Source: Halomonas sp. TD01 (GTDB taxonomy: Bacteria > Pseudomonadota > Gammaproteobacteria > Pseudomonadales > Halomonadaceae). From it: DNA of 64,000 nucleotides. The stretch is from positions 682,001-746,000 of the forward strand of contig NZ_OV350343.1 in assembly GCF_923868895.1 (NCBI RefSeq), in the 5' to 3' direction. How positions within the stretch are numbered: the stretch's first letter is position 1; each line of letters opens with the position of its first letter. Shown here one piece after another: positions 1 to 64,000 of this stretch. The position numbers and the translations under genes are program-made. The notes beneath the pieces were generated by a model. That model searched no databases, was not told where the DNA came from, and saw only the letters and a list, made by a program, of their open reading frames with translations.

Positions 1-337
1 GGTCGTGGTACCTCAGCACATAGCCACTGGCCATCACCACGTCAACATGATCATGCTTTTTAGGCAAATCCCCCACCTTGGCAATGCGCAGGCTGCCCGA
101 CATGCCCAAATGCCATAGCAGCGTGGCCTCACCTTCAGGCGTCGACACGGGAATTTGCAGATACTTAGCGCGGCGATTTAACACGCCTACATGAGCACCT
201 ACCAGCCGTTCGGCTAGGTTTCCAGGTACTGGCACGCGTAACCGGGACTGACGCACCAGCACCTCGGTGATCTCCTGCCCTTCTAAATAGGGGGCAATGC
301 CACGCCGTGTCGTTTCAACTTCAGGCAATTCGGGCAT
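1..337 (-). CDS. mutM: Formamidopyrimidine-DNA glycosylase (Fpg), N-terminal part, cut by window edge
   Basis: The first 112 codons of the base-excision-repair glycosylase that removes 8-oxoguanine and other oxidised purines and nicks the abasic site are visible. The protein starts MPELPEVET: Pro2 becomes the N-terminal Schiff-base nucleophile after Met removal and Glu3 is the acid catalyst. Lys58 in RRAKYL and HLGMSGSL from residue 76 are also family hallmarks. The DNA-binding H2TH part and the C-terminal zinc finger lie outside the window. It reads leftward, downstream of rpmB-rpmG but separated from them by a terminator, so it probably has its own promoter in the 187 bp gap. Confidence 0.95.
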   Translation of the reverse strand, partial: MPELPEVETTRRGIAPYLEGQEITEVLVRQSRLRVPVPGNLAERLVGAHVGVLNRRAKYLQIPVSTPEGEATLLWHLGMSGSLRIAKVGDLPKKHDHVDVVMASGYVLRYHD

Positions 338-452
338 GATGAAAGCCTATGATGACAGCACCGTGACAACTACCCTGTCGCCTATGCGGTGCTGAAGCAT
401 AGGGACGTGTACCGCCATTCATACAAAATAAGTGGCTAAATACCGGACATGC

Positions 453-479
453 AAAAACCCGGCTTGGGGCCGGGTTTTT
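453..479 (-). terminator. Rho-independent terminator after rpmG
   Basis: An 11-bp perfect stem (AAAAACCCGGC pairing with GCCGGGTTTTT) closes a 5-nt loop. Read on the - strand it ends in a run of five T. It lies 46 bp past the rpmG stop codon and would end the rpmB-rpmG transcript before mutM. Confidence 0.85.
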
Positions 480-524
480 CAACAGGCACTCGCCTGCGGT
501 GAAAGCCGATCATTGTAATCGCGA

Positions 525-680
525 TTACTTGATCTTGGCTTCCTTGTAGATAACGTGCTTACGGACGACCGGGTCGTATTTCTTGAATTCGAACTTATCC
601 GGTGTATTCCGCTTGTTCTTATCAGTGGTGTAGAAGTGGCCTGTACCGGCACTAGACACCAGCTTGATCTTATCGCGCAT
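525..680 (-). CDS. rpmG: 50S ribosomal protein L33
   Basis: A 51-residue basic protein beginning [19 protein letters not shown] with the central segment [15 protein letters not shown]. This is the standard length and sequence of bacterial L33. It lacks the paired cysteines of the zinc-binding form, so it is the C-minus paralogue. The gene lies 25 bp downstream of rpmB on the same strand, the near-universal rpmB-rpmG pair, and ends at a strong terminator. It was found by translating the stretch directly. Confidence 0.96.
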
Positions 681-705
681 GGTTTAACTCTCCCAAAATG
701 CTAGC

Positions 706-942
706 TTAGATGGCGTCGCCGCGCTTGCGGATATCAGCCAGAACCGTTTCGATACCTTTCTTGTCAATAATACGCATTCCTTTAGAGGAAACGCGCAGCT
801 TGACGAAGCGGTTTTCAGCTTCAACCCAAAAACGATGGGTGTGCAGGTTCGGCAAGAAACGACGACGTGTCTTACGCTGGGAGTGAGAAACGTTATTACC
901 AGTTACCGGACGCTTGCCGGTAACCTGACATACTTTGGACAT
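706..942 (-). CDS. rpmB: 50S ribosomal protein L28
   Basis: A 78-residue protein starting [20 protein letters not shown], with [14 protein letters not shown] and the C-terminal [15 protein letters not shown] typical of L28. The start chosen is the family start. An in-frame upstream ATG at 987 would add 15 residues that the family does not have. It is co-transcribed with rpmG. The single Cys in MSKVCQ is the usual one. Ribosomal context and length leave little doubt. Confidence 0.97.
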
Positions 943-1110
943 GAGAGCCTCCAACCGCTTGGCGAGTTGTTCAAAACTGTCGGGCAAACCGGAGCAGGGA
1001 GGGAGTCGACGCAGTTAACCGCCTAGCTGTACCCAAATCCGTTATTCAACCCAAGTTTAAAGGTGGCACTTTATACCAGAGCACCCGGCTACCAGCAAGC
1101 AAAAACGCCC

Positions 1111-1134
1111 AAAAATGCCAAAAAAGGCATTTTT
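1111..1134 (-). terminator. Bidirectional-looking terminator after radC
   Basis: The stem AAAAATGCC / GGCATTTTT closes a 6-nt loop and is flanked by A-tracts on the left and T-tracts on the right. It is positioned 58 bp after the radC stop on the - strand. The rest of the radC-rpmB gap (943-1192) holds no gene; presumably the rpmB promoter is there, but no convincing -35/-10 pair was seen. Confidence 0.7.
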
Positions 1135-1192
1135 CGGACAATTTACTTAGGTAAACGACGTGAATTTGACGTCACACCGTTTTCATTAATTG

Positions 1193-1867
1193 CTATAGCC
1201 AACCGCGCTCGGCAAACGAAACCACGTCACCGTCCCCCACCACGAAATGATCAAGCACCCGCACATCGAAGAGTGCAAGGGCATCTTTTAGACGTTCAGT
1301 AATACGTCGATCAGCATCGCTTGGCTCAGCAACACCCGAGGGGTGATTGTGTGCCAGGATGACAGCACCAGCGTGTAATTCAAGCGCACGCTTGGCTACT
1401 TCGCGGGGATAAACGGATGCGCTGTCTAGGGTACCGCGAAACAGGGATTCATAGCGAATAATTCGATGCTGTGTATCCAAAAAAAGCACGGCAAACTCTT
1501 CATGCCCCAAATGGCGAAGCTGGGAACTGAGGTAATGGCGCACAAGGGCCGGCGATGTGAGCGCATTGCCCCGGGCAAGCTGACTCGCCAAATGACGCCT
1601 GGAAAGCTCGAGGGTCGCCTGAAGCTGAGCAAATTTTGCACTCCCAAGCCCCCGAGCCGCACAAAACTGATCCTGATCCGCCTCCAAGAGCTGCCTCAAA
1701 CCACCAAAGCTGGCCAGCAGGTCCCGCGCTAAATCCACGGCTGAGCTCCCCTGAACGCCTACCCGCAGAAAAATGGCAAGGAGCTCAGCGTCAGAGAGCG
1801 CCTGAACCCCCATGTTCAATAACTTCTCTCGTGGCCGCTCACCTTCTGGCCAGTGATTAATCCCCAT
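1193..1867 (-). CDS. radC: RadC family protein (JAMM/MPN+ domain)
   Basis: A 224-residue protein, the usual RadC length. The N-terminal part has a helix-hairpin-helix-like region ([10 protein letters not shown]). The C-terminal MPN+ domain carries the metal motif HNHPSG (residues 173-178) followed by an Asp, as in zinc JAMM peptidases and deubiquitinases. The cellular role of chromosomal RadC is not settled; the early assignment to DNA repair is doubtful. The start at [17 protein letters not shown] is supported by AAGGAGG 8 nt upstream and by the family; a longer in-frame start at 1957 has no such support. It is divergent from coaBC, as in many gammaproteobacteria. Confidence 0.93.
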
Positions 1868-2017
1868 TGCCGCCTCCTTGCTACCGCTGATAGCACCGTC
1901 CGCGTTTGCTATTACGCACCCTAATTGGCTTTTCCAACTGCTGCCTGAGCATGCCAAAATAACCAGTCAAATGGTATGGTACTCACCTTTAACAAACGCT
2001 ACATGGGACTGCCCATC

Positions 2018-3334
2018 ATGGCCTTATTATCGCCATCTCCGTTAACGTCACTTGCTGGCAAGCGCCTGCTACTTGGTATTAGCGCTGGCATTGCAGCTTA
2101 TAAAAGCGCGCTGATTGTTCGGCTACTCAAGCAAGCTGGCTGCGAGGTTCGCGTGGTAATGACCGAGGGTGCCCAAGCATTTATCACGCCGTTAACACTT
2201 CAAGCGCTCTCAGGGGAGCCGGTACGCACCTCACTGCTTGACCCTGAAGCAGAAGCTGGCATGGGACATATTGAGCTAGCCCGCTGGGCGGATGCCGTAC
2301 TGATTGCCCCAGCGACTGCCGACTTGATCGCACGATTGGTACATGGCATGGCTGACGATCTGTTGACCACCCTGTGCTTAGCCTGTGAAGCGCCCAAGCT
2401 GATCGCACCGGCCATGAATCAGGCCATGTGGCGACACCCCGCAACCCAACGTAACGTGATTCAGTTAGCCAGCGATGGCTGGCAGTTGATCGGGCCAGCG
2501 GCAGGTGACCAAGCTTGTGGCGACGTAGGCCCCGGCAGAATGAGCGAGCCAGAAGGTATTGTTGATTTCTTAGCACAGCATTTTACTACTGATGCAAAGA
2601 CGCCAGCGCCAACCTCCGCGCCGCATGTGGTTATTACTGCTGGCCCCACTCGAGAGTCGCTGGATCCCGTGCGCTACCTATCCAATCACAGCTCAGGGAA
2701 GATGGGGTACGCACTAGCTGCTGAAGCAGCTACCCAGGGCGCACGGGTAACGCTGATAAGCGGCCCGGTTAATCTACCCACCCCTTACGGTGTTGAACGG
2801 ATTGATGTGGAAACCGCCGCACAAATGCATCACGAAGCGTTAACACTAGCGCCTCATGCAGCCCTATTTATTGGCTGTGCTGCGGTCGCTGACTACCGTG
2901 CCGCCAGTGCTGCCGAGCATAAAATCAAAAAAACCGACGACAGCGATACGCTAACGCTTACGCTGGTCAAAAACCCTGACATTATTGCCGATGTTTCCGC
3001 GCTGCCTGGCAACCAACGCCCTTTCGTGGTGGGCTTCGCCGCCGAAACCCAAAATGTCGCTCGCTATGCGGAAGATAAACTGACCCGCAAAGGCCTAGAT
3101 ATGATCGTTGCCAACGACGTCTCTCAGCAGGGACTTGGCTTTGGAAGCGATAACAATGCTGCCTTGCTGCTTTGGCGCTCAATGGCGGGAACCGATCAAC
3201 TGGAAGCCCCTCCCCAGGCTAAAACGCAGCTTGCTGCCCTTATTATTCGTCACGCACTATCACTACTACCTTCTCAATTACCCTCTCAGTCACCTTCTCA
3301 ATCACTTTCTCAACCCCCCGGAGCATTATCATGA
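2018..3334 (+). CDS. coaBC: Bifunctional phosphopantothenoylcysteine decarboxylase / phosphopantothenate-cysteine ligase
   Basis: This enzyme catalyses steps two and three of coenzyme A synthesis from pantothenate. The CoaC flavoprotein half shows [23 protein letters not shown] and the substrate-clamp [13 protein letters not shown] with its active-site Cys. The CoaB ligase half shows [25 protein letters not shown] and a KIKK motif. The start at [10 protein letters not shown] matches the usual short leader before the flavin fold. Two in-frame ATGs upstream (1976, 2003) are possible, and no strong ribosome-binding site decides. The C-terminal tail is a low-complexity PSQ repeat. The stop overlaps the dut start by 4 nt, implying coupled translation. 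Confidence 0.94.
3269..3316 (+). repeat. Four imperfect 12-bp repeats in the coaBC tail
   Basis: Four in-frame 12-bp units of the form CCTTCTCAATTA encode [16 protein letters not shown] just before the coaBC stop. The repeat is a multiple of three, so slippage would change only the length of a probably disordered tail. Confidence 0.8.
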
Positions 3335-3792
3335 GCGGTTCTCGCCCACGCCTGCAGTGCAAAATATTGGATGAGCGTTTGCACGACTACCTTCCCTCTT
3401 ATGCAACAACAGGCTCAGCGGGTATGGATTTGCGAGCACTGCTAGATGAACCGCTGACGCTTGCTCCTGGTGACTGCCAGCTGGTGCGAACAGGCCTTGC
3501 CATTTACATAGAAGATCCTGGTTTAGCAGGTATGATCTTGCCTCGCTCCGGGCTAGGTCATAAGCACGGTATCGTGCTGGGCAATCTCGTCGGACTAATC
3601 GACTCTGATTACCAGGGCGAACTGATGGTATCCGTGTGGAACCGTGGTCAAAGCAGCTTTACGTTATCGCCCTTTGAGCGTCTCGCTCAGTATGTCGTTG
3701 TCCCCGTCGTGCAAGCGGAACTTACGATTGTCGATGCCTTTGAAGACTCCACTCGCGGCAGCGGTGGTTTTGGCAGCACAGGCAGCCAATAA
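3331..3792 (+). CDS. dut: Deoxyuridine 5'-triphosphate nucleotidohydrolase (dUTPase)
   Basis: A homotrimeric enzyme converting dUTP to dUMP and pyrophosphate, which keeps uracil out of DNA and supplies dTMP synthesis. All five motifs are present in 153 residues: GSAGMDLR (29-35), [10 protein letters not shown] (about 70-80), the loop [11 protein letters not shown] with the catalytic Asp, ERLAQYVV, and the C-terminal closing arm [10 protein letters not shown] (142-151). ATGA overlap with coaBC gives the conserved coaBC-dut pair. Length and motifs match the trimeric bacterial class. Confidence 0.97.
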
Positions 3793-3828
3793 GCCAAGCG
3801 CTGTTTTACCGTTAATTTAGGAGCGACA

Positions 3829-5211
3829 ATGAACGTACCTGCATCGATATTTCGTGCTTACGACATTCGCGGCATTGTGGACCATACGCTGAGTGAAACC
3901 ACCACCGAGCTTATTGGCCGTGCCGTTGGCTCTGAAGCCGCCGCTCGGGGCGAGCAAACGGTCATTGTTGCACGTGATGGCCGACTTTCCGGACCGCGCC
4001 TGCAAGCAGCGCTGATTCGTGGCCTAACAGCCTCAGGGCGGGACGTTATTGATATCGGCATGGTGCCAACACCCGTGCTTTACTTCGCCACACACATACT
4101 GCCTGAAAGCTGCTCTGGGGTAATGCTAACCGGCAGCCACAATCCACCCGACTATAACGGCTTCAAAATCGTCTTAGCTGGTGAAACGCTCTCCGGTGAT
4201 GCTATCACCGCCCTCTATGAGCGCATTCAAGCAAACGACCTCACCAGCGGCGAAGGCAGCGTTCGCCAGCACGACTTGCGCACGGCGTATCTTGAAAGAA
4301 TTATTAGCGACATCCATATTGAGCGACCACTGAGCGCGGTTGTGGATTGTGGCAACGGGGTCGCTGGAGAGCTTGGCCCGCAGCTTATCGAGCGCCTGGG
4401 GGTAAAAACCACTCCATTATTCGCCGAGATTGACGGCAACTTCCCGAACCACCACCCCGACCCAGGCAAACCCGAAAACCTACGCGACTTGATCCATAGC
4501 GTTAATAAAACCGGCGCCGATATTGGCTTAGCTTTTGACGGCGACGGCGACCGCTTAGGGGTTGTCACGCCAAGTGGCAGAATGATCTACCCGGACCATC
4601 TGCTGATGGTATTCGCGGCTGATATGCTGTCACGCAACCCAGGCGCCAAGGTAATCTTCGACATCAAATGTACCGGTAACCTGGCACGAGTTATTAGCGA
4701 CGCTGGCGGCGAGCCGGAAATGTGGCGGACCGGGCATTCACTAATCAAAGCACGCATGCGGGAAACAGGTGCTGAGCTGGGCGGTGAGATGAGCGGGCAT
4801 ATTTTCTTCAAGGAGCGTTGGTACGGATTTGACGACGGTCTGTATGCTGCGGCCCGTTTGCTTGAAATTCTAGCCCGCCACCCCGGCAGTGCCGATGAAG
4901 TGTTTGATCTATTTCCACAAGATATCAGCACGCCTGAAATTAATATCGCGGTCGCCGATGAAGAAAAATTCGCGCTTATCAAGAAGCTTGCTAGAGAGGG
5001 CGACTTCGGCGAAGGTATCAAAACCACGATTGATGGCATTCGCGTGGACTATGCCGATGGCTGGGGACTTTGCCGAGCTTCCAACACCACACCTGCGCTA
5101 GTACTCCGCTTTGAGGGTAGCGATGCTGCGGCACTTAGCCGAATAAAACAGCGTTTTGCCAACGCGCTGGCGGAGATTTCACCAGCACTGACGATCCCTG
5201 AACCTCAATAA
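3829..5211 (+). CDS. algC: Phosphomannomutase / phosphoglucomutase
   Basis: An alpha-D-phosphohexomutase interconverting the 1- and 6-phosphates of mannose and glucose, feeding GDP-mannose and UDP-glucose for polysaccharide synthesis. In 460 residues it has the phosphoserine loop TGSHNPPDYNGFK (Ser103), the Mg-binding DGDGDR loop, the sugar-specificity loop GEMSGHIFF and the phosphate-binding C-terminal RASNTTPALVLRFE. The length is that of Pseudomonas AlgC (about 463). TAGGAGCGACA precedes the start. It follows dut by 36 bp and precedes argB, the same order as in Pseudomonas. Confidence 0.95.
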   Translation: MNVPASIFRAYDIRGIVDHTLSETTTELIGRAVGSEAAARGEQTVIVARDGRLSGPRLQAALIRGLTASGRDVIDIGMVPTPVLYFATHILPESCSGVMLTGSHNPPDYNGFKIVLAGETLSGDAITALYERIQANDLTSGEGSVRQHDLRTAYLERIISDIHIERPLSAVVDCGNGVAGELGPQLIERLGVKTTPLFAEIDGNFPNHHPDPGKPENLRDLIHSVNKTGADIGLAFDGDGDRLGVVTPSGRMIYPDHLLMVFAADMLSRNPGAKVIFDIKCTGNLARVISDAGGEPEMWRTGHSLIKARMRETGAELGGEMSGHIFFKERWYGFDDGLYAAARLLEILARHPGSADEVFDLFPQDISTPEINIAVADEEKFALIKKLAREGDFGEGIKTTIDGIRVDYADGWGLCRASNTTPALVLRFEGSDAAALSRIKQRFANALAEISPALTIPEPQ

Positions 5212-5341
5212 CGTGAACTAACGCGGCAGGGTGAACAGAAGAGAAGTGATCACGCCAATCGAACGCGCGACATAATAAGAAGGCTAGACAACACGCCGCA
5301 TGGAAAAGCCAATGCTCGCGCTGTAATAACGGTCGCGATAA

Positions 5342-6277
<936 letters not shown>

Positions 6278-6298
6278 CCGCGACGGAGGGCTAACGTC

Positions 6299-6907
6299 AT
6301 GAGTGACGAACAAAAACCTCGCCGCCGCGAGCAAATCCTGCAAGCCTTAGCCGTTATGCTGGAAGAGGATAGCGGCAAACGCATTACAACCGCTGCGCTT
6401 GCCCGCCAGGTTGGCGTTTCGGAAGCAGCGCTGTATCGGCATTTCCCCAGCAAAGCGCGCATGTTTGAAGGTTTGATCGACTTTATTGAAGAAAGCATCT
6501 TTGCACGTATCACGCGTATTCTAGAAGACATCCCCGATGCGGCGTCTCGATGCGGCACTATTCTGGCTTTGCTTCTCGGCTTTGCCGAAAAGAACCCTGG
6601 GCTTGCCAGGGTACTGGGAGGCGACGTACTTACTGGCGAAACGGCCCGGCTGCGCCAGCGCGTTCACCAATTGTTTGAGCGCCTGGAAACCCAGTTAAAA
6701 CAGATACTGCGGGAAGCTGAGCTGCGCGAAGGGCTACGCACCAGCATATCCGCTTCAGCAGCAGCCAACCTGCTGATCGCTCAGGCTGAAGGGCGTATTT
6801 CTCAGTATGTGCGCAGTGATTTCAAGCGCTTGCCGACCGAGTACTGGGAAGACCAGTGGGCACTTCTGTCTAGCCAACTGTTACAAGAAACCGTGCAACC
6901 GGCTTAG
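6299..6907 (+). CDS. slmA: Nucleoid occlusion factor SlmA (TetR family)
   Basis: A DNA-binding FtsZ antagonist that blocks septum formation over the nucleoid. The 202-residue protein has an N-terminal TetR helix-turn-helix (about residues 26-57, [20 protein letters not shown]) and the SlmA-type C-terminal half with [17 protein letters not shown] and [19 protein letters not shown]. SlmA bound to its chromosomal sites breaks FtsZ filaments. It follows argB by 21 bp, the usual coaBC-dut-...-slmA order. With minCDE at the other end of the window, both Z-ring placement systems are encoded here. Confidence 0.93.
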
Positions 6908-6941
6908 CAAGCGTCAACATATCAAGCGATCAGTTGTCCAA

Positions 6942-6975
6942 TAAAAACGCCCCAAAGGCATTGCCTTTGGGGCGT
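6942..6975 (-). terminator. Terminator between convergent slmA and rpoH
   Basis: A very strong hairpin: ACGCCCCAAAGGCA pairs with its complement around a 1-nt centre (14 bp, opening to a small loop). On the - strand it is followed by TTTTTAT, so it ends the rpoH transcript. It can also serve slmA, although the + side lacks a T-tract. Confidence 0.85.
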
Positions 6976-7009
6976 GTATCTAACGTGCTTGTCAGCTATG
7001 AGTACTTAC

Positions 7010-7876
7010 TTAAGCGGCGATAGCGTCGCCCATCTTCTGGCGCAGTTTTTTCATTGCGTTCTTTTCGAGCTGGCGGATGCGTTCAGCGCTGACGCCATAA
7101 ACATCGGCCAAGTCGTGCAGTGTCGCTTTATTATCAGTGAGCCAGCGACGCTGCAGAATATCCCGCGAGCGCTCATCAAGCCCTTTCAAAGCTAGCTGTA
7201 AGCGACGCGTTGAATCTTCCTCAAAGTTGCTGTCTTCCAGCAGCGTTGCCGGATCAGCGGAAGCGTCATCTAAAAAATACGCCGGTGCTTGATAGGTGCT
7301 CTCTTCGTCGTCGCTAGGAGAGGCATCGAAGCCCGCATCGTAAGCCGACAGGCGGCCTTCCATATCGCGCACTACTTCTGGCTTTACGTTGAGGTCTTCC
7401 GCAATCGCGTTAACTTCATCGTTGTTCAGCCAGGCTAAGCGTTTTTTGGCGCTACGCAGGTTAAAAAACAACTTGCGCTGAGCTTTCGTGGTGGCAATTT
7501 TGACAATACGCCAGTTGCGCAGCACAAACTCATGAATTTCCGCTTTGATCCAATGCACGGCAAATGACACCAAGCGAACGCCCTGATTGGGGTCGAAGCG
7601 TTTAACGGCCTTCATTAGACCGACGTTACCTTCTTGAATCAGGTCAGCCTGTGGCAGACCATAACCTGAGTAACTGCGAGCAATATGCACAACAAAACGC
7701 AGGTGCGACAGCACCAAGCGGCGTGCTGCTTCTAAATCACCTTCGTCGTGGAGGCGGAATGCAAGCTCACGCTCTTCATCAACGCTTAATACGGGTATGC
7801 CGTTAACCGCTTGAATATAGCCGCCCAGATCGTGACCTGGAGAAAGCTGTCCCACCGGTAGAAGACTAGTGCTCAT
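7010..7876 (-). CDS. rpoH: RNA polymerase heat-shock sigma factor (sigma-32)
   Basis: An alternative sigma factor for cytoplasmic heat-shock genes. Region 2 has [19 protein letters not shown] and the aromatic promoter-melting segment [19 protein letters not shown]. The RpoH box QRKLFFNLR, diagnostic for sigma-32, follows. Region 4 ends with [19 protein letters not shown]. The 288-residue form starting [10 protein letters not shown] is chosen because the family begins there; an ATG 10 codons upstream is a weaker choice. It lies downstream of ftsYEX on the same strand, the conserved cluster. Thermoregulation by mRNA structure is known in E. coli; no such structure was resolved by eye. Confidence 0.96.
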
Positions 7877-8054
7877 GTGCAGGTGGTCTCCCTTAAAACC
7901 TATCATGGTTGATGTGTTGAAGTGAGTGCCTCAACCATCATCTGTTAACTCTAAGACCTTAGCCTAAGCATAAGGTTCACATGACCGATGCATTCACTGC
8001 ATAAGACACAAAATGGGGTGGAAATCCCCGTTACTGACCGCATAACACACATAA

Positions 8055-9095
8055 TCAACGCGGCCGTATACTAGAGAGATGGCGTGTAACAGCCAACCAA
8101 GCTCCTAGCCAGCCCAGTAGTGTACTGCAAGATAGCAGAATTGTAGAGCCTGTCACGTCCAACTGCGGCAATACAAAGCTCGCCCCATAGCTTGCAGCCA
8201 GAGCTGCAACGGGCATCGACAACCAATGGTTGCCAAGCCCCAACAACCCCAGCGCCAGCAGGCCGCCCCCAACACCGTACCAAGCCCCGCTATATAGAAA
8301 GGGCCTCCGAACAAAGGCATGGGTCGCGCCAATAAGCATCACCACTTCGATTTCTCTCCGTCGGCTTTCAACCGAAAGACGAATAGTGTTGCCCACCACC
8401 AGCAGCACACCACAGCCAAATAGCACACCAAGCGCGAGCGCCACCCGTCGCCCAAGATCCGCCAAATGACGTAAACGCTCTACCCACGCCAAATCTACGC
8501 GCACTTCGTCTACCCCAGAGAACGCTTCCAAACGCTGTGCCAGCTGTGCCATAGCGGCGGGTTCAACGCTCTGCGGGTAAATCACAATACTGGCTGGCAG
8601 GGGGTTATCTTCAAGCCCTGCCAGGGTATCTTCAATACCAAGGGACTGCTGAAACTCAACCATACCTTGCTCTGCGCTGATAAGGCGGGTCGTTTCGACG
8701 CCCTCGTCCGCAATGACGGCCTCTTCAATGCGAGTGGACTGCGCAGCGTCTACGGTCGTTTCCAGATAAACGGTGAGGGTTGCACTCTCATCAAGTTCTG
8801 CGTCTAGCAACTTGGCGCTATCCAAGGTTAACCAAAGTGCCGCAGGCAAAACTAACGCAATAGCGATGGCCAGCATGGTTAGCAAATTACCCACAGGATG
8901 ACGTACCAGGCGATAAAGGCTATCCAATGCCATTGCACGGTGATGGCGTCCCCAGGCGCGTAAGCGACTGCTAAAGCGTGTTTGCTGTGAACGCGCCCCG
9001 CGCCGCTCGGCGGGTGGCTCACTGGAGGTTCTGGCCGCTTGTCGCTTACCCTTGGGCGCTGCACCTGTAGAACGGGGTGTCGCAGCACGTTTCAT
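8055..9095 (-). CDS. ftsX: Cell division protein FtsX
   Basis: The membrane partner of FtsE; the complex controls septal peptidoglycan hydrolysis through EnvC/amidases. The 346-residue protein has a basic Pro/Ala/Arg-rich cytoplasmic tail (residues 1-60), then four membrane segments at roughly 68-88, 217-237, 270-292 and 317-340. The large periplasmic domain lies between the first two, and SVESRRREIEVVMLIGAT marks the FtsX/MacB-type core. The start overlaps the ftsE stop by 4 nt (ATGA). A 178 bp gap then leads to rpoH. The tail is longer and more arginine-rich than in E. coli. Confidence 0.94.
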   Translation of the reverse strand: MKRAATPRSTGAAPKGKRQAARTSSEPPAERRGARSQQTRFSSRLRAWGRHHRAMALDSLYRLVRHPVGNLLTMLAIAIALVLPAALWLTLDSAKLLDAELDESATLTVYLETTVDAAQSTRIEEAVIADEGVETTRLISAEQGMVEFQQSLGIEDTLAGLEDNPLPASIVIYPQSVEPAAMAQLAQRLEAFSGVDEVRVDLAWVERLRHLADLGRRVALALGVLFGCGVLLVVGNTIRLSVESRRREIEVVMLIGATHAFVRRPFLYSGAWYGVGGGLLALGLLGLGNHWLSMPVAALAASYGASFVLPQLDVTGSTILLSCSTLLGWLGAWLAVTRHLSSIRPR

Positions 9096-9756
9096 ACGGC
9101 CCCCTCATCTGCCACCAGACGGCCATCCCGCAAACGCAAAATTCGGTGGCGCAGCCGCGCAATCAGCGCTAAGTCGTGACTGGCAATCATCACGGTGGTC
9201 CCGATACGATTAAAGTCTTCAAACAGCGCCATAATGTCGGCAGAAAGCTGTGGGTCTAAGTTACCGGTAGGCTCATCGGCCAGTAACAGGGCTGGCTTAT
9301 TAACCACCGCGCGAGCAATTCCCACACGCTGCTGCTCACCGCCAGAAAGCTCTACCGGCAGCGCTTTTTCGCGGTGTAAAAGTCCGACTTTATCCAGCGC
9401 AGCACGAACGCGCCGCGCTGCTTCTCGCGGCTCCACCCCTTGAATTTCGAGCGGCAGAGATACATTACGGAACACGCTGCGATCAAACAGCAATTGGTGA
9501 TCTTGAAACACCACACCAATTTGCCGACGGTAAAACGGCACTTGGCTGGCATGGAGCTCGGCAATATCGTGCCCTGCCACCACTACCCGACCACGACTGG
9601 GCTTTTCGAGACGCATAATCAGTCGCAGCAACGAGCTTTTACCAGCACCAGAATGCCCGGTCAGGAACACCATTTCGCCTCTTGCAACGCGAAAATTCAG
9701 GTGCGCTAGCGCCTCAAAGCGCCCTCCATAGCGCTTACCCACATGTTCAAAAGCGA

Positions 9757-9760
<4 letters not shown>
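9092..9760 (-). CDS. ftsE: Cell division ATP-binding protein FtsE
   Basis: The ABC ATPase of the FtsEX complex at the division septum. Walker A GHSGAGKSS (about residues 35-43), signature LSGGEQQRVGIARA, Walker B LLLADEPTGNLDP and the switch His in ASHD are all present in 222 residues, the E. coli length. It overlaps ftsY upstream and ftsX downstream by 4 nt each, so the three are translated as a coupled unit. Confidence 0.97.
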
Positions 9761-11103
<1,343 letters not shown>

Positions 11104-11193
11104 AGGTGTCATCCGACTAAATAGGTGAACATTGCGATTATCCTACCACTGCAGACCAAGACTTTGGATAAGTAGCCCGCTACAATCCGCGTT

Positions 11194-11817
11194 ATGAAAC
11201 GACAACGCTCTTCTCGCCCCTCTACTTCTCGCTCATCGACGGCGCGGCGCGGGCCTACCAAACCGCCAGGTAAGCTTCGCATCATCGGCGGCGATTTTCG
11301 CCGCCGTCAGCTTCCCGTACTTGACCATCCCGGGCTTCGACCAACTCCTGACCGCGTGCGTGAAACGCTGTTTAACTGGCTAGGACAGCACCTGTTTGGC
11401 AAACAAGTGCTTGATCTCTTTGCAGGCACGGGAGCGCTCGGGCTTGAAGCACTTTCCCGAGGCGCCAGCCACGTTACATTTGTCGAGCGCGACGCCCGGG
11501 TAGCCGCGCAGATTAGTGAAAATATTATCACCCTTGGAGCCAGTAATGGTCGGGTGGTCTCCACCGACACGCTCACTTTTCTCAATCAACCCTGCCAACC
11601 TGCGGATGTCGTCTTTCTTGACCCGCCATTTCATCAAGGATTAGCCGTTTCTTGCTGCTCAGCGTTAGAAACCGGTCGCTGGCTTGCAGACGATGCCATG
11701 ATTTACCTGGAAACTGAAAAGTCGCTCTCTCCAGAAGTGCCTAGTAACTGGCAGCTTTATCGGGAAACCCAGGCAGGCGAAAGTACCGCCCGCCTCTATC
11801 TTCGTAAACCCGTGTAA
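11194..11817 (+). CDS. rsmD: 16S rRNA (guanine(966)-N2)-methyltransferase
   Basis: Methylates G966 in the 30S decoding region using S-adenosylmethionine. The 207-residue Rossmann methyltransferase shows LRIIGGDFRRRQLPV, GLRPTPDRVRETLFNWL, the SAM loop VLDLFAGTGALGLEALSRGA and the catalytic FLDPPFH. The first 25 residues are basic and Ser/Arg/Pro-rich, an extension relative to E. coli. It is divergent from ftsY with about 90 bp between, the usual arrangement. Confidence 0.95.
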   Translation: MKRQRSSRPSTSRSSTARRGPTKPPGKLRIIGGDFRRRQLPVLDHPGLRPTPDRVRETLFNWLGQHLFGKQVLDLFAGTGALGLEALSRGASHVTFVERDARVAAQISENIITLGASNGRVVSTDTLTFLNQPCQPADVVFLDPPFHQGLAVSCCSALETGRWLADDAMIYLETEKSLSPEVPSNWQLYRETQAGESTARLYLRKPV

Positions 11818-11924
11818 ACTGCGCTTGCCGCAATCTTGCAGCGGCGTTACGCTCGCCCAACTGAATTACGATTTTGTCCCCGTTATGACAGGTAGTGTGC
11901 CTGTCGACATTATTGGAGGTAGGC

Positions 11925-12119
11925 ATGAGCCTTGAGTTATTTAACCAGTTGGAACAGAAAATCACCGACACCGTTGAGGCGTTGGAATTGATGAAGCTTG
12001 AAAATGAAGAACTGCGTGGCGAAAACGCTCTGCTAAAACAGGAGCGTGAGGAGTGGGAGCGTCGATTACAGGGCGTGCTCAGAAAATTTGAAGACATCGA
12101 AAGCGATAGCGTGTCTTAA
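11925..12119 (+). CDS. zapB: ZapB-like coiled-coil cell division protein
   Basis: A 64-residue almost wholly coiled-coil protein (MSLELFNQLEQKITDTVEALELMKLENEELRG in two stretches) with heptad Leu and strongly charged positions. Its length and pattern match ZapB, which links the Z ring through ZapA, but any short coiled coil could look similar. GGAGG 6 nt before the ATG decides the start. The stop codon overlaps the convergent rimI stop in the shared sequence TTAA. No other clue to partner proteins is nearby. Confidence 0.6.
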   Translation: MSLELFNQLEQKITDTVEALELMKLENEELRGENALLKQEREEWERRLQGVLRKFEDIESDSVS

Positions 12120-12589
12120 AGCAAGCGCGACATCAGTAGCGCATCTTCTCGCCCGGCCGCACCCTGTGCAGCCGGGTAATAACCTCGGCGCCGACCATCT
12201 TCATTAAACTCGTAGTGTTGATAGAGCCTTATCGCACGCTGGTTACTTGCCCGCACTTCGAGCAGTAGGCGCTCGCTTTGCCACTGCCTAGCACAGGCGA
12301 CCACTTCGCCAATCAGCTTGCCACCGATTCCCTGACCCTGCTGTTGAGGGAGCACTCCAATCGCTTGAAGCTCTGCCTCAAATGGCAAACGAACCACGAT
12401 GGCATAGCCAAGTAATATATCGCCAACGGACACATGGCCAACCGGTGCTGGTGGTTGCCAGTAACCAATCACCTGTGAATTAGGGTCGTCTAGCGCATCG
12501 TGGAGATGCTGCGAGCTTATGCCACTGTTAGCTTGTGCTTCTAAGGCCTGTAACTCAGCGCTGTTAGCAACGCTTAATGGGCTTATCAC
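12116..12589 (-). CDS. rimI: Ribosomal protein S18 alanine N-acetyltransferase
   Basis: A GNAT acetyltransferase that modifies the N-terminal Ala of ribosomal protein S18. The acetyl-CoA loop is QQQGQGIGGKL, followed by LLLEVRASNQRAIRLYQHYEF and the substrate-binding RRRGYYP typical of RimI. At 157 residues it is slightly longer than E. coli RimI (148). It starts at GTG overlapping the stop of the upstream holD-like gene (GTGA). The holD-rimI neighbourhood is conserved in enterobacteria. Confidence 0.9.
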   Translation of the reverse strand: MISPLSVANSAELQALEAQANSGISSQHLHDALDDPNSQVIGYWQPPAPVGHVSVGDILLGYAIVVRLPFEAELQAIGVLPQQQGQGIGGKLIGEVVACARQWQSERLLLEVRASNQRAIRLYQHYEFNEDGRRRGYYPAAQGAAGREDALLMSRLL

Positions 12590-13434
12590 TGTGTGGTGAC
12601 CTCAGCACGCCACAGCTCTCGAAGCGACACCAGCGCAGGCCAAAGCTTACGTTTGGCACTCGCATGCTCGGCAAGTGTTTTCAAAGCCGGTCCTTGCCAC
12701 ACGGGCAGCGACAGCGTTTGGCTCTGTTGCTGGCTAACCGCCATGACCCGCACCAAGGGAGAATCGTCGGGTAGTTCGTCAGCGCCCCACCACAACAGAC
12801 GCTCCAACTGCCATCCTTGTCTGCCAGCCGCACCCGCGATAAAGGCGGCTACCCCTTCTTGCGCCTCTTCCAACGGCTCTTCCGGCATAAACGTGTTCGC
12901 CATTGGCGGCCATTTAAAGTACGTCACCGCAGGCATCTCGCCGCTCAACATGCCTGCCCCCCGAAGTATATTAGCCAGCAGTTGCTGTTCAGTAGGCGTT
13001 ATTTCACCCTCATGAAGGCTTAACCATCGTCCTCCAATACAAACGCAGGAGAGACTGAATGTTAGCGGTTCGGCTTTGCTAACAGCCTGTTTTTCCGGCG
13101 TAGCGTTTTCCTGCGTAGAAATTTCCAGTGTAGAAGCAATGGGCACTTCGACTGGCGTGCTATCAGCAGCCGGTGGCTGTCCAAGCAGCGCACGCACTGC
13201 AGCGGGGGCCGAAGAGGATGCCCCACCATCCACATTAGCCGGCTGGCTACGCAGGCGCGGTGCAGGCACGTCGTCCAACAGCGCGTGAAGACGCTCTCGC
13301 GGCGGGGTGGCAGCAGGCGCATCTTCCCATTCGCACGCCTCGGTGAGTCGCGCATTAGGCAGTTGATATCGGGATGTCCAGGCAGTTATACCCATTGCAT
13401 CCAAATACTGCCTGCGAATAACGTCTGGCGTCAC
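12586..13434 (-). CDS. HolD-like protein, putative DNA polymerase III psi subunit
   Basis: Residues 8-22 (RQYLDAMGITAWTSR) resemble the N-terminus of E. coli HolD, the segment known to bind the chi subunit. Near the C-terminus GPALKTLAEHASAKRKLW resembles the last helix region of HolD. In between are a Pro/Ala-rich linker (about 35-130) and a domain rich in Trp. At 282 residues it is twice the E. coli psi length (137). It lies directly upstream of rimI, as holD does in E. coli, and uses GTG starts coupled by GTGA overlaps on both sides. The assignment rests on short motifs plus synteny; an unrelated conserved protein is the alternative. Confidence 0.6.
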   Translation of the reverse strand: MTPDVIRRQYLDAMGITAWTSRYQLPNARLTEACEWEDAPAATPPRERLHALLDDVPAPRLRSQPANVDGGASSSAPAAVRALLGQPPAADSTPVEVPIASTLEISTQENATPEKQAVSKAEPLTFSLSCVCIGGRWLSLHEGEITPTEQQLLANILRGAGMLSGEMPAVTYFKWPPMANTFMPEEPLEEAQEGVAAFIAGAAGRQGWQLERLLWWGADELPDDSPLVRVMAVSQQQSQTLSLPVWQGPALKTLAEHASAKRKLWPALVSLRELWRAEVTTQ

Positions 13435-13739
13435 TGGCCGCCGCCACGACAGTTAGGCGAATTAGGGCGTTCGCCGCCACGTGCCTGCCACTCTTTTGGA
13501 GTGTAAAGATGCAATGCTAATGCATGCACGGGGCCAGACAACTCATCGGCAAGCAACGCGTAAATCTGCTGGTGTCGCTTCACTGGCATCATGCCATCAA
13601 AGCTATCGCTTACCAGGGTGACTTTAAAGTGTGTCTCAGCGTTAGCCGGCACGTTATGCATGTGGCTTTCATTTTCTACGTGCAGCACGTCGGGCGTTAA
13701 CGCCGCTAACTTCTGCTCAATCTGTGTCTGCATCGCCAT
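13431..13739 (-). CDS. bolA: BolA family protein
   Basis: A 102-residue BolA/IbaG-type protein, a class that binds [2Fe-2S] clusters with monothiol glutaredoxins and, for BolA itself, affects cell shape and envelope gene expression. Family features are HVENESHMHNVPANAETHFKV, with the conserved His residues, and the DGMMPVKRHQQIYALL helix. The C-terminus ends in a Gly/Arg-rich tail. AAGGAG 9 nt before the ATG supports this start over an in-frame TTG at 13757. It is the first gene of a coupled bolA / holD-like / rimI set. Confidence 0.9.
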   Translation of the reverse strand: MAMQTQIEQKLAALTPDVLHVENESHMHNVPANAETHFKVTLVSDSFDGMMPVKRHQQIYALLADELSGPVHALALHLYTPKEWQARGGERPNSPNCRGGGQ

Positions 13740-13782
13740 GAGTGCTTTCTCCTTCAATCAGCATCCGATCTATTGTACGCCC

Positions 13783-15186
13783 TTACTTGCTAACAGACGA
13801 TGCCCGCCGCTCAATGAGAGCACGCTGGGCCAGCGCCACCCGGGAAAGGCTTGCTACCAGCGCTAGCAGCGTAGTGCCCGCTCCCAGCCATAAAGTTACC
13901 TGGACGGGTGAACCCAGCGCCAAGGCTGCACCCACCAAGGCCACCCCAAACGATTGCCCAACGGTACGGGTGGTGCTCATCACACCAGATACGTTGGCGC
14001 TTCGCTCAGGTGGAAGACTCCCCATCATTTCACGATTGTTAGGTGGCTGAAACAGACCAAACCCGATGCCACACAACGCCGTGCGCCACAGGCTGCCTGC
14101 CACGCCAGTGGATTCATCCACGAGCGCTAGCGCCACTAACCCCATAATCAGCAGCACCAAGCCTACGCTTGAAAGTAGGCTGGGATTAATCCGATCAGCC
14201 AAACGACCTGCCAGCGGACCAACCACCATAATCGCTAACGGCCATGGGGTGAACAGCCATGCCGTTTCAAGCGGCGAGAACCCCATCTGCTCCTGATAAA
14301 AAAACGATAGCGCGACAAACGTTAGCCCCTGGCCGATAAAGGCCAGACCAGACGCTGAAACAGCCAGCGTAAAGCGTTTTTCAGCAAATATACTCAGCGG
14401 TAACAGCGGATAAGGCGCGTGGCGCTGGCGTTGAATAAACAGCGTACAGGCCAGCACAGCTACCACCGCCCAGCCACCGCTTTGCCACAGTGGTGCGGCG
14501 TGGCCGACTGCGTCCATGGCGAGAAAAAAACTGGCGAGCATCAACATAGACAGAAGCGCACCCAGCACATCAAAGCTACCCTGACGTGGCTTATCTCTAG
14601 GCAGCGCACGACTGGCAAGCCACAACGAACAAACACCAAGTGGAACATTGAGCGCGAATAGCCAGGGCCAGTCGGCAAACGAGAGGATAACACCACTCAG
14701 CGTGGGGCCTGCCGCGTAGCCACCGGCTACCACTAATGCGCTCAGCCCCAAAGCGCTACCCAATAAGCGTGACGGAAAAATCGCCCGATACAGCGACGGG
14801 CCGATAGACAGCGTGGCCGCCGCTCCCAAACCTTGTAAAGCGCGAAACACCAGCAATGTTTCTAAGTTACGCGATAGGGCCGCTCCCAATGCCGCCACTA
14901 CGAAGGTAGCCAGGCCGATTAAATAGAGCCGTCTTCGGGTCACCAACTCGCTGATGCCTGCAAACACGAGCAGAAAAGCCGCACAGACCACCTGGAACAC
15001 ATTGGTGATCCATACTGCTCTAGAGGCGGATATATTCAGGTCTGCGGCAATCGTCGGGAGGGCCAAATTAATCATGGTGGTGTCGACTACCGCCATCAGC
15101 GTGCCGGTGACGAGTGCCATTACGGCTAGCGTACGCGCAGGCCCAGGCAAACCGTCGTCACCCGCCCGAGTTTCAAACAATCGCAT
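13783..15186 (-). CDS. MFS multidrug exporter, DHA2 (EmrB/QacA) type
   Basis: A 467-residue integral membrane protein with 14 predicted membrane segments, the DHA2 count. Motif C-like AGGYAAGPTLSGVIL lies in helix 5 and VVDTTMINLALPTI in helix 1, where the acidic Asp is typical of cation-drug antiporters. A GRLADRINP loop follows helix 10. Substrates cannot be told from the sequence. No EmrA-type adaptor or outer-membrane factor is adjacent, so it probably exports to the periplasm by itself. It stands alone between bolA and a conserved gene of unknown function. Confidence 0.85.
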   Translation of the reverse strand: MRLFETRAGDDGLPGPARTLAVMALVTGTLMAVVDTTMINLALPTIAADLNISASRAVWITNVFQVVCAAFLLVFAGISELVTRRRLYLIGLATFVVAALGAALSRNLETLLVFRALQGLGAAATLSIGPSLYRAIFPSRLLGSALGLSALVVAGGYAAGPTLSGVILSFADWPWLFALNVPLGVCSLWLASRALPRDKPRQGSFDVLGALLSMLMLASFFLAMDAVGHAAPLWQSGGWAVVAVLACTLFIQRQRHAPYPLLPLSIFAEKRFTLAVSASGLAFIGQGLTFVALSFFYQEQMGFSPLETAWLFTPWPLAIMVVGPLAGRLADRINPSLLSSVGLVLLIMGLVALALVDESTGVAGSLWRTALCGIGFGLFQPPNNREMMGSLPPERSANVSGVMSTTRTVGQSFGVALVGAALALGSPVQVTLWLGAGTTLLALVASLSRVALAQRALIERRASSVSK

Positions 15187-15224
15187 GGTGGTTCGTTCCT
15201 AAACTGCACCATTAAAAACAATAA

Positions 15225-15242
15225 AACCGGCCTGAGCCGGTT
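15225..15242 (-). terminator. Rho-independent terminator
   Basis: The stem AACCGGC / GCCGGTT closes the 4-nt loop CTGA. On the - strand it is followed by TTATTGTTTTT. It lies 32 bp past the stop of the 128-residue gene to its right and upstream of the MFS gene, separating the two. Confidence 0.8.
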
Positions 15243-15274
15243 CCACAATACGCTTACATCAAGACGGCAATACG

Positions 15275-15661
15275 CTAGTCTTGCTCGTTGTCGAGCAGAA
15301 GTGCGTCGTCAACTTCAGAAATTTCAAGTGCGGTTTCGTCGTCAAGATCAATTGCAAGGTAGCTATGCTCAATGCGTAAAAAGTCTTGAAATAGTGACCA
15401 GTCAAGCTTTTCTGGCCATTGGCGCTCATCCTCTTCCCAGGCACGCAACTCGGTCTCTAGGATTTCTGCGTAACGCTCATGAACAAACGTTTCAAGCGCT
15501 TCGGGGGTATCCATCTCTGGGATAAGGTACACCGTACTTTCACGTTCGACGTCGTCCAGGGTCAGGTCGTCGTCTCCCATGGTGGGTTCGAGCGCATTGA
15601 TCCAGTCCACGAAGGTCTGGGTCGGCCTGACGCTCAGGGCAGAGCGATTTAGCAGTTTCAT
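15275..15661 (-). CDS. Conserved acidic protein of unknown function
   Basis: A 128-residue soluble, very acidic protein with no signal peptide or membrane segment. Visible elements are VRPTQTFVDWINAL, ESTVYLIPEMD, a Trp-rich middle (RAWEEDERQWPEKLDW) and an Asp/Glu-rich tail (DDETALEISEVDDALL). I recall similar short proteins in Pseudomonas and relatives (VRPKQPFLDWL...TVYLIPE type) but know of no function. GAGGAGAATCCC precedes the ATG. It is divergent from the yjfI-like operon with a 183 bp gap and ends at its own terminator, so it is monocistronic. Confidence 0.8.
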   Translation of the reverse strand: MKLLNRSALSVRPTQTFVDWINALEPTMGDDDLTLDDVERESTVYLIPEMDTPEALETFVHERYAEILETELRAWEEDERQWPEKLDWSLFQDFLRIEHSYLAIDLDDETALEISEVDDALLLDNEQD

Positions 15662-15844
15662 GGGATTCTCCTCGCCGTCGAAACGTTGACCATTATGGGT
15701 GCTAAAGGATTAGTTTGCCATCGATGCAGGCGCAATATCGATTCATTCGGTAAAATGCGGAAGAATTTATAGTTAACGACACACCGTTACTCATCGGCAG
15801 GGCTGTTACAGTCTTAAGCCGAATAGACTATTAGGATACGCTCA

Positions 15845-16252
15845 ATGAATACACAGACACGACTTGAAGCGATTAAACGCAGCGTGGAACAGAACGAGCT
15901 TAACTGGCCTAACGCTGACATCACCCTCGACCAGGACAACGATTCATTGGTGTTTACGCTCAAGGACTACGGCGACTTACCTGTTACCCTGACGTATTCC
16001 GACGAAGAATGGCTGGTGATGACTGAAGTGGCTCCTACCAGCGCAGTTGAGGATATCAACTCGTTCAACGATGCTTTGTTACGCTTGGGCATGGCTCTTC
16101 CGCTGGTCAGCGTTGGCATCCACACCCTGGTTGACGAAGATTACTATGTGGTCTACGGCCAGTTGTTTGCAGATTGCAAACTCGAAGCCATCAGCGCAGA
16201 AGTTGAAGCCTGCGCTCAGGCCGCACTGGAAATTGCCGATTTAATCGACTGA
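15845..16252 (+). CDS. yjfI: YjfI family protein (DUF2170)
   Basis: First gene of a seven-gene operon matching E. coli yjfIJKLMC. The 135-residue acidic cytoplasmic protein has LVFTLKDYGDLPVTLTYSDEEW and the C-terminal LEAISAEVEACAQAALEIADLI seen in DUF2170 proteins. Function is unknown; its constant linkage to a PspA homologue suggests a cytosolic accessory of that protein. TTAGGATACGCTCA precedes the ATG. No clear sigma-54 promoter was seen in the 183 bp upstream region, unlike the E. coli pspA operon. Confidence 0.85.
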   Translation: MNTQTRLEAIKRSVEQNELNWPNADITLDQDNDSLVFTLKDYGDLPVTLTYSDEEWLVMTEVAPTSAVEDINSFNDALLRLGMALPLVSVGIHTLVDEDYYVVYGQLFADCKLEAISAEVEACAQAALEIADLID

Positions 16253-16284
16253 CCTAATCGACTCACTAGTTAAGGAGTTACCCA

Positions 16285-16980
16285 ATGTTACTACGCAAAA
16301 TATTTACCGCCCTGCGCGGCAAAGCCACTGAAACCGGCGAAGCGATTGTCGATAGTCAGGGGATTCGTATTATGGAACAGGAATTGCGTGACGCCAAAAC
16401 AGCAATGAACCGGGCTAATGAAGAGCTCACTACCATTATGGCTAGGCGCAACCTTGCCGCCAAGGAAGTAGATACGCTGTCGGATAAAATGGCCGAGTAT
16501 GAAAAAAGCGCCATGGCAGCGCTTGAGAAAGGCGAGCAGAGCCTAGCTGAAGAAGTTGCGGGAGAAATTGCCCGTCTGGAAAGCGAGCGAGAAATCGCTC
16601 AGGCCAATGTCACCCAGTACGATGGCACCATCGAAGCGCTGAAGTCGACCATCGCTAAATCTAAAGGTGAAATCCGCCGCGTTGAGCAGCAGATGTCCCA
16701 CGTCAAAGCCACTGAAGCCGCGCAAAAAGCACAGGCTGCCGTTGCCTCTCAACACGCTGGCCAAAATGCCAGCATGAACAGCGCTGTTGCCTCCCTTGAG
16801 CGCATTAAAGAGCGCCAAGCTCTGCAAGCTGAAAAGCTCAAGATCGGTGAATCAATGCAAGCGCAGGATTCCGGTGCCGACTTGGAAGCACGCCTTTCCC
16901 AGGCAGGTATCGGCAAGCAGCAAACCTCGGGAAGCGATGTACTGGCTCGCCTAAAGGCGAAACAAAATGCCGGCAACTGA
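16285..16980 (+). CDS. yjfJ: PspA/IM30 family membrane-stress protein (YjfJ type)
   Basis: A 231-residue coiled-coil protein of the ESCRT-III-like PspA/IM30 superfamily, which assembles on the inner face of the cytoplasmic membrane and protects it from leakage. Residues about 25-150 are continuous heptad coil (RIMEQELRDAKTAMNRANEE onwards). The N-terminus MLLRKIFTALRGKATET resembles the amphipathic helix of PspA. The C-terminal part (ADLEARLSQAGIG...LARLKAKQ) matches the YjfJ subgroup. It lies 32 bp after yjfI with TAAGGAG before the start. No pspBC or pspF is nearby, so control differs from the classical phage-shock response. Confidence 0.9.
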   Translation: MLLRKIFTALRGKATETGEAIVDSQGIRIMEQELRDAKTAMNRANEELTTIMARRNLAAKEVDTLSDKMAEYEKSAMAALEKGEQSLAEEVAGEIARLESEREIAQANVTQYDGTIEALKSTIAKSKGEIRRVEQQMSHVKATEAAQKAQAAVASQHAGQNASMNSAVASLERIKERQALQAEKLKIGESMQAQDSGADLEARLSQAGIGKQQTSGSDVLARLKAKQNAGN

Positions 16981-17026
16981 GTGCCAGCGTTAACACTACC
17001 GACTGAACGCAAGGAAGACTGACGCC

Positions 17027-18073
17027 ATGCCAGTGCTACAACAGCTACTGAAAGTTTTGAAAGCCTCTACAATTAACGTCAGTTGGACGTTTCTGTTGAT
17101 GCTAGCGCTGGCTCATATGACAACCTCGTGGCTGCTCATGGGGCTCACCGGCGAAGAGGTCACGGGTTCACTGTCGCTGTGGCTGTATTTTTACGTCGTT
17201 ACGGCGTCCACCGTGGGCTACGGAGACTTCTCACCGGCCTCTACCGCGGGGCAACTGATCGCTGTGTTTTATCTGATCCCGGGCGGCATTTCGCTGTTTG
17301 CTGCCCTGATCGGTAAAGCAACCGTCACGGTGGGCAATTTTTGGAGGCAGCAAATGCAAGGAAAAGGCGATTACAGCGACCTTACTGGTCACACGGTGGT
17401 GCTGGGCTGGCACGGAGAAACCACTGAAAAGATCATTGATATTCTCAAAGCTGATCGGCAGCTCCCCGATGAAATCGTGCTGTGTGTCACAAAAGATATT
17501 AACAACCCACGTCCGGGTGATTTAAAGTTCGTCAAGGGTGATAGCTTCGCCAATATGGAGCTCCTCAAGCGCGCAGGCGTTGAAAACGCTAGCCGTATTA
17601 TTATCTATGACGGCAGCGATGAACGCGTGGCTACCGTAGCGCTTTCCGCTTATAGCCTGAAATCCCCTGGCTGCCACATCGTTGCCCACTGCGAAAACCC
17701 CAATACCGCAGCTATGTTGCGCCGAACATTGCCGGGCATCGAATGCACAGAGGCCATGGCACTGGAAATGTTGGTGCGCTCAGCCACCGATGCAGGCATT
17801 AGCCGCGTCGTTAATGAGCTGCTCGCGGTGAATCATGGCGCCACTCAGTACCAAACGCAGCTGCAAGATATTCCTAAAGGCAGCACATTTGGCCAACTAT
17901 TTAATCAGGCCAAGGAAGCTCATAATGCCACTCTGCTGGGCGTTACTTCCGGCAGCGACGAGGCGAACATGCTCAACCCGCCCTCCACCCGTGAGCTGAG
18001 TGATGGCGATGTGCTGTATTACATGGCCTATGAGCGTCTGACGTCGGCACATTTTTCATCACTGCTGGCATGA
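17027..18073 (+). CDS. Potassium channel with RCK/TrkA-N domain
   Basis: A two-helix ion channel of 348 residues: membrane segment about 17-40, pore helix and the K+ selectivity filter TVGYGD (in TASTVGYGDFSP, about residues 62-73), second membrane segment about 78-100. A cytoplasmic RCK (TrkA-N) domain starts at HTVVLGWHGET. The nucleotide-binding glycine motif is altered (GWHGET instead of GxGxxG), so its ligand is uncertain. It lies between yjfJ and yjfK (46 and 30 bp gaps). The E. coli operon lacks this gene. The context suggests that it restores membrane potential or osmotic balance together with PspA. Confidence 0.88.
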   Translation: MPVLQQLLKVLKASTINVSWTFLLMLALAHMTTSWLLMGLTGEEVTGSLSLWLYFYVVTASTVGYGDFSPASTAGQLIAVFYLIPGGISLFAALIGKATVTVGNFWRQQMQGKGDYSDLTGHTVVLGWHGETTEKIIDILKADRQLPDEIVLCVTKDINNPRPGDLKFVKGDSFANMELLKRAGVENASRIIIYDGSDERVATVALSAYSLKSPGCHIVAHCENPNTAAMLRRTLPGIECTEAMALEMLVRSATDAGISRVVNELLAVNHGATQYQTQLQDIPKGSTFGQLFNQAKEAHNATLLGVTSGSDEANMLNPPSTRELSDGDVLYYMAYERLTSAHFSSLLA

Positions 18074-18103
18074 CACCCATCCGTTTCGTGGAGGTCCATC
18101 ACC

Positions 18104-18847
18104 ATGCTTGGTTCACTTAAATCATTATTCCGTTCCAACAGTAAAAGCGTGCAGCAAAAGCATGCCAGCGAAACCGCCCAGCGCTCTAACGGCCTGCCGG
18201 CGGGCATGACCCCAGATGACTTTAATGGCCTGCGGCTTGGCGGTATGGTGTCGCTCAATATGCTGTCGCTGAAAGCGTTTGATAGCCTGAATTTTGATGC
18301 TAGTTGGAGCGGCGCGGCGCAAGAGATAGCCGCGGTCGGCGTCGTCGAACTCGGCCAGGGCGAACAGCTCGCGCGCTTTTATCTGGAGAATGACACCTGG
18401 ATTCAAGCCTCTATTGCCAACGGCAAGGTGTTTGAATACAAACTGTTCGACTTCCTGTCGTCACAACATGTTTCTAATCTTGAATTTGATGGCCTGATCA
18501 ATCAACCGGATAGCCACACCCCGGCCCACCCACTTGGTAAGAGCAGCTTTACGCTGGAAGCTAGCGATGACATTCAAGATGATCTTAAACGCTATCAGCG
18601 CGTATGGGGCGCTGAAAACAGCGAATGGTCAGCCCCCGTTGTGCTTGAGGAAACGGTGACTCGCGCCGATGGCAGCGGAATTTCCCAAGTCACGCATCAC
18701 TGCATGCTCTATGAACGTCATGATCAAGCCTCAGAGCGTTTTGAATATATCCTGCTCAGTGCTGAAGCCGATGAATTGGAAGGCAGCTACCAGCTAGTCA
18801 CCAGCCTGGGCATCGATATCAGCGCAGTAATAATCGAAGCGCATTGA
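18104..18847 (+). CDS. yjfK: YjfK family protein (DUF2491)
   Basis: A 247-residue soluble protein without signal peptide. Recognisable parts are GLPAGMTPDDFNGLRLGGMV, the ARFYLENDTWIQ segment and QRVWGAENSEWSAPV, as in DUF2491 proteins. It is usually the third gene of the yjfIJKLMC operon; function is unknown. GTGGAGGTCCATCACC precedes the ATG. Lack of membrane or export signals places it in the cytoplasm with yjfI and the PspA homologue. Confidence 0.85.
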   Translation: MLGSLKSLFRSNSKSVQQKHASETAQRSNGLPAGMTPDDFNGLRLGGMVSLNMLSLKAFDSLNFDASWSGAAQEIAAVGVVELGQGEQLARFYLENDTWIQASIANGKVFEYKLFDFLSSQHVSNLEFDGLINQPDSHTPAHPLGKSSFTLEASDDIQDDLKRYQRVWGAENSEWSAPVVLEETVTRADGSGISQVTHHCMLYERHDQASERFEYILLSAEADELEGSYQLVTSLGIDISAVIIEAH

Positions 18848-18928
18848 TGGCTACCTGCCAGACGCTCTGACCAACATTCATCACTTACGATTCACCACTT
18901 ACGATTGACGACTAAAAAGGAAACGATA

Positions 18929-19351
18929 ATGGGCAATATCGGTATGTACTTGGCAGGCCTGCCAGCGTTTTTCGCCTACCTGATCACCGCCGCCATACTG
19001 CTGGTAGCGTTCATGGTCGCGTACAGCAAGATTACCCCGCATCATGAATGGAAGCTGATCCAGGAAGGCAACGCCGCTGCAGCAACCGCCTTTGGCGGCG
19101 CCACCCTAGGCTTTACCATACCGCTCTACAGCGCTATGGCGAACAGCGTGAGTTTCATTGATTTTATCGCCTGGGGCATCATTGCCTTTATCGTGCAGAT
19201 TGTTACCTTCTTTGCCATCAAGCTGGTACTGAAAAGCAAAGGGCAGAGCCTTTCCGGACATATTACCGACGGCCACGTGGCATATGGCATTTTCGCGGCA
19301 ACCATCGCTATCGCGGTTGGCCTGCTCAACGCAGCGTCCATGATCTGGTAA
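18929..19351 (+). CDS. yjfL: YjfL family membrane protein (DUF350)
   Basis: A 140-residue protein with four membrane helices (about 10-30, 48-70, 76-98 and 118-138), the DUF350 pattern. PHHEWKLIQEGNAAAATAFGGATLGFTIPL between the first two holds the conserved polar residues. DUF350 proteins occur next to PspA homologues and ATP-grasp ligases in many bacteria. AAAGGAAACGATA before the ATG picks this start over one 8 codons upstream. It is followed 12 bp later by the lipoprotein gene. Confidence 0.88.
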   Translation: MGNIGMYLAGLPAFFAYLITAAILLVAFMVAYSKITPHHEWKLIQEGNAAAATAFGGATLGFTIPLYSAMANSVSFIDFIAWGIIAFIVQIVTFFAIKLVLKSKGQSLSGHITDGHVAYGIFAATIAIAVGLLNAASMIW

Positions 19352-19363
19352 AGGGAGACATCC

Positions 19364-19969
19364 ATGCAATCATCTAACCAGCCACCGCGCCGCAAGCGCA
19401 GTTCTCGGCTGACCCTGGCCTTGATGGGCGCGGCCGGCACAGCCGCGTTAGCCGGCTGCGGGCAGTCATCCCCGCCGCAAGACACTCTATCGGATGTCAA
19501 CTTCTCCGAACCCAAGGCCTACCAGAACATAGACGAGTGCGTAGCGGACGAGCTTTACACGCGCACCGCCTGTGAAGCAGCGTTTACAGCAGCCGTTGAA
19601 GCCGTTCCACGCTTTGACTCTTTGGAAGCTTGCGAACAGGTACATGGCGAAGGCGCCTGTGAGCCACCGCCTCAATCGGCTCAGCAGGGTCAGGGTGGCA
19701 GCTGGTTTGGCCCTGCGCTGATGGGCTATATGGTTGGCAATATGATGGCGAACCGTAATGGCGCGCGGGTACAAAGCCTGTACCAAGAACCGGTCTACCG
19801 TACCCGCCAGAATCGCGGCGACTGGAACGCTGCATCGTCTTCCGCCTCGTCACGGGTAGATCAACGTAATCAGGCCTTCCGCTCATCGGTTATGCAGTCC
19901 AACCAACGGGCGACTCAACGCTCTGGATTCGGTTCGCGCTCCAGCGCACGGGGTGGGTTTGGCTCCTAA
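19364..19969 (+). CDS. yjfM: YjfM family lipoprotein (DUF1190)
   Basis: A 201-residue exported lipoprotein. The signal sequence has basic residues (RRKRSSR), a hydrophobic run and lipobox LAGC with the acylated Cys32; the following residue is Gly, consistent with sorting to the outer membrane. The mature part has four more Cys in spaced pairs (DECVADELYTRTACEAAF and EACEQVHGEGACEPP), probably disulfides. The C-terminal third is Ser/Arg/Gly-rich (GSRSSARGGFGS) and likely disordered. DUF1190 proteins are linked to the DUF350 and ATP-grasp genes. Function is unknown. Confidence 0.87.
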   Translation: MQSSNQPPRRKRSSRLTLALMGAAGTAALAGCGQSSPPQDTLSDVNFSEPKAYQNIDECVADELYTRTACEAAFTAAVEAVPRFDSLEACEQVHGEGACEPPPQSAQQGQGGSWFGPALMGYMVGNMMANRNGARVQSLYQEPVYRTRQNRGDWNAASSSASSRVDQRNQAFRSSVMQSNQRATQRSGFGSRSSARGGFGS

Positions 19970-20031
19970 GCTAACCTCCGTTCGCTTAACCTCTTCCGAC
20001 GCATTCATCTGCGCCAGCAAGGAGCCGCTTT

Positions 20032-21219
20032 ATGTTGCGCGTTGCTATCACTGAACGCCCACAATGGCGCGAACTGGCGCACCAGCTAGGGTTTCACTTT
20101 CATACCATTGAAGGGGAGCCCTACTGGACCGAGGATGCCTATTACCAGTTCACGTTGGCACAGATAGAACAGGACATTGAAGCCCCCACCGAGGCGCTAC
20201 ACGAGATGTGTATGGATGCCGTTGATAGGGTCTGCCAGTCCGATGCATTGCTGCATCAGTTGAATATTCCCGAGAGGATGTGGAGCGTCATTCGTGAATC
20301 TTGGCGCAATGGCCAGCCCCACCTCTATGGGCGCATGGATTTTGCCTATAGCGGTAGTGGGCCTGCCAAACTGCTAGAGCTTAACTACGATACGCCCACC
20401 AGCATTTACGAAGCTGGCTTTTTTCAGTGGCTGTGGCTTGAGCAGGTGATCGAACAGCGTCTGCTCCCTGCCCACGCCGATCAATACAATTCGATTCAAG
20501 AACGCATGATTGCTGCCCTCGCTCACATCGGGCAGCGCCTTGAACGCGACGCCTCAGCCCCACCGGCACTGCACTTCGCCTCCATCAAAGCTCATGAAGA
20601 AGACCGCGCTACGGTGGCTTACTTGCAGGACTGTGCCATACAGGCAGGGCTTAATGCCCCTTTTATCCATATCGAAGATATCGGCTATCAACCTAACACC
20701 GACCACGGCTGTTTCGTTGATCTGGAAAACCGGCCCATCCGTGCATTGTTCAAGCTCTACCCGTGGGAAGAAATGAGCGATGACGTTTTCGGTGAGCTGC
20801 TGCCTATGATGCAAACTCACTGGTTCGAGCCTCCGTGGAAAACCATCCTCAGCAATAAGGGCATCCTGCCGCTGCTCTGGCAGTGGAACGAAGGCCACCC
20901 TAACCTGCTACCAGCGTATTTTGACACCAGTGATGGCACATCGCTTTCACCCGGCTGGGTGCGCAAACCATTTTTCTCTCGGGAAGGAAGCAATATTGAG
21001 CTAATCACCACGGGCGGCCAGTACGAAGCCGTTGATGGCCCCTATACCGACAACCCGCGTATTTTGCAGGCCTACCACCCTTTGCCGCGCTTTGGCGAAC
21101 GGCATGCCCTGATCGGCAGTTGGGTAGTCGGTGACAGGGCGTGCGGCATTGGTATTCGCGAAGACATCGGTCGAATTACCAAGGATTCCAGCTGTTTTGT
21201 GCCGCACGCCATTGTCTAA
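20032..21219 (+). CDS. yjfC: Glutathionylspermidine-synthase-like ATP-grasp ligase (YjfC/YgiC type)
   Basis: A 395-residue protein corresponding to the synthetase half of glutathionylspermidine synthase. Residues expected for ATP and Mg binding are present: the Arg and Asp in GRMDFAYSG, ELNYDTPTS with Glu and Asn, PWKTILSNKG, and VRKPFFSREGSNI with Lys. A C-terminal GIREDIGRITKDSSCFVPH follows. It should form an amide bond between a carboxyl and an amine, but the natural substrate of YjfC/YgiC is unknown; there is no amidase half. It is the last gene of the operon, 62 bp after yjfM, convergent with lysS. Confidence 0.9.
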   Translation: MLRVAITERPQWRELAHQLGFHFHTIEGEPYWTEDAYYQFTLAQIEQDIEAPTEALHEMCMDAVDRVCQSDALLHQLNIPERMWSVIRESWRNGQPHLYGRMDFAYSGSGPAKLLELNYDTPTSIYEAGFFQWLWLEQVIEQRLLPAHADQYNSIQERMIAALAHIGQRLERDASAPPALHFASIKAHEEDRATVAYLQDCAIQAGLNAPFIHIEDIGYQPNTDHGCFVDLENRPIRALFKLYPWEEMSDDVFGELLPMMQTHWFEPPWKTILSNKGILPLLWQWNEGHPNLLPAYFDTSDGTSLSPGWVRKPFFSREGSNIELITTGGQYEAVDGPYTDNPRILQAYHPLPRFGERHALIGSWVVGDRACGIGIREDIGRITKDSSCFVPHAIV

Positions 21220-21242
21220 GGTGTTTCAGTAGTCGAGAAATG

Positions 21243-22757
21243 TTACTCGCTGGCTTCGGGGCGCATCGCTGGGAACAGCAGTACGTCCCGAATAGAAGGA
21301 CTATCGGTAAATAACATCACCAAACGGTCAATACCAATTCCTTCACCTGCCGTTGGCGGTAAGCCATACTCCAACGCGCGCACGTAGTCAGCGTCAAAAT
21401 ACATCGCTTCCAGGTCACCGGCATCTTTCTCGGCTGCCTGCTCGCGGAAGCGTTCAGCCTGATCCTCGGCGTCATTAAGCTCCGAGAAGCCATTGGCAAT
21501 TTCTCGGCCACCGACAAAGAACTCAAAACGGTCGGTAACAAACGGGTTAGCATCGTTACGACGCGCCAGCGGGCTTACTTCTGCTGGGTATTCGGTGATG
21601 AACGTCGGTTGATCCAGCTTGTGCTCGGCCACTTCTTCGAAGATCTCGGTCTGAACTTTGCCCAGTCCCCAGCTTGGCTTCACCTTGATACCCAACTTTT
21701 CTGCGACTGCTTGTGCGGCTTCCAACGTATCCAGATCCGCATCGGTGATGCCGTCGCCATGATCAAGAATCGCTTGGCGTAACGTCAGGCGATGGAAAGG
21801 TTGGCCGAAGTCGTAACTGGCCCCCTGATATACGATAGTGGTGGTGCCCAACACTTCTTGCGCCGCTGTGCGCAGCATGGCCTCCGTCATATCGAGTAGG
21901 TCGCGATAATCCGCGTAGGCCCAATAGAATTCGACCATGGTGAACTCAGGGTTATGCCGCGTGGACAGCCCTTCGTTACGGAAATTACGATTAATTTCAA
22001 ATACTTTCTCAAAACCACCCACCACTAGGCGCTTGAGGTAAAGCTCCGGCGCAATACGCAGATACATATCAATATCCAGCGCATTATGGTGGGTAATAAA
22101 CGGCCGCGCCGCTGCCCCGCCGGGAATCGGCTGCAGCATCGGCGTTTCAACTTCCATAAAGCCGCGGGCTTCAAAGAATCGACGCATGGAGCTAATCACC
22201 GCCGCGCGGGTTTCAAACACCTTACGCGACTGCGGGTTCATGATCAGATCCACGTAGCGCTGACGATAACGCGCTTCCTGGTCAGTCAGGCCGTGGAACT
22301 TATCTGGCAGCGGACGCAAACTTTTGGTGAGTAGCTGCGCCTCTACCATCATTACGTACAGATCGCCTTTACCCGACTTATGCACGGGACCACGAGCAGC
22401 GACGATATCACCGATATCCCACCCTTTGATGTCCTCAAGCACGTCAGCGGGCAGGCCTTTTTTATCCACATAGAGCTGGATTTGGCCAGCCACATCCTGA
22501 ATCACGATAAAGGGGCCACGCTTACGCATGACGCGACCTGCCACCGACGCTTGATGATCAAGCGTCTCAAGCTCCGCTTTATCTTTTTCGCCTAGCAGGT
22601 TGTGTAGCTCAACCGTGAGGCTGTCACGGCGAAAATCGTTCGGGAAAGCACTCTTACCCTGCTCAGCGGCGCGCTCACGGCGGGCCGCGAGCTTGGCACG
22701 GCGCTCAGCGATTAGGTGGTTTTCGTTATCGAGAGAAGACGCGTCTTGGTTAGCCAT
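21243..22757 (-). CDS. lysS: Lysyl-tRNA synthetase (class II)
   Basis: Charges tRNA-Lys. The 504-residue protein has an OB-fold anticodon-binding domain (about 60-170: [17 protein letters not shown]) and the class II core. Motif 1 lies in [15 protein letters not shown], motif 2 is [18 protein letters not shown] and motif 3 is [13 protein letters not shown]. The length equals E. coli LysS (505). It follows prfB on the same strand by 34 bp, the conserved prfB-lysS operon. Confidence 0.97.
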
Positions 22758-22791
22758 CGGGCACCCTGTTCATGTTCAAACGCTAAAAAAA

Positions 22792-23890
22792 TTACAAACC
22801 CTGCTTTAGGCTGGCGACGATAAACTGATCTAAATCGCCGTCGAGCACTTTGTCGCAGTTGCTAGACTGAACGCCGGTGCGCAGGTCTTTGATGCGTTGA
22901 TCGTCCAGTACATACGAGCGAATTTGGCTACCCCAGCCGATATCGGCTTTAGAGTCTTCCGCTTCCTGCTTGGCCGCATTGCGCTTTTGCATTTCGTGTT
23001 CCCACAGCTTCGCTTTCAACTGCTTCATGGCGAAGTCGCGGTTGGCGTGCTGGCTGCGTTGGTTCTGACACGCCACCACAATGCCGCTAGGCTCGTGGGT
23101 AATCCGCACCGCTGAGTCGGTGGTGTTAACGTGCTGGCCACCCGCACCGCTAGAGCGGTAGGTATCTACCCGCAAGTCAGAGGGGTTAATGTCAACCTCA
23201 AAGCTGTCATCAATTTCCGGCGATAGAAATACCGATGCAAACGAGGTGTGACGACGACCACCGGAGTCAAACGGGCTTTTACGCACTAAACGATGAACAC
23301 CGGTTTCGGTGCGCAACCAGCCAAAGGCGTAGTCGCCTTGAATGTGTAGCGATGCCGATTTGATACCGGCCACCTCGCCTGCAGAAATTTCGATAATCTC
23401 TGCTTTGAAACCATGGCTCTCTGCCCAGCGTAAGTACATACGCAGCAGGATATTCGCCCAGTCTTGAGCTTCGGTTCCGCCCGACCCCGACTGGATATCC
23501 AGATAGGCGTTATTCTCGTCCATTTCACCGGAAAACATGCGGCGAAACTCAAGTTTTTCCAGTGCCGCCTGCAGACCATCGAGCTCTTTGCGCACTTCAT
23601 CGACGGTGCCTTCGTCATCTTCCATTTCCGCAAGCTCAAGCAGGTCGCGGCTGTCAGCCAAGCCCTGATCAAGCTCGTCGATGGTGGCCACAATGGCTTC
23701 AAGCGATGCCCGCTCCTTACCCAGCTTCTGGGCATAGTCTGGATCGTTCCAGACATTAGGGTCTTCAAGCTCGCGGGATACTTCTTCTAGCCGATCTTTG
23801 CGTTCGGCATAGTCAAAGATACCCCCTAAGAACATCTGTCCGCTCAGACAGGTCCTTGATCTGGTTATGTATCGGATTAGTTTCCAACAT
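22792..23890 (-). CDS. prfB: Peptide chain release factor 2, with programmed +1 frameshift
   Basis: Release factor for UGA and UAA codons. The first 25 codons ([20 protein letters not shown]...YL) run to an in-frame TGA at 23815-23813. A +1 shift at CTT-TGA-C joins them to the 340-codon main frame, giving 365 residues, exactly the E. coli RF2 length. The UGA/UAA specificity motif SPF ([12 protein letters not shown]) and the catalytic GGQ (GAGGQHVN) are present. The shift is autoregulatory: low RF2 slows termination at its own UGA. The coordinates span both frames. It is followed by lysS. Confidence 0.97.
23812..23827 (-). promoter_or_regulatory. RF2 programmed frameshift signal
   Basis: On the coding strand the sequence is AGGGGGTATCTTTGAC. 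It contains a Shine-Dalgarno-like AGGGGG, three nucleotides, then the slippery CTT codon and the UGA stop with a following C. This is the canonical RF2 recoding site, in which the upstream AGGGGG pairs with 16S rRNA and pushes the ribosome forward by one base. Confidence 0.97.
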
Positions 23891-24113
23891 GGACGTCTCG
23901 GCTAACTTTGCGGTGGAAAAGTCGCACAGTGTAGCGAAATTGGCCGCTAACAGCCATCAACAACGGCGCTATCGAAACCCCGCATAGCTGCATGCGTAAT
24001 TTCTGATGGACGCTCACTTTCCCCCGATGCTAGTACTTAATTAGGAGGCTCTCACCTAAGCAATACTTGTGAGTCGCAAATAACAACATGAAAACAATAA
24101 TGGAGTCATTTAC

Positions 24114-25694
24114 ATGCAAAGTTCCCGCACTCTCGCCATCCCGATGGCACTGGCGTTGACCGTTGGCCTTACAGCCCCTCTCCAGGCGGATACACTCCGC
24201 ATAGCCATCATGGGCGAGCCCGCCTCTCTGGATCCACATAAAATTAGTGGCACTTGGGAAAATGACGTTGTGGGCGATCTTTTTGAAGGACTTGTGACTG
24301 AAGCGGCCGACGGCACACGCATTCCCGGTGTTGCAGAGTCGTGGGAAATCTCCGATGACGGCACGGTGTACACCTTCACACTGAGAGATGACGCTAAGTG
24401 GTCTGACGGTAAACCAGTCACCGCTAATGACTTTGTTTTCGCCTTTCAGCGTATTTTAACGCCGGCCACCGCAGCTGATTATGCTTATCTGCTTTACCCA
24501 ATTAAAAACGCCGCTGACGTCTATGGCGGTGAGGCCGATGTCAGCACACTGGGGGTAAAGGCCTTAGACACCAAGACCCTACAGGTAACCCTTGAGCGCT
24601 CAACGCCTTACTTTTTAGATCAACTTTCCCACTACACCGCCTACCCGGTCCCCCAGCACACGGTGGAAACTTACGGCAACGAGTGGTCTCGACACGGAAA
24701 TCTGGTATCCAACGGCGCCTTTAAGCTGCAGGAGTGGCAGGCTCAAACGCGCATAACGACAGCTCGCAACCCCCACTTCCACGACGCTGACAACGTAGCG
24801 CTGGACGAAGTTGTCTATTTTCCTATAGAAGAGCGCAACACGGCGCTAAACCGTTTTCGGGCGGGTGAGATCCATATTGCCCGCGACTTCCCAACCCATC
24901 AGTATGGTTGGCTGATGGACAATCTCCCTGAGGCTGTTCAGGTCGCCCCCTATCTCGGCATTTATTACTACGCGTTTAATGCCCGTGATGGCCATGCAAC
25001 GGCTGACCCACGTGTCCGAGAAGCCCTCAGTCTAGCGGTTCGCCGCGACGTCATTACCGATCAAATTCTGGGCACCGGCGAGCAACCTGCTTACAGCTTC
25101 GTTCCACCAAGCGTGAACCACTATTCAGCACCGACTGCTAGCTTTACCGAGCTTTCCCAGGATGAGCGTCTACAGCGCGCACATGAACTGCTTCAAGAGG
25201 CAGGCTACGGCCCCGATAACCCGTTAGAACTCATGCTGCGCTATAACACCAGCGAAGATCACCGCAAAGTGGCCATCGCCATTGCTGCCATGTGGCAACC
25301 ACTCGGTGTGGAGGTAGATCTTTTCAACGCAGAGGTGGCAGTTCATTACGCTGACATCCGTCAGGGTGACTTTGACGTCGCTCGGGCAGGCTGGATCGGC
25401 GACTATAACGACGCCCAAAACTTTTTGAGCTTATTGGAAAGCGATGTATCGAATAACTACGGCGCTTACAGCTCGCCCGAATTTGATACCTTGATGAATG
25501 AAGCCGCCAATACCCAGGACATGGATGCTCGCGCTGAGCTGATGGCCGAAGCGGAGGCTATTGCGCTAGAGGACAGTGCAACGCTGCCCATCTACTACTA
25601 CGTATCGCGCAACCTGGTCAGCCCTGACCTAGTCGGCTGGGAAAGCACTATTGAAGATATCCATCGCTCGCGCTGGATTCACTTCGACCACTAA
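24114..25694 (+). CDS. Peptide ABC transporter substrate-binding protein (SBP_bac_5)
   Basis: A periplasmic binding protein of the OppA/DppA class, 526 residues. A signal peptide of about 25 residues ends LTAPLQA before DTLRIAIMGEPASLDPHKI, the typical mature start. Family segments are VAESWEISDDGTVYTFTLRDDAKWSDGKPVTANDFVFAFQR (in two stretches) and a C-terminal lobe with GDYNDAQNFL. TGGAG 8 nt upstream sets the start. It heads a four-gene operon (binding protein, two permeases, one double ATPase). Oligopeptides are the likely cargo, but the exact ligand cannot be read from sequence. Confidence 0.92.
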   Translation: MQSSRTLAIPMALALTVGLTAPLQADTLRIAIMGEPASLDPHKISGTWENDVVGDLFEGLVTEAADGTRIPGVAESWEISDDGTVYTFTLRDDAKWSDGKPVTANDFVFAFQRILTPATAADYAYLLYPIKNAADVYGGEADVSTLGVKALDTKTLQVTLERSTPYFLDQLSHYTAYPVPQHTVETYGNEWSRHGNLVSNGAFKLQEWQAQTRITTARNPHFHDADNVALDEVVYFPIEERNTALNRFRAGEIHIARDFPTHQYGWLMDNLPEAVQVAPYLGIYYYAFNARDGHATADPRVREALSLAVRRDVITDQILGTGEQPAYSFVPPSVNHYSAPTASFTELSQDERLQRAHELLQEAGYGPDNPLELMLRYNTSEDHRKVAIAIAAMWQPLGVEVDLFNAEVAVHYADIRQGDFDVARAGWIGDYNDAQNFLSLLESDVSNNYGAYSSPEFDTLMNEAANTQDMDARAELMAEAEAIALEDSATLPIYYYVSRNLVSPDLVGWESTIEDIHRSRWIHFDH

Positions 25695-25777
25695 TTCCCT
25701 TCTAACCGGCGCTTTATTTATCACGACTTAATGCCGTTACTTCCTCGGGCTGCGTGCCCGAGGAGCGAGGCCCAATC

Positions 25778-26707
25778 ATGCTCAGCTATACTCTAAAACG
25801 CATACTTCAGGCGATTCCGACGCTGTGGATCGTGATCACCCTCTCTTTCTTTTTAATGCATCTAGCTCCAGGTGGCCCCTTCGATGGTGAACGTCAGCTA
25901 CCACCGGAAATAGAAGCCAACCTGATGGCCTCATATGGCTTGGACAAACCTGTCTGGGAGCAGTATTTCACCTACATGGGAAACCTACTGCATGGAGACC
26001 TTGGCCCCTCATTTAAATACAAGGATTTCTCGGTCACCGAACTGGTCGCCCAAGGGTTTCCTGTTAGCCTTGAGCTAGGCCTATGGGCGATTGGCCTGGC
26101 GCTCCTAATAGGCATTCCTTTGGGAGTTATCGCAGCGCTCAAACGCAACTCATCCGTTGACTATATGGTGATGGGCACAGCACTGGCCGGCGTCGCCATA
26201 CCTAACTTTGTCATTGCTCCCATGCTGGCGCTGGTGTTTGGCGTATTTCTAGCCTGGTTACCGGTCGGTGGCTGGAATGACGGTCACTGGAAAAATCTGG
26301 TTCTTCCCGTTGTGGCGCTCTCAATTCAGCAGATTGCTTACATCGCACGGATGATGCGCGCCAGCATGATCGAAGTGCTTGGCAGCCATTTCATCCGTAC
26401 GGCCCGTGCCAAGGGGCTTAGTGAGAGTGAGGTGATCTTTCATCACGCCCTGCGTCCGGCAATGCTGCCTGTTATCTCCTACTTAGGCCCTGCCATTGCC
26501 GGCATTATTACTGGCTCAGTGGTGATTGAGCAGATCTTCGGCATACCAGGGATTGGACGCTATTTCGTTCAAGCCGCGCTCAATCGCGACTACACATTGG
26601 TGATGGGAACCGTCGTTTTTTATGGCAGCTTAATTGTATTTTTTAACTTAATCGTCGATTTACTCTACTCGGCTCTGGACCCGCAGATTCGCTATGATAA
26701 TGAATAA
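25778..26707 (+). CDS. oppB: Peptide ABC transporter permease (OppB type)
   Basis: A 309-residue inner-membrane permease with six helices. The N-terminus LSYTLKRILQAIPTLWIVITLSFF carries the first helix, HLAPGGPFD and ASYGLDKPVWEQY follow, and the ATPase-contacting EAA loop is RTARAKGLSESEVIFHHALRP. The ATG at 25778 follows GAGGAGCGAGG and matches the family start; a GTG 8 codons earlier is less likely. It overlaps the next gene by 14 nt. Confidence 0.94.
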   Translation: MLSYTLKRILQAIPTLWIVITLSFFLMHLAPGGPFDGERQLPPEIEANLMASYGLDKPVWEQYFTYMGNLLHGDLGPSFKYKDFSVTELVAQGFPVSLELGLWAIGLALLIGIPLGVIAALKRNSSVDYMVMGTALAGVAIPNFVIAPMLALVFGVFLAWLPVGGWNDGHWKNLVLPVVALSIQQIAYIARMMRASMIEVLGSHFIRTARAKGLSESEVIFHHALRPAMLPVISYLGPAIAGIITGSVVIEQIFGIPGIGRYFVQAALNRDYTLVMGTVVFYGSLIVFFNLIVDLLYSALDPQIRYDNE

Positions 26708-27578
26708 TGCAACGCTAACTCCTCCAGCTGTCGGCAACAGCCTAGCGCGTGATGCCTGGCGACGGCTTCGCCAAAACAGTGCTGCGACAACGAGTCTTGT
26801 ACTCCTCGTAGCAATTTCCTTAGTTTGCCTACTAGGCCCCTTGCTAACGCCCTGGGCACTTGATGAAGTGGATTGGAGCGCCTTTTTGGCGCCGCCAAAC
26901 TTTGAAAGCGGCCACTACGCAGGCACTGACTCCAATGGCCGTGACCTACTCACTCGCGTCTTCTACGGAGGGCAAATCTCACTCTCCGTCGCTATCGTCG
27001 CCACCTTGGTATCCCTGGTTATCGGCGTTCTCTACGGAGCGGTTGCCGGTTACTTCGGTGGCCGCGTTGACAACCTAATGATGCGGTTTGTCGACATCAT
27101 GTACTCACTGCCATTTATGTTTATGGTGATCCTGCTGATGGTGGTTTTTGGGCGTAACATCCTGCTGATCTACGCGGCCATCGGCGCCGTTGAGTGGCTC
27201 GACATGTCGCGCATAGTGCGCGGACAAGTACTCGCTTTGAAGCGTCGCGAGTTCGTCGAAGCAGCACACGCGCTAGGCGTAAGCAGCTTTAAGATAGTCA
27301 CACGCCACCTCATTCCCAATGCCATTGGGCCTGTCATCATCTATGTCACCCTCACCGTACCCAAGGTCATTTTGCTGGAAAGTTTTCTTTCTTTTCTGGG
27401 GCTAGGTGTTCAAGAACCGTTGACCAGTTGGGGAGTACTGATTAGCGAAGGCAAAGACATGATGGAAACGGCCCCATGGATGCTCATTGTGCCCTCTGCG
27501 TTTCTCGCTATCACACTGTTGTGCTTAAACTTTTTAGGGGACGGTCTGCGTGACGCCCTAGACCCCAAGACGCGTTAG
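26694..27578 (+). CDS. oppC: Peptide ABC transporter permease (OppC type)
   Basis: The second permease of the importer, 294 residues. The N-terminal region AWRRLRQNSAATTSLVLLVAISL holds helix 1, then GTDSNGRDLLTRVFYGGQISL, the OppC/DppC hallmark, and the EAA loop EAAHALGVSSFKIVTRHLIPN. ATG at 26694 lies inside oppB (14-nt overlap); a second ATG two codons later is equally plausible. Helices are spread over about residues 24-45, 90-115, 130-150, 205-225 and 260-280. Confidence 0.94.
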   Translation: MIMNNATLTPPAVGNSLARDAWRRLRQNSAATTSLVLLVAISLVCLLGPLLTPWALDEVDWSAFLAPPNFESGHYAGTDSNGRDLLTRVFYGGQISLSVAIVATLVSLVIGVLYGAVAGYFGGRVDNLMMRFVDIMYSLPFMFMVILLMVVFGRNILLIYAAIGAVEWLDMSRIVRGQVLALKRREFVEAAHALGVSSFKIVTRHLIPNAIGPVIIYVTLTVPKVILLESFLSFLGLGVQEPLTSWGVLISEGKDMMETAPWMLIVPSAFLAITLLCLNFLGDGLRDALDPKTR

Positions 27579-27597
27579 GAAAATGCACGGAGGCTTC

Positions 27598-29208
27598 ATG
27601 TCCCAACCACTACTGGAGTTTGACCGTTTACGAGTCGAATTCGATCTTCCCGATGGTACCGTTACCGCCGTCGACGACGTCAGCTTTACCATTTATCAGG
27701 GTGAGACACTGGCTTTAGTCGGCGAATCTGGCTCCGGCAAGTCGATCACATCAACCGCCGCCATGGGGCTACTGCCCGAACTGGCTCGCTCCACGGGCAA
27801 AATTAACTGGCATGGCGGCTCTGGCGATGAAGACTTGCTAGCGGTCAGCCGCCAGCGCTTGCGGGCCATCCGTGGTAATGAGATCTCGATGATTTTCCAA
27901 GAGCCAATGACCTCACTCAACCCAATGCACCGAATTGGGAGACAAATCCGTGAAGTGCTGCATAAGCACACAACCTTGCGGGGGGGAAGCTCTCACCAGC
28001 GAGCACTTGAACTCCTCGCTCAGGTAGGCATTCCGGAGCCTGAGCGGCGCATCAATAGCTATCCCCATGAGCTGTCGGGAGGCCAGCGTCAGCGGGTGAT
28101 GATTGCTATGGCACTGGCCTGTGAGCCCAAACTGCTGATTGCCGACGAACCAACCACCGCCCTTGATGTCACTGTGCAGGCGCAGATTCTTACGCTCCTT
28201 AAAGACCTTCAAGCCCGCTACGGCATGGCTATCCTGTTTATCACCCACGACCTTGGTGTTGTCAGACATTTAGCAGATAGTGTGTGCGTAATGCAGCAAG
28301 GCAAAATAGTAGAAGCGGGAAAAACTGACACGCTATTTCAATCGCCCCAGCACTCTTACACCCAAATGCTTATCGCCGCCAACCCAAGCGGCCATAAAGA
28401 AGCTATCCCCAACTCAGCCCCCATCCTGCTGAAAGCAGAAAACATTAATGTCCGCTTTCCTATCAAAAAGCGCCTTTTTGGCCCCGACCGCTATTTCGAG
28501 GCAGTGAAAAGCATTGATCTCACTCTGCGGCGAGGGCAAACCCTAGGCATTGTTGGCGAATCGGGTTCAGGAAAAACCACGTTAGGCCGTGCGCTTCTTC
28601 GGCTGGTGAAAAGCAGCGGCGATATCTGCTTCGATGACATCGACGTAGCTCGCCTTGACCGCGCTGGAATGCGGCCGCTAAGGTCGCGTATGCAAGTGGT
28701 TTTCCAAGACCCCTTTGGCTCGCTTTCACCCCGAATGACCGTAGGTGACGTTATTGGCGAAGGATTACGCGTTCACCAACCGCTGTTACGTCGAGCCGAA
28801 CGCGAGACCCTCGTCGTCCAAGCCCTTGAGGAAGTCGCTCTAGACCCTGCCCACCGACACCGCTACCCACATGAGTTCTCGGGTGGACAGCGCCAAAGGA
28901 TTGCAATCGCCCGGGCTCTGGTCGTCAAACCCGAGTTTCTGCTGCTTGACGAACCCACCTCAGCTTTAGACCGCTCGGTTCAAATGACCGTCATTCAGCT
29001 ATTACGTGACTTACAACAACGCCACGGGTTGACTTACCTGTTTATTAGTCATGACCTCGCGGTCGTGCGTGCGCTGGCTGATGAAGTGATTGTGATGCGA
29101 CAAGGAGAAATCATCGAGCAACGCGATACTGCCTCACTATTCAGCGCTCCCCGTCAAACCTATACCCGCGAACTGATGCGCGCCGCCTTCCTGGAAAGCA
29201 GTGCATAG
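27598..29208 (+). CDS. Fused OppD-OppF ATPase of the peptide importer
   Basis: A single 536-residue chain with two complete ABC domains. Domain 1 has Walker A GESGSGKS, signature LSGGQRQRVMIAMA and Walker B LLIADEPTTALDV. Domain 2 has GESGSGKTTLGRA, FSGGQRQRIAIARA and LLLDEPTSALD. Each is followed by the short peptide-transporter C-terminal extension. GGAGG 5 nt before ATG 27598 fixes the start over one 5 codons upstream. Fused ATPases of this kind occur in YejF, GsiA and some DppDF systems. A terminator follows 56 bp later. Confidence 0.93.
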   Translation: MSQPLLEFDRLRVEFDLPDGTVTAVDDVSFTIYQGETLALVGESGSGKSITSTAAMGLLPELARSTGKINWHGGSGDEDLLAVSRQRLRAIRGNEISMIFQEPMTSLNPMHRIGRQIREVLHKHTTLRGGSSHQRALELLAQVGIPEPERRINSYPHELSGGQRQRVMIAMALACEPKLLIADEPTTALDVTVQAQILTLLKDLQARYGMAILFITHDLGVVRHLADSVCVMQQGKIVEAGKTDTLFQSPQHSYTQMLIAANPSGHKEAIPNSAPILLKAENINVRFPIKKRLFGPDRYFEAVKSIDLTLRRGQTLGIVGESGSGKTTLGRALLRLVKSSGDICFDDIDVARLDRAGMRPLRSRMQVVFQDPFGSLSPRMTVGDVIGEGLRVHQPLLRRAERETLVVQALEEVALDPAHRHRYPHEFSGGQRQRIAIARALVVKPEFLLLDEPTSALDRSVQMTVIQLLRDLQQRHGLTYLFISHDLAVVRALADEVIVMRQGEIIEQRDTASLFSAPRQTYTRELMRAAFLESSA

Positions 29209-29264
29209 CTGCTCACCTACTAACCAGTAGCTAGTAGTTGCAACCCTGTGGGCATTGAACGAAA

Positions 29265-29286
29265 AAACCCGGCTTACGCCGGGTTT
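29265..29286. terminator. Terminator between convergent peptide importer and fadL genes
   Basis: The stem AAACCCGGC / GCCGGGTTT closes loop TTAC. On the - strand it is followed by six T in all, so it clearly ends the fadL transcript 34 bp past its stop. The + side has TTTATAG and may also stop the importer operon. Confidence 0.85.
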
Positions 29287-29319
29287 ATAGGTAAAACGAG
29301 TCAAGCAGTCAGCTTATCA

Positions 29320-30666
29320 TCAGAAGCGATAGGTAAGCTGAGCACCGAAACCATGGGCTTCGTTTTTATAGTCTGCTGAGTAGTTAGAGGTAATCGGCGG
29401 CGTTTGCTGTCCTGCCACAGTGAAGCTGTCGGTTTTGCTTTGATCAACCTGGGTGCTGCGCTCGGTAAGGTACGAGTAGGCAACGTCCAAGGTTAGATCA
29501 GGCGTGGGACTCCAGCCTGCACCAATCGAGAAAATGCGACGGTCGTCAGAGGGGATACGCACACTCCGAGTGGCATCCTGAGTTGGCGTAAAGTCCAGCG
29601 CCACACCGGCGCGCAGCGCCAGCGTCGGGGTTAACTGATACTCGCCACCGGTAGAGAATGCCCAAGCATTAGAGTAGTTCTGCTGCTCGTTAGTAATCTC
29701 ACCACGCTCAGTGCCAGTGACCAAAATCTGGTCAAAGCGGCTCCAGCGTGCCCAGGAAGCACCAAACATCAGCTTTAAGCGATCAGTCATTTGCTGGGTA
29801 AGTGAGAAGTTGACGGTTTCAGGCGTTGTTAAATCCAGCGCTGCGGTATCCGTTACTGTGCCAATCCCTAACTGATCTAGCACAGGTGAATTCGCCGTAA
29901 AGCTGCCCTCCAGATTGAAATCCACTTTGGAGCGGTACGTTAAGCCGAGCGTAGTTTCGGGTGCAGGCTGATAGATGATACCTAAATTATAACCCCAGGC
30001 CTCATCATCACCTTCCACACGTGAATCCACTTCAGAAAGGCCTAGCGGTGTTGCCACTGGTACCTGACGGCGTAGTTCACCCTCTACGCGATTATAGGTA
30101 AGACCAGCACCAACAGACCACTGCTCATTGAAGCGATAAGAAACCGTTGGCTGGGCCGTCATCACTTTTACTTCGGTGTAATTGCCCTGGTTACGCCCCT
30201 GGAAGCCATTTTCGTATTCGGTTTTCGAACCAAATGGCGCGTATACCCCGAAACCAAAGGCCAACTGTTCGTTAACAGGATGCGCATAGAATGCGAAGGG
30301 AATTAATGTGCCCGGCACCATATCGCCATCGTTGGAACCCGCCACTGGCAACGTATCTGTCGCGCCTCCTGTCGCTTGCAGGAAAGCAGGGCTACTCTGT
30401 GAGGCACGTACATTCGTGATGTCACTATTTACGTTTAGGAACGTGCCACCTGCCGTAATTTGAGCACGGTCAAGGAACGACATGCCCGCCGGGTTACCGT
30501 ACACAATGGTCGCATCATGTACATTTGAGCTACGTCCTGCATGCCCATACCCCTGGCCACTGACGCTCTGCTCGTTGATTTGATATCCGCCTGCTTGTGC
30601 CTGACTAGCAAAAGCGACTGAGGCTACTGCGGCCGCCAAGGTAAGCTTTTTAAATTTATTATGCAT
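29320..30666 (-). CDS. FadL/OmpP1/TodX family outer membrane transport protein
   Basis: A 14-stranded outer-membrane beta-barrel importing hydrophobic compounds, classically long-chain fatty acids. The 448-residue precursor has a signal peptide MHNKFKKLTLAAAVASVAFA ending SQAQA. It then has the N-terminal hatch GGYQINEQSVSGQGYGHAGR with the NPAGMSFLDR motif (about residues 58-67), diagnostic of the family. The C-terminus ends YRF, as outer-membrane barrels do. Two PsrA-like half-palindromes lie in its promoter region. Substrate could be fatty acids or aromatic hydrocarbons. Confidence 0.9.
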   Translation of the reverse strand: MHNKFKKLTLAAAVASVAFASQAQAGGYQINEQSVSGQGYGHAGRSSNVHDATIVYGNPAGMSFLDRAQITAGGTFLNVNSDITNVRASQSSPAFLQATGGATDTLPVAGSNDGDMVPGTLIPFAFYAHPVNEQLAFGFGVYAPFGSKTEYENGFQGRNQGNYTEVKVMTAQPTVSYRFNEQWSVGAGLTYNRVEGELRRQVPVATPLGLSEVDSRVEGDDEAWGYNLGIIYQPAPETTLGLTYRSKVDFNLEGSFTANSPVLDQLGIGTVTDTAALDLTTPETVNFSLTQQMTDRLKLMFGASWARWSRFDQILVTGTERGEITNEQQNYSNAWAFSTGGEYQLTPTLALRAGVALDFTPTQDATRSVRIPSDDRRIFSIGAGWSPTPDLTLDVAYSYLTERSTQVDQSKTDSFTVAGQQTPPITSNYSADYKNEAHGFGAQLTYRF

Positions 30667-30763
30667 AGTGGGCCTCTCTTCCCAATGATCCGATGGATAC
30701 TTCCATCCACCCTCTTTGTTCTAACACGTCAGTTTTGGCCCAATGACCGCTTGGGATCAAGGG

Positions 30764-30817
30764 CAAACGAGCGTTTTATTTCGGTTTTGACTTATACATT
30801 AGTCGAACGAGTGTTTT
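30764..30817 (-). promoter_or_regulatory. Two PsrA-like operator candidates upstream of the fadL-type gene
   Basis: CAAAC-GAGC-GTTTT (30764-30777) and CGAAC-GAGT-GTTTT (30804-30817) lie 40 bp apart and are near repeats of each other. They approximate the PsrA consensus (G/C)AAAC-N2-4-GTTT(G/C), which in Pseudomonas mediates fatty-acid-responsive repression. They flank a - strand TATAAG (30796-30791) that could be the fadL-type gene's -10. Match to consensus is good but not perfect. Confidence 0.35.
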
Positions 30818-30860
30818 AAATCAGTGTTTTAGTCATTTCGGCTGAAGGCCTCAATATCGC

Positions 30861-30892
30861 TTGACCTATGTGTGACCCATAGGTTTTACACT
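30861..30892 (+). promoter_or_regulatory. MerR-type promoter/operator of the merR-copA operon
   Basis: TTGACC (-35) and TACACT (-10) are separated by a 20-bp spacer, the over-long spacing that MerR-family activators correct by twisting DNA. The perfect inverted repeat ACCTATG-N7-CATAGGT (30864-30884) sits over the spacer, with the half-site start ACC and total span of CueR/MerR boxes. It is 34 bp before the merR start codon, so the regulator controls its own operon. Confidence 0.8.
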
Positions 30893-30925
30893 AAAAAACA
30901 TCACAACTTCCACGCAGAGGACGTT

Positions 30926-31384
30926 ATGCCGCCTGGAGCGATGAAGGTCGGTGAGCTTGCCAAACGCGGTAGCGTTACCGCTGAAACGGTTCGTCATTAC
31001 ACCCGTGAGGGGTTACTAGCACCAACACGCCACCCTGATAACGGTTACCAGTTATTTTCAACGACTGACTTAGAGCGGCTGCACTTTATTCAACGAGCAC
31101 GCAAGCTCGGTTTTAGTGTGGCGGAAATTCGCGACATCCTGGCTCACGCCGATCAAGGAGACTCCCCATGCCCGTTGGTGCGCGACCTACTTACCCATCG
31201 GCTACCACAAATCCGCGCGCGCATCGCCGAACTTGAAGCACTCGCCCAACGTATGGAGCAGGCGCTAGAGAGCTGGCAACACATGCCCGATGGCATGCCA
31301 GACGGCCATAGCCTATGTCGTTTAATTGAAAGTTTTCCCGAGGAGGCACAATGCAATCACACACCCTGCAGCCACAAACGCTGA
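30926..31384 (+). CDS. MerR family metal-responsive regulator
   Basis: A 152-residue regulator. The winged helix-turn-helix is [31 protein letters not shown] (in two stretches), followed by the [20 protein letters not shown] coil entry. Cys residues lie in [20 protein letters not shown] and a C-terminal CNHTPCSHK, possible metal ligands. With copA directly downstream, overlapping by 34 nt, copper(I) sensing like CueR is the best guess; zinc or cadmium are possible. AGAGGACGTT before ATG 30926 supports the start; 30941 is an alternative. The operator upstream suits self-activation. Confidence 0.87.
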
Positions 31385-33897
31385 TTCGCACCGTGCCGGG
31401 CATGAACTGCCAGGGCTGCGTAAAGCGCATGCGCGAGGCGATTCAAGCCGCAGACCCTAACGCCGTCGTAGAAGGCTTTCCCGCAGACAAACGCCTGGAA
31501 GTTACCAGCACGTTAGAAGACGAGGCGCTGGACAGCACATTAACTGAAGCGGGCTATCCCGCGGGCGCCCCCAGCAGCGAGGCTCAACCGCCTGCGGATA
31601 GTCAAACTACGCAAACGACAGATAAAACTAATGACAAAAAGACGACTGAAAACGAGACAACCAACAATGCTCCTAAGCAGAGGCTATTGATTAGCGGCAT
31701 GACCTGCGCAGGCTGCGTGAATAGCGTCGAAAAGGCATTGGCCAACACACCGGGCGTTACCGCCGCCTCGGTCAATTTTGGCACCCACACCGCCCAGGTA
31801 ACGGGTAGTGCCGAGCGCAAGACACTGATTGACGCCGTGGCAGCCGCGGGGTACCGCGCCGAGCCCATTGTCGATATGCGCGAGGCCGAACGCACTCGTG
31901 AAGCCCAAGAGGCAGTCACCTATCGCCAGCGCCTACGTGGCAGTATGCTGTCGTTAGCGCTAGCTATTCCGCTTATGCTGAGCATGTTTGTTTACCACCC
32001 ACACCCAATGGGAATGGGTCGCCTTTATTGGCTAGTCATTGGCTTGCTCACCCTGGCCATTTTAGCGTTTCCAGGACGACACTTTTTTACCAACGCGTGG
32101 AAACAGTTCAAGCACCACCAAGCCAATATGGACACGCTCGTGGCCATGGGCACCGGCACTGCCTGGCTCTACTCAATGATGGTTGTACTCTTTGCCCCTT
32201 GGCTGCCTGACGTCGCCCACGGCATCTACTTTGAAGCATCGGCCATGGTGATCGGGCTGATTCTACTTGGCAACGCTATGGAGCTACGGGCCCGCGGACG
32301 CACCAGCAGCGCACTGAAGCGCCTTCTCGATCTACAAGAGAAAACGGCGCGCGTGATTCGACATGGCCAAGAGCAGGAGTTGCCCGTCGACGACGTAGCG
32401 ATAGACGATCACATCCGCGTGCGCCCTGGAGAACGGCTGCCGGTGGATGGCATCGTACTCGACGGCCAAAGCTACATCGATGAATCCATGCTCACCGGTG
32501 AGCCACTGCCCGCTCACAAAAGCGCCGATGACGACGTCAGCGCGGGCACGGTTAACGGCAATGGCAGCTTGGTCTATCGCGCCACTCGTGTGGGCAGCGA
32601 CACCCGCCTGGGGCGCATTACCGAACAGGTCGCCAGCGCTCAAAACTCTCGCCCGCCAATTGGCGAACTGGCCGATAAGATATCGGGAATTTTTGTCCCC
32701 AGTGTCATGATAATCGCCGTACTAACCGCACTGATCTGGTTTAACGTCGGCCCCGCACCTGTGGTGATCCATATGCTGGTGACCGCCACCACGGTGCTGA
32801 TTATCGCGTGTCCCTGCGCTTTAGGGTTGGCAACACCGATTTCTACCATGATTGGGGTCGGTAAAGCCGCTGAGCACGGTGTACTGGTAAGAAGCGGCGA
32901 AGCGCTGCAGACCGCCAGCCAGATCACCACCTTAGTGGTGGACAAAACCGGCACACTGACAGAAGGCAAACCCCAGGTGACCGATGCGACCGTGCTACAT
33001 AATGACACTTCGCAAGTGCTAGCCTGGATAGCCGCTCTGGAAAGCCGTTCGGAACACCCGTTAGCAAATGCACTAACGGCTTATGCCGAAGCGCATAATG
33101 CCCCCGCTGAAACACTGAATACGTTTGATAGTGTCACCGGTGGCGGCGTGAAAGGCAGCACCCAAGCAGGCGACTCACTGCTGCTGGGCAATGCCCGCCT
33201 ACTGGAAGAGGCTGGCGTGGACCTGACCCCCGCAGAAGAGAACGTGCGTCAGTTAGAAGCGAAAGCGCGTTCATTGGTATACCTGGCAGCCAATGGCGAG
33301 CTAGTTGCGCTATTCGGCATCAGTGACCCGCTGCGTGCTGACGCCGCTGCCGCTGTAAAACGCCTACAAGAAGATGGATTAACCGTCGTCATGCTCACCG
33401 GCGATAATGAACACACCGCTGCTGCGGTGGCGCAGGAAGTCGGGATTAGCGAGTTTAAAGCAGGTATGACGCCAGATGATAAACACGCGGAAATTGAGCG
33501 TCGCCAACAGGCAGGAGAAGTCATAGGCATGGTAGGTGATGGCATTAACGATGCCCCAGCTCTGGCCCGCGCCAACGTGGGTTTTGCCATAGGCCAGGGC
33601 ACCGACATCGCCATGGAGAGCGCCGGAATCACCTTGATGCGCGGTTCGCTACACGGTGTGGCCACCGCCATTGAGTTAAGCCGAGCGACACTAACCAACA
33701 TCAAGCAGAACCTAGTCGGTGCCTTTGGCTATAACGTGCTGTGCATCCCGATTGCCGCAGGCCTGCTTTATCCGTTCACCGGCATGCTGCTGTCACCCAT
33801 CATTGCCGGTGCAGCCATGTCGCTGTCATCAATTACCGTGGTCAGCAACGCCAATCGATTAAGGCTTTGGAAAACCGCCCAACAGGAGGCCTCATGA
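31351..33897 (+). CDS. copA: Copper-exporting P1B-type ATPase
   Basis: Pumps Cu(I) from the cytoplasm at the expense of ATP. The 848-residue protein has two heavy-metal-associated domains with GMNCQGC (Cys20/Cys23) and GMTCAGC (Cys119/Cys122), joined by a Thr/Asn/Lys-rich linker (77-109). Eight membrane helices follow, with the ion-binding CPC ([13 protein letters not shown]), phosphorylation motif [18 protein letters not shown] and the hinge [23 protein letters not shown] precedes the ATG inside the merR coding end. The C-terminal Asn in YNVLCIP and MSLSSITVV match Cu(I)-transporting CopA. The stop overlaps the next small gene. Confidence 0.95.
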
Positions 33898-33968
33898 ACC
33901 TATTGATTAACTTGGCCGGGATCGGCCTGATTGCCACTATCGTATGGTGGTTTTGGCTTAGCGCTTGA
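33894..33968 (+). CDS. 24-residue membrane peptide coupled to copA
   Basis: ATG overlaps the copA stop (ATGA), with AGGAGG 4 nt ahead of the start. The product [20 protein letters not shown] followed by WLSA is one hydrophobic helix with two polar ends. From memory, cupredoxin-domain proteins encoded after copA in related bacteria start with a similar anchor (ending IVWWFWL), so this may be the remaining membrane anchor of a truncated cupredoxin. It could also be a genuine small protein assisting CopA. The P450 stop codon begins 10 bp further on, leaving no room for a missing domain. Confidence 0.55.
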
Positions 33969-33977
33969 TAGGCAGTT

Positions 33978-35447
33978 TCATCGTGGTTGTAGCATCATCG
34001 GTAGACCACCTTGAGGACGTAACGTCAGCCGGCACTCTATGCTTACCTGGTGGTCAGGAACTAGTTTAGGCGTGAAGTGCTGGGCTAATGTTGCCAAGCA
34101 GAGTACTCCCTCATATAGCCCAAAGCGTTTTCCGAGACAAACACGTGGCCCCACGCTAAAGGGTAGATAAGCAAATTTGTCTGGACGTGGAGCCTCTGGA
34201 AGAAAACGCTCTGGAACAAAATGATCGGGCGCCTCCCACAATTTACGATGCCGGTGCAGCAACCAAGGGGATACGAGCAAAACGGTCCCTTCTCGCACAT
34301 CGCGATTGCGCACCTTATCGTTACCTCGAGCTTGGCGGCTTAGCATCGGTACCGGCGGGTACAGCCGCATGGCTTCTTCGAACACAGCCATTGTGTACGG
34401 CAGTTTAGCGACATCTTCGTAGCACGGCGTTCTACCACCGAGCACTTCATCTAGCTCATGCTGTAGTCGCGCCATGGCCTGTCGATCATAATCAAGCAAA
34501 TACCAGCACCAAGCCAATGCGTTAGCCGTGGTTTCATGTCCGGCCATAAACATGACAATCGCTTCATTACGCACCGCTTTCCGCCCCATCGGGCAGCCGT
34601 TATCTTCGCCATCTTTCATAGACGCCATAAAGCTATCTACCAGACTATGCTGCCCCGGCCCTGATCTCTGCGTATGGCGGTCAATAATTCGATCGATAAT
34701 TTCATGCACTTGTTTTGCTGAATAGCGCGTACGCGCTCTTCGCAGCGGATTACCTAGCAAACTTAAAAACGGCAATCCCAGCATATTGGCCATATCTAAA
34801 TGCTCAGAATGACGCTGATATTCGGTAAAACCAGCCACCACTTGCTCTGCTTCTTCGTCGGTGGTGTCATCCCCAAAAATCGTTCGGCCAATGATACGCG
34901 CTGTTAAATGAGCCATCTCAGTAAGCATATCAATGGGCGCATCTGATGGATGCTGGGCCCATCGCTTGGCAGTCTCCTCCGCAGAGGCGGTCATGGTGGT
35001 ACAGAAACCAGGTAACAGAGCGTTAGTTAGCGATGGCGCGCACTGGCGTCGGCGCTGGCGCCACAAATCGCCATCGCTGACAAACAACCCATCATCAAGT
35101 AGAGGTTCCAGTGCGCGCCGCATTTGAGGACTTTTGCGGTCATAGTTGTCATGTTGTTCAAGGAAAATGCGTCGAACCGTATCAGGGCTATTACACAGAA
35201 CATAGTCCTGATTCATCAATGAAATACGCGAAGTGCGTATTGAGTAGTCTTCTTCCCGCCAGACAGAAAGTAAATTATTCTGAGCCCGCCGCATGCGATG
35301 CATGATGCCTTTACTAGCTGAAACAGGCGTTACACTGACCGGAGGCTCCAGGCGTTCCGCCCGCTTTAGCGCCTCAGCAAGCTGCTGATAGTCATCTCCG
35401 CTTGTTGTTATTGTTGTCGTTTTGCGTGACGTACTAACGTGATGCAT
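33978..35447 (-). CDS. Cytochrome P450
   Basis: A haem-thiolate monooxygenase of 489 residues without membrane anchor, so probably soluble. It shows the oxygen-activation helix AGHETTANALAW, the ExxR motif in VFEEAMRLYPPVP, the PERF segment (HFVPERFLPE) and the haem loop FSVGPRVCLGKRF with axial Cys437. The overall type resembles bacterial CYP102/CYP4-like fatty-acid or alkane/terpene hydroxylases, but substrate cannot be read. No ferredoxin or reductase gene is adjacent. It shares strand with the YitT and GT1 glycosyltransferase genes upstream, which could mean hydroxylation followed by glycosylation. Confidence 0.9.
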   Translation of the reverse strand: MHHVSTSRKTTTITTSGDDYQQLAEALKRAERLEPPVSVTPVSASKGIMHRMRRAQNNLLSVWREEDYSIRTSRISLMNQDYVLCNSPDTVRRIFLEQHDNYDRKSPQMRRALEPLLDDGLFVSDGDLWRQRRRQCAPSLTNALLPGFCTTMTASAEETAKRWAQHPSDAPIDMLTEMAHLTARIIGRTIFGDDTTDEEAEQVVAGFTEYQRHSEHLDMANMLGLPFLSLLGNPLRRARTRYSAKQVHEIIDRIIDRHTQRSGPGQHSLVDSFMASMKDGEDNGCPMGRKAVRNEAIVMFMAGHETTANALAWCWYLLDYDRQAMARLQHELDEVLGGRTPCYEDVAKLPYTMAVFEEAMRLYPPVPMLSRQARGNDKVRNRDVREGTVLLVSPWLLHRHRKLWEAPDHFVPERFLPEAPRPDKFAYLPFSVGPRVCLGKRFGLYEGVLCLATLAQHFTPKLVPDHQVSIECRLTLRPQGGLPMMLQPR

Positions 35448-35583
35448 TATCTACAGCCCTACTATATGTATATTGGAAGACGCTTTTATACGCGGGAACC
35501 CTAACGAAGTATGTATTTTTCGCGACCGGAGACACTGCGTCGGAAATTCTTTTTAACATAAATCTACTGCAACAAGCAGCCTA

Positions 35584-35626
35584 ATGCCGCTGCATATTCA
35601 GGCACTTGATGCAGCGGCATGTGCAT
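35584..35626 (+). terminator. Perfect 12-bp inverted repeat followed by T-tract on + strand
   Basis: ATGCCGCTGCAT and ATGCAGCGGCAT pair perfectly around a 13-nt loop, followed on the + strand by GTGCATTTTTT. It looks like a terminator for rightward transcripts, yet both flanking genes read leftward and there is no T-tract on that side. It sits in the 219 bp gap between yitT and the P450 gene. It may end an antisense transcript, or be an operator or mRNA stabiliser. Confidence 0.5.
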
Positions 35627-35666
35627 TTTTTGGTTGTTCTGGGATTGCCTATGCCGTTAGGTTCGT

Positions 35667-36281
35667 TTAACTAACCCCAATATAGCGCCCAGGTTTGTGA
35701 TTCAGGGCGATAATCAGATTGAGGGTAACGGCGCCGATGACCGAATAGCCCACACGGTCTAACGGAAGTTGAGTCAGTGCCACCAGCAAAATTAGCCCAT
35801 CGATACCCAACTGCACATAGCCTGCCCGCAGGCCGTGCTTTTCTTGCAGGTATAGCGCCAGAATATTGATACCACCCAGGCTGGTACGGTGACGAAATAG
35901 CATTAGCATACCAATACCCATCAGCGCGCCGCCCATCAACGCGGCGTATAGCGATGGCACGCTGGCAAACTGCACCCAGCCTTGGGTTAGTTCGGAAAAT
36001 AGCGACACAAGACCAATAGCGACAAACGTGCGCAGCGTAAAACTCCAACCCATCCGCTTCACCGCTAAATAGTAAAAAGGCAGGTTAATCGCGAAAAACC
36101 AAATGCCAAACCCCCACCCGGTGATGTAATTAAATAGCAGCGCCATCCCAGCAGTGCTGCCAGTGATCAATACCGAGTGGGTATAAAATGCCACACCTAA
36201 AGCAACAAACAGCGTGCCAAGTACCATGGCCATCATATCTTCATAGTATTTATGCGGATCTTTAGGCAGATCGTCCCGCAT
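35667..36281 (-). CDS. YitT family membrane protein
   Basis: A 204-residue protein with five or six membrane helices (MAMVLGTLFVALGVAFYTHS; GFGIWFFAINLPFYYLAV; FTLRTFVAIGLVSLF; ALMGGALMGIGMLMLF; LGIDGLILLVALTQL). It has the family motif GGINILALYLQEK and the opening ITGSTAGMALLFNY. Transport substrate of YitT proteins is not established. AAAGGA before ATG 36281 selects this start over one 26 codons earlier. It lies 124 bp downstream of a GT1 glycosyltransferase and upstream of the P450 gene. Confidence 0.88.
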   Translation of the reverse strand: MRDDLPKDPHKYYEDMMAMVLGTLFVALGVAFYTHSVLITGSTAGMALLFNYITGWGFGIWFFAINLPFYYLAVKRMGWSFTLRTFVAIGLVSLFSELTQGWVQFASVPSLYAALMGGALMGIGMLMLFRHRTSLGGINILALYLQEKHGLRAGYVQLGIDGLILLVALTQLPLDRVGYSVIGAVTLNLIIALNHKPGRYIGVS

Positions 36282-36404
36282 GAGGATGTCCTTTTGTAGA
36301 GTTATTCGAGCACTTCTTCCAAGAGACTCTGCAACGTCAGTGTCTTTACAGAGAATCACCGGGAAGGGAGAACGTATTTCCGACGCTCAATGGATCTTAT
36401 TTCA

Positions 36405-37637
36405 TCAGCGACCCAAAGCACTCTCTAGTATATTGGCGGCATTGGCTGCCCCATTTGCTTTCTGCACGGCGCTTGAAAAACGCTGGGCAGATTGACGAAA
36501 TACAGGCTCATGCATTAGTCGCTCTAGCTGTCGCACCAATTTATTGGGATTAATTCTACGCACTGACATCTGCAAGCCGAATTTTTGGCGCACGCCAATT
36601 TGAGCATTGAGACGCTGCTCATAGTGGGCAGGCAGCGCCAGCATTGGCACACCCGCCGCTAATGACTGATACATACTGCCATTGCCACCGTGATATAGCA
36701 TTGCTCGTGCATGAGCCAAGAGCTGCGAGCCAGGCGCATAGCGCGTAAAACGGAAATTACTCGGGGCAGCATCCATCACCTCTTCGCTTACCTGACCACC
36801 GGTGGTCACCATAAAACGGTAAGGCAGCGCTCCCAACGTGGGATACGTGCTGCGCAGGAAGTGCTCTAGCAACCCTGTTGACCCCATGGTGATATAAATA
36901 TTGGGCGTGCCATCTTGGAGCTCATCAAACCATTCAGGTAACGGGGCCGTTAGATCTGGGGAGATCGGCCCTACCATATGGTAATCGCGAAACCGTTTAG
37001 GCAAGCTGTAGAGCCCTGGTAAATCAGGCGAAATCATTGGCATGTGATAGAGCATGTCAAAGGCATTTCGGTCTGGCCGCTGATACTTCTGATAAAGTCG
37101 CCGTCTGATACCAGACAGTAAATAGCGGTCTAAGCCTTTAGCAGCGTAGTAAGTAGGTGTTGGCGGCGTTAACAGTCTTGCGGCATAGCCATTCATGATG
37201 CCAGCACACGGGACGCCGGCAATATACGCAGCGGTGCTGGCACTTACCGTGGCATCACCCACCACTAAATCAGGTTTGACCTGTTCGATAGCCTGCAACT
37301 GGGACTCAATAATCTTGGTTAGAGGCGCCCAATAGCGTAGGTGCACCATATCCCAAAAGGAGGCTTTCCAGCCAAGACGTTGGAAGCGTATCCATATATC
37401 GGGAAGATTCGGCTCTCGAGCATAGATAAGAGGGAACCCTGCTTCCTGAACAAGGCTCAAGCGAGAGCTGGGATGGTTAGGATCATCACCCGCGAAAATC
37501 ACCTCGTGCCCACGTTGGCGAAGTACGTTGGCTATCTCGATACAACGCACTGTATGCGCAAGCACCCACCCCAGAGGGAAAAACAGGATACGTGACGGTC
37601 TGGCAGCCACATGGCTACCACTAAGCGAGTCTGACAT
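36405..37637 (-). CDS. GT1-family (UGT/MGT-like) glycosyltransferase
   Basis: A GT-B fold enzyme of 410 residues. The N-terminal acceptor domain begins RILFFPLGWVLAHTVRCIEI with a His in the usual catalytic loop area. The C-terminal nucleotide-sugar site shows HARAMLYHGGNGSMYQSLAA and GVPMLALPAHYEQRLNAQ, the bacterial UGT signature. Relatives glycosylate macrolides, carotenoids, sterols or hydroxy fatty acids. Neighbouring P450 suggests a hydroxylated lipid or terpenoid acceptor, which is inference. AGGAAACTTGGT precedes the ATG. Confidence 0.85.
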   Translation of the reverse strand: MSDSLSGSHVAARPSRILFFPLGWVLAHTVRCIEIANVLRQRGHEVIFAGDDPNHPSSRLSLVQEAGFPLIYAREPNLPDIWIRFQRLGWKASFWDMVHLRYWAPLTKIIESQLQAIEQVKPDLVVGDATVSASTAAYIAGVPCAGIMNGYAARLLTPPTPTYYAAKGLDRYLLSGIRRRLYQKYQRPDRNAFDMLYHMPMISPDLPGLYSLPKRFRDYHMVGPISPDLTAPLPEWFDELQDGTPNIYITMGSTGLLEHFLRSTYPTLGALPYRFMVTTGGQVSEEVMDAAPSNFRFTRYAPGSQLLAHARAMLYHGGNGSMYQSLAAGVPMLALPAHYEQRLNAQIGVRQKFGLQMSVRRINPNKLVRQLERLMHEPVFRQSAQRFSSAVQKANGAANAANILESALGR

Positions 37638-37710
37638 ACCAAGTTTCCTGTCTTATTCAACCATCAAACGATGTTGTCCACTGACTAAAATCCGCGAATA
37701 GCAAAGAGGA

Positions 37711-39507
37711 TTAGACAGGGCTGGCGTGTTCTACCATCAACTGCAATGACTCTCGTCCTCGCCAGCGGTTGCGATTGAGCTTATAGGCGCAGTGCAGCGT
37801 GTCGCCCACGCTAAATGAGGGGAGCTCCCCTGGCGTTAACGCCCGGAACCAAATCGCTTTGCTAGTCACCGCGCCCATGGAAAGTTCCATCATCAGGTGA
37901 GAACCTTCAGCACCTACTGGGCGTAGTGCTTCAACAATAAAGCGCCCTTCAAATAGTGGCGGGTCAAACTCACGCCCGTAAGGGCCAAGCGCTTCAACTT
38001 CGCTTAGCGTTAACAGAGATAGCTGCGACGTAGAGAGCTCGCCATCTGTCCATAGCCGCGGATAAAGCGGTGTATCGCCCAGTTGCTCACCAACGGCCTG
38101 TAAAAAAGCAGTTTTAAAGGCCGCTAACTGTTCTCTTGGTACGCCGACACCCGCCGCCCCACTATGGCCGCCAAAGCGCGGTAGCGCCTCGGGTGCTAGC
38201 TCAAAGGTGCGTTGCAACGCATCTCTCAGGTGCAGGCCATCAATCGAGCGGCCAGAACCGGTCAACATATTGGGCGCCGCCGCGCGGGTCAGCACCAACG
38301 CGGGGCGACCATAGGCCTGGACTAGCCGCGAAGCGACAATCCCCTGCACACCAGGGTGGCCATCTTCCAGCAGTACCACCACCGCCGGCTCATTAGCTTC
38401 CAGCGTAGACACAGCAAGTGCACGCGCTTCTTCCGCCATGTCCGCCTCAATCGCCTTGCGGGACTGGTTGTCTTGGTCAAGCACTTCTAGCTGACGATTG
38501 GCGACACTATCGCTTTCCGCGAGCATAAAGTGTAACGCCGCATAGGGGTCATCCAGCCGTGAGCGAGCGTTAATTCGTGGCCCCATTTGGAACGCCAGCG
38601 TTTCAGCGTTAAATGGCACACTATCTGCCCCAAGCCGCGCCGCCATGGCGCGCCAACAGGCAGCATCCATACGGTTGATCAGCGTTAATCCGTAGTTAAC
38701 TACTGCGCGGTTAGCCGGACTACCGCCCAGCGAAACACAGTCCGCTACGGTGCCCAGCGCGACGTAAGAAAGCCATGGCGACAGCTTAGGAGTTGCGTCA
38801 GGCAATGCCCCCCATTCAATCAACACGCCACGGGCAAGCGACATCAAAAGCCATGCCACCATGCACCCAGCGATCGTTTTATCGGGATAGTCACAATCAC
38901 TGCGTGTCGGGTTAACGCAGGCATAGGCAGAAGACGGTGGGCCTTCCAGCGGCAGCGCGTGGTGGTCGCTGACGACTACATCAATACCAGCGGCTTTCAA
39001 CCGTGCAATACGCGGCTCATCTGAACTACCACAGTCAGCGGTAATCACCAGCGAGGGCAGCGGTTTTAAACCAAGTGCGCGCTCCACTAGCGGCAGACTA
39101 ATGCCATAGCCATCGTGGATACGGTGGCCAATCAAACTATGTAACTTGTGTTCGGGTACGCCAAACAGCTCCACCAACGTGCGCCGAATCACCACGTGGG
39201 AGGTAATACCGTCCACGTCGTAATCGGTGAGAATGCCGATAGATTCACCTTCTGCCACTGCCTGAGCAATACGTTCAGCGGCACGGCGGCCGTCGGCTAA
39301 CTTTTCTGGATGCGCCAAGTAACGCAGGCTCGGCGCAATCAGCGGAACGAGCTCGCCCGTGTAGCCCGGCAGGCGTGAAGCCAATAGCCGCGCTTGTAGC
39401 TCGCTTAAACCTTCCGCTTGGGCACGTGCGTAGACAGCCTCGTCCAGTGGACGAGGCTCTAAGCGTGGTTGGTTGGCATTTTGCGTGAGTGTTAGTTCGT
39501 CGGCCAT
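37711..39507 (-). CDS. recJ: Single-stranded-DNA-specific exonuclease RecJ
   Basis: A 5'-3' exonuclease acting in RecF-pathway recombination and mismatch repair. The 598-residue protein has DHH-family motifs LTDYDVDGITSHVV, TADCGSSDEP and VSDHHALP, plus CVNPTRSDC. The DHHA1 part has GRSIDGLHLRDAL and GGHSGAAGVGV, and a C-terminal OB domain follows. The length is slightly above E. coli RecJ (577). It is the last gene of a xerD-dsbC-hom-thrC-recJ series, 6 bp after thrC. Confidence 0.96.
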   Translation of the reverse strand: MADELTLTQNANQPRLEPRPLDEAVYARAQAEGLSELQARLLASRLPGYTGELVPLIAPSLRYLAHPEKLADGRRAAERIAQAVAEGESIGILTDYDVDGITSHVVIRRTLVELFGVPEHKLHSLIGHRIHDGYGISLPLVERALGLKPLPSLVITADCGSSDEPRIARLKAAGIDVVVSDHHALPLEGPPSSAYACVNPTRSDCDYPDKTIAGCMVAWLLMSLARGVLIEWGALPDATPKLSPWLSYVALGTVADCVSLGGSPANRAVVNYGLTLINRMDAACWRAMAARLGADSVPFNAETLAFQMGPRINARSRLDDPYAALHFMLAESDSVANRQLEVLDQDNQSRKAIEADMAEEARALAVSTLEANEPAVVVLLEDGHPGVQGIVASRLVQAYGRPALVLTRAAAPNMLTGSGRSIDGLHLRDALQRTFELAPEALPRFGGHSGAAGVGVPREQLAAFKTAFLQAVGEQLGDTPLYPRLWTDGELSTSQLSLLTLSEVEALGPYGREFDPPLFEGRFIVEALRPVGAEGSHLMMELSMGAVTSKAIWFRALTPGELPSFSVGDTLHCAYKLNRNRWRGRESLQLMVEHASPV

Positions 39508-39513
39508 GACGCC

Positions 39514-40902
39514 TCAGCGCCGATTGTCAGCGACGAACCGCTGCACGGCACTCAGCTCAGCTGGCAGCACCGTGTAACGCTCTTCGCGCTCCAGCAGGTC
39601 ATCCATATGAGTGGGTAACGGCACGCCTTGGAAGCCCGCCTTAACCACGGCTTCAGCAAATTTCGCTGGATGCGCGGTAGCCAGCGTAATCACTGGCGTT
39701 GTGGTATCCACTCGTGCGCGCTCGGCAGCGCGATAGCCAGTGGCCGTATGGGGGTCAAGAATCTCCCCTGTACGGTGATGGGCTTCACGAATGACTTCCA
39801 GAATGGTCGCATCATCAACGCTGTGGCTGGCGAATTTTTCGCGCAACTTGGCCAATGGTGCATCGGCAAGCGCCGTAGGCTCTTGCTGGAAGCGTTCTAG
39901 CAGCGCTGCCACAGCGCCCCCATCGCGGTCATAAGCATCAAACAGCAAACGCTCAAAGTTTGACGAGACAACGATATCCATTGAAGGCGCGAGGGTCGCT
40001 GCCAACTCTTTCTTGGAAAAATCGTTGGCGGCAAGCGTACGATGCAAAATGTCGTTGGCATTGGTGGCAATAATAAACTGCTTCACCGGCAGCCCCATCT
40101 TATAGGCCATATAGCCTGCGAAGACGTTACCAAAGTTAGCCGACGGGACGCAGAAACTCACTTCCCGCTGAGGCGCACCCAATGCAACGCCAGCGGCAAT
40201 GTAGTAAACGATCTGCGCCATGATGCGCGCCCAGTTGATCGAATTCACTGCCACTAGCCGCGTGCCATTCAAGAAATCCTGATTAGCAAAGCTCGCCTTG
40301 ACCATTGCTTGAGCATCATCGAAGTTACCTTCGATAGCAATATTAAAAACGTTGTTGGCCAGCACCGAGGTCATTTGGCGGCGCTGGACTTCTGAAACGC
40401 GATTGTGCGGGTGGAGAATAAAAATATCGAGGTTATCGCAGTGGCGACAGCCTTCAATGGCCGCCGATCCGGTATCCCCAGACGTCGCCCCCATAATCAC
40501 GGCACGCTCGCCACGCTTTTTCAGGAAGTGATCCAGCAGGCGCCCTAACAGCTGCAGCGCGACATCTTTAAACGCCAACGTTGGGCCGTGGAACTGCTCT
40601 AGCAGAAAGTGGTTGGCATCCAGCTGCTTTAACGGCACAACGGCGTCATGATTGAACGTGGCGTAGGCTTCTGTCACCAGGCGACGGAAGGTATCGTCGT
40701 CAATCTCACCATTTACAAACGGCTTCATGACCCGAAAAGCAATCTCGGCATAGGAAAGGCCAGCCATGCTGGCTAGCTCTTCCTTAGAGAATTCGGGCAG
40801 CGTTTCCGGCACATAAAGTCCGCCGTCGCTGGCCATCCCGGTTAACACGACCTCTTCGAAGGAGAGCGCGGGCGCTTGGCCGCGCGTGCTGATATAACGC
40901 AT
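39514..40902 (-). CDS. thrC: Threonine synthase
   Basis: A PLP enzyme converting O-phosphohomoserine to threonine. The 462-residue protein starts MRYISTRGQAPALSFEEV, the N-terminal fold of the long (type 2) class. It contains the PLP lysine in PTLAFKDVALQ, GATSGDTGSAA for cofactor phosphate and VPSANFGNVFAGY. It lies 3 bp after hom and 6 bp before recJ, forming the threonine branch with hom. Confidence 0.96.
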   Translation of the reverse strand: MRYISTRGQAPALSFEEVVLTGMASDGGLYVPETLPEFSKEELASMAGLSYAEIAFRVMKPFVNGEIDDDTFRRLVTEAYATFNHDAVVPLKQLDANHFLLEQFHGPTLAFKDVALQLLGRLLDHFLKKRGERAVIMGATSGDTGSAAIEGCRHCDNLDIFILHPHNRVSEVQRRQMTSVLANNVFNIAIEGNFDDAQAMVKASFANQDFLNGTRLVAVNSINWARIMAQIVYYIAAGVALGAPQREVSFCVPSANFGNVFAGYMAYKMGLPVKQFIIATNANDILHRTLAANDFSKKELAATLAPSMDIVVSSNFERLLFDAYDRDGGAVAALLERFQQEPTALADAPLAKLREKFASHSVDDATILEVIREAHHRTGEILDPHTATGYRAAERARVDTTTPVITLATAHPAKFAEAVVKAGFQGVPLPTHMDDLLEREERYTVLPAELSAVQRFVADNRR

Positions 40903-40905
40903 GAG

Positions 40906-42252
40906 TTACTCCCCTTCGCTCAGACTTTCAACGCGAATACGGGTAACAGGCCCAGCAATATCCGCCATGGACTCGATTTCACGGATAGCATCGTTCATTT
41001 GTTTCTCTTTTGTGCGATGCGTCAGCAAAATGATCGGCACCAGTTCGCCTTCGGTGGCTTCTTTCTGTATTAGCGCTTCAATAGAGATGCCTTGCTCAGC
41101 CAGAATGGTGGCAACACGCGCCAGCACGCCCGGGCGGTCAACGGCCAGCAAGCGTAAATAGTACGCCGTGATGATGTCTTCCATTGGCATAATCGGCAGT
41201 TGACTTGCATCGTCGTCGATACCGCTAAACGCTAGGTAAGGAACGCGATAGCGGTGGTCGGTGGCGATATCACGGGCAACATCAAGCAGGTCAGCGACAA
41301 CAGCGGAAGCCGTCGGCTCAGCACCCGCGCCCGCGCCGTAGTAGAGCGTCGGGCCAACCGCATCGCCCATCACGGCGATGGCATTTTTAACACCGTGTAC
41401 ATTGGCCAGCAGACGCTCTTTAGGGATCAGCGTCGGGTGAACCCGTAGCTCCAAGCCTTGATCGGTACGTTTCGAAAGGCCCAGGTGTTTAATCACGTAG
41501 CCCAGGTTATCAGCCTGCTCGACGTCTTCAGCGGTAATGCGAGAAATACCTTCGGTGAAGGCTTTATCAAACTGCAGCGGCACGCCATAGGCAATTGATG
41601 CCAGAATAGTCAATTTATGAGCGGCATCGATACCTTCCACATCGAAGGTAGGGTCAGACTCTGCATAGCCTAGCGCCTGGGCTTCGGCCAATACGTCTTC
41701 AAAAGCGCGGCCTTCATCACGCATATGAGTGAGGATGTAGTTGCCGGTGCCATTAATGATGCCCGCAACCCACTCGATACGATTGGCGCCAAGGCCTTCG
41801 CGCAGCGATTTGATGACCGGAATACCACCGGCTACAGCCGCTTCAAAGGCAACAATGACGCCTTTCTCATGAGCAGCGCGGAAAATTTCATTACCGTGAA
41901 CAGCAATCAATGCCTTGTTGGCAGTCACAACGTGTTTGCCGTTCTCAATGGCCGTCAGTACCAATTCACGGGCGATATCGTAGCCACCGATCAATTCTAC
42001 CAACACATCCACATTGGGGTTGTTAGCCACCTCAAACACGTCAGAGGTTGCATTAATGCCGGTAATATCGCAGTCAGGATGAATACTGCGGTGGGCAACC
42101 TGCTCAATCACAATCGGGCGGCCTGCACGACGGCTAATGTCATCAGCGTTACGTGTTAATACGTTAAATGTACCGCCACCGACCGTACCTAACCCACAAA
42201 TGCCTACTCTTACCGGTTTCAAAATACTTCCCCTTTCGTGATGGGCACCCAT
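40906..42252 (-). CDS. hom: Homoserine dehydrogenase
   Basis: Reduces aspartate semialdehyde to homoserine, the branch point to threonine and methionine. The NAD(P) loop GICGLGTVGGGT, catalytic KANKALIAVHG and EAAVAGGIPVIKSL, and a C-terminal ACT domain (DRPGVLARVATILAEQGISI) for threonine feedback are all present. The ATG at 42252 has GAGG 8 nt upstream. A TTG at 42222 with AAGGGGA before it gives the family N-terminus (KPVRVGICG) and may be the real start. It is monofunctional, without aspartokinase, and followed directly by thrC. Confidence 0.95.
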   Translation of the reverse strand: MGAHHERGSILKPVRVGICGLGTVGGGTFNVLTRNADDISRRAGRPIVIEQVAHRSIHPDCDITGINATSDVFEVANNPNVDVLVELIGGYDIARELVLTAIENGKHVVTANKALIAVHGNEIFRAAHEKGVIVAFEAAVAGGIPVIKSLREGLGANRIEWVAGIINGTGNYILTHMRDEGRAFEDVLAEAQALGYAESDPTFDVEGIDAAHKLTILASIAYGVPLQFDKAFTEGISRITAEDVEQADNLGYVIKHLGLSKRTDQGLELRVHPTLIPKERLLANVHGVKNAIAVMGDAVGPTLYYGAGAGAEPTASAVVADLLDVARDIATDHRYRVPYLAFSGIDDDASQLPIMPMEDIITAYYLRLLAVDRPGVLARVATILAEQGISIEALIQKEATEGELVPIILLTHRTKEKQMNDAIREIESMADIAGPVTRIRVESLSEGE

Positions 42253-42308
42253 AGGTGCCGCCTCTTAAATCAGTGTCTCAGCGCTAACGTTCGTCACTTC
42301 TCGTGACG

Positions 42309-43067
42309 TTATTCGTCTTCCAAGCCTAACATGCTAACGAGCCGGTCGGGGGGTACAAACCCCGGCACCATTTGCCCGCTGGGTAACACAATCGCGGGCG
42401 TACCCTGCACACCCACAACTTTACCTAATTCGTACTGATCGGCAACGGGGTTATCGCAGTTTGCCGAAGCCTCAAGCGTTTGGCCTTGCTTAGCTTGCGT
42501 CATGGCCTCGCTGCGGTTATCCGAACACCATACTTGCTCCAGTGTCGTCGCAGCTCCACTTCCCATGCCTGCGCGTGGAAATGCCATATAGTGCACCGCA
42601 ATGCCCCGTTCGTTAAGCTCAGGCACCACTTCATGCAAACGTTCACAGTAAGGGCAGGTTGGGTCGGTAAATACGATTACTGTGGCTTTAGGCTCATCAA
42701 CCCCCTGAAAAACCACTCGCTCGCTTATTGGCATGGAAGCAAGTGCCGCTGCCCTTTCCTGGTTACGCGCCTGTTCAGTTAAGTTAATCAGACCATTATC
42801 CGCGTTTTGATAGAGGTCCCCTACCAAAAAGTAACTGCCATCGGCATTGGAGTAAAAAGACTCTCCGCTTTCCAAGATAACGTGATACACCCCGTCTATT
42901 GGCGTTGCATTTACCTGCTCCACCGGCATTGACTGGCCATTAACTTGTAAATTCTCCGTCAGATGTTCGGGCACGGCATCAGCACTGGCAACTACAGGCA
43001 GCAAACAGCCCGCCAACGCCAGCCAGGGAACACAGGATCTAGCAACTAAAGACATACGTTGATGCAT
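42309..43067 (-). CDS. dsbC: Periplasmic thiol:disulfide isomerase DsbC
   Basis: Repairs wrong disulfides in exported proteins. From MHQRMSLVARSC the precursor is 252 residues. A signal peptide ends near VVASADA, then a dimerisation domain precedes the thioredoxin-like domain with FTDPTCPYCERLH. The active site is CPYC rather than the commoner CGYC. A second Cys pair (Cys in VWCSDN and ANCDNP) and cis-Pro QGTPAIV follow. The signal region contains LAGC, a lipobox-like string, but the export cleavage site after it is more likely. It is 7 bp after xerD, a conserved pair. Confidence 0.9.
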   Translation of the reverse strand: MHQRMSLVARSCVPWLALAGCLLPVVASADAVPEHLTENLQVNGQSMPVEQVNATPIDGVYHVILESGESFYSNADGSYFLVGDLYQNADNGLINLTEQARNQERAAALASMPISERVVFQGVDEPKATVIVFTDPTCPYCERLHEVVPELNERGIAVHYMAFPRAGMGSGAATTLEQVWCSDNRSEAMTQAKQGQTLEASANCDNPVADQYELGKVVGVQGTPAIVLPSGQMVPGFVPPDRLVSMLGLEDE

Positions 43068-43074
43068 TGTATCT

Positions 43075-43956
43075 TCAACCTCGCGGATGGTGTTCGGCAT
43101 GCAGTTGCTCCAGGCGCGCCTGGGCAACATGCGTATAAATTTGCGTTGTAGATAGGTCGCTATGGCCTAACAACAGCTGTACGACCCGCAAATTAGCACC
43201 ATGATTCAATAAATGAGTCGCAAATGCGTGACGCAACGTATGAGGTGACAAGGGACGAGTAATTCCCGCAGTGATAGCGTGGACTTTAATACGGTGCCAA
43301 AATGTTTGCCGGGTCATGGCTTTATCTGCTCGCCCAGGAAACAGTGCAGGCCGAGTAGGGTCTTGCATCAACGCGGGCCGCGCCGTTTTTAGGTAACGCT
43401 CTATCCACTCGGCAGCCTCTTCACCCATTGGCACCAGCCGATCTTTATCGCCCTTACCCCTAACACGAACAACCCCTTGACGAAGATTGACCGCATCGCC
43501 ACTCAATCCAACCAGCTCCGACACGCGTAGCCCGCAGGCGTACAGCAGCTCAAGCATGGTGCGGTCGCGAACTCCCAGCGAGGTGCTAATATCAGGAGCG
43601 AGCAAGAGACGCTCGACCTCTTCCTCTTCCAGGGTATTCGGCAAGCTAGGGCGTACCTGCGGCAGCGCCACATTGGCCAATGGGTCGCTGGCGATATGCC
43701 CATAAAGCCGCGCCCAACGATAAAAGCTGCGTAGTGATGATAATAGCCGTGCATTGCTACGCAGTTGATAGCCTTGTTCTCGGCGTAATTCCAACCACTC
43801 GCTAAAACGCTCTGGCGAGGGGGTTAACAGTGTTTCCCCTGCACTTACGAGCTGCTGCTGCCAAGCGGTTAAGTCGTGCCAGTAGGCCGCTAACGTATGG
43901 TCGCTTGCCCCTTGCTCCAACCATAAGGCATCTAGATAGGCATCTATCACGCTCAT
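43075..43956 (-). CDS. xerD: Site-specific tyrosine recombinase XerD
   Basis: With XerC it resolves chromosome dimers at dif under FtsK control. The 293-residue protein has the N-terminal SAM-like core-binding domain (AYWHDLTAWQQQL; SSLRSFYRWARLYG) and catalytic residues Arg in YACGLRVSELVGL, Lys in VRGKGDKDRLVP, the HTLRHAFATHLLNHGANLRV block with His and Arg, the second His in LGHSDLSTTQIY, and the nucleophile Tyr in that same segment. The xerD-dsbC-hom order identifies it as XerD rather than XerC. Confidence 0.96.
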   Translation of the reverse strand: MSVIDAYLDALWLEQGASDHTLAAYWHDLTAWQQQLVSAGETLLTPSPERFSEWLELRREQGYQLRSNARLLSSLRSFYRWARLYGHIASDPLANVALPQVRPSLPNTLEEEEVERLLLAPDISTSLGVRDRTMLELLYACGLRVSELVGLSGDAVNLRQGVVRVRGKGDKDRLVPMGEEAAEWIERYLKTARPALMQDPTRPALFPGRADKAMTRQTFWHRIKVHAITAGITRPLSPHTLRHAFATHLLNHGANLRVVQLLLGHSDLSTTQIYTHVAQARLEQLHAEHHPRG

Positions 43957-43992
43957 AGGTTAACGGTCTCTTGACGGTGGTACCACACAAAC

Positions 43993-44023
43993 AAAAACCC
44001 CGCCCCGCAAAGCGGTGACGGGG
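43993..44023 (-). terminator. Terminator of the rpsP-rimM-trmD-rplS operon
   Basis: On the - strand CCCCGTCACCGC pairs with GCGGGGCGGGG (11 bp with one bulged A and one G-U pair) around TTT, then runs into TTTTTG. It lies 76 bp downstream of the rplS stop. Confidence 0.8.
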
Positions 44024-44038
44024 TCTTGGTATCCGAGC

Positions 44039-44070
44039 ACTACGCATGTCAAAAACTACGCATGTCAAAA
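44039..44070. repeat. 16-bp perfect tandem duplication
   Basis: ACTACGCATGTCAAAA occurs twice back to back between the rplS stop and its terminator. It is probably a simple slippage duplication; no regulatory role is evident. Confidence 0.9.
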
Positions 44071-44098
44071 ACAGCGTGCGCCCGTGAAAAAGTGGCAG

Positions 44099-44455
44099 TT
44101 AAGCCAGCTTTTCCTTGATACGCGCTGACTTACCGCTGCGCTCGCGCAGGTAGTACAGCTTGGCTTGACGAACGTCACCGCGACGCTTGACTTCAATAGA
44201 GTCAACCAGCGGGCTGTAGGTCTGGAAAGTACGCTCAACACCAACACCGTGAGAAATTTTACGCACGGTGAAAGCGGAGTTCAGACCACGGTTACGCTTA
44301 CCGATAACCACACCTTCAAACGCCTGCAGGCGCTCACGAGTACCTTCCTTTACTTTAACCTGAACGACGATGGTGTCGCCCGGTGCAAAGGCCGGGATCT
44401 CTTTACCCATTTGCTCGGATTCGATCGCCTGGATCACCTTGTTCTTGCTGCTCAT
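44099..44455 (-). CDS. rplS: 50S ribosomal protein L19
   Basis: A 118-residue ribosomal protein at the subunit interface. It shows [48 protein letters not shown] and [20 protein letters not shown], the standard L19 sequence. AGGAG lies 7 nt before the second ATG, so MSSKNK is chosen over the ATG two codons upstream. The 193 nt leader between trmD and this gene contains a small GCTCG/CGAGC hairpin (44523-44535). It is the last gene of the operon. Confidence 0.97.
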
Positions 44456-44648
44456 TTTCATACTCCTAAATAACGTAATGGCTTGCCACGCAGTTGTGGA
44501 AGGGGCAAACCGTGATCCCGGCGCTCGAAGCGAGCTACGCGGGAGTCGTTATGGGTGACGCAGGTGCGTAGTCATAGACTAACTATCTCATGGACTACCT
44601 GCCTAACTCGCCCTGCACCGCCGCTCTGTTCTATGCAATTGAAAACAA

Positions 44649-45515
44649 TCACTTAGTTGACAGAGCGTGTTCCTCGACAAACTCGTCTAGAAGCCGCTGC
44701 TGCTCGGCATCAAGCGTGCGCCCTGCCAATAGATCAGGACGGCGCTGCCATGTACGGCCTAACGACTGCTTTAACCGCCAGCGCTTGATGGCCGCATGAT
44801 TACCACTTAGCAACACATCAGGCACTTTTCGCCCGTCGATCGTCTCAGGACGGGTATAGTGCGGGCAGTCTAACAAGCCATCATTGAACGAGTCTTCGAT
44901 AGCGGAATCCTGGTGGCCCAACACACCGGGTACCAGCCGTGCCGCCGCGTCAATTAGTACCATCGCCGGCAACTCACCGCCGCTCAGCACATAGTCACCA
45001 ATTGACCATTCTTCATCAATGTCACTTTCCACCACGCGCTCATCAATGCCTTCATAGCGCCCAGCGACCACTACGAGAGGGCCTGCTGAGGCGAGCGCTT
45101 GAACGCCCTGCTGATCCAGCTTACGCCCCTGGGGCGAGAGATAGATCACTGTTGGCGATTGTCCCGTCGCTTGCTCTGCTCGCTGCCGAGCATCAAAGAT
45201 AGCAGCACGCAGGGTGTCTACCTTCATCAGCATGCCGGGGCCGCCGCCGTAAGGGCGATCGTCCACGCTGCGGTGGCGGTCTGTGGCGTAATCGCGCGGA
45301 TTCCAAAACTCCAGGGCAATGCGCTGTTTCTCTACCGCTCGACCGACCACTCCTTGTTGGGTAATCGCATCGAACATCTCTGGAAACAGCGATACCACGC
45401 CAATCCACATAGCGGGAGCATCCGTTAAGCTACTTTCTTCACCGTTGGCTGCAGTAACGGTTGAATCAGTTACTGTGAGCTCGCTCGACAACTGCTTACT
45501 CAAACCTTTTTTCAA
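44649..45515 (-). CDS. trmD: tRNA (guanine(37)-N1)-methyltransferase TrmD
   Basis: A SPOUT-class methyltransferase preventing +1 frameshifting by methylating G37. The core begins [13 protein letters not shown], with [21 protein letters not shown], the knot [22 protein letters not shown] and a C-terminal [14 protein letters not shown]. The frame opens 35 codons earlier with a TTG start that overlaps the rimM stop by 4 nt (TTGA). No ribosome-binding site is seen before the internal ATG (45410), so the extended coupled start is chosen, though E. coli TrmD starts at MWIG. Confidence 0.95.
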
Positions 45516-46057
45516 AACTCAGGATCCCAATTCACGACCATGCGGCCATCTTCGAGGCTGATTTCAACAATTACATCATCGGGTAAGAAAGGTAACAGCC
45601 GCTCACGCTTATCGATTGCGTCGTTATCACCGCGCACCACCATGACATCGTTTGCGCCGGTTTCAAACAGGTAACTGACCTGCCCTAACCGCTCGCCTGA
45701 CTGAGTGAAGACAGTTAAACCTTCAAGCTCATGCCAGTAATACTCATCATCGGAAAGCGTAGGCAGTGCTTCTTTCGGCATCAGAATGTCCGTTTGCGCC
45801 AGCGCTTCGGCTGCCGTTCGGTCATCAACACCTTTTAGCTGCACCACAAGACCCTTGCCTTGCCGACGCCCCTGAATCACGGTCATGCGCGTAAGGGATT
45901 CCCCTCGGCGCACCCACCATTCTGGGTATTCCATGATGCTGTCTATGGGATTGGTGTAGGAGTAGACCTTAAGCCAACCTTTAATCCCGTGAGGGCTAGT
46001 TAGCTTACCAAGCACCACATGTGCGTCGTCTGTATGGCTAGTTTCAAAACGCGTCAT
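45512..46057 (-). CDS. rimM: Ribosome maturation factor RimM
   Basis: Assists 30S 3'-domain assembly through binding of S19. The 181-residue protein has the N-terminal RimM barrel ([18 protein letters not shown]) and the C-terminal PRC barrel ([33 protein letters not shown]). GGAG 9 nt before ATG 46057 supports this start over a TTG 6 codons upstream. It is third in the ffh-rpsP-rimM-trmD-rplS order. Confidence 0.96.
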
Positions 46058-46130
46058 CGACGACCGCTCCAACAAATTACAACGACAACATCACCTACTA
46101 TCACTTACTAACAGTCACGCATTAACAGAC

Positions 46131-46379
46131 TTAAGCCTGTTTACGCGCTTCTTTAACCAGCTCAGCAACACGACCAGACAACTGGGCGCCTTGGCTCTGC
46201 CAGTGAGTAACACGCTCAAGATCAACGCGCAGACGCTCTTCTTGACCACGGGCAACCGGGTTGAAGAAGCCGATACGCTCGATGAAACGGCCGTCACGGG
46301 CGTTGCGCGAATCAGTAACAGTCAGGTGATAAAAGGGACGCTTTTTGGCGCCACCACGTGCCAAACGAATGGTAACCAT
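46131..46379 (-). CDS. rpsP: 30S ribosomal protein S16
   Basis: An 82-residue protein starting [19 protein letters not shown] with [18 protein letters not shown], the standard S16. The 290 bp between it and ffh upstream holds no gene. The operon promoter is expected there, but no confident -35/-10 could be chosen. Confidence 0.97.
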
Positions 46380-46669
46380 ACGATAACTATCCTTCGGTTG
46401 AGGTTACGAGAGTGTGGAATAGCGCAGATCGCTAACAGAACACTCGTCATACTATTTTCTCGGCACTGCAGACTAAAATCAGTGATTTGCTGCGTACCAT
46501 CAGGTTCTTCACTGGCAGATGGTAAGGCGATGCTCGCGCATTTTTGCCAACACCCACGCATGAAGAGGCCGCATTCTACGCAAATGCGCTCTGCTTGGAA
46601 AGCCTGACAGCCAGAAAACTCTTAAGCCGTCAACCTTGCCAAGCACGTTACAACGTTACCAACAATGGC

Positions 46670-48088
46670 TTAACGCCAGGGAAGACCGCCCGGGCCACCC
46701 ATACCGCCCATGCCACCCGCACCGCCAGGACCACCCGGCCCGCCGCCGCCCATCATGCCCGACATGCCGCGCATCATTTTCTGCATCCCGCCTTTTTTGC
46801 CTGCTTTTTTCATCATTTTCTGCATCTGCTTATGCTGTTTTAGCAGGCGATTCAGGTCAGGTACTTGCAGGCCAGCACCCGCTGCAATACGGCGCTTGCG
46901 CGAGCCATTGATAATATCGGGCTTGCGGCGCTCTTTGGGTGTCATTGAGTTAATCAACGCTTCCAGCTTGCCAAGCTCTTTTTCCGGACCAGGGCCTTGT
47001 GCCATTTCAGCCATTTGCCCCATGCCTGGTAGCTTGCCAAGCAGGCCACCCATGCCACCCATTTTCTTGAGCTGCTGTAACTGATCACGAAAATCTTCCA
47101 GATCAAAGCCATCGCCCTTCTTGACCTTACTGGCCAGCTTAGCGGCTTTATCTTTATCCACCGTGCGTTCGGCTTCTTCGATCAGCGACAGCATGTCGCC
47201 CATACCCAGAATCCGTGATGCCACACGGTCCGGGTGGAACGGCTCAAGGGCATCGACTTTCTCACCAACCCCCATGAACTTAATGGGCTTACCAGTGATA
47301 TGGCGTACCGAAAGTGCCGCACCACCACGGGCATCACCGTCAGCCTTGGTGAGAATCACCCCGGTCAGCGGTAGTGCATCGTGAAATGCCTTCGCCGTGT
47401 TCACCGCATCCTGGCCGGTCATGGCATCGACCACAAACAGCGTTTCTTCCGGTGAAATAGCCTTATGCAGTGCCTGAATTTCGGCCATCATCGCTTCATC
47501 GATGGCCAGCCGCCCAGCGGTATCGACTAATACGACATCATGGAACTGAATTTTGGCGTGTTTGATTGCCGCTGTGGCAATATCCACCGGTTTCTGATCG
47601 GAACGGGACGGAAAGAAATCAACCTGAACTTCTTTTGCCAACGTCTCTAGCTGATCAATCGCCGCCGGACGATAAACGTCGGCAGAGACCACCAGCACTT
47701 TTTTCTTTTCGCGCTCGCGCAGGTAGCGCGCTAGTTTGGCAACAGAAGTGGTTTTACCCGCCCCCTGAAGGCCAGCCATCAACACGACAGCAGGCGAGCC
47801 TTTTAGGGATAAGCCTTCATTGGCTTCGCCCATAATCGCTTCCAGCTCTTGCTGGACGATTTTAACGAATTGCTGGCCTGGCGAAAGGCTCTTCGAGACT
47901 TCCTGGCCAACAGCGCGTTCACGAACACGTTCAATAAATGCCTTCACCACCGGCAAGGCAACATCGGCCTCTAGTAGTGCTTTACGCACTTCGCGTAGGG
48001 TGTCTTTAATGTTGTCGTCAGTTAGCCGCGCTTGGCCTTTGATCGACTTCAACGTCTGGGAAAGACGCTCACTCAGATTCTGAAACAT
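46670..48088 (-). CDS. ffh: Signal recognition particle protein Ffh
   Basis: The GTPase of SRP that binds signal peptides and 4.5S RNA and docks on FtsY. The N domain is followed by G1 GLQGAGKTTSVAK, DTAGRLAID, TKADGDARGGAAL and GVGEKVDALEPFHPDR. The C-terminal M domain is Met-rich (MMKKAGKKGGMQKMMRGMSG) and ends in a Gly/Met/Pro-rich tail (GGPGGAGGMGGMGGPGG). The 472 residues exceed E. coli Ffh (453) because of that tail. It lies upstream of rpsP on the same strand and is divergent from the CcsA-like gene. Confidence 0.97.
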   Translation of the reverse strand: MFQNLSERLSQTLKSIKGQARLTDDNIKDTLREVRKALLEADVALPVVKAFIERVRERAVGQEVSKSLSPGQQFVKIVQQELEAIMGEANEGLSLKGSPAVVLMAGLQGAGKTTSVAKLARYLREREKKKVLVVSADVYRPAAIDQLETLAKEVQVDFFPSRSDQKPVDIATAAIKHAKIQFHDVVLVDTAGRLAIDEAMMAEIQALHKAISPEETLFVVDAMTGQDAVNTAKAFHDALPLTGVILTKADGDARGGAALSVRHITGKPIKFMGVGEKVDALEPFHPDRVASRILGMGDMLSLIEEAERTVDKDKAAKLASKVKKGDGFDLEDFRDQLQQLKKMGGMGGLLGKLPGMGQMAEMAQGPGPEKELGKLEALINSMTPKERRKPDIINGSRKRRIAAGAGLQVPDLNRLLKQHKQMQKMMKKAGKKGGMQKMMRGMSGMMGGGGPGGPGGAGGMGGMGGPGGLPWR

Positions 48089-48334
48089 GGGGCCTCTGCC
48101 TCCGTCGTTGTCGCCAGGCGGTCACACCGGACGAATGTTTAATCGATTATACGCGCTCGCCGCGCGAGTCTCCATGGTCGTCAACGTTGGTTATCGATGG
48201 CTGTGCGACGCCGCCATGATTGGTTATAGTAGGCGAACTGTTCTAGCTTGAACGATTTAGCACCGCTGACTTTCACAGCGTTGATTCGATGACACTGGAT
48301 TCAACAACGCGCTGCAAGGCGCACGGATAGCATC

Positions 48335-49132
48335 ATGCAGGCGCTCCCTTTCGCCACGATCGCTTTTATACTTTATGTCGCCGCTGCCATCTGGCAGGGC
48401 ATGACTTTATTTCGTCGCGTACCACCACGCCAGGGCATGGTGCGTTTGCTAGGTGCGCTTGGGCTTTTATTGCATATCCCAGTGGTTGTGGAGCTTGTTA
48501 GCTCAGCACCAGGGCTGCTACCTGGCTTCACTACCAGCGCAACGCTTCTGATGGCAGTTGCCGTCAACGTTGTGCTCGTCGCCAGTCTGTTTAAGCCGGT
48601 GCTCAACGCTGGCATCGTGCTATTCCCTCTCGCAGGTATCGCGCTTATTTTTGCTACCTGGTTACCGAGCCAGGGCAGTCAAAGCGGCTTAACCCCCGGC
48701 ATTCTACTGCATGCCGTCAGTTCTGCGTTGGCCTTTGCCGTCTTGGCGATTGCAGCAATTCAAGCGGTTCTTGTTGGCCTGCAGAACCAAGCACTGCGTC
48801 ATCACCATATTCGTGGCATTGTGCAATCGCTACCACCGCTGACCACCATGGAAAGAGTGCTGTTTGAACTGGTATGGTCGGGCATCCTGTTGCTGACACT
48901 ATCAATCATCAGCGGACTAATCTTCCTCGACAATATGTTCGCTCAGCATTTGGTCCATAAAACGGTACTCTCGCTGGGGGCGTGGATTATTTTTACCACG
49001 CTCTTAGTGGGTAGATATCGCTTTGGCTGGCGCGGCATGCGCGCTGTACGCTGGACGCTAGGCGGATGCGCCCTGCTACTGCTTGCTTATTTCGGCAGCA
49101 AGTTTGTACTGGAAATTTTGCTAAATCGCTAA
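48335..49132 (+). CDS. CcsA/YpjD-like cytochrome c assembly family membrane protein
   Basis: A 265-residue integral membrane protein with about eight helices and the cytochrome-c-assembly (CcsA) domain. Conserved His residues lie in GLLLHIPVV, GILLHAVSSALAF, HLVHKTVLSLGAWIIFTTLL. In gammaproteobacteria such YpjD/CorE proteins sit next to ffh and a CorB homologue, as here, and have been tied to divalent metal tolerance rather than haem export. No other cytochrome c maturation gene is nearby, so haem ligation is doubtful. Confidence 0.82.
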   Translation: MQALPFATIAFILYVAAAIWQGMTLFRRVPPRQGMVRLLGALGLLLHIPVVVELVSSAPGLLPGFTTSATLLMAVAVNVVLVASLFKPVLNAGIVLFPLAGIALIFATWLPSQGSQSGLTPGILLHAVSSALAFAVLAIAAIQAVLVGLQNQALRHHHIRGIVQSLPPLTTMERVLFELVWSGILLLTLSIISGLIFLDNMFAQHLVHKTVLSLGAWIIFTTLLVGRYRFGWRGMRAVRWTLGGCALLLLAYFGSKFVLEILLNR

Positions 49133-49249
49133 GCACATGCACAAAGCGTTATCAGCACTGACCTACTTGGCTTTGATATCAGTGGTCTTGACAGACCACT
49201 CCCATACTTCTACAAATCGAGCCTAATACGCCATAAAGGAACTTTCGAC

Positions 49250-50524
49250 TTGAGCGACGACTTCCCTCTGGGGTTACTGTTCGGCCTGCTAGCCATTCTG
49301 ATATTGCTGTCTGCCTTTTTCTCCAGTTCTGAAACAGGCATGATGTCGATAAACCGCTATCGACTAAGCCATCAAGCGAACAGCGGTGATCGCCGCGCCA
49401 AGCGTGTCATGCGCCTCTTAACGCGCCCTGATCGATTGATTGGCGTCATCCTAATTGGCAATAATTTCGTCAATAATTTAGCCGCCTCGATTGCTACCAT
49501 CATCGCCATTCACTTCTTTGGTGACGTCTCAGGCCCGGCTATTTCTACTGCGCTACTGACGATTACGATTCTTATTTTTGCCGAAGTCACACCTAAAACC
49601 TACGCGGCTATCAAGCCTGAGCGGATCGCTTACCCTACTTCTTTGGGGCTCGAGCCACTGCTCAAACTACTTTACCCATTGGTATGGCTAGTCAACGTTA
49701 TCTCAAATGGCTTGTTGCGACTGATGGGGGTTAAAAGTGTTGAGAACGGCGGCGACAGCTTAACCCGCGATGAGCTACGCACTGTCGTTCACGAAGCAGG
49801 CACTCTGATTCCCTATCGGCACCGCGCCATGCTGCTGTCGATTCTTGACCTGGAGAATGTCACGGTTAACGACATCATGGTGCCTCGACACGAAGTTCTT
49901 GGCATCGATCTTGACGACACGCTAGAAGACATTCTGACCCAGATTCGCACCAGCCAACATACTCGCCTACCGGTGTATAAAGGCGATATCAACAATATTA
50001 TAGGCATGCTGCACCTACGCAACGCGGCGCGCTTTTTATCGCGTAGCGAAGTCACTAAAGCAGCAATTGTCCAAGAAGCGCGGGAACCGTATTTCATTCC
50101 AGAATCCACACCGCTACATACACAACTGCTGAACTTCCAAAAACAGAAGCGCCGCATTGGCATTGTGGTTGATGAGTACGGCGATGTAGAAGGCTTGGTA
50201 ACGCTAGAGGATATCCTTGAGGAAATTGTCGGAGAGTTCACCACCGACGTTTCAGAGGATGAAGAAATTCATCGACAAGATGATGGCAGCCATGTAATTG
50301 AGGGCACGGCCAACATTCGTGAGATCAACAAAATGCTTGGCTGGCAATTGCCCACTGACGGCCCTAAAACCCTAAATGGCTTAATTCTCGAGCATTTAGA
50401 AGCGTTCCCGGAAGGGCCTGCCTCTTTGCAGATAGGCAATACGCGGATGGAGATTTTAGAAATCCGCGACAACTTAATTACCTCTGCACGCTGCTGGCAA
50501 AAGCCGCGCATTACACGCCGCTAA
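49250..50524 (+). CDS. CorB/YfjD-type CNNM-CBS-CorC protein
   Basis: A membrane protein of the HlyC/CorC family linked to Mg/Co homeostasis. It has an N-terminal DUF21/CNNM transmembrane domain (LLFGLLAILILLSAFFSSSE with the conserved SSSETG, IGNNFVNNLAASIAT), two CBS domains (NDIMVPRHEVLGID; RIGIVVDEYGDVEGLVTLEDIL) and a C-terminal CorC/HlyC domain (GTANIREINKMLGW). 424 residues is the family length. The start is TTG with AAAGGA 9 nt upstream. It follows the YpjD-like gene, matching the corE-corB neighbourhood. Confidence 0.88.
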   Translation: MSDDFPLGLLFGLLAILILLSAFFSSSETGMMSINRYRLSHQANSGDRRAKRVMRLLTRPDRLIGVILIGNNFVNNLAASIATIIAIHFFGDVSGPAISTALLTITILIFAEVTPKTYAAIKPERIAYPTSLGLEPLLKLLYPLVWLVNVISNGLLRLMGVKSVENGGDSLTRDELRTVVHEAGTLIPYRHRAMLLSILDLENVTVNDIMVPRHEVLGIDLDDTLEDILTQIRTSQHTRLPVYKGDINNIIGMLHLRNAARFLSRSEVTKAAIVQEAREPYFIPESTPLHTQLLNFQKQKRRIGIVVDEYGDVEGLVTLEDILEEIVGEFTTDVSEDEEIHRQDDGSHVIEGTANIREINKMLGWQLPTDGPKTLNGLILEHLEAFPEGPASLQIGNTRMEILEIRDNLITSARCWQKPRITRR

Positions 50525-50534
50525 CGTAGACGAT

Positions 50535-51197
50535 CTAACGGTGGGTGATCTCGCTATCGCCCGCCGCCTTGAGCGCCCTCACACGGGCCTCTAAATAGCG
50601 ACGCAGCGCAACATCTTCCACCTCATGAACCAATACCGGCGGCCCGAAGTGCAAGCTGACCGGCGCACGAAAACGCGATGGCCACTTTTTGAGTGCCTTG
50701 CCGCCGTAGTGCGATGTCCAAGACCCCCAAAGCCCTGCTAAGCCAGCCGGGATTACCGGCACGTTATCGCGGGCAAGAATAGTTTCGAGCCCGCGCCTAA
50801 ACGCATGGATATCGCCATCTGGGGTGATACGCCCTTCAGGAAACACCATCACGACATCACCTTCGCGAAGCGCGTGACTCACCTCATCCAGCGTTCGACG
50901 CAACGCCCCAGGGCTATGTCGTTCAGACTCAATCGGAATCGCGCCCACTAGCTGGAACCACCACTTTAGCCAGCGAGATTCAAAGATGGGCTGATCCATT
51001 ACAAACCGCAGTGGCCTGGGGCTACCGCCGCCCAACACCAATGCATCCATAAAGCTGACGTGATTACAGACTACCAGTGCAGCACCGCGCTTGGGTACGT
51101 TCTCTTGGCCATGCACAGAGAACCGATAACACACGCGCATAACGACATAGATAACACGACGCAGTGAGCAGCGAACCATTTTTAACCACCACGTCAC
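50535..51197 (-). CDS. 1-acyl-glycerol-3-phosphate acyltransferase (PlsC family)
   Basis: A membrane-associated acyltransferase of 220 residues. It has the HX4D catalytic motif in CNHVSFMDAL, the acceptor-binding FPEGRIT and PVIPAGLAGLWGS. The short length and a single hydrophobic N-terminal helix fit a peripheral PlsC paralogue. A main plsC may exist elsewhere. It is coupled to an upstream TetR regulator by a 4-nt overlap, so its expression probably responds to a fatty acid or acyl-CoA signal. Confidence 0.87.
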   Translation of the reverse strand: MTWWLKMVRCSLRRVIYVVMRVCYRFSVHGQENVPKRGAALVVCNHVSFMDALVLGGGSPRPLRFVMDQPIFESRWLKWWFQLVGAIPIESERHSPGALRRTLDEVSHALREGDVVMVFPEGRITPDGDIHAFRRGLETILARDNVPVIPAGLAGLWGSWTSHYGGKALKKWPSRFRAPVSLHFGPPVLVHEVEDVALRRYLEARVRALKAAGDSEITHR

Positions 51198-51808
51198 GTC
51201 GCCGCCTCCCGGTGGCGCAAACCAGCCAGCACAGTGCTCATTAGCTGATCCAGCAGTTCATCTACCTTTAACTGCTGACCTTGCCAATAGCCTAGGCGCT
51301 CGTTTAATCCAAGCTGTACCAAACCGTGGACACTCCCCCAGAGGGTACGCCCAAGACGTCGCGCCTCAAGATCATCCAATGCTGGCTGATACTGTTTCAA
51401 CGACGTTTCCACCTGAGTAAACAGTGCTTCAATAAGGTCACTCTGGCGCTGATCCAACTCACCTTCTTGAGCCAGGGGGTAGTCAAACAGCAACTGCCAG
51501 CGGTAGCAGCCTTGCTCGGCGAAACGCCAATAAGCAAGCGCTAGCGAGCGCAGCCATGGTTCAGGATCATCTTCTGCCAGGCTAGTAATGGTATGCTGTA
51601 AGCGTGCCAGCGTTTCGACGTTGACGTGCTGTAATAAGTTATTAAAGCTGCCATATAATTTAAGCAGCGTACTTGGCGCGCAGCCCACTTCTCTGGCCAG
51701 GGCACGCAGTGACAAACCATGGACTGGCTGCTTAGCCAACCACTCATCACAAGCGTGCATGACCTGCGCATGGAGGGCATCGGGCGCATGCTGTCTAGGA
51801 CGGGCCAT
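51194..51808 (-). CDS. TetR family regulator with WHG-type C-terminal domain
   Basis: A 204-residue regulator: helix-turn-helix at about residues 30-60 (LSLRALAREVGCAPSTLLKLYG) and a C-terminal ligand domain with WGSVHGLVQLGL, the WHG signature. It overlaps the acyltransferase gene downstream by 4 nt. A 6-bp inverted repeat TAGCGT-N11-ACGCTA (51859-51881) lies 50 bp upstream and may be its operator. The ligand is unknown, possibly lipid-related from context. Confidence 0.85.
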   Translation of the reverse strand: MARPRQHAPDALHAQVMHACDEWLAKQPVHGLSLRALAREVGCAPSTLLKLYGSFNNLLQHVNVETLARLQHTITSLAEDDPEPWLRSLALAYWRFAEQGCYRWQLLFDYPLAQEGELDQRQSDLIEALFTQVETSLKQYQPALDDLEARRLGRTLWGSVHGLVQLGLNERLGYWQGQQLKVDELLDQLMSTVLAGLRHREAAT

Positions 51809-51996
51809 GGCGATCTCTTAAGGTCAACGGCAAACAGGAAGAATGCCTCATCGCGCTTTAGCGTGAGCAAGGGATACGCTAGGATACCTTACATCGAACA
51901 CTGTTTTCGACACTAAAACACGACATTTAACCTATTGTTGCGTTACCCCGCCATTTTGCACGCTCACCACCCCCCATTTAGCATAAGGAGACAGGC

Positions 51997-52674
51997 ATGA
52001 CGGGACGCCTTCACGTGCAGCGCCTCACGCTATCACGCCTTGTGCCCTCGCTGACTGATTCTGAACCTCTTATCGAATCGCCTAACTTAGCGCCCAGACA
52101 GCCTGTATCGGCAATACGCCTTGAACAGGGACGCTTGCGGCTTCAGCCATTATTTTGGGGACTAACGCCTCCTTGGCTGAAAATACTCGACCACGCACCC
52201 CATTGCGCCAGAGCAGAAACGCTTAACCAACGCGCCATGTTTAACGAGGCGTTTAGTGCTCGCCGCTGCGTCATTCCAGTCAGCGGATTTTATATCTGGA
52301 AAGTACAAGCACACAGTAAGCAACCCTATTTAGTTACCCACGTTAACCGAGGGCCACTACTACTGGGCGCGCTATGGTGCCGTTACCACACAACGCTCAC
52401 GGCGTTCACTGACTCGACGGCGCTGATCAGCGTGTCAGCCAACGCCTGCCTTTCTTCACTTACTGATCGTTTACCCGTTGTCATCCCCCCTGAGGCGCTA
52501 ACGCGCTGGCTGGACCCGACGACCGATCTTGAAGCACTCAATGCGCTATTAATGCCTGCGCCATTGGAACTGTTGGGCGCTTTTCCGGTATCAAAACATG
52601 TTAATAATCCTGCCTATCAGTCATCGTCCTGCGCCCACCCGGTGGGGCCGATGCTGCGTTGGGCTGTGCCATAG
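51997..52674 (+). CDS. SRAP (YedK/HMCES) family protein lacking catalytic residues
   Basis: SRAP proteins crosslink to abasic sites in single-stranded DNA through Cys2. This 225-residue protein keeps the fold landmarks: MTGRL start with Arg4, PLFWGLTPPWL, ARAETLNQRAMF, RRCVIPVSGFYIW, and the C-terminal VSKHVNNPA. But Cys2 is Thr, the Asn of NARAET is Cys, the Glu of GFYEW is Ile, and the His of HDRMP is Thr (TDRLP). AAGGAG 6 nt before the ATG shows the start is right. It is predicted unable to form the thiazolidine crosslink. It is followed 8 bp later by a pitrilysin gene. Confidence 0.85.
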   Translation: MTGRLHVQRLTLSRLVPSLTDSEPLIESPNLAPRQPVSAIRLEQGRLRLQPLFWGLTPPWLKILDHAPHCARAETLNQRAMFNEAFSARRCVIPVSGFYIWKVQAHSKQPYLVTHVNRGPLLLGALWCRYHTTLTAFTDSTALISVSANACLSSLTDRLPVVIPPEALTRWLDPTTDLEALNALLMPAPLELLGAFPVSKHVNNPAYQSSSCAHPVGPMLRWAVP

Positions 52675-52682
52675 GAACCGTA

Positions 52683-55529
52683 ATGTTGCGATCTAATGAA
52701 CCTCTGCCTAACCGCTACGCTGCACGAAAGGCCGTCATCGGCGTCGTGATTGGCGTCGCTTGGTGCACTCCTTTTTTCGCCTTCGCTCAAGACACCCCTG
52801 TAAAGGACACCATCACGCCTATCGTCAGCCCATTTGACGATCGCGATTACCGCGTACTGACGCTGGAAAACGGCCTTCAAGCGCTGCTTGTTAGCGACCC
52901 AGAGGCCGATAAAGCCGCCGCCTCAATGAACGTCCGCGTAGGCAGCGCCCAAGACCCTGACGACCTGCAGGGGTTAGCCCATTTTTTAGAACATATGCTG
53001 TTTTTAGGCACCGAGCCGTACCCTCAGTCCGATGCCTATCAGCGCTATATTTCTGATAATGCAGGCTCCCACAACGCCTTTACCGCCCAGCAAGATACTA
53101 ACTATTTTTTTGATATTGAGCCTTCGGCTTTGCCGGGCGCGCTGGATCGCTTTAGCGAATTCTTTCTTTCACCGCTGTTTAACGCCGATCATTTAGAAAG
53201 CGAGCGGAATATTGTTCACTCTGAGTACATGGCGCGCATTCGTGATGAATCCCGCCGTGAAAACGATGTGTTGAATCAGCTACTAAACCCTGACAATGCC
53301 ACCACGGGCTTTGCCGTAGGCAGCCGTGACACCCTCGCAAACCCACCCGAGGGTGAAGCTACTCTCCGCGATCGAGTGATTGATTTTTATCATCGCTACT
53401 ATGATGCCAACGTTATGAACTTGGCCATTGTTGCCCCCCAGCCGCTTGATACCCTTGAAGCACTGGTAGTAGAACGCTTTGCCCCCCTTCCAGATAATGG
53501 CCTAAGCGTTCCGACCATAGACGCGCCACTGATCGATCCAGACACGCTGCCCCGCTACATTGAGCGCCAGTCATTACAGGATCGCCGTCAACTACGTTTC
53601 TACTTTCCGATTCCCGACCCCACCGATGAATACCGTACGAAGCCGACCCAATTGATTTCTCACCTGATTGGCGATGAAGGCGACGGCAGCTTGCTGGCAG
53701 CGCTACGCAAAGCGGGTCTTGCGGATGCACTTTCAGCCGGCGTAGGCCGAGGAGACGGCAATGAGGCGCTGTTTACCATCTCGATTAGCTTAACGCCAGC
53801 CGGAGCAGAGCGGCTGGACGATATTGAGGCCACTCTATTTGCTGCCATTGAGCAGATGCGCGAGGAAGGGTTAGCTGAGTGGCGCTACGAGGAACAAAAA
53901 AACCTGAATGAACAGGCGTTCCGTTTTCAGCAACATGGCGCACCGCAGCAGGAAGCTACCCACTTAGCCATGAGCCTTTCTCGTTATCCGGTGGATGATG
54001 TGCAGTATGCGCCTTACCGGATGGATGGTATGGATAGCGAGCGTCAGCAACTGTATCTCGACGCACTAACCCCAGATAACATGCTGCGCTTCTACTCTGC
54101 ACCGGACGTAGAAAGCGACACCGTCTCACCCTGGTTCAACACCCAGTGGAAAGAGCAACCACCCGCTCAGCCAGGTCAAGCACTAGGCGGCCTAGCGCTA
54201 CCTGAGCCCAACCCCTTTATCGCCAGTGACCTTACTCTCAAAGCGGGGCAAGACGAGCGCCCTGAGACGTTGATTGATGCGCCTTCGTTTACCGCATGGC
54301 ACATGCAAGACAGCCGTTTTAATACGCCAAGCGTTGAGTGGCGGGTAAGCCTCCAGCACCCCAGCGCCAGCTATTCGCCTGAAGAAGCGGTACTCACACG
54401 CCTCTTAGCGGGATGGCTAAATGACAGTCTAAACGAGTCGTTATATCCAGCCTGGTTGGCTGGCCAATCGTTCAGCGCCTATGCTCATGGGCGTGGCATA
54501 ACGCTGTCGTTTTCAGGCTGGCGTGATGGACAAACGCCACTGATAGAGCAGGCGATTGAGCAGCTTAAGTACGCCGACATTTCCCCCAGCGCCTTTGAGC
54601 GTGTGCGCTATCAATTCCAGCGCGAGTGGCGCAATGCCCCTCAAGCGTCGCTTTATGGCCAAGCAAGCCGCGCACTAGGCGAAGCGCTGTTGACGCCCCA
54701 GTGGTCAACCACTGAATTACTTGACGCCAGTCAGCGGTTAGAGCGCCACCACTTGGAAAACTTCCGCAAACGGTTTTTAGATGCGCTTTACATCGACGCG
54801 ATGGCCGTTGGTAATTTGGATCAAGAACTGGCTCGTGAGCAGGCCAGTTTAATACGCGGAGCGTTATCGCCGCGCCTCACACGTGAGGATATTCCAGCGC
54901 TTGAACCGCTACAGGTGAGCAATCAGCCTGAGGTGCTTCACCCGCACAGTACCCGCGAAGAGTCTCTTGTGCTGCGTTATTTACAGGGTCGCGACAAATC
55001 CACTGAAGAGCAGGCGCGCCTCAGCGTATTGGCTCAATGGTTGGATACGCCCTTTTATCAGCAACTACGTACCGAGGAGCAGCTTGGTTACATCGTTAAT
55101 GCGGGTTACTCACCGCTGCTAGAAGCGCCGGGAATTGCCTTGGTGGTTCAATCGCCGGATGTTGAAAGCGGTATGATAGCCGAGCGCATGGACGCTTTTA
55201 TGGCGACAGCAGGCGAGCGCCTGAATACGTTAACCGAGGAGGAGCTAGCGCCGCATCGTCAAGCCGTTCATTCTCGTTTGACCCAACGAGACACAAGCCT
55301 ACAGGGCATGGTAAACCGCTACTGGCAAGCCACAGCGCTGGAGGACGTGCACTTTGATCGCCGCGAACAACTCGCCAAACTAGCGCTGGATGTTAGCGTA
55401 CAAGAACTGCAGGCACTGTGGCCTACTCTTCAATCACACCAGTTAGATATTCGCTACAACCCTGGCGACTCACAAAGTGATATCGCCCCCTACCGAGAAG
55501 CACGCGTGCCGTTTACCGACGCACGCTAA
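52683..55529 (+). CDS. Pitrilysin (protease III)-type M16 metalloprotease
   Basis: A periplasmic zinc endopeptidase of 948 residues, near E. coli Ptr (962). The signal peptide (about 1-36, VIGVVIGVAWCTPFFAFAQ) is followed by the inverse zinc motif HFLEH (His100, Glu103, His104) with the third ligand Glu181 in VHSEY, the same 77-residue spacing as pitrilysin. Four M16 domains fit the length. The C-terminal half has LRTEEQLGYIVNAGYSP, typical of insulysin/pitrilysin. AGGA 6 nt before ATG 52683 decides the start. It cleaves small peptides in the family. Confidence 0.93.
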   Translation: MLRSNEPLPNRYAARKAVIGVVIGVAWCTPFFAFAQDTPVKDTITPIVSPFDDRDYRVLTLENGLQALLVSDPEADKAAASMNVRVGSAQDPDDLQGLAHFLEHMLFLGTEPYPQSDAYQRYISDNAGSHNAFTAQQDTNYFFDIEPSALPGALDRFSEFFLSPLFNADHLESERNIVHSEYMARIRDESRRENDVLNQLLNPDNATTGFAVGSRDTLANPPEGEATLRDRVIDFYHRYYDANVMNLAIVAPQPLDTLEALVVERFAPLPDNGLSVPTIDAPLIDPDTLPRYIERQSLQDRRQLRFYFPIPDPTDEYRTKPTQLISHLIGDEGDGSLLAALRKAGLADALSAGVGRGDGNEALFTISISLTPAGAERLDDIEATLFAAIEQMREEGLAEWRYEEQKNLNEQAFRFQQHGAPQQEATHLAMSLSRYPVDDVQYAPYRMDGMDSERQQLYLDALTPDNMLRFYSAPDVESDTVSPWFNTQWKEQPPAQPGQALGGLALPEPNPFIASDLTLKAGQDERPETLIDAPSFTAWHMQDSRFNTPSVEWRVSLQHPSASYSPEEAVLTRLLAGWLNDSLNESLYPAWLAGQSFSAYAHGRGITLSFSGWRDGQTPLIEQAIEQLKYADISPSAFERVRYQFQREWRNAPQASLYGQASRALGEALLTPQWSTTELLDASQRLERHHLENFRKRFLDALYIDAMAVGNLDQELAREQASLIRGALSPRLTREDIPALEPLQVSNQPEVLHPHSTREESLVLRYLQGRDKSTEEQARLSVLAQWLDTPFYQQLRTEEQLGYIVNAGYSPLLEAPGIALVVQSPDVESGMIAERMDAFMATAGERLNTLTEEELAPHRQAVHSRLTQRDTSLQGMVNRYWQATALEDVHFDRREQLAKLALDVSVQELQALWPTLQSHQLDIRYNPGDSQSDIAPYREARVPFTDAR

Positions 55530-55588
55530 GTGCTAATTTGCGAAACGAATTAGCTTAACTAAGTACTGATTTAGCTAAACCCACCAGC

Positions 55589-57082
55589 TCAGGCATCAAA
55601 TGCCTGGGCTGGCATCATCGCCTCGACATACATCACCAACTCTTCTAACACTTGGCGCTCGCGATCCGACAGGATCTGCTGATTATAACGCTCTATTTCT
55701 CGCGCAAATGCCTTCAGCGTAAAGCCTGACAAGGCCGGATCATTAATGCGCATCCAACGAAACGCTTCCCACTGCTCCCGCTCCTCTCCCTCAAGCGTGT
55801 CTGGGTAACTGCGCGCACGGTAGCGAAACAACATTTCCTCCAAGCGGGGGTCTTGGAAGGCAAAGCGCTGACCGACTAAATCCCAGGGATCCATTGCCAA
55901 TGCACGCTCCATTTGCTGGCGATCAGCCGCAGAGAAAAAGCTGCCAGAATAGAGCATTAAGTCAGGGTCTTGAGGCACGTCTTCGTAGGCAGCGTTAAAC
56001 ACCTCGGCTACTTTTTGCGCCACGCCGTTAGCCTCTCGCAACGTTTTCCAATGGCCGCGACAGGCATCAATATCAATCGTTAACCGCTCAACAATCGTGC
56101 CATATTCGCCTTTACGCGGGCCATCCACATCTTTTAATGCCGTCGCCGGAAAGATTACCGGGCAGCGATTAATATGGATCACTTTCAGCGGTATACGCAC
56201 TTCTCCCTCAGAAAGATCCTGCTGACTGACGAAGACACGCTCTCGGATTTGCTCAGCGCTCATGGCCAGCAGATCACTAGGATCAACGCTTAAATCGTAG
56301 ACAATAACGCCATTAGGATTCGTCGGATGCTCAGCCAGTGGCATTACTAATGCACTACAGCCACGGCTGGCAGGGTAACGACGAGAGATATGCAAAAGCG
56401 GTTTAGCGCTGGGCAAGTCTAACTGCTTGGCCACTGCACGCTTGCCACGCATGCCCAGTAAATAGTCGAATAATTTTGGGTTTCGGGCTTTTAACAACCG
56501 AGCCAGCGCAATGGTGGCACGTACATCAGCCACTGCATCATGAGCGCCTTCATGGGCAATGCCATTGGCCGCCGTTAAGTGTTCAAGTTTGAAGCTAGGC
56601 GCACCATCTTCTCGTTGCGGCCACTCAATACCGTCGGGGCGCAAGGCGTAAAACGCGCGCACAACATCAATCAAGTCCCAACGGGAATTGCCGTTTTGCC
56701 ATTCACGGGAATAGGGGTCAAGCAGGTTGCGGTAAAACAAGTGGCGAGAGATTTCATCATCAAAGCGAAGGCTGTTATAGCCCACCACGCAGGTACCTGG
56801 CTCACTCATAAAGCCTTGAACTTGGCGGGCAAACTCCCCCTCAGGCAAGCCTTTCCGCTGCGCTTTTTGCGGTGTAATACCCGTAATCAAGCAGGCAGCT
56901 GGGTGCGGCAGGTAATCATCGGCAGGTTTGCAGTAAAGCTCTATCGGCTCACCGATTTCATTAAGCTCGGCGTCAGTGCGTAATGCGGCAAACTGAGCGG
57001 GCCGATCGCGACGCGGATCAGCACCAAATGTCTCATAGTCATGCCAGAGAAAACTGACAGGGGCAGCATTAGGTGGCGCCAT
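55589..57082 (-). CDS. sbcB: Exodeoxyribonuclease I
   Basis: A 3'-5' single-strand exonuclease of the DEDDh class used in recombination and mismatch repair. Catalytic acidic residues are Asp15 and Glu17 in LWHDYETFG, Asp in YNSLRFDDEIS, and HDAVADVRATIALA with the general-base His and last Asp. The central SH3-like and C-terminal helical domains complete 497 residues, slightly longer than E. coli ExoI (475). AAGGAG 9 nt before ATG 57082 sets the start over one 15 codons upstream. Confidence 0.95.
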   Translation of the reverse strand: MAPPNAAPVSFLWHDYETFGADPRRDRPAQFAALRTDAELNEIGEPIELYCKPADDYLPHPAACLITGITPQKAQRKGLPEGEFARQVQGFMSEPGTCVVGYNSLRFDDEISRHLFYRNLLDPYSREWQNGNSRWDLIDVVRAFYALRPDGIEWPQREDGAPSFKLEHLTAANGIAHEGAHDAVADVRATIALARLLKARNPKLFDYLLGMRGKRAVAKQLDLPSAKPLLHISRRYPASRGCSALVMPLAEHPTNPNGVIVYDLSVDPSDLLAMSAEQIRERVFVSQQDLSEGEVRIPLKVIHINRCPVIFPATALKDVDGPRKGEYGTIVERLTIDIDACRGHWKTLREANGVAQKVAEVFNAAYEDVPQDPDLMLYSGSFFSAADRQQMERALAMDPWDLVGQRFAFQDPRLEEMLFRYRARSYPDTLEGEEREQWEAFRWMRINDPALSGFTLKAFAREIERYNQQILSDRERQVLEELVMYVEAMMPAQAFDA

Positions 57083-57245
57083 TGATGAAATCTCCTTGAG
57101 CGTAGCTTCCCACCCACAAGCTAACAATTCACTTGCCGAGGTGGTTACAAAAGCCCAAGCCTAGCATAACCGCAACGCCTCTCGCCGCCCCTCTCAGCGA
57201 ATAGCCATGCTTAACGAATGGCCATGCTGCTTCAGTGTGGAGACG

Positions 57246-57497
57246 TCAGCTTTTCGGCAGCGTAACGTTTAGCTCCAACACTGAGCAATTGTCTTCGCTA
57301 TCAAGCGAAATTTGAATGGCATCATCATCGACCTGTACATAACGACGAATGACTTCCAACAGTTCGCGCTCGAGCAACGGCATATAATCTGGCTGACCGC
57401 GTTGGCCGCGCTGATGCGCCACGATAATTTGCAAACGCTCCTTAGCCACCGAGGCGGATTTCTTGCGCTCACGCTTCAAGAACTCCAGCAATTTCAT
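57246..57497 (-). CDS. minE: Cell division topological specificity factor MinE
   Basis: An 83-residue protein that stimulates MinD ATPase and drives pole-to-pole oscillation. The N-terminal part [30 protein letters not shown] (in two stretches) is the membrane and MinD contact helix, and [17 protein letters not shown] belongs to the dimer domain. It overlaps minD by 4 nt (ATGA). Confidence 0.96.
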
Positions 57498-58312
57498 CGC
57501 CGACCACCCCCGAACATACGGTTCAACAATCCCTTACGCTGTACTTCATGGAAGCGCAGAGGCATATCTTCACCTAACAGGCGCGATACAGTATCTGAAT
57601 ACGCCTGACCTGCATCGCTCGCTGCATCGTGAGTAACAGGAACGCCTTGGTTAGATGCACGTAGCACCGCTTCGGATTCAGGGATGAGGCCAAGCAGATC
57701 AATAGACAAGATTTCACGAATGTCATCCAGGGTCAGCATATCCCCAGACGTTACGCGAGAAGGGTTATAGCGCGTAATCAGCAAATGCTCTTTAACCGGA
57801 TCCAGGCTTTGTTCAGCGCGCCGCGTCTTGGAACCAAGTAGCCCCAAAATGCGGTCAGAGTCACGCACTGAGGAAACTTCAGGATTCGTGACAACAATCG
57901 CCTCATCAGCGAAGTACATAGCGAGCTGGGCACCTCGCTCAATGCCTGCGGGGGAGTCACACAAGATAAAATCAAAATCTTGTTTGAGCTGCTCGAGTAT
58001 TCGCTCTACGCCTTCCTGCGTTAGTGCATCTTTATCACGCGTTTGAGAGGCTGGAAGAATAAATAGGTTTTCAACGCGTTTATCGCGAATCAGCGCCTGA
58101 TTAAGCCCTGCTTCCCCTTGGATAACGTTTACCAAGTCATAAACAACGCGGCGCTCACAGCCCATGATCAAGTCGAGGTTACGTAGACCAACATCGAAAT
58201 CAATGACGACTGTTTTTTTACCACGCAGGGCGAGGCCTGTTGAAATGGCGGCAGCGCTAGTGGTCTTACCAACCCCCCCTTTACCGGAGGTCACTACAAT
58301 AATTTTGGCCAA
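57494..58312 (-). CDS. minD: Septum-site-determining ATPase MinD
   Basis: A membrane-cycling ATPase that recruits MinC. The 272-residue protein has the deviant Walker [10 protein letters not shown] (about residues 10-18), switch [13 protein letters not shown] and [12 protein letters not shown], and a C-terminal amphipathic membrane-targeting helix ([12 protein letters not shown]). It lies 157 bp after minC and overlaps minE, the standard minCDE operon. Confidence 0.97.
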
Positions 58313-58469
58313 GAGTTACTTCCTTCTTGAAGTCGTTCATCGCGAGCGCGTTTACAGGGTCGCACCGCGCATAACGGGAACATCAATGTCAACAACATGA
58401 CACACTGTAACGTATAGCGCTTGCGACGTCGCTAGGCATTAAACACCAATACACGCTCATGCGTTTGAA

Positions 58470-59219
58470 TTATCCCAGCGGCTTAATTTCCAGCTGCTCT
58501 TGAGCGAAATGCACCTCTGTAGCGCGACCAAGCAACTGAGAATCAATATCTTCTAAGCGTTTGTAATTACCTGCCACGGAGAGAAGCTCTGCTTCTAATT
58601 CCCGACAGTAAATACCCGCCTGAGTATTTCCATGAATACCCGCTAACGCTCGTCCACGGAGTGCTCCGTATACATGGATACTACCGGCCGCCAACACTTC
58701 AGCGCCCGCATTTACTGCCCCAATCACCACTAGATCGCCTTCTGATGCGCTCACCTGTTGGCCAGAGCGAACCGTACCGCGAAATAAGCGTGTTGCCACC
58801 GCCACCACTTCCTGCTCGGCAGGTTCCACCTCCTCTATGGCGTCATCAGAGATCGCGGCAGGACCAACGCTCTCTAACAGCCTAGTCCGCCCTTCTTCAA
58901 CAGGCGCAAACCAGCCTAGCCCTAATGCCCAGGCAGATTGGCGTACAGGTTCAGCTCCGCCACGTACGGCTACCGGTAATAATTTATGATCGCGACAGAC
59001 CGCGCAAATGCGCTCAAGCGCCAAGTGAGGTTCATCGAGTTTTTCCACGCTCAGCACAACCGGTGTATGCTGAAAGAACGCGGGGGATTGCGACAACTTG
59101 CCAGCTAGCTGACTTCGTATATGTTCCGGGTCAGCGCTGCTCAATTCCATGACGGTCATTGGCAGCATGCCACCTTTGAAGGTGAAGGCAATGTCGGCAC
59201 TATTGGCGTTGAGGCTCAT
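58470..59219 (-). CDS. minC: Septum-site-determining protein MinC
   Basis: The FtsZ polymerisation inhibitor at the poles. The 249-residue protein has an N-terminal FtsZ-binding domain (ADIAFTFKGGMLPMTVMEL) and a C-terminal right-handed beta-helix (VRSGQQVSASEGDLVVIGAVNAGAEVLAAGSIHVYG in stretches; RALAGIHGN). GGAG 7 nt before ATG 59219 supports this start; the ATG 6 codons earlier is weaker. The gap between minC and minD (157 bp) is larger than usual and might carry an internal promoter. Confidence 0.95.
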   Translation of the reverse strand: MSLNANSADIAFTFKGGMLPMTVMELSSADPEHIRSQLAGKLSQSPAFFQHTPVVLSVEKLDEPHLALERICAVCRDHKLLPVAVRGGAEPVRQSAWALGLGWFAPVEEGRTRLLESVGPAAISDDAIEEVEPAEQEVVAVATRLFRGTVRSGQQVSASEGDLVVIGAVNAGAEVLAAGSIHVYGALRGRALAGIHGNTQAGIYCRELEAELLSVAGNYKRLEDIDSQLLGRATEVHFAQEQLEIKPLG

Positions 59220-59401
59220 GGCCGAACTCCATGTCATGTTCAGGTAAGATAAAGGTAACGCAATCTCGCGCCGGGTGTTGTGAAGAAGTATTAATCATCA
59301 CAGTACCTACAGCAAAGCTAAGCGACAGCGCCGATGACTGCAACTATCTGTCGTCGGTAGTTGATTTTTTTCACGCTACGCACCTCTCTGCAGGATGATC
59401 C

Positions 59402-62209
59402 ATGCACGGACTGTTAAGACGCCTGTTCGCTCCTCGGTGGCAGCACCCTGATCCCGAGGTGCGTCTCAAGGCACTCGACCAGCTTGACCCTCAACAACCA
59501 GAACAGCAACAAGCGCTAAAGCAATTAGCACAGGATAACGAAAGTAACATCCAGCTTGCTGCCTTGCAGGCCCTTGATGATTTAACGGGGCTTGTCAACG
59601 CGCTTCCAGAGCATCGTCAAAACGAGGCTTGGTTTAACGCGGTTTGTCAGCGTTTATGTGGCACACAGGGACACACCGACCTGCAGCAGCGACAGGCTAT
59701 TGTCGCGGAGCTAGCGGAGCCTCGGCTGCTCAACGCCATTGCGCTTCAGGGCGACAATCTAAACCTGCGACTCACCGCGTTAGAGCAGTTAACCGATGAA
59801 AGCGACCTCGTTCACCAAGCCTGCCATAACGGTGTGGCGGCAGTGCGCCATCAAGCAGCTCAGCGGATTGAAAGCGAAGAGAGTCTCAAAAAACTGTTAA
59901 AAGAAGCGCGGCGTGATCGCCAGGTCATCCGTCAGGCGCGAGAAAAGCTCACCCAGCTGCGAAATGATGCTGAGTGGCTAGCAGAACAGCAAGCACAGCG
60001 AGAGCACTTACTCAAACAGCTAGAACAGCACGCCAAAGCTCCTTGGGAGCCGCTTTACGGCGGACGCTTCCGTCATTTGGAACGAGAGTGGCAAAGCCTT
60101 TCTCACCCCCCCAGCGTGACGCAAGAGCAGCGCTTCCACCAAGCGGCGCTTAGCTGCCGAAAAACACTGCATCATCATGAGACTCAAGAACAAGCGCGCC
60201 TGCAGAGCATTGCTCAGCGTGAAGAGATTGAACGTACTCGTGACCAACTACTTGAAGGCCTTGAAGAAACGTTAGAAGGTCTGACACATGCAGAGCAGCT
60301 GACAGTTCAGGATATCGACAGCCTGCGGGCACAGCGCCAACTGCTAGGCCAGCGCTGGCAATCTCTGTCAGATCAACACCCACCTGGCGACAGCACCCAA
60401 CAACGCTATAGCCAAGCACTGAAACGTTATGAAGCATGCATGGAAGCCTGGCAGCGCTGGCAAGCCGTCAGCCCAGATATAGAAACGGCCATTACCAACC
60501 AGGATAGCGCGGCCATTGCCAAGTACGTTAAGCAGTGCGCTTGGCCCAGGCATATAACGCCTCCAGAACTACTCAAACAAGCAATGGCGTTAAGAGAAGC
60601 TGACGTCTCTGCTAAGCCCACCCCTACTGCGTCTCTTAACGCGCTTAGCGCCGACGTGGATAACTTTGAGCACCTGCTAGAGCGTGGTGCTTTTAAAAGC
60701 GCCAGCCGTCTCTATCAACGGCTTAGGCCGTCCGTCGACGAGCTGTCAGGCGAAGGAGCTAAGCCACTAAAAGCGCGCGTCAAACAGCTAGGCGCACGAT
60801 TAGCGGAACTACGCGATTGGCGCGGCTTTGTGGCCGGCCCTAAACGCGAGCAACTGTGCGCTAGCATCGAAGCGCTGGCTGACGATCAACACATGGCAGA
60901 CGTTGCGTTAGACCGCCATCATCGCCAGCTAGTCAAAGAGTGGAAATCGCTGGGCGATGCTGCTGCGAACCGCGAACAGTCGGCACGCTTTCGCGCAGCC
61001 TCTGATCGTATTCACGAGCGTTTGGCCCCCTGGCGAGAACAGCTCAATCAAGAGCGTGATGCCAACCTCAAGGGCCGTGAAGCACTCTGCGAACAGCTTG
61101 AAACATTGCTTGATCAGCCCGCCGAGGACTCCGACCCCGATGTGCTGCGCGAGATTCGCGATAAGGCTCGCCACCAATGGCGCCACTACTCTCCGGTTCC
61201 TCGGGATCAGTCAGAAACCGTTGGCCGTCGCTTTGGAGCTATCCGTCATCGCCTTCAAGCGCTCATAGACCAGCGCGCAGAACAGATCGCTAGCCAAAAG
61301 CGCATGCTTATCGAACAAGCAAAAAGCTTACAGGATGACGCCGAGCAACCCTTAGCCGCGCGCATCACACGTACAAAGCAGCTACAGCAGCAGTGGCGAG
61401 CACTGGGCCGCGCCCCAAAAGGCGAAGAACAGGCACTATGGAAAGCCTTCCGCCATACCTGCGATCAGCTCTTTGCTCAGCGTGACGCTCACAAGCATGA
61501 GCAGGCAACACGCCAGCAACAAACACTCGATCAACTGCAAACATTGATTGACGAAATGGATAGCTGGCAACCGACCCATGCCAACGAGTCTGCCACCCTT
61601 GAGTCCTACCTAGAAAGCATTAGCCAACTTGAGCCTTTGCCTCGTAATCGACGAAGTGACGGCATGCAGCGACGCCTAAGCGGCATAGTAAGAGCCAAAC
61701 GCGAGCGTTTAAGCCGCCTGGAAATTGCCCATACAGTGCAACAATGGCATACCGCGTTACCGCTGGTAAACGCGCACATCGCTGCAGATCAACAGGCGCT
61801 GGCGGGCGAAGAGCCACACGCGGTTGATGCGAAAGAGATACTGAGTGAAAGGCTTCCTGCTATTTTTACAGAGGCTCATCAGCAGCGTAATCATGCGCGG
61901 CTAACCGCCTCGATACCTCTCCCAGCCGAAAAACTTACAGAGCTGGAAGATGGGCTGGCTCGCCTAAGAGTGCACCTGTCTTTGCTAGCGCTAGGTAGCG
62001 TCAAACAGCGTGATGAACCTCTCCGGCTGGCGATTCAGGTAGAACGGCTGAATGAAGGGATAAACAACGAACGCAGCCGACCAGATGAAATTATCGACAT
62101 ATTAGCAGCGCTCATGGCGCTTGGCCCCATGCCTAACCAGCTGTGGCGCAAGGAAGCGGAAGAGTTTGACAATCTCTTTAGTCGTCTGGCGCGAGTACCG
62201 CATCCTTAA
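59402..62209 (+). CDS. DUF349-repeat protein, 935 residues
   Basis: A large cytoplasmic, mostly helical protein. The N-terminus (about 1-150) resembles HEAT-like repeats: DPEVRLKALDQLDP, NIQLAALQALDDL and NLRLTALEQLTDE. The rest consists of DUF349-type three-helix units with recurring WQ or EWxSL turns (LEREWQSLS, KEWKSLGDAA, QQWRALGRAPKGEEQALWKAFR). No enzyme motif or membrane segment is seen. Function of the family is not established. It is divergent from minC with a 182 bp shared promoter region, and a hairpin lies 24 bp past the stop. Confidence 0.85.
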   Translation: MHGLLRRLFAPRWQHPDPEVRLKALDQLDPQQPEQQQALKQLAQDNESNIQLAALQALDDLTGLVNALPEHRQNEAWFNAVCQRLCGTQGHTDLQQRQAIVAELAEPRLLNAIALQGDNLNLRLTALEQLTDESDLVHQACHNGVAAVRHQAAQRIESEESLKKLLKEARRDRQVIRQAREKLTQLRNDAEWLAEQQAQREHLLKQLEQHAKAPWEPLYGGRFRHLEREWQSLSHPPSVTQEQRFHQAALSCRKTLHHHETQEQARLQSIAQREEIERTRDQLLEGLEETLEGLTHAEQLTVQDIDSLRAQRQLLGQRWQSLSDQHPPGDSTQQRYSQALKRYEACMEAWQRWQAVSPDIETAITNQDSAAIAKYVKQCAWPRHITPPELLKQAMALREADVSAKPTPTASLNALSADVDNFEHLLERGAFKSASRLYQRLRPSVDELSGEGAKPLKARVKQLGARLAELRDWRGFVAGPKREQLCASIEALADDQHMADVALDRHHRQLVKEWKSLGDAAANREQSARFRAASDRIHERLAPWREQLNQERDANLKGREALCEQLETLLDQPAEDSDPDVLREIRDKARHQWRHYSPVPRDQSETVGRRFGAIRHRLQALIDQRAEQIASQKRMLIEQAKSLQDDAEQPLAARITRTKQLQQQWRALGRAPKGEEQALWKAFRHTCDQLFAQRDAHKHEQATRQQQTLDQLQTLIDEMDSWQPTHANESATLESYLESISQLEPLPRNRRSDGMQRRLSGIVRAKRERLSRLEIAHTVQQWHTALPLVNAHIAADQQALAGEEPHAVDAKEILSERLPAIFTEAHQQRNHARLTASIPLPAEKLTELEDGLARLRVHLSLLALGSVKQRDEPLRLAIQVERLNEGINNERSRPDEIIDILAALMALGPMPNQLWRKEAEEFDNLFSRLARVPHP

Positions 62210-62232
62210 GCACTTCACACCCCACCAATGGC

Positions 62233-62257
62233 AACGGGAGGCGATTAGCCTCCCGTT
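62233..62257 (+). terminator. Hairpin after the DUF349 gene
   Basis: AACGGGAGGC / GCCTCCCGTT form a perfect 10-bp stem with a 5-nt loop, 24 bp past the stop codon. The following sequence (AACGCTTTACC) has only a weak T-run, so it may be an imperfect terminator shared with the convergent phaB-like remnant. Confidence 0.6.
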
Positions 62258-62301
62258 AACGCTTTACCTTAATGAATAAAGCAACTTATCGTTTTGGGCG
62301 A

Positions 62302-62612
62302 TTAGCCCATAAACTGACCGCCGTTAATATCAATATTGGCGCCAGTAATAAAACCTGACTCTTTATCTGCTAAGAACGTGACCAGACGACCAATCTCCTC
62401 CGGTGTACCGTAACGCTTCAAAGATCAACACCCGATAACGCGATGTTGTCATAACCGGCGGCTTGCTGAGTTTCCAGCCAGGTTTTGGCTTTCTCAGGAT
62501 TATGATATCCCGCGACTACCAAATAACCCGCATCCGCCAATGAATGACAAATTGACGTTCCGATTCCACCAGTTCCACCAGTTACCCAGGCGACGGGGGC
62601 TTGATTGGCCAT
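62302..62612 (-). pseudogene. Acetoacetyl-CoA reductase (PhaB-like SDR), internal deletion
   Basis: The N-terminal 64 codons read MANQAPVAWVTGGTGGIGTS and continue through AGYHNPEKAKTWLETQQAAG, the cofactor-binding part of PhaB-type reductases. They stop at a TGA (SGVDL*). Immediately after, in another frame, is an intact C-terminus: KRYGTPEEIGRLVTFLADKE then SGFITGANIDINGGQFMG and a stop. A whole PhaB has about 247 residues, so roughly 145, including the catalytic Ser-Tyr-Lys, are missing and the junction is out of frame. GGGAGGTAGTCA before the ATG shows it was a real gene. A functional PHB reductase may exist elsewhere. Confidence 0.88.
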
Positions 62613-62846
62613 TGACTACCTCCCTGATATGACAAATGGCTTGGACGCTAAGCACTATTATGATGTCGCAAGCCATTCTAAATAAGCGCCGTAGCGCTTT
62701 AGCATTCACAGCACGTCGTATTGTTAGTTGAACGACGTACTGACAGTAAGCTTTTTGTTATGCCTATTGGAAGCATAGCTTTACTCTTCCAATGTTGCAG
62801 CAAGATGAAAGTCGCAACTTACCTTTAAAACGTTTTCTAGACAGGG

Positions 62847-62874
62847 TTGACATAGCGTAAAAAATGCGTAGAAT
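62847..62874 (+). promoter_or_regulatory. Strong sigma-70 promoter of the initiator tRNA gene
   Basis: TTGACA (62847-62852) and TAGAAT (62869-62874) with a 16-bp spacer, followed by a GC-containing ACGCCAC discriminator typical of stable-RNA promoters. The tRNA begins 15 bp after the -10 box. The gap 62613-62846 between this promoter and the phaB remnant has no gene; it contains a small AAGCGC/GCGCTT hairpin at 62684-62699. Confidence 0.85.
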
Positions 62875-62888
62875 ACGCCACACGTTGA

Positions 62889-62951
<63 letters not shown>

Positions 62952-62965
<14 letters not shown>

Positions 62966-63666
62966 AACATAGAGAAAGCCGTTACCGAAAGGTAGCGGTT
63001 TTTTTGTGTCTGAATTTTGTGAAGAAAGCTCACAAAAAAATATCGACTCAGTTCTTCACCACCCTAGGAAGGTCATCGGTTCGCTTTTGTTTTAACATCG
63101 GCGGTCCCCGCTACCAAACATAGAGAAAGCCGTTACCGAAAGGTAGCGGTTTTTTTGTGTCTGAATTTTGTGAAGAAAGCTCACAAAAAACATCGACTCA
63201 GTTCTTCACCCCCCTAGCAAGGTCATCGGTTCGCTTTTGTTTTAACATCGGCGGTCCCCGCTACCAAACATAGAGAAAGCCGTTACCGAAAGGTAGCGGT
63301 TTTTTTGTGTCTAAATTTTGTGAAGAAAGCTCACAAAAAACATCGACTCAGTTCTTCACCACCCTAGGAAGGTCATCGGTTCGCTTTTGTTTTAACATCG
63401 GCGGTCCCCGCTACCAAACATAGAAAAAGCCGTTACCGAAAGGTAGCGGTTTTTTGTGTCTAAATTTTGTGAAGAAAGCTCACAAAAAACATCGACTCAG
63501 TTCTTCACCACCCTAGGAAGGTCATCGGTTCGCTTTTGTTTTAACATCGGCGGTCCCCGCTACCAAACATAGAGAAAGCCGTTACCGAAAGGTAACGGCT
63601 TTTTTGTGGCTGAATTTTTTGAAGAAAGCTCACAAAAACATCGACTCAGTTCCTCACCACCCCAGG
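62952..63666 (+). repeat. Tandem array of about 150-bp units derived from the tRNA-fMet 3' end
   Basis: Unit starts (GGTCCCCGCTACCA) lie at 62952, 63103, 63253, 63403 and 63552, a period of 149-151 bp. Each unit has the tRNA 3' acceptor end with CCA, a terminator hairpin with a T-tract, a second hairpin TTTTGTGA-N7-TCACAAAA (63015-63037 in the first unit), and ATCGACTCAGTTCTTCACC. The first four units end with a second tRNA-like piece, AAGGTCATCGGTTC, joined to the next unit by a T/A-rich GCTTTTGTTTTAACATCGG in place of AAATC of the tRNA. The last unit ends before this piece. Units are near-identical, so recent homogenisation is likely. No protein of note is encoded. Confidence 0.95.
62979..63005 (+). 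terminator. tRNA-fMet terminator (first copy of array)
   Basis: CCGTTACC-GAAA-GGTAGCGG forms an 8-bp stem (one G-T pair) with a GAAA tetraloop followed by seven T, 14 bp after the tRNA. The same hairpin recurs in every repeat unit downstream; in the last copy the arm is GGTAACGG, a fully complementary version. Confidence 0.9.
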
Positions 63667-63707
63667 TAGTCAGAAAAGCGGCCGTTTTATTGAGACCACA
63701 ATGGATA

Positions 63708-64000
63708 TCAGGTGAGGCTTCGCACCATAACCACCAGGATCATTAACGGGCAGACCACACGGATATACCATGGCCACAGACGCCAAAATAGAGTGCGCTC
63801 GATCTCTGGAGCGCCCTGACGCAACTCCTGTAGCTTGGCGTTTCGAGACATTAGCCAGCCAACATAGAGACAGACTAAAGCGCCAATCACCGGCATGCTA
63901 TTAATGGTGAGGCCGATCACCAAACCAAACAGCTGGTCAAAATTAAGCAGAATGAGCGTCGACCCTATAAACGCAGTTCCGCCAATCAGAAATGTTGAAA
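63708..64000 (-). CDS. Sodium:neurotransmitter-symporter-family transporter, C-terminal part, cut by window edge
   Basis: The last 97 codons of a gene entering from the right edge. The readable part, STFLIGGTAFIGSTLILL to VCPLMILVVMVRSLT, contains two helix segments (about FGLVIGLTINSMPVIGAL and VCPLMILVVMV) separated by a loop with LFWRLWPWYIRVV. This resembles the C-terminal helices of bacterial SNF/NSS transporters, which import amino acids or compatible solutes with sodium. The N-terminal ion-binding helices are outside the window, so the substrate is open. The stop lies 41 bp past the end of the tRNA repeat array. Confidence 0.7.
   Translation of the reverse strand, partial: STFLIGGTAFIGSTLILLNFDQLFGLVIGLTINSMPVIGALVCLYVGWLMSRNAKLQELRQGAPEIERTLFWRLWPWYIRVVCPLMILVVMVRSLT

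Follow-up and report, generated by a model that had tools for sequence, protein, structure and literature searches.

Tandem copies of a damaged initiator-tRNA 3′ half behind tRNA-fMet in Halomonas sp. TD01, and similar rows with a recurring insertion in other genera

Results

Array anatomy

The window analysed here, a 64,000-nucleotide stretch of the Halomonas sp. TD01 genome, holds one tRNA gene according to ARAGORN, a tRNA-Met(cat) that is followed directly by a tandem array (Table 1). TRF places the repeat at 62951–63666 with a period of 150, 4.8 copies, and 96% matches, and this, together with the unit lengths, confirms the nearly five units of 149–151 bp described in an initial annotation of the window. 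Units 1–4 share 96.7%–98.7% pairwise identity, and unit 5, which ends before its tRNA-fMet 3′ half is finished, shares 89%–91% with the others. The genome is one contig of 4.14 Mb in which unit matches occur at three places, all within this array, ruling out the dispersed repeat that the initial annotation had named as a test of its interpretation. Its single tRNA-fMet gene holds for the window, although a second one lies in the genome at C1:843506.

A terminator made of a stem, a GAAA loop, and a T run is visible in all five units, with a fold of −17.4 kcal/mol in unit 5; a simple terminator scan omitted the ones in units 1–4 from its output. The promoter scan listed no promoter-like site inside the array. 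Comparison with the tRNA and the folds of units 1 and 5 bear out the previously proposed tRNA derivation and reiterated terminators. In units 1–4, the tRNA text GGTTC-[AAATC]-CGGTCCCC has become GGTTC-[19 nt]-CGGTCCCC; this replacement had been noticed, but the insertion in the anticodon arm had been overlooked. Judged by eye from relatives, the T-loop change may consist of an insertion of about 11–12 nt plus substitutions.

Because relatives show less damaged stages, it follows that the window unit joins a terminator to a damaged 3′ half of tRNA-fMet interrupted twice, by an insertion in the anticodon arm and another in the T-loop; the window copy is a derived, twice-damaged form. By eye, the 36 bases before the T-loop insert are identical to the tRNA in G071, and copies in G039 and G046 retain part of the tRNA 5′ half, while G334 has nearly full-length copies with damage mainly in the anticodon arm. 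No unit in the window or in the loci of 14 relatives gave an Rfam tRNA match; being no longer recognised as tRNA, these units qualify as tRNA pseudogenes. An exception from outside this set is one full-length Shewanella variant, called tRNA-Leu by ARAGORN. The Rfam covariance model of RtT RNA had no match in the window (E up to 1) or in the 14 relatives' loci, and tRNA apart, no Rfam RNA reached its gathering score, four weak matches (E 0.3–0.8) falling far below theirs.

Table 1. Features of the tRNA-fMet locus, in window positions
Feature	Position	Strand	Basis
Sigma-70-like promoter of tRNA-fMet (TTGACA, 16 nt, TAGAAT)	62847..62874	+	promoter scan
tRNA-fMet, anticodon CAT, parent of the repeats	62889..62965	+	ARAGORN, Rfam
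Unit 1, 151 bp: terminator, spacer, tRNA-fMet 3′ half with two insertions, CCA	62966..63116	+	
Terminator of unit 1: stem, GAAA loop, then T run	62977..63006	+	fold, −15.0 kcal/mol
Degenerate tRNA-fMet 3′ half of unit 1, TCGACTCA to CCA	63043..63116	+	comparison with tRNA and relatives
Start of anticodon-arm insertion, unit 1: CTCA-GTTCTTCACC... (GTTCTTCAC), counterpart of RCTCTTNATAA	63051..63059	+	
T-loop insert of unit 1: 19 nt replacing AAATC, after TTC	63083..63101	+	sequence, relatives
Unit 2, 150 bp	63117..63266	+	sequence, TRF
Unit 3, 150 bp	63267..63416	+	sequence, TRF
Unit 4, 149 bp	63417..63565	+	sequence, TRF
Unit 5, incomplete (101 bp): terminator and spacer, followed by neither T-arm nor acceptor end	63566..63666	+	
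Terminators of units 2–5	starts ~63128, 63278, 63428, 63577	+	unit 5 folded, rest by eye

Distribution among relatives

At least 18 of the 70 same-genus genomes parsed carry one or more units at this tRNA, a lower bound because, of the 48 genomes with an element-type terminator (see below), nine were followed to the distal end (G008, G015, G019, G020, G027, G029, G031, G049, and G065). The 70 exclude G032, G042, and G045 (tRNA at a contig end, no match, or the other locus only), and units seen with a loose pattern in G006 and G012 dropped out under the pattern behind this count. Copy number ranges from four and a part in the window to three in G061, at least three in G049, two in G010, and one each in G022 and G044. 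In Halovibrio variabilis (Halomonadaceae; locus L152), a similar unit shares the T-loop insert of the window units.

Three strict patterns combined found units in 12 of 390 genomes of the order sample, including our own; singly they matched 8, 8, and 11 genomes, and G329, one of the 11, was set aside because its insertion is of another kind. Reversed-pattern controls for two of these patterns gave none among the matches listed. A full tRNA-fMet lies just upstream of the units in G073, G118, G153, G388, G077, G364, G334, and G174; in G029 they lie at the far side of an element, and in G415 and G438 the arrays begin at a contig start. In a class sample of 369 genomes (few per family), a related pattern matched two, our own and G753, the latter as a pattern match only. 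A scan of one genome per species returned 88 matches in 60 stretches, 72 of them followed by an acceptor end and 67 no more than 1,200 bases from a tRNA-fMet (in 43 of the stretches). Its genera include Shewanella, Psychromonas, Motilimonas, Pseudoalteromonas, Catenovulum, Paraferrimonas, Marinobacterium, Neptuniibacter, Amphritea, Balneatrix, Motiliproteus, and Acinetobacter, among which the NCBI taxonomy assigns Shewanella to Alteromonadales, Neptuniibacter to Oceanospirillales, and Acinetobacter to Moraxellales; stretches in Bacteroidales, Paenibacillus, Tessaracoccus, and an archaeon look like chance. Scan and order sample overlap in at least five genomes (L211 = G334, L197 = G174, L166 = G364, L176 = G415, and L186 = G153). 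To call an array behind an initiator tRNA unfamiliar, as had been done from the window alone, was thus too weak, since arrays recur at tRNA-fMet in several families. A DUF349 gene, assigned by Pfam in the window and by eye elsewhere, lies upstream of the tRNA in family f1 genomes and in three f6 genera, and this suggests one locus inherited by both families; the neighbours in f2 and f37 differ.

Several of these loci have peculiarities of their own. The units of G438 (L106) have no terminators and end before a rimP-like gene, that is, at the other tRNA-fMet locus (by eye). At about 2401–3935 of L180 (Marinobacterium stanieri), a HipB/HipA-like gene pair, recognised by eye, stands between two tRNA-fMet copies with units. 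At L131, L149 (G153), L099 (G073), L157, and L181, a repeat-like stretch follows GTTC in the variant T-loop, at the position of the Halomonas-type T-loop insert.

Integration at this tRNA

A different terminator, of element type (GGCAGATCAG-like), lies directly behind the tRNA in 48 of the 70 genus genomes and is followed in several by short direct repeats and an integrase gene (loci L034–L083). A Phage_integrase match (Pfam) was found in one protein near the tRNA in each of G027, G001, and G016; an 875-aa protein near the end in G029 had no Pfam match, its weak recombinase match falling below the cut-off. That all 48 carry integrated elements stays an inference, because in some of them (G003, G014, G064, G070, and G017) the sequence behind the terminator seems to run on into the chromosome. 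G027 and G029, each assembled as a single contig, have a tRNA 3′ part on the same strand as the full tRNA and about 98 kb and 77 kb from it, respectively; their units are found beyond the element, at the chromosomal end, adjoining a YbbN-like frame. The integration target suggested by the initial annotation stands in part, in that elements of this genus use the tRNA-fMet as a hotspot for integration; the layout is not uniform, however, because G065 (one contig) has units after tRNA 3′ ends at three places. The point at which the element end meets the tRNA remnant varies among L006, L014, L026, L030, and L084 (CTCATAACC, then GTCATCGG or GTCCCC), as though several genomes had lost a portion of the attachment site by deletion. 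Among the matches listed for a plasmid search, none spanned more than 15% of the query, and the aligned part was the tRNA gene.

Concerted evolution of the units

Units evolve in concert within genomes. Identity within arrays is 94.6%–97.3% in G061 and 96.0%–98.7% in G049, whereas window unit 2 is 86% identical to a unit of G061. Unit T-arms mostly match the local tRNA (for example, GTCAG/CTGGC, GTAGG/CCTGC, GTTGG/CCAGC, and ATCGG/CCGGT), the T-stem being that of a real tRNA of the same locus in 66 of 112 variant copies. Among the 46 that differ, 38 changed on one side or at different pairs and eight on both sides of a pair, three of the eight coming from G118; locus L198, also in these counts, is probably spurious. 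All five T-stem pairs, counted by script, are formed in 80 of the 112 variants, but among the 46 whose stem departs from that of the local tRNA the number is 14. As read from these sequences, the T-stem pattern looks like conversion and decay more than selection for a stem, and the scarcity of intact pairs would speak against a conserved tRNA-like fold acting as an enzyme decoy. RNAalifold returned no structure for an alignment of 101 variants, which is uninformative because even the T-arm was missed.

Mean divergence in 36 arrays was 0.28 and 0.34 in the flanks, 0.05–0.10 in the tRNA-derived core, and 0.16 in the rest of the insert, a contrast between low core and high flank values that exchange by way of the common core would be expected to give. 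The Shewanella locus L193 has half copies behind terminators next to real tRNAs, as well as a full-length copy that resembles a real–variant chimera. At L173 and L193, variants lie between real tRNAs and therefore are probably transcribed.

Shared insertion and motifs

Across 93 variants, the anticodon-arm insertion after CTCA has the consensus RCTCTTNATAA, and the stretch from CTCA to GAAGG is 15–23 long versus 6 in the tRNA. Since the species scan forces RYKCTY after CTCA, the positions following CTCA are ascertained there, and the first six consensus positions are partly forced; the ATAA that follows is not. When the pattern allowed any insertion content, 23 of 24 matches in the order sample nevertheless began [AGT][CT][GT]CT[CT], and 40 of 96 copies, mostly from the same arrays, fall outside the scan pattern. 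An RCTCTTNATAA-like insertion is common to genera of different orders. A second, looser motif, approximately RTGYCTGAA, follows the T run in several genera; its consensus comes from the 81 of 155 scanned units with an upstream T run, its A positions being supported by 40–47 of the 81. A strict form sought in six genomes matched four times in G061 (three in the array) and three times in G073 (in another array), with no match in the other four, our own included, and one for the reversed control.

Discussion

tRNA pseudo-copies are usually dismissed as junk or integration debris. Here, many genera from several orders have a half-tRNA copy with a similar insertion next to tRNA-fMet, and the tandem arrays of such copies seem to recombine with the intact gene. 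We consider it somewhat more probable than a coin toss (about 0.55) that the array consists of tandem, promoterless relics of the tRNA-fMet 3′ half, separated by terminators and multiplied by recombination, with no dedicated function. A segment with the tRNA 3′ part and a terminator would have been duplicated behind tRNA-fMet, and the duplicate would then have gained the insertions in the anticodon arm and T-loop and lost recognition as a tRNA. Unequal crossing-over and gene conversion would have multiplied the copies and kept them alike. The array would be mostly silent because every copy starts with a terminator, and its role, if any, might be that of a string of back-up terminators, rare read-through yielding short half-tRNA RNAs. 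Relics kept alike by recombination would account for most of the observations, though less readily for the shared insertion: a neutral relic should have lost an insertion that is similar across orders, which weakens the relic reading. The recurring RTGYCTGAA-like motif and the probably transcribed Shewanella variants also count against it. Exchange can explain likeness within arrays. It cannot explain the likeness of the insertion between orders, which is therefore the main argument for function or repeated origin.

Function is the premise of one alternative, that the units are a conserved regulatory RNA. The tRNA-fMet 3′ half would present the boxA-like RCTCTTNATAA in an enlarged anticodon loop, and NusB-S10 loading in read-through or tRNA-operon transcripts would alter termination, or the factors would be titrated. 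We regard this as unlikely. Its appeal is that the motif recurs across orders and that its core CTCTT resembles the gamma-proteobacterial boxA, GYTCTTTAANA (PMC5725501). At least 8 of the 11 boxA positions are matched in 72 of the 93 variants (28 at 8, 34 at 9, and 10 at 10, with 21 below 8), and the five window units match 8 or 9. A search of our own genome with GYTCTTTRACAA gave 15 matches (one for the reversed control), 13 of them with the sequence GCTCTTTAACAA, and six GCTCTTTAACAA pairs lie 1.9–2.3 kb apart, as in rRNA operons, to judge by the spacing; the T-loop insert of the genus also mostly begins GCTYTT. However, none of the 93 variants matches all 11 positions, the best reaching 10, and a strict boxA was rejected as an exact match for variants and window units alike. 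T occupies position 7 in 40 variants, A occupies position 9 in 16 and position 1 in 37, and C occupies position 6 in 18; positions 7 and 9 disagree with boxA. Moreover, pairing-preserving change is scarce in the variant T-stems, the units are patchily distributed, and the boxA reading arose after the motif had been seen, the scan that yielded most variants having forced part of it. Less probable again is the specific proposal of an order-spanning, tRNA-fMet-derived RNA class in which RCUCUUNAUAA, displayed by the enlarged anticodon loop, would let Nus factors dock and thereby link transcription of the initiator tRNA to the control of termination.

The units might instead be scars or miniature integrative elements, which we also consider doubtful. 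An element integrating at the tRNA would bring its own 3′ half and terminator and leave, on its other side, an element end together with the host 3′ half; reduced to about 100 bp, this would make up one unit, and repeated integration would build the array. The hotspot status of tRNA-fMet and the agreement of unit T-arms with the host tRNA fit such an origin, as do the mixed terminator types among the units of G065, G070, and Marinobacterium stanieri and the occurrence of the same architecture at tRNA-Phe in two f2 genomes (G073 and G118). There (L253, L250, and L254), a terminator stands behind the tRNA-Phe, along with a tRNA-Phe 3′ end whose T-loop carries an insertion, and G073 has tandem copies with tRNA-Phe-like 3′ ends at a contig start. 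Yet, of 10 loci whose element ends were read, nine have a tRNA remnant with CTCATAACC and no insertion; the remaining one, L027, is missing that part. Similarly, a phage collection gave no match to the unit, four viral contigs matching the variant pattern have neither tRNA-fMet nor its half beside the match, and among the loci read, incidentally and non-systematically, no large element ends in a variant.

An assembly artefact or chance repeat is very improbable. Some draft arrays do begin at contig starts (G415 and G438), but arrays occur in independent assemblies, some of them single-contig (our own genome, G027, and G029), which contradicts the artefact that the initial annotation had named as a refuting case, and the reversed-pattern controls speak against chance.

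The closest known parallel is the rtT repeats behind E. coli tyrT, which include the tRNA 3′ end (RtT RNA family, RF00391). The initial annotation drew this comparison aptly: the window array, too, is a tandem repeat behind a tRNA and includes its 3′ end. The array here differs in standing on an initiator tRNA and in having a longer tRNA part with loop insertions and one terminator per unit. Tandem tRNA clusters are familiar as well, among them E. coli metZWV and the tRNA-Pro/His repeats of Photobacterium. The tandem tRNA-fMet clusters with pseudo-copies in Shewanella likewise have one tRNA in tandem and signs of recombination among copies, whereas the window has one real copy, all others being damaged and behind terminators. 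RtT RNAs are described as being released from tRNA-operon transcripts and as having a modulating effect on the stringent response (PMC4986893), and two Salmonella Paratyphi A strains differ in rtT copy number by a 175-bp repeat (PMC2658671). The tRNA gene fragments left by integrating elements (PMC9897764) are also partial tRNA copies at a tRNA used for integration; the units here, in contrast, are short, tandem, and homogenised, with an insertion absent from the junctions read.

The recurrent array is a real variant of the rtT-like kind, for which we found no description in the open-licence literature searched, and the similar rows with a recurring insertion hint at an undescribed, possibly functional kind of tRNA-derived repeat. 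If selection keeps the short insertion in an apparent pseudogene, this would be a new tRNA-derived RNA; alternatively, some process makes the same damaged copy repeatedly.

Two further features of the window were recorded. A fragment of a short-chain dehydrogenase, 64 aa, lies at 62418–62612, where several relatives have a frame of about 249 aa, and a perfect CTGGTT repeat of 10.5 copies occupies 10761–10823.
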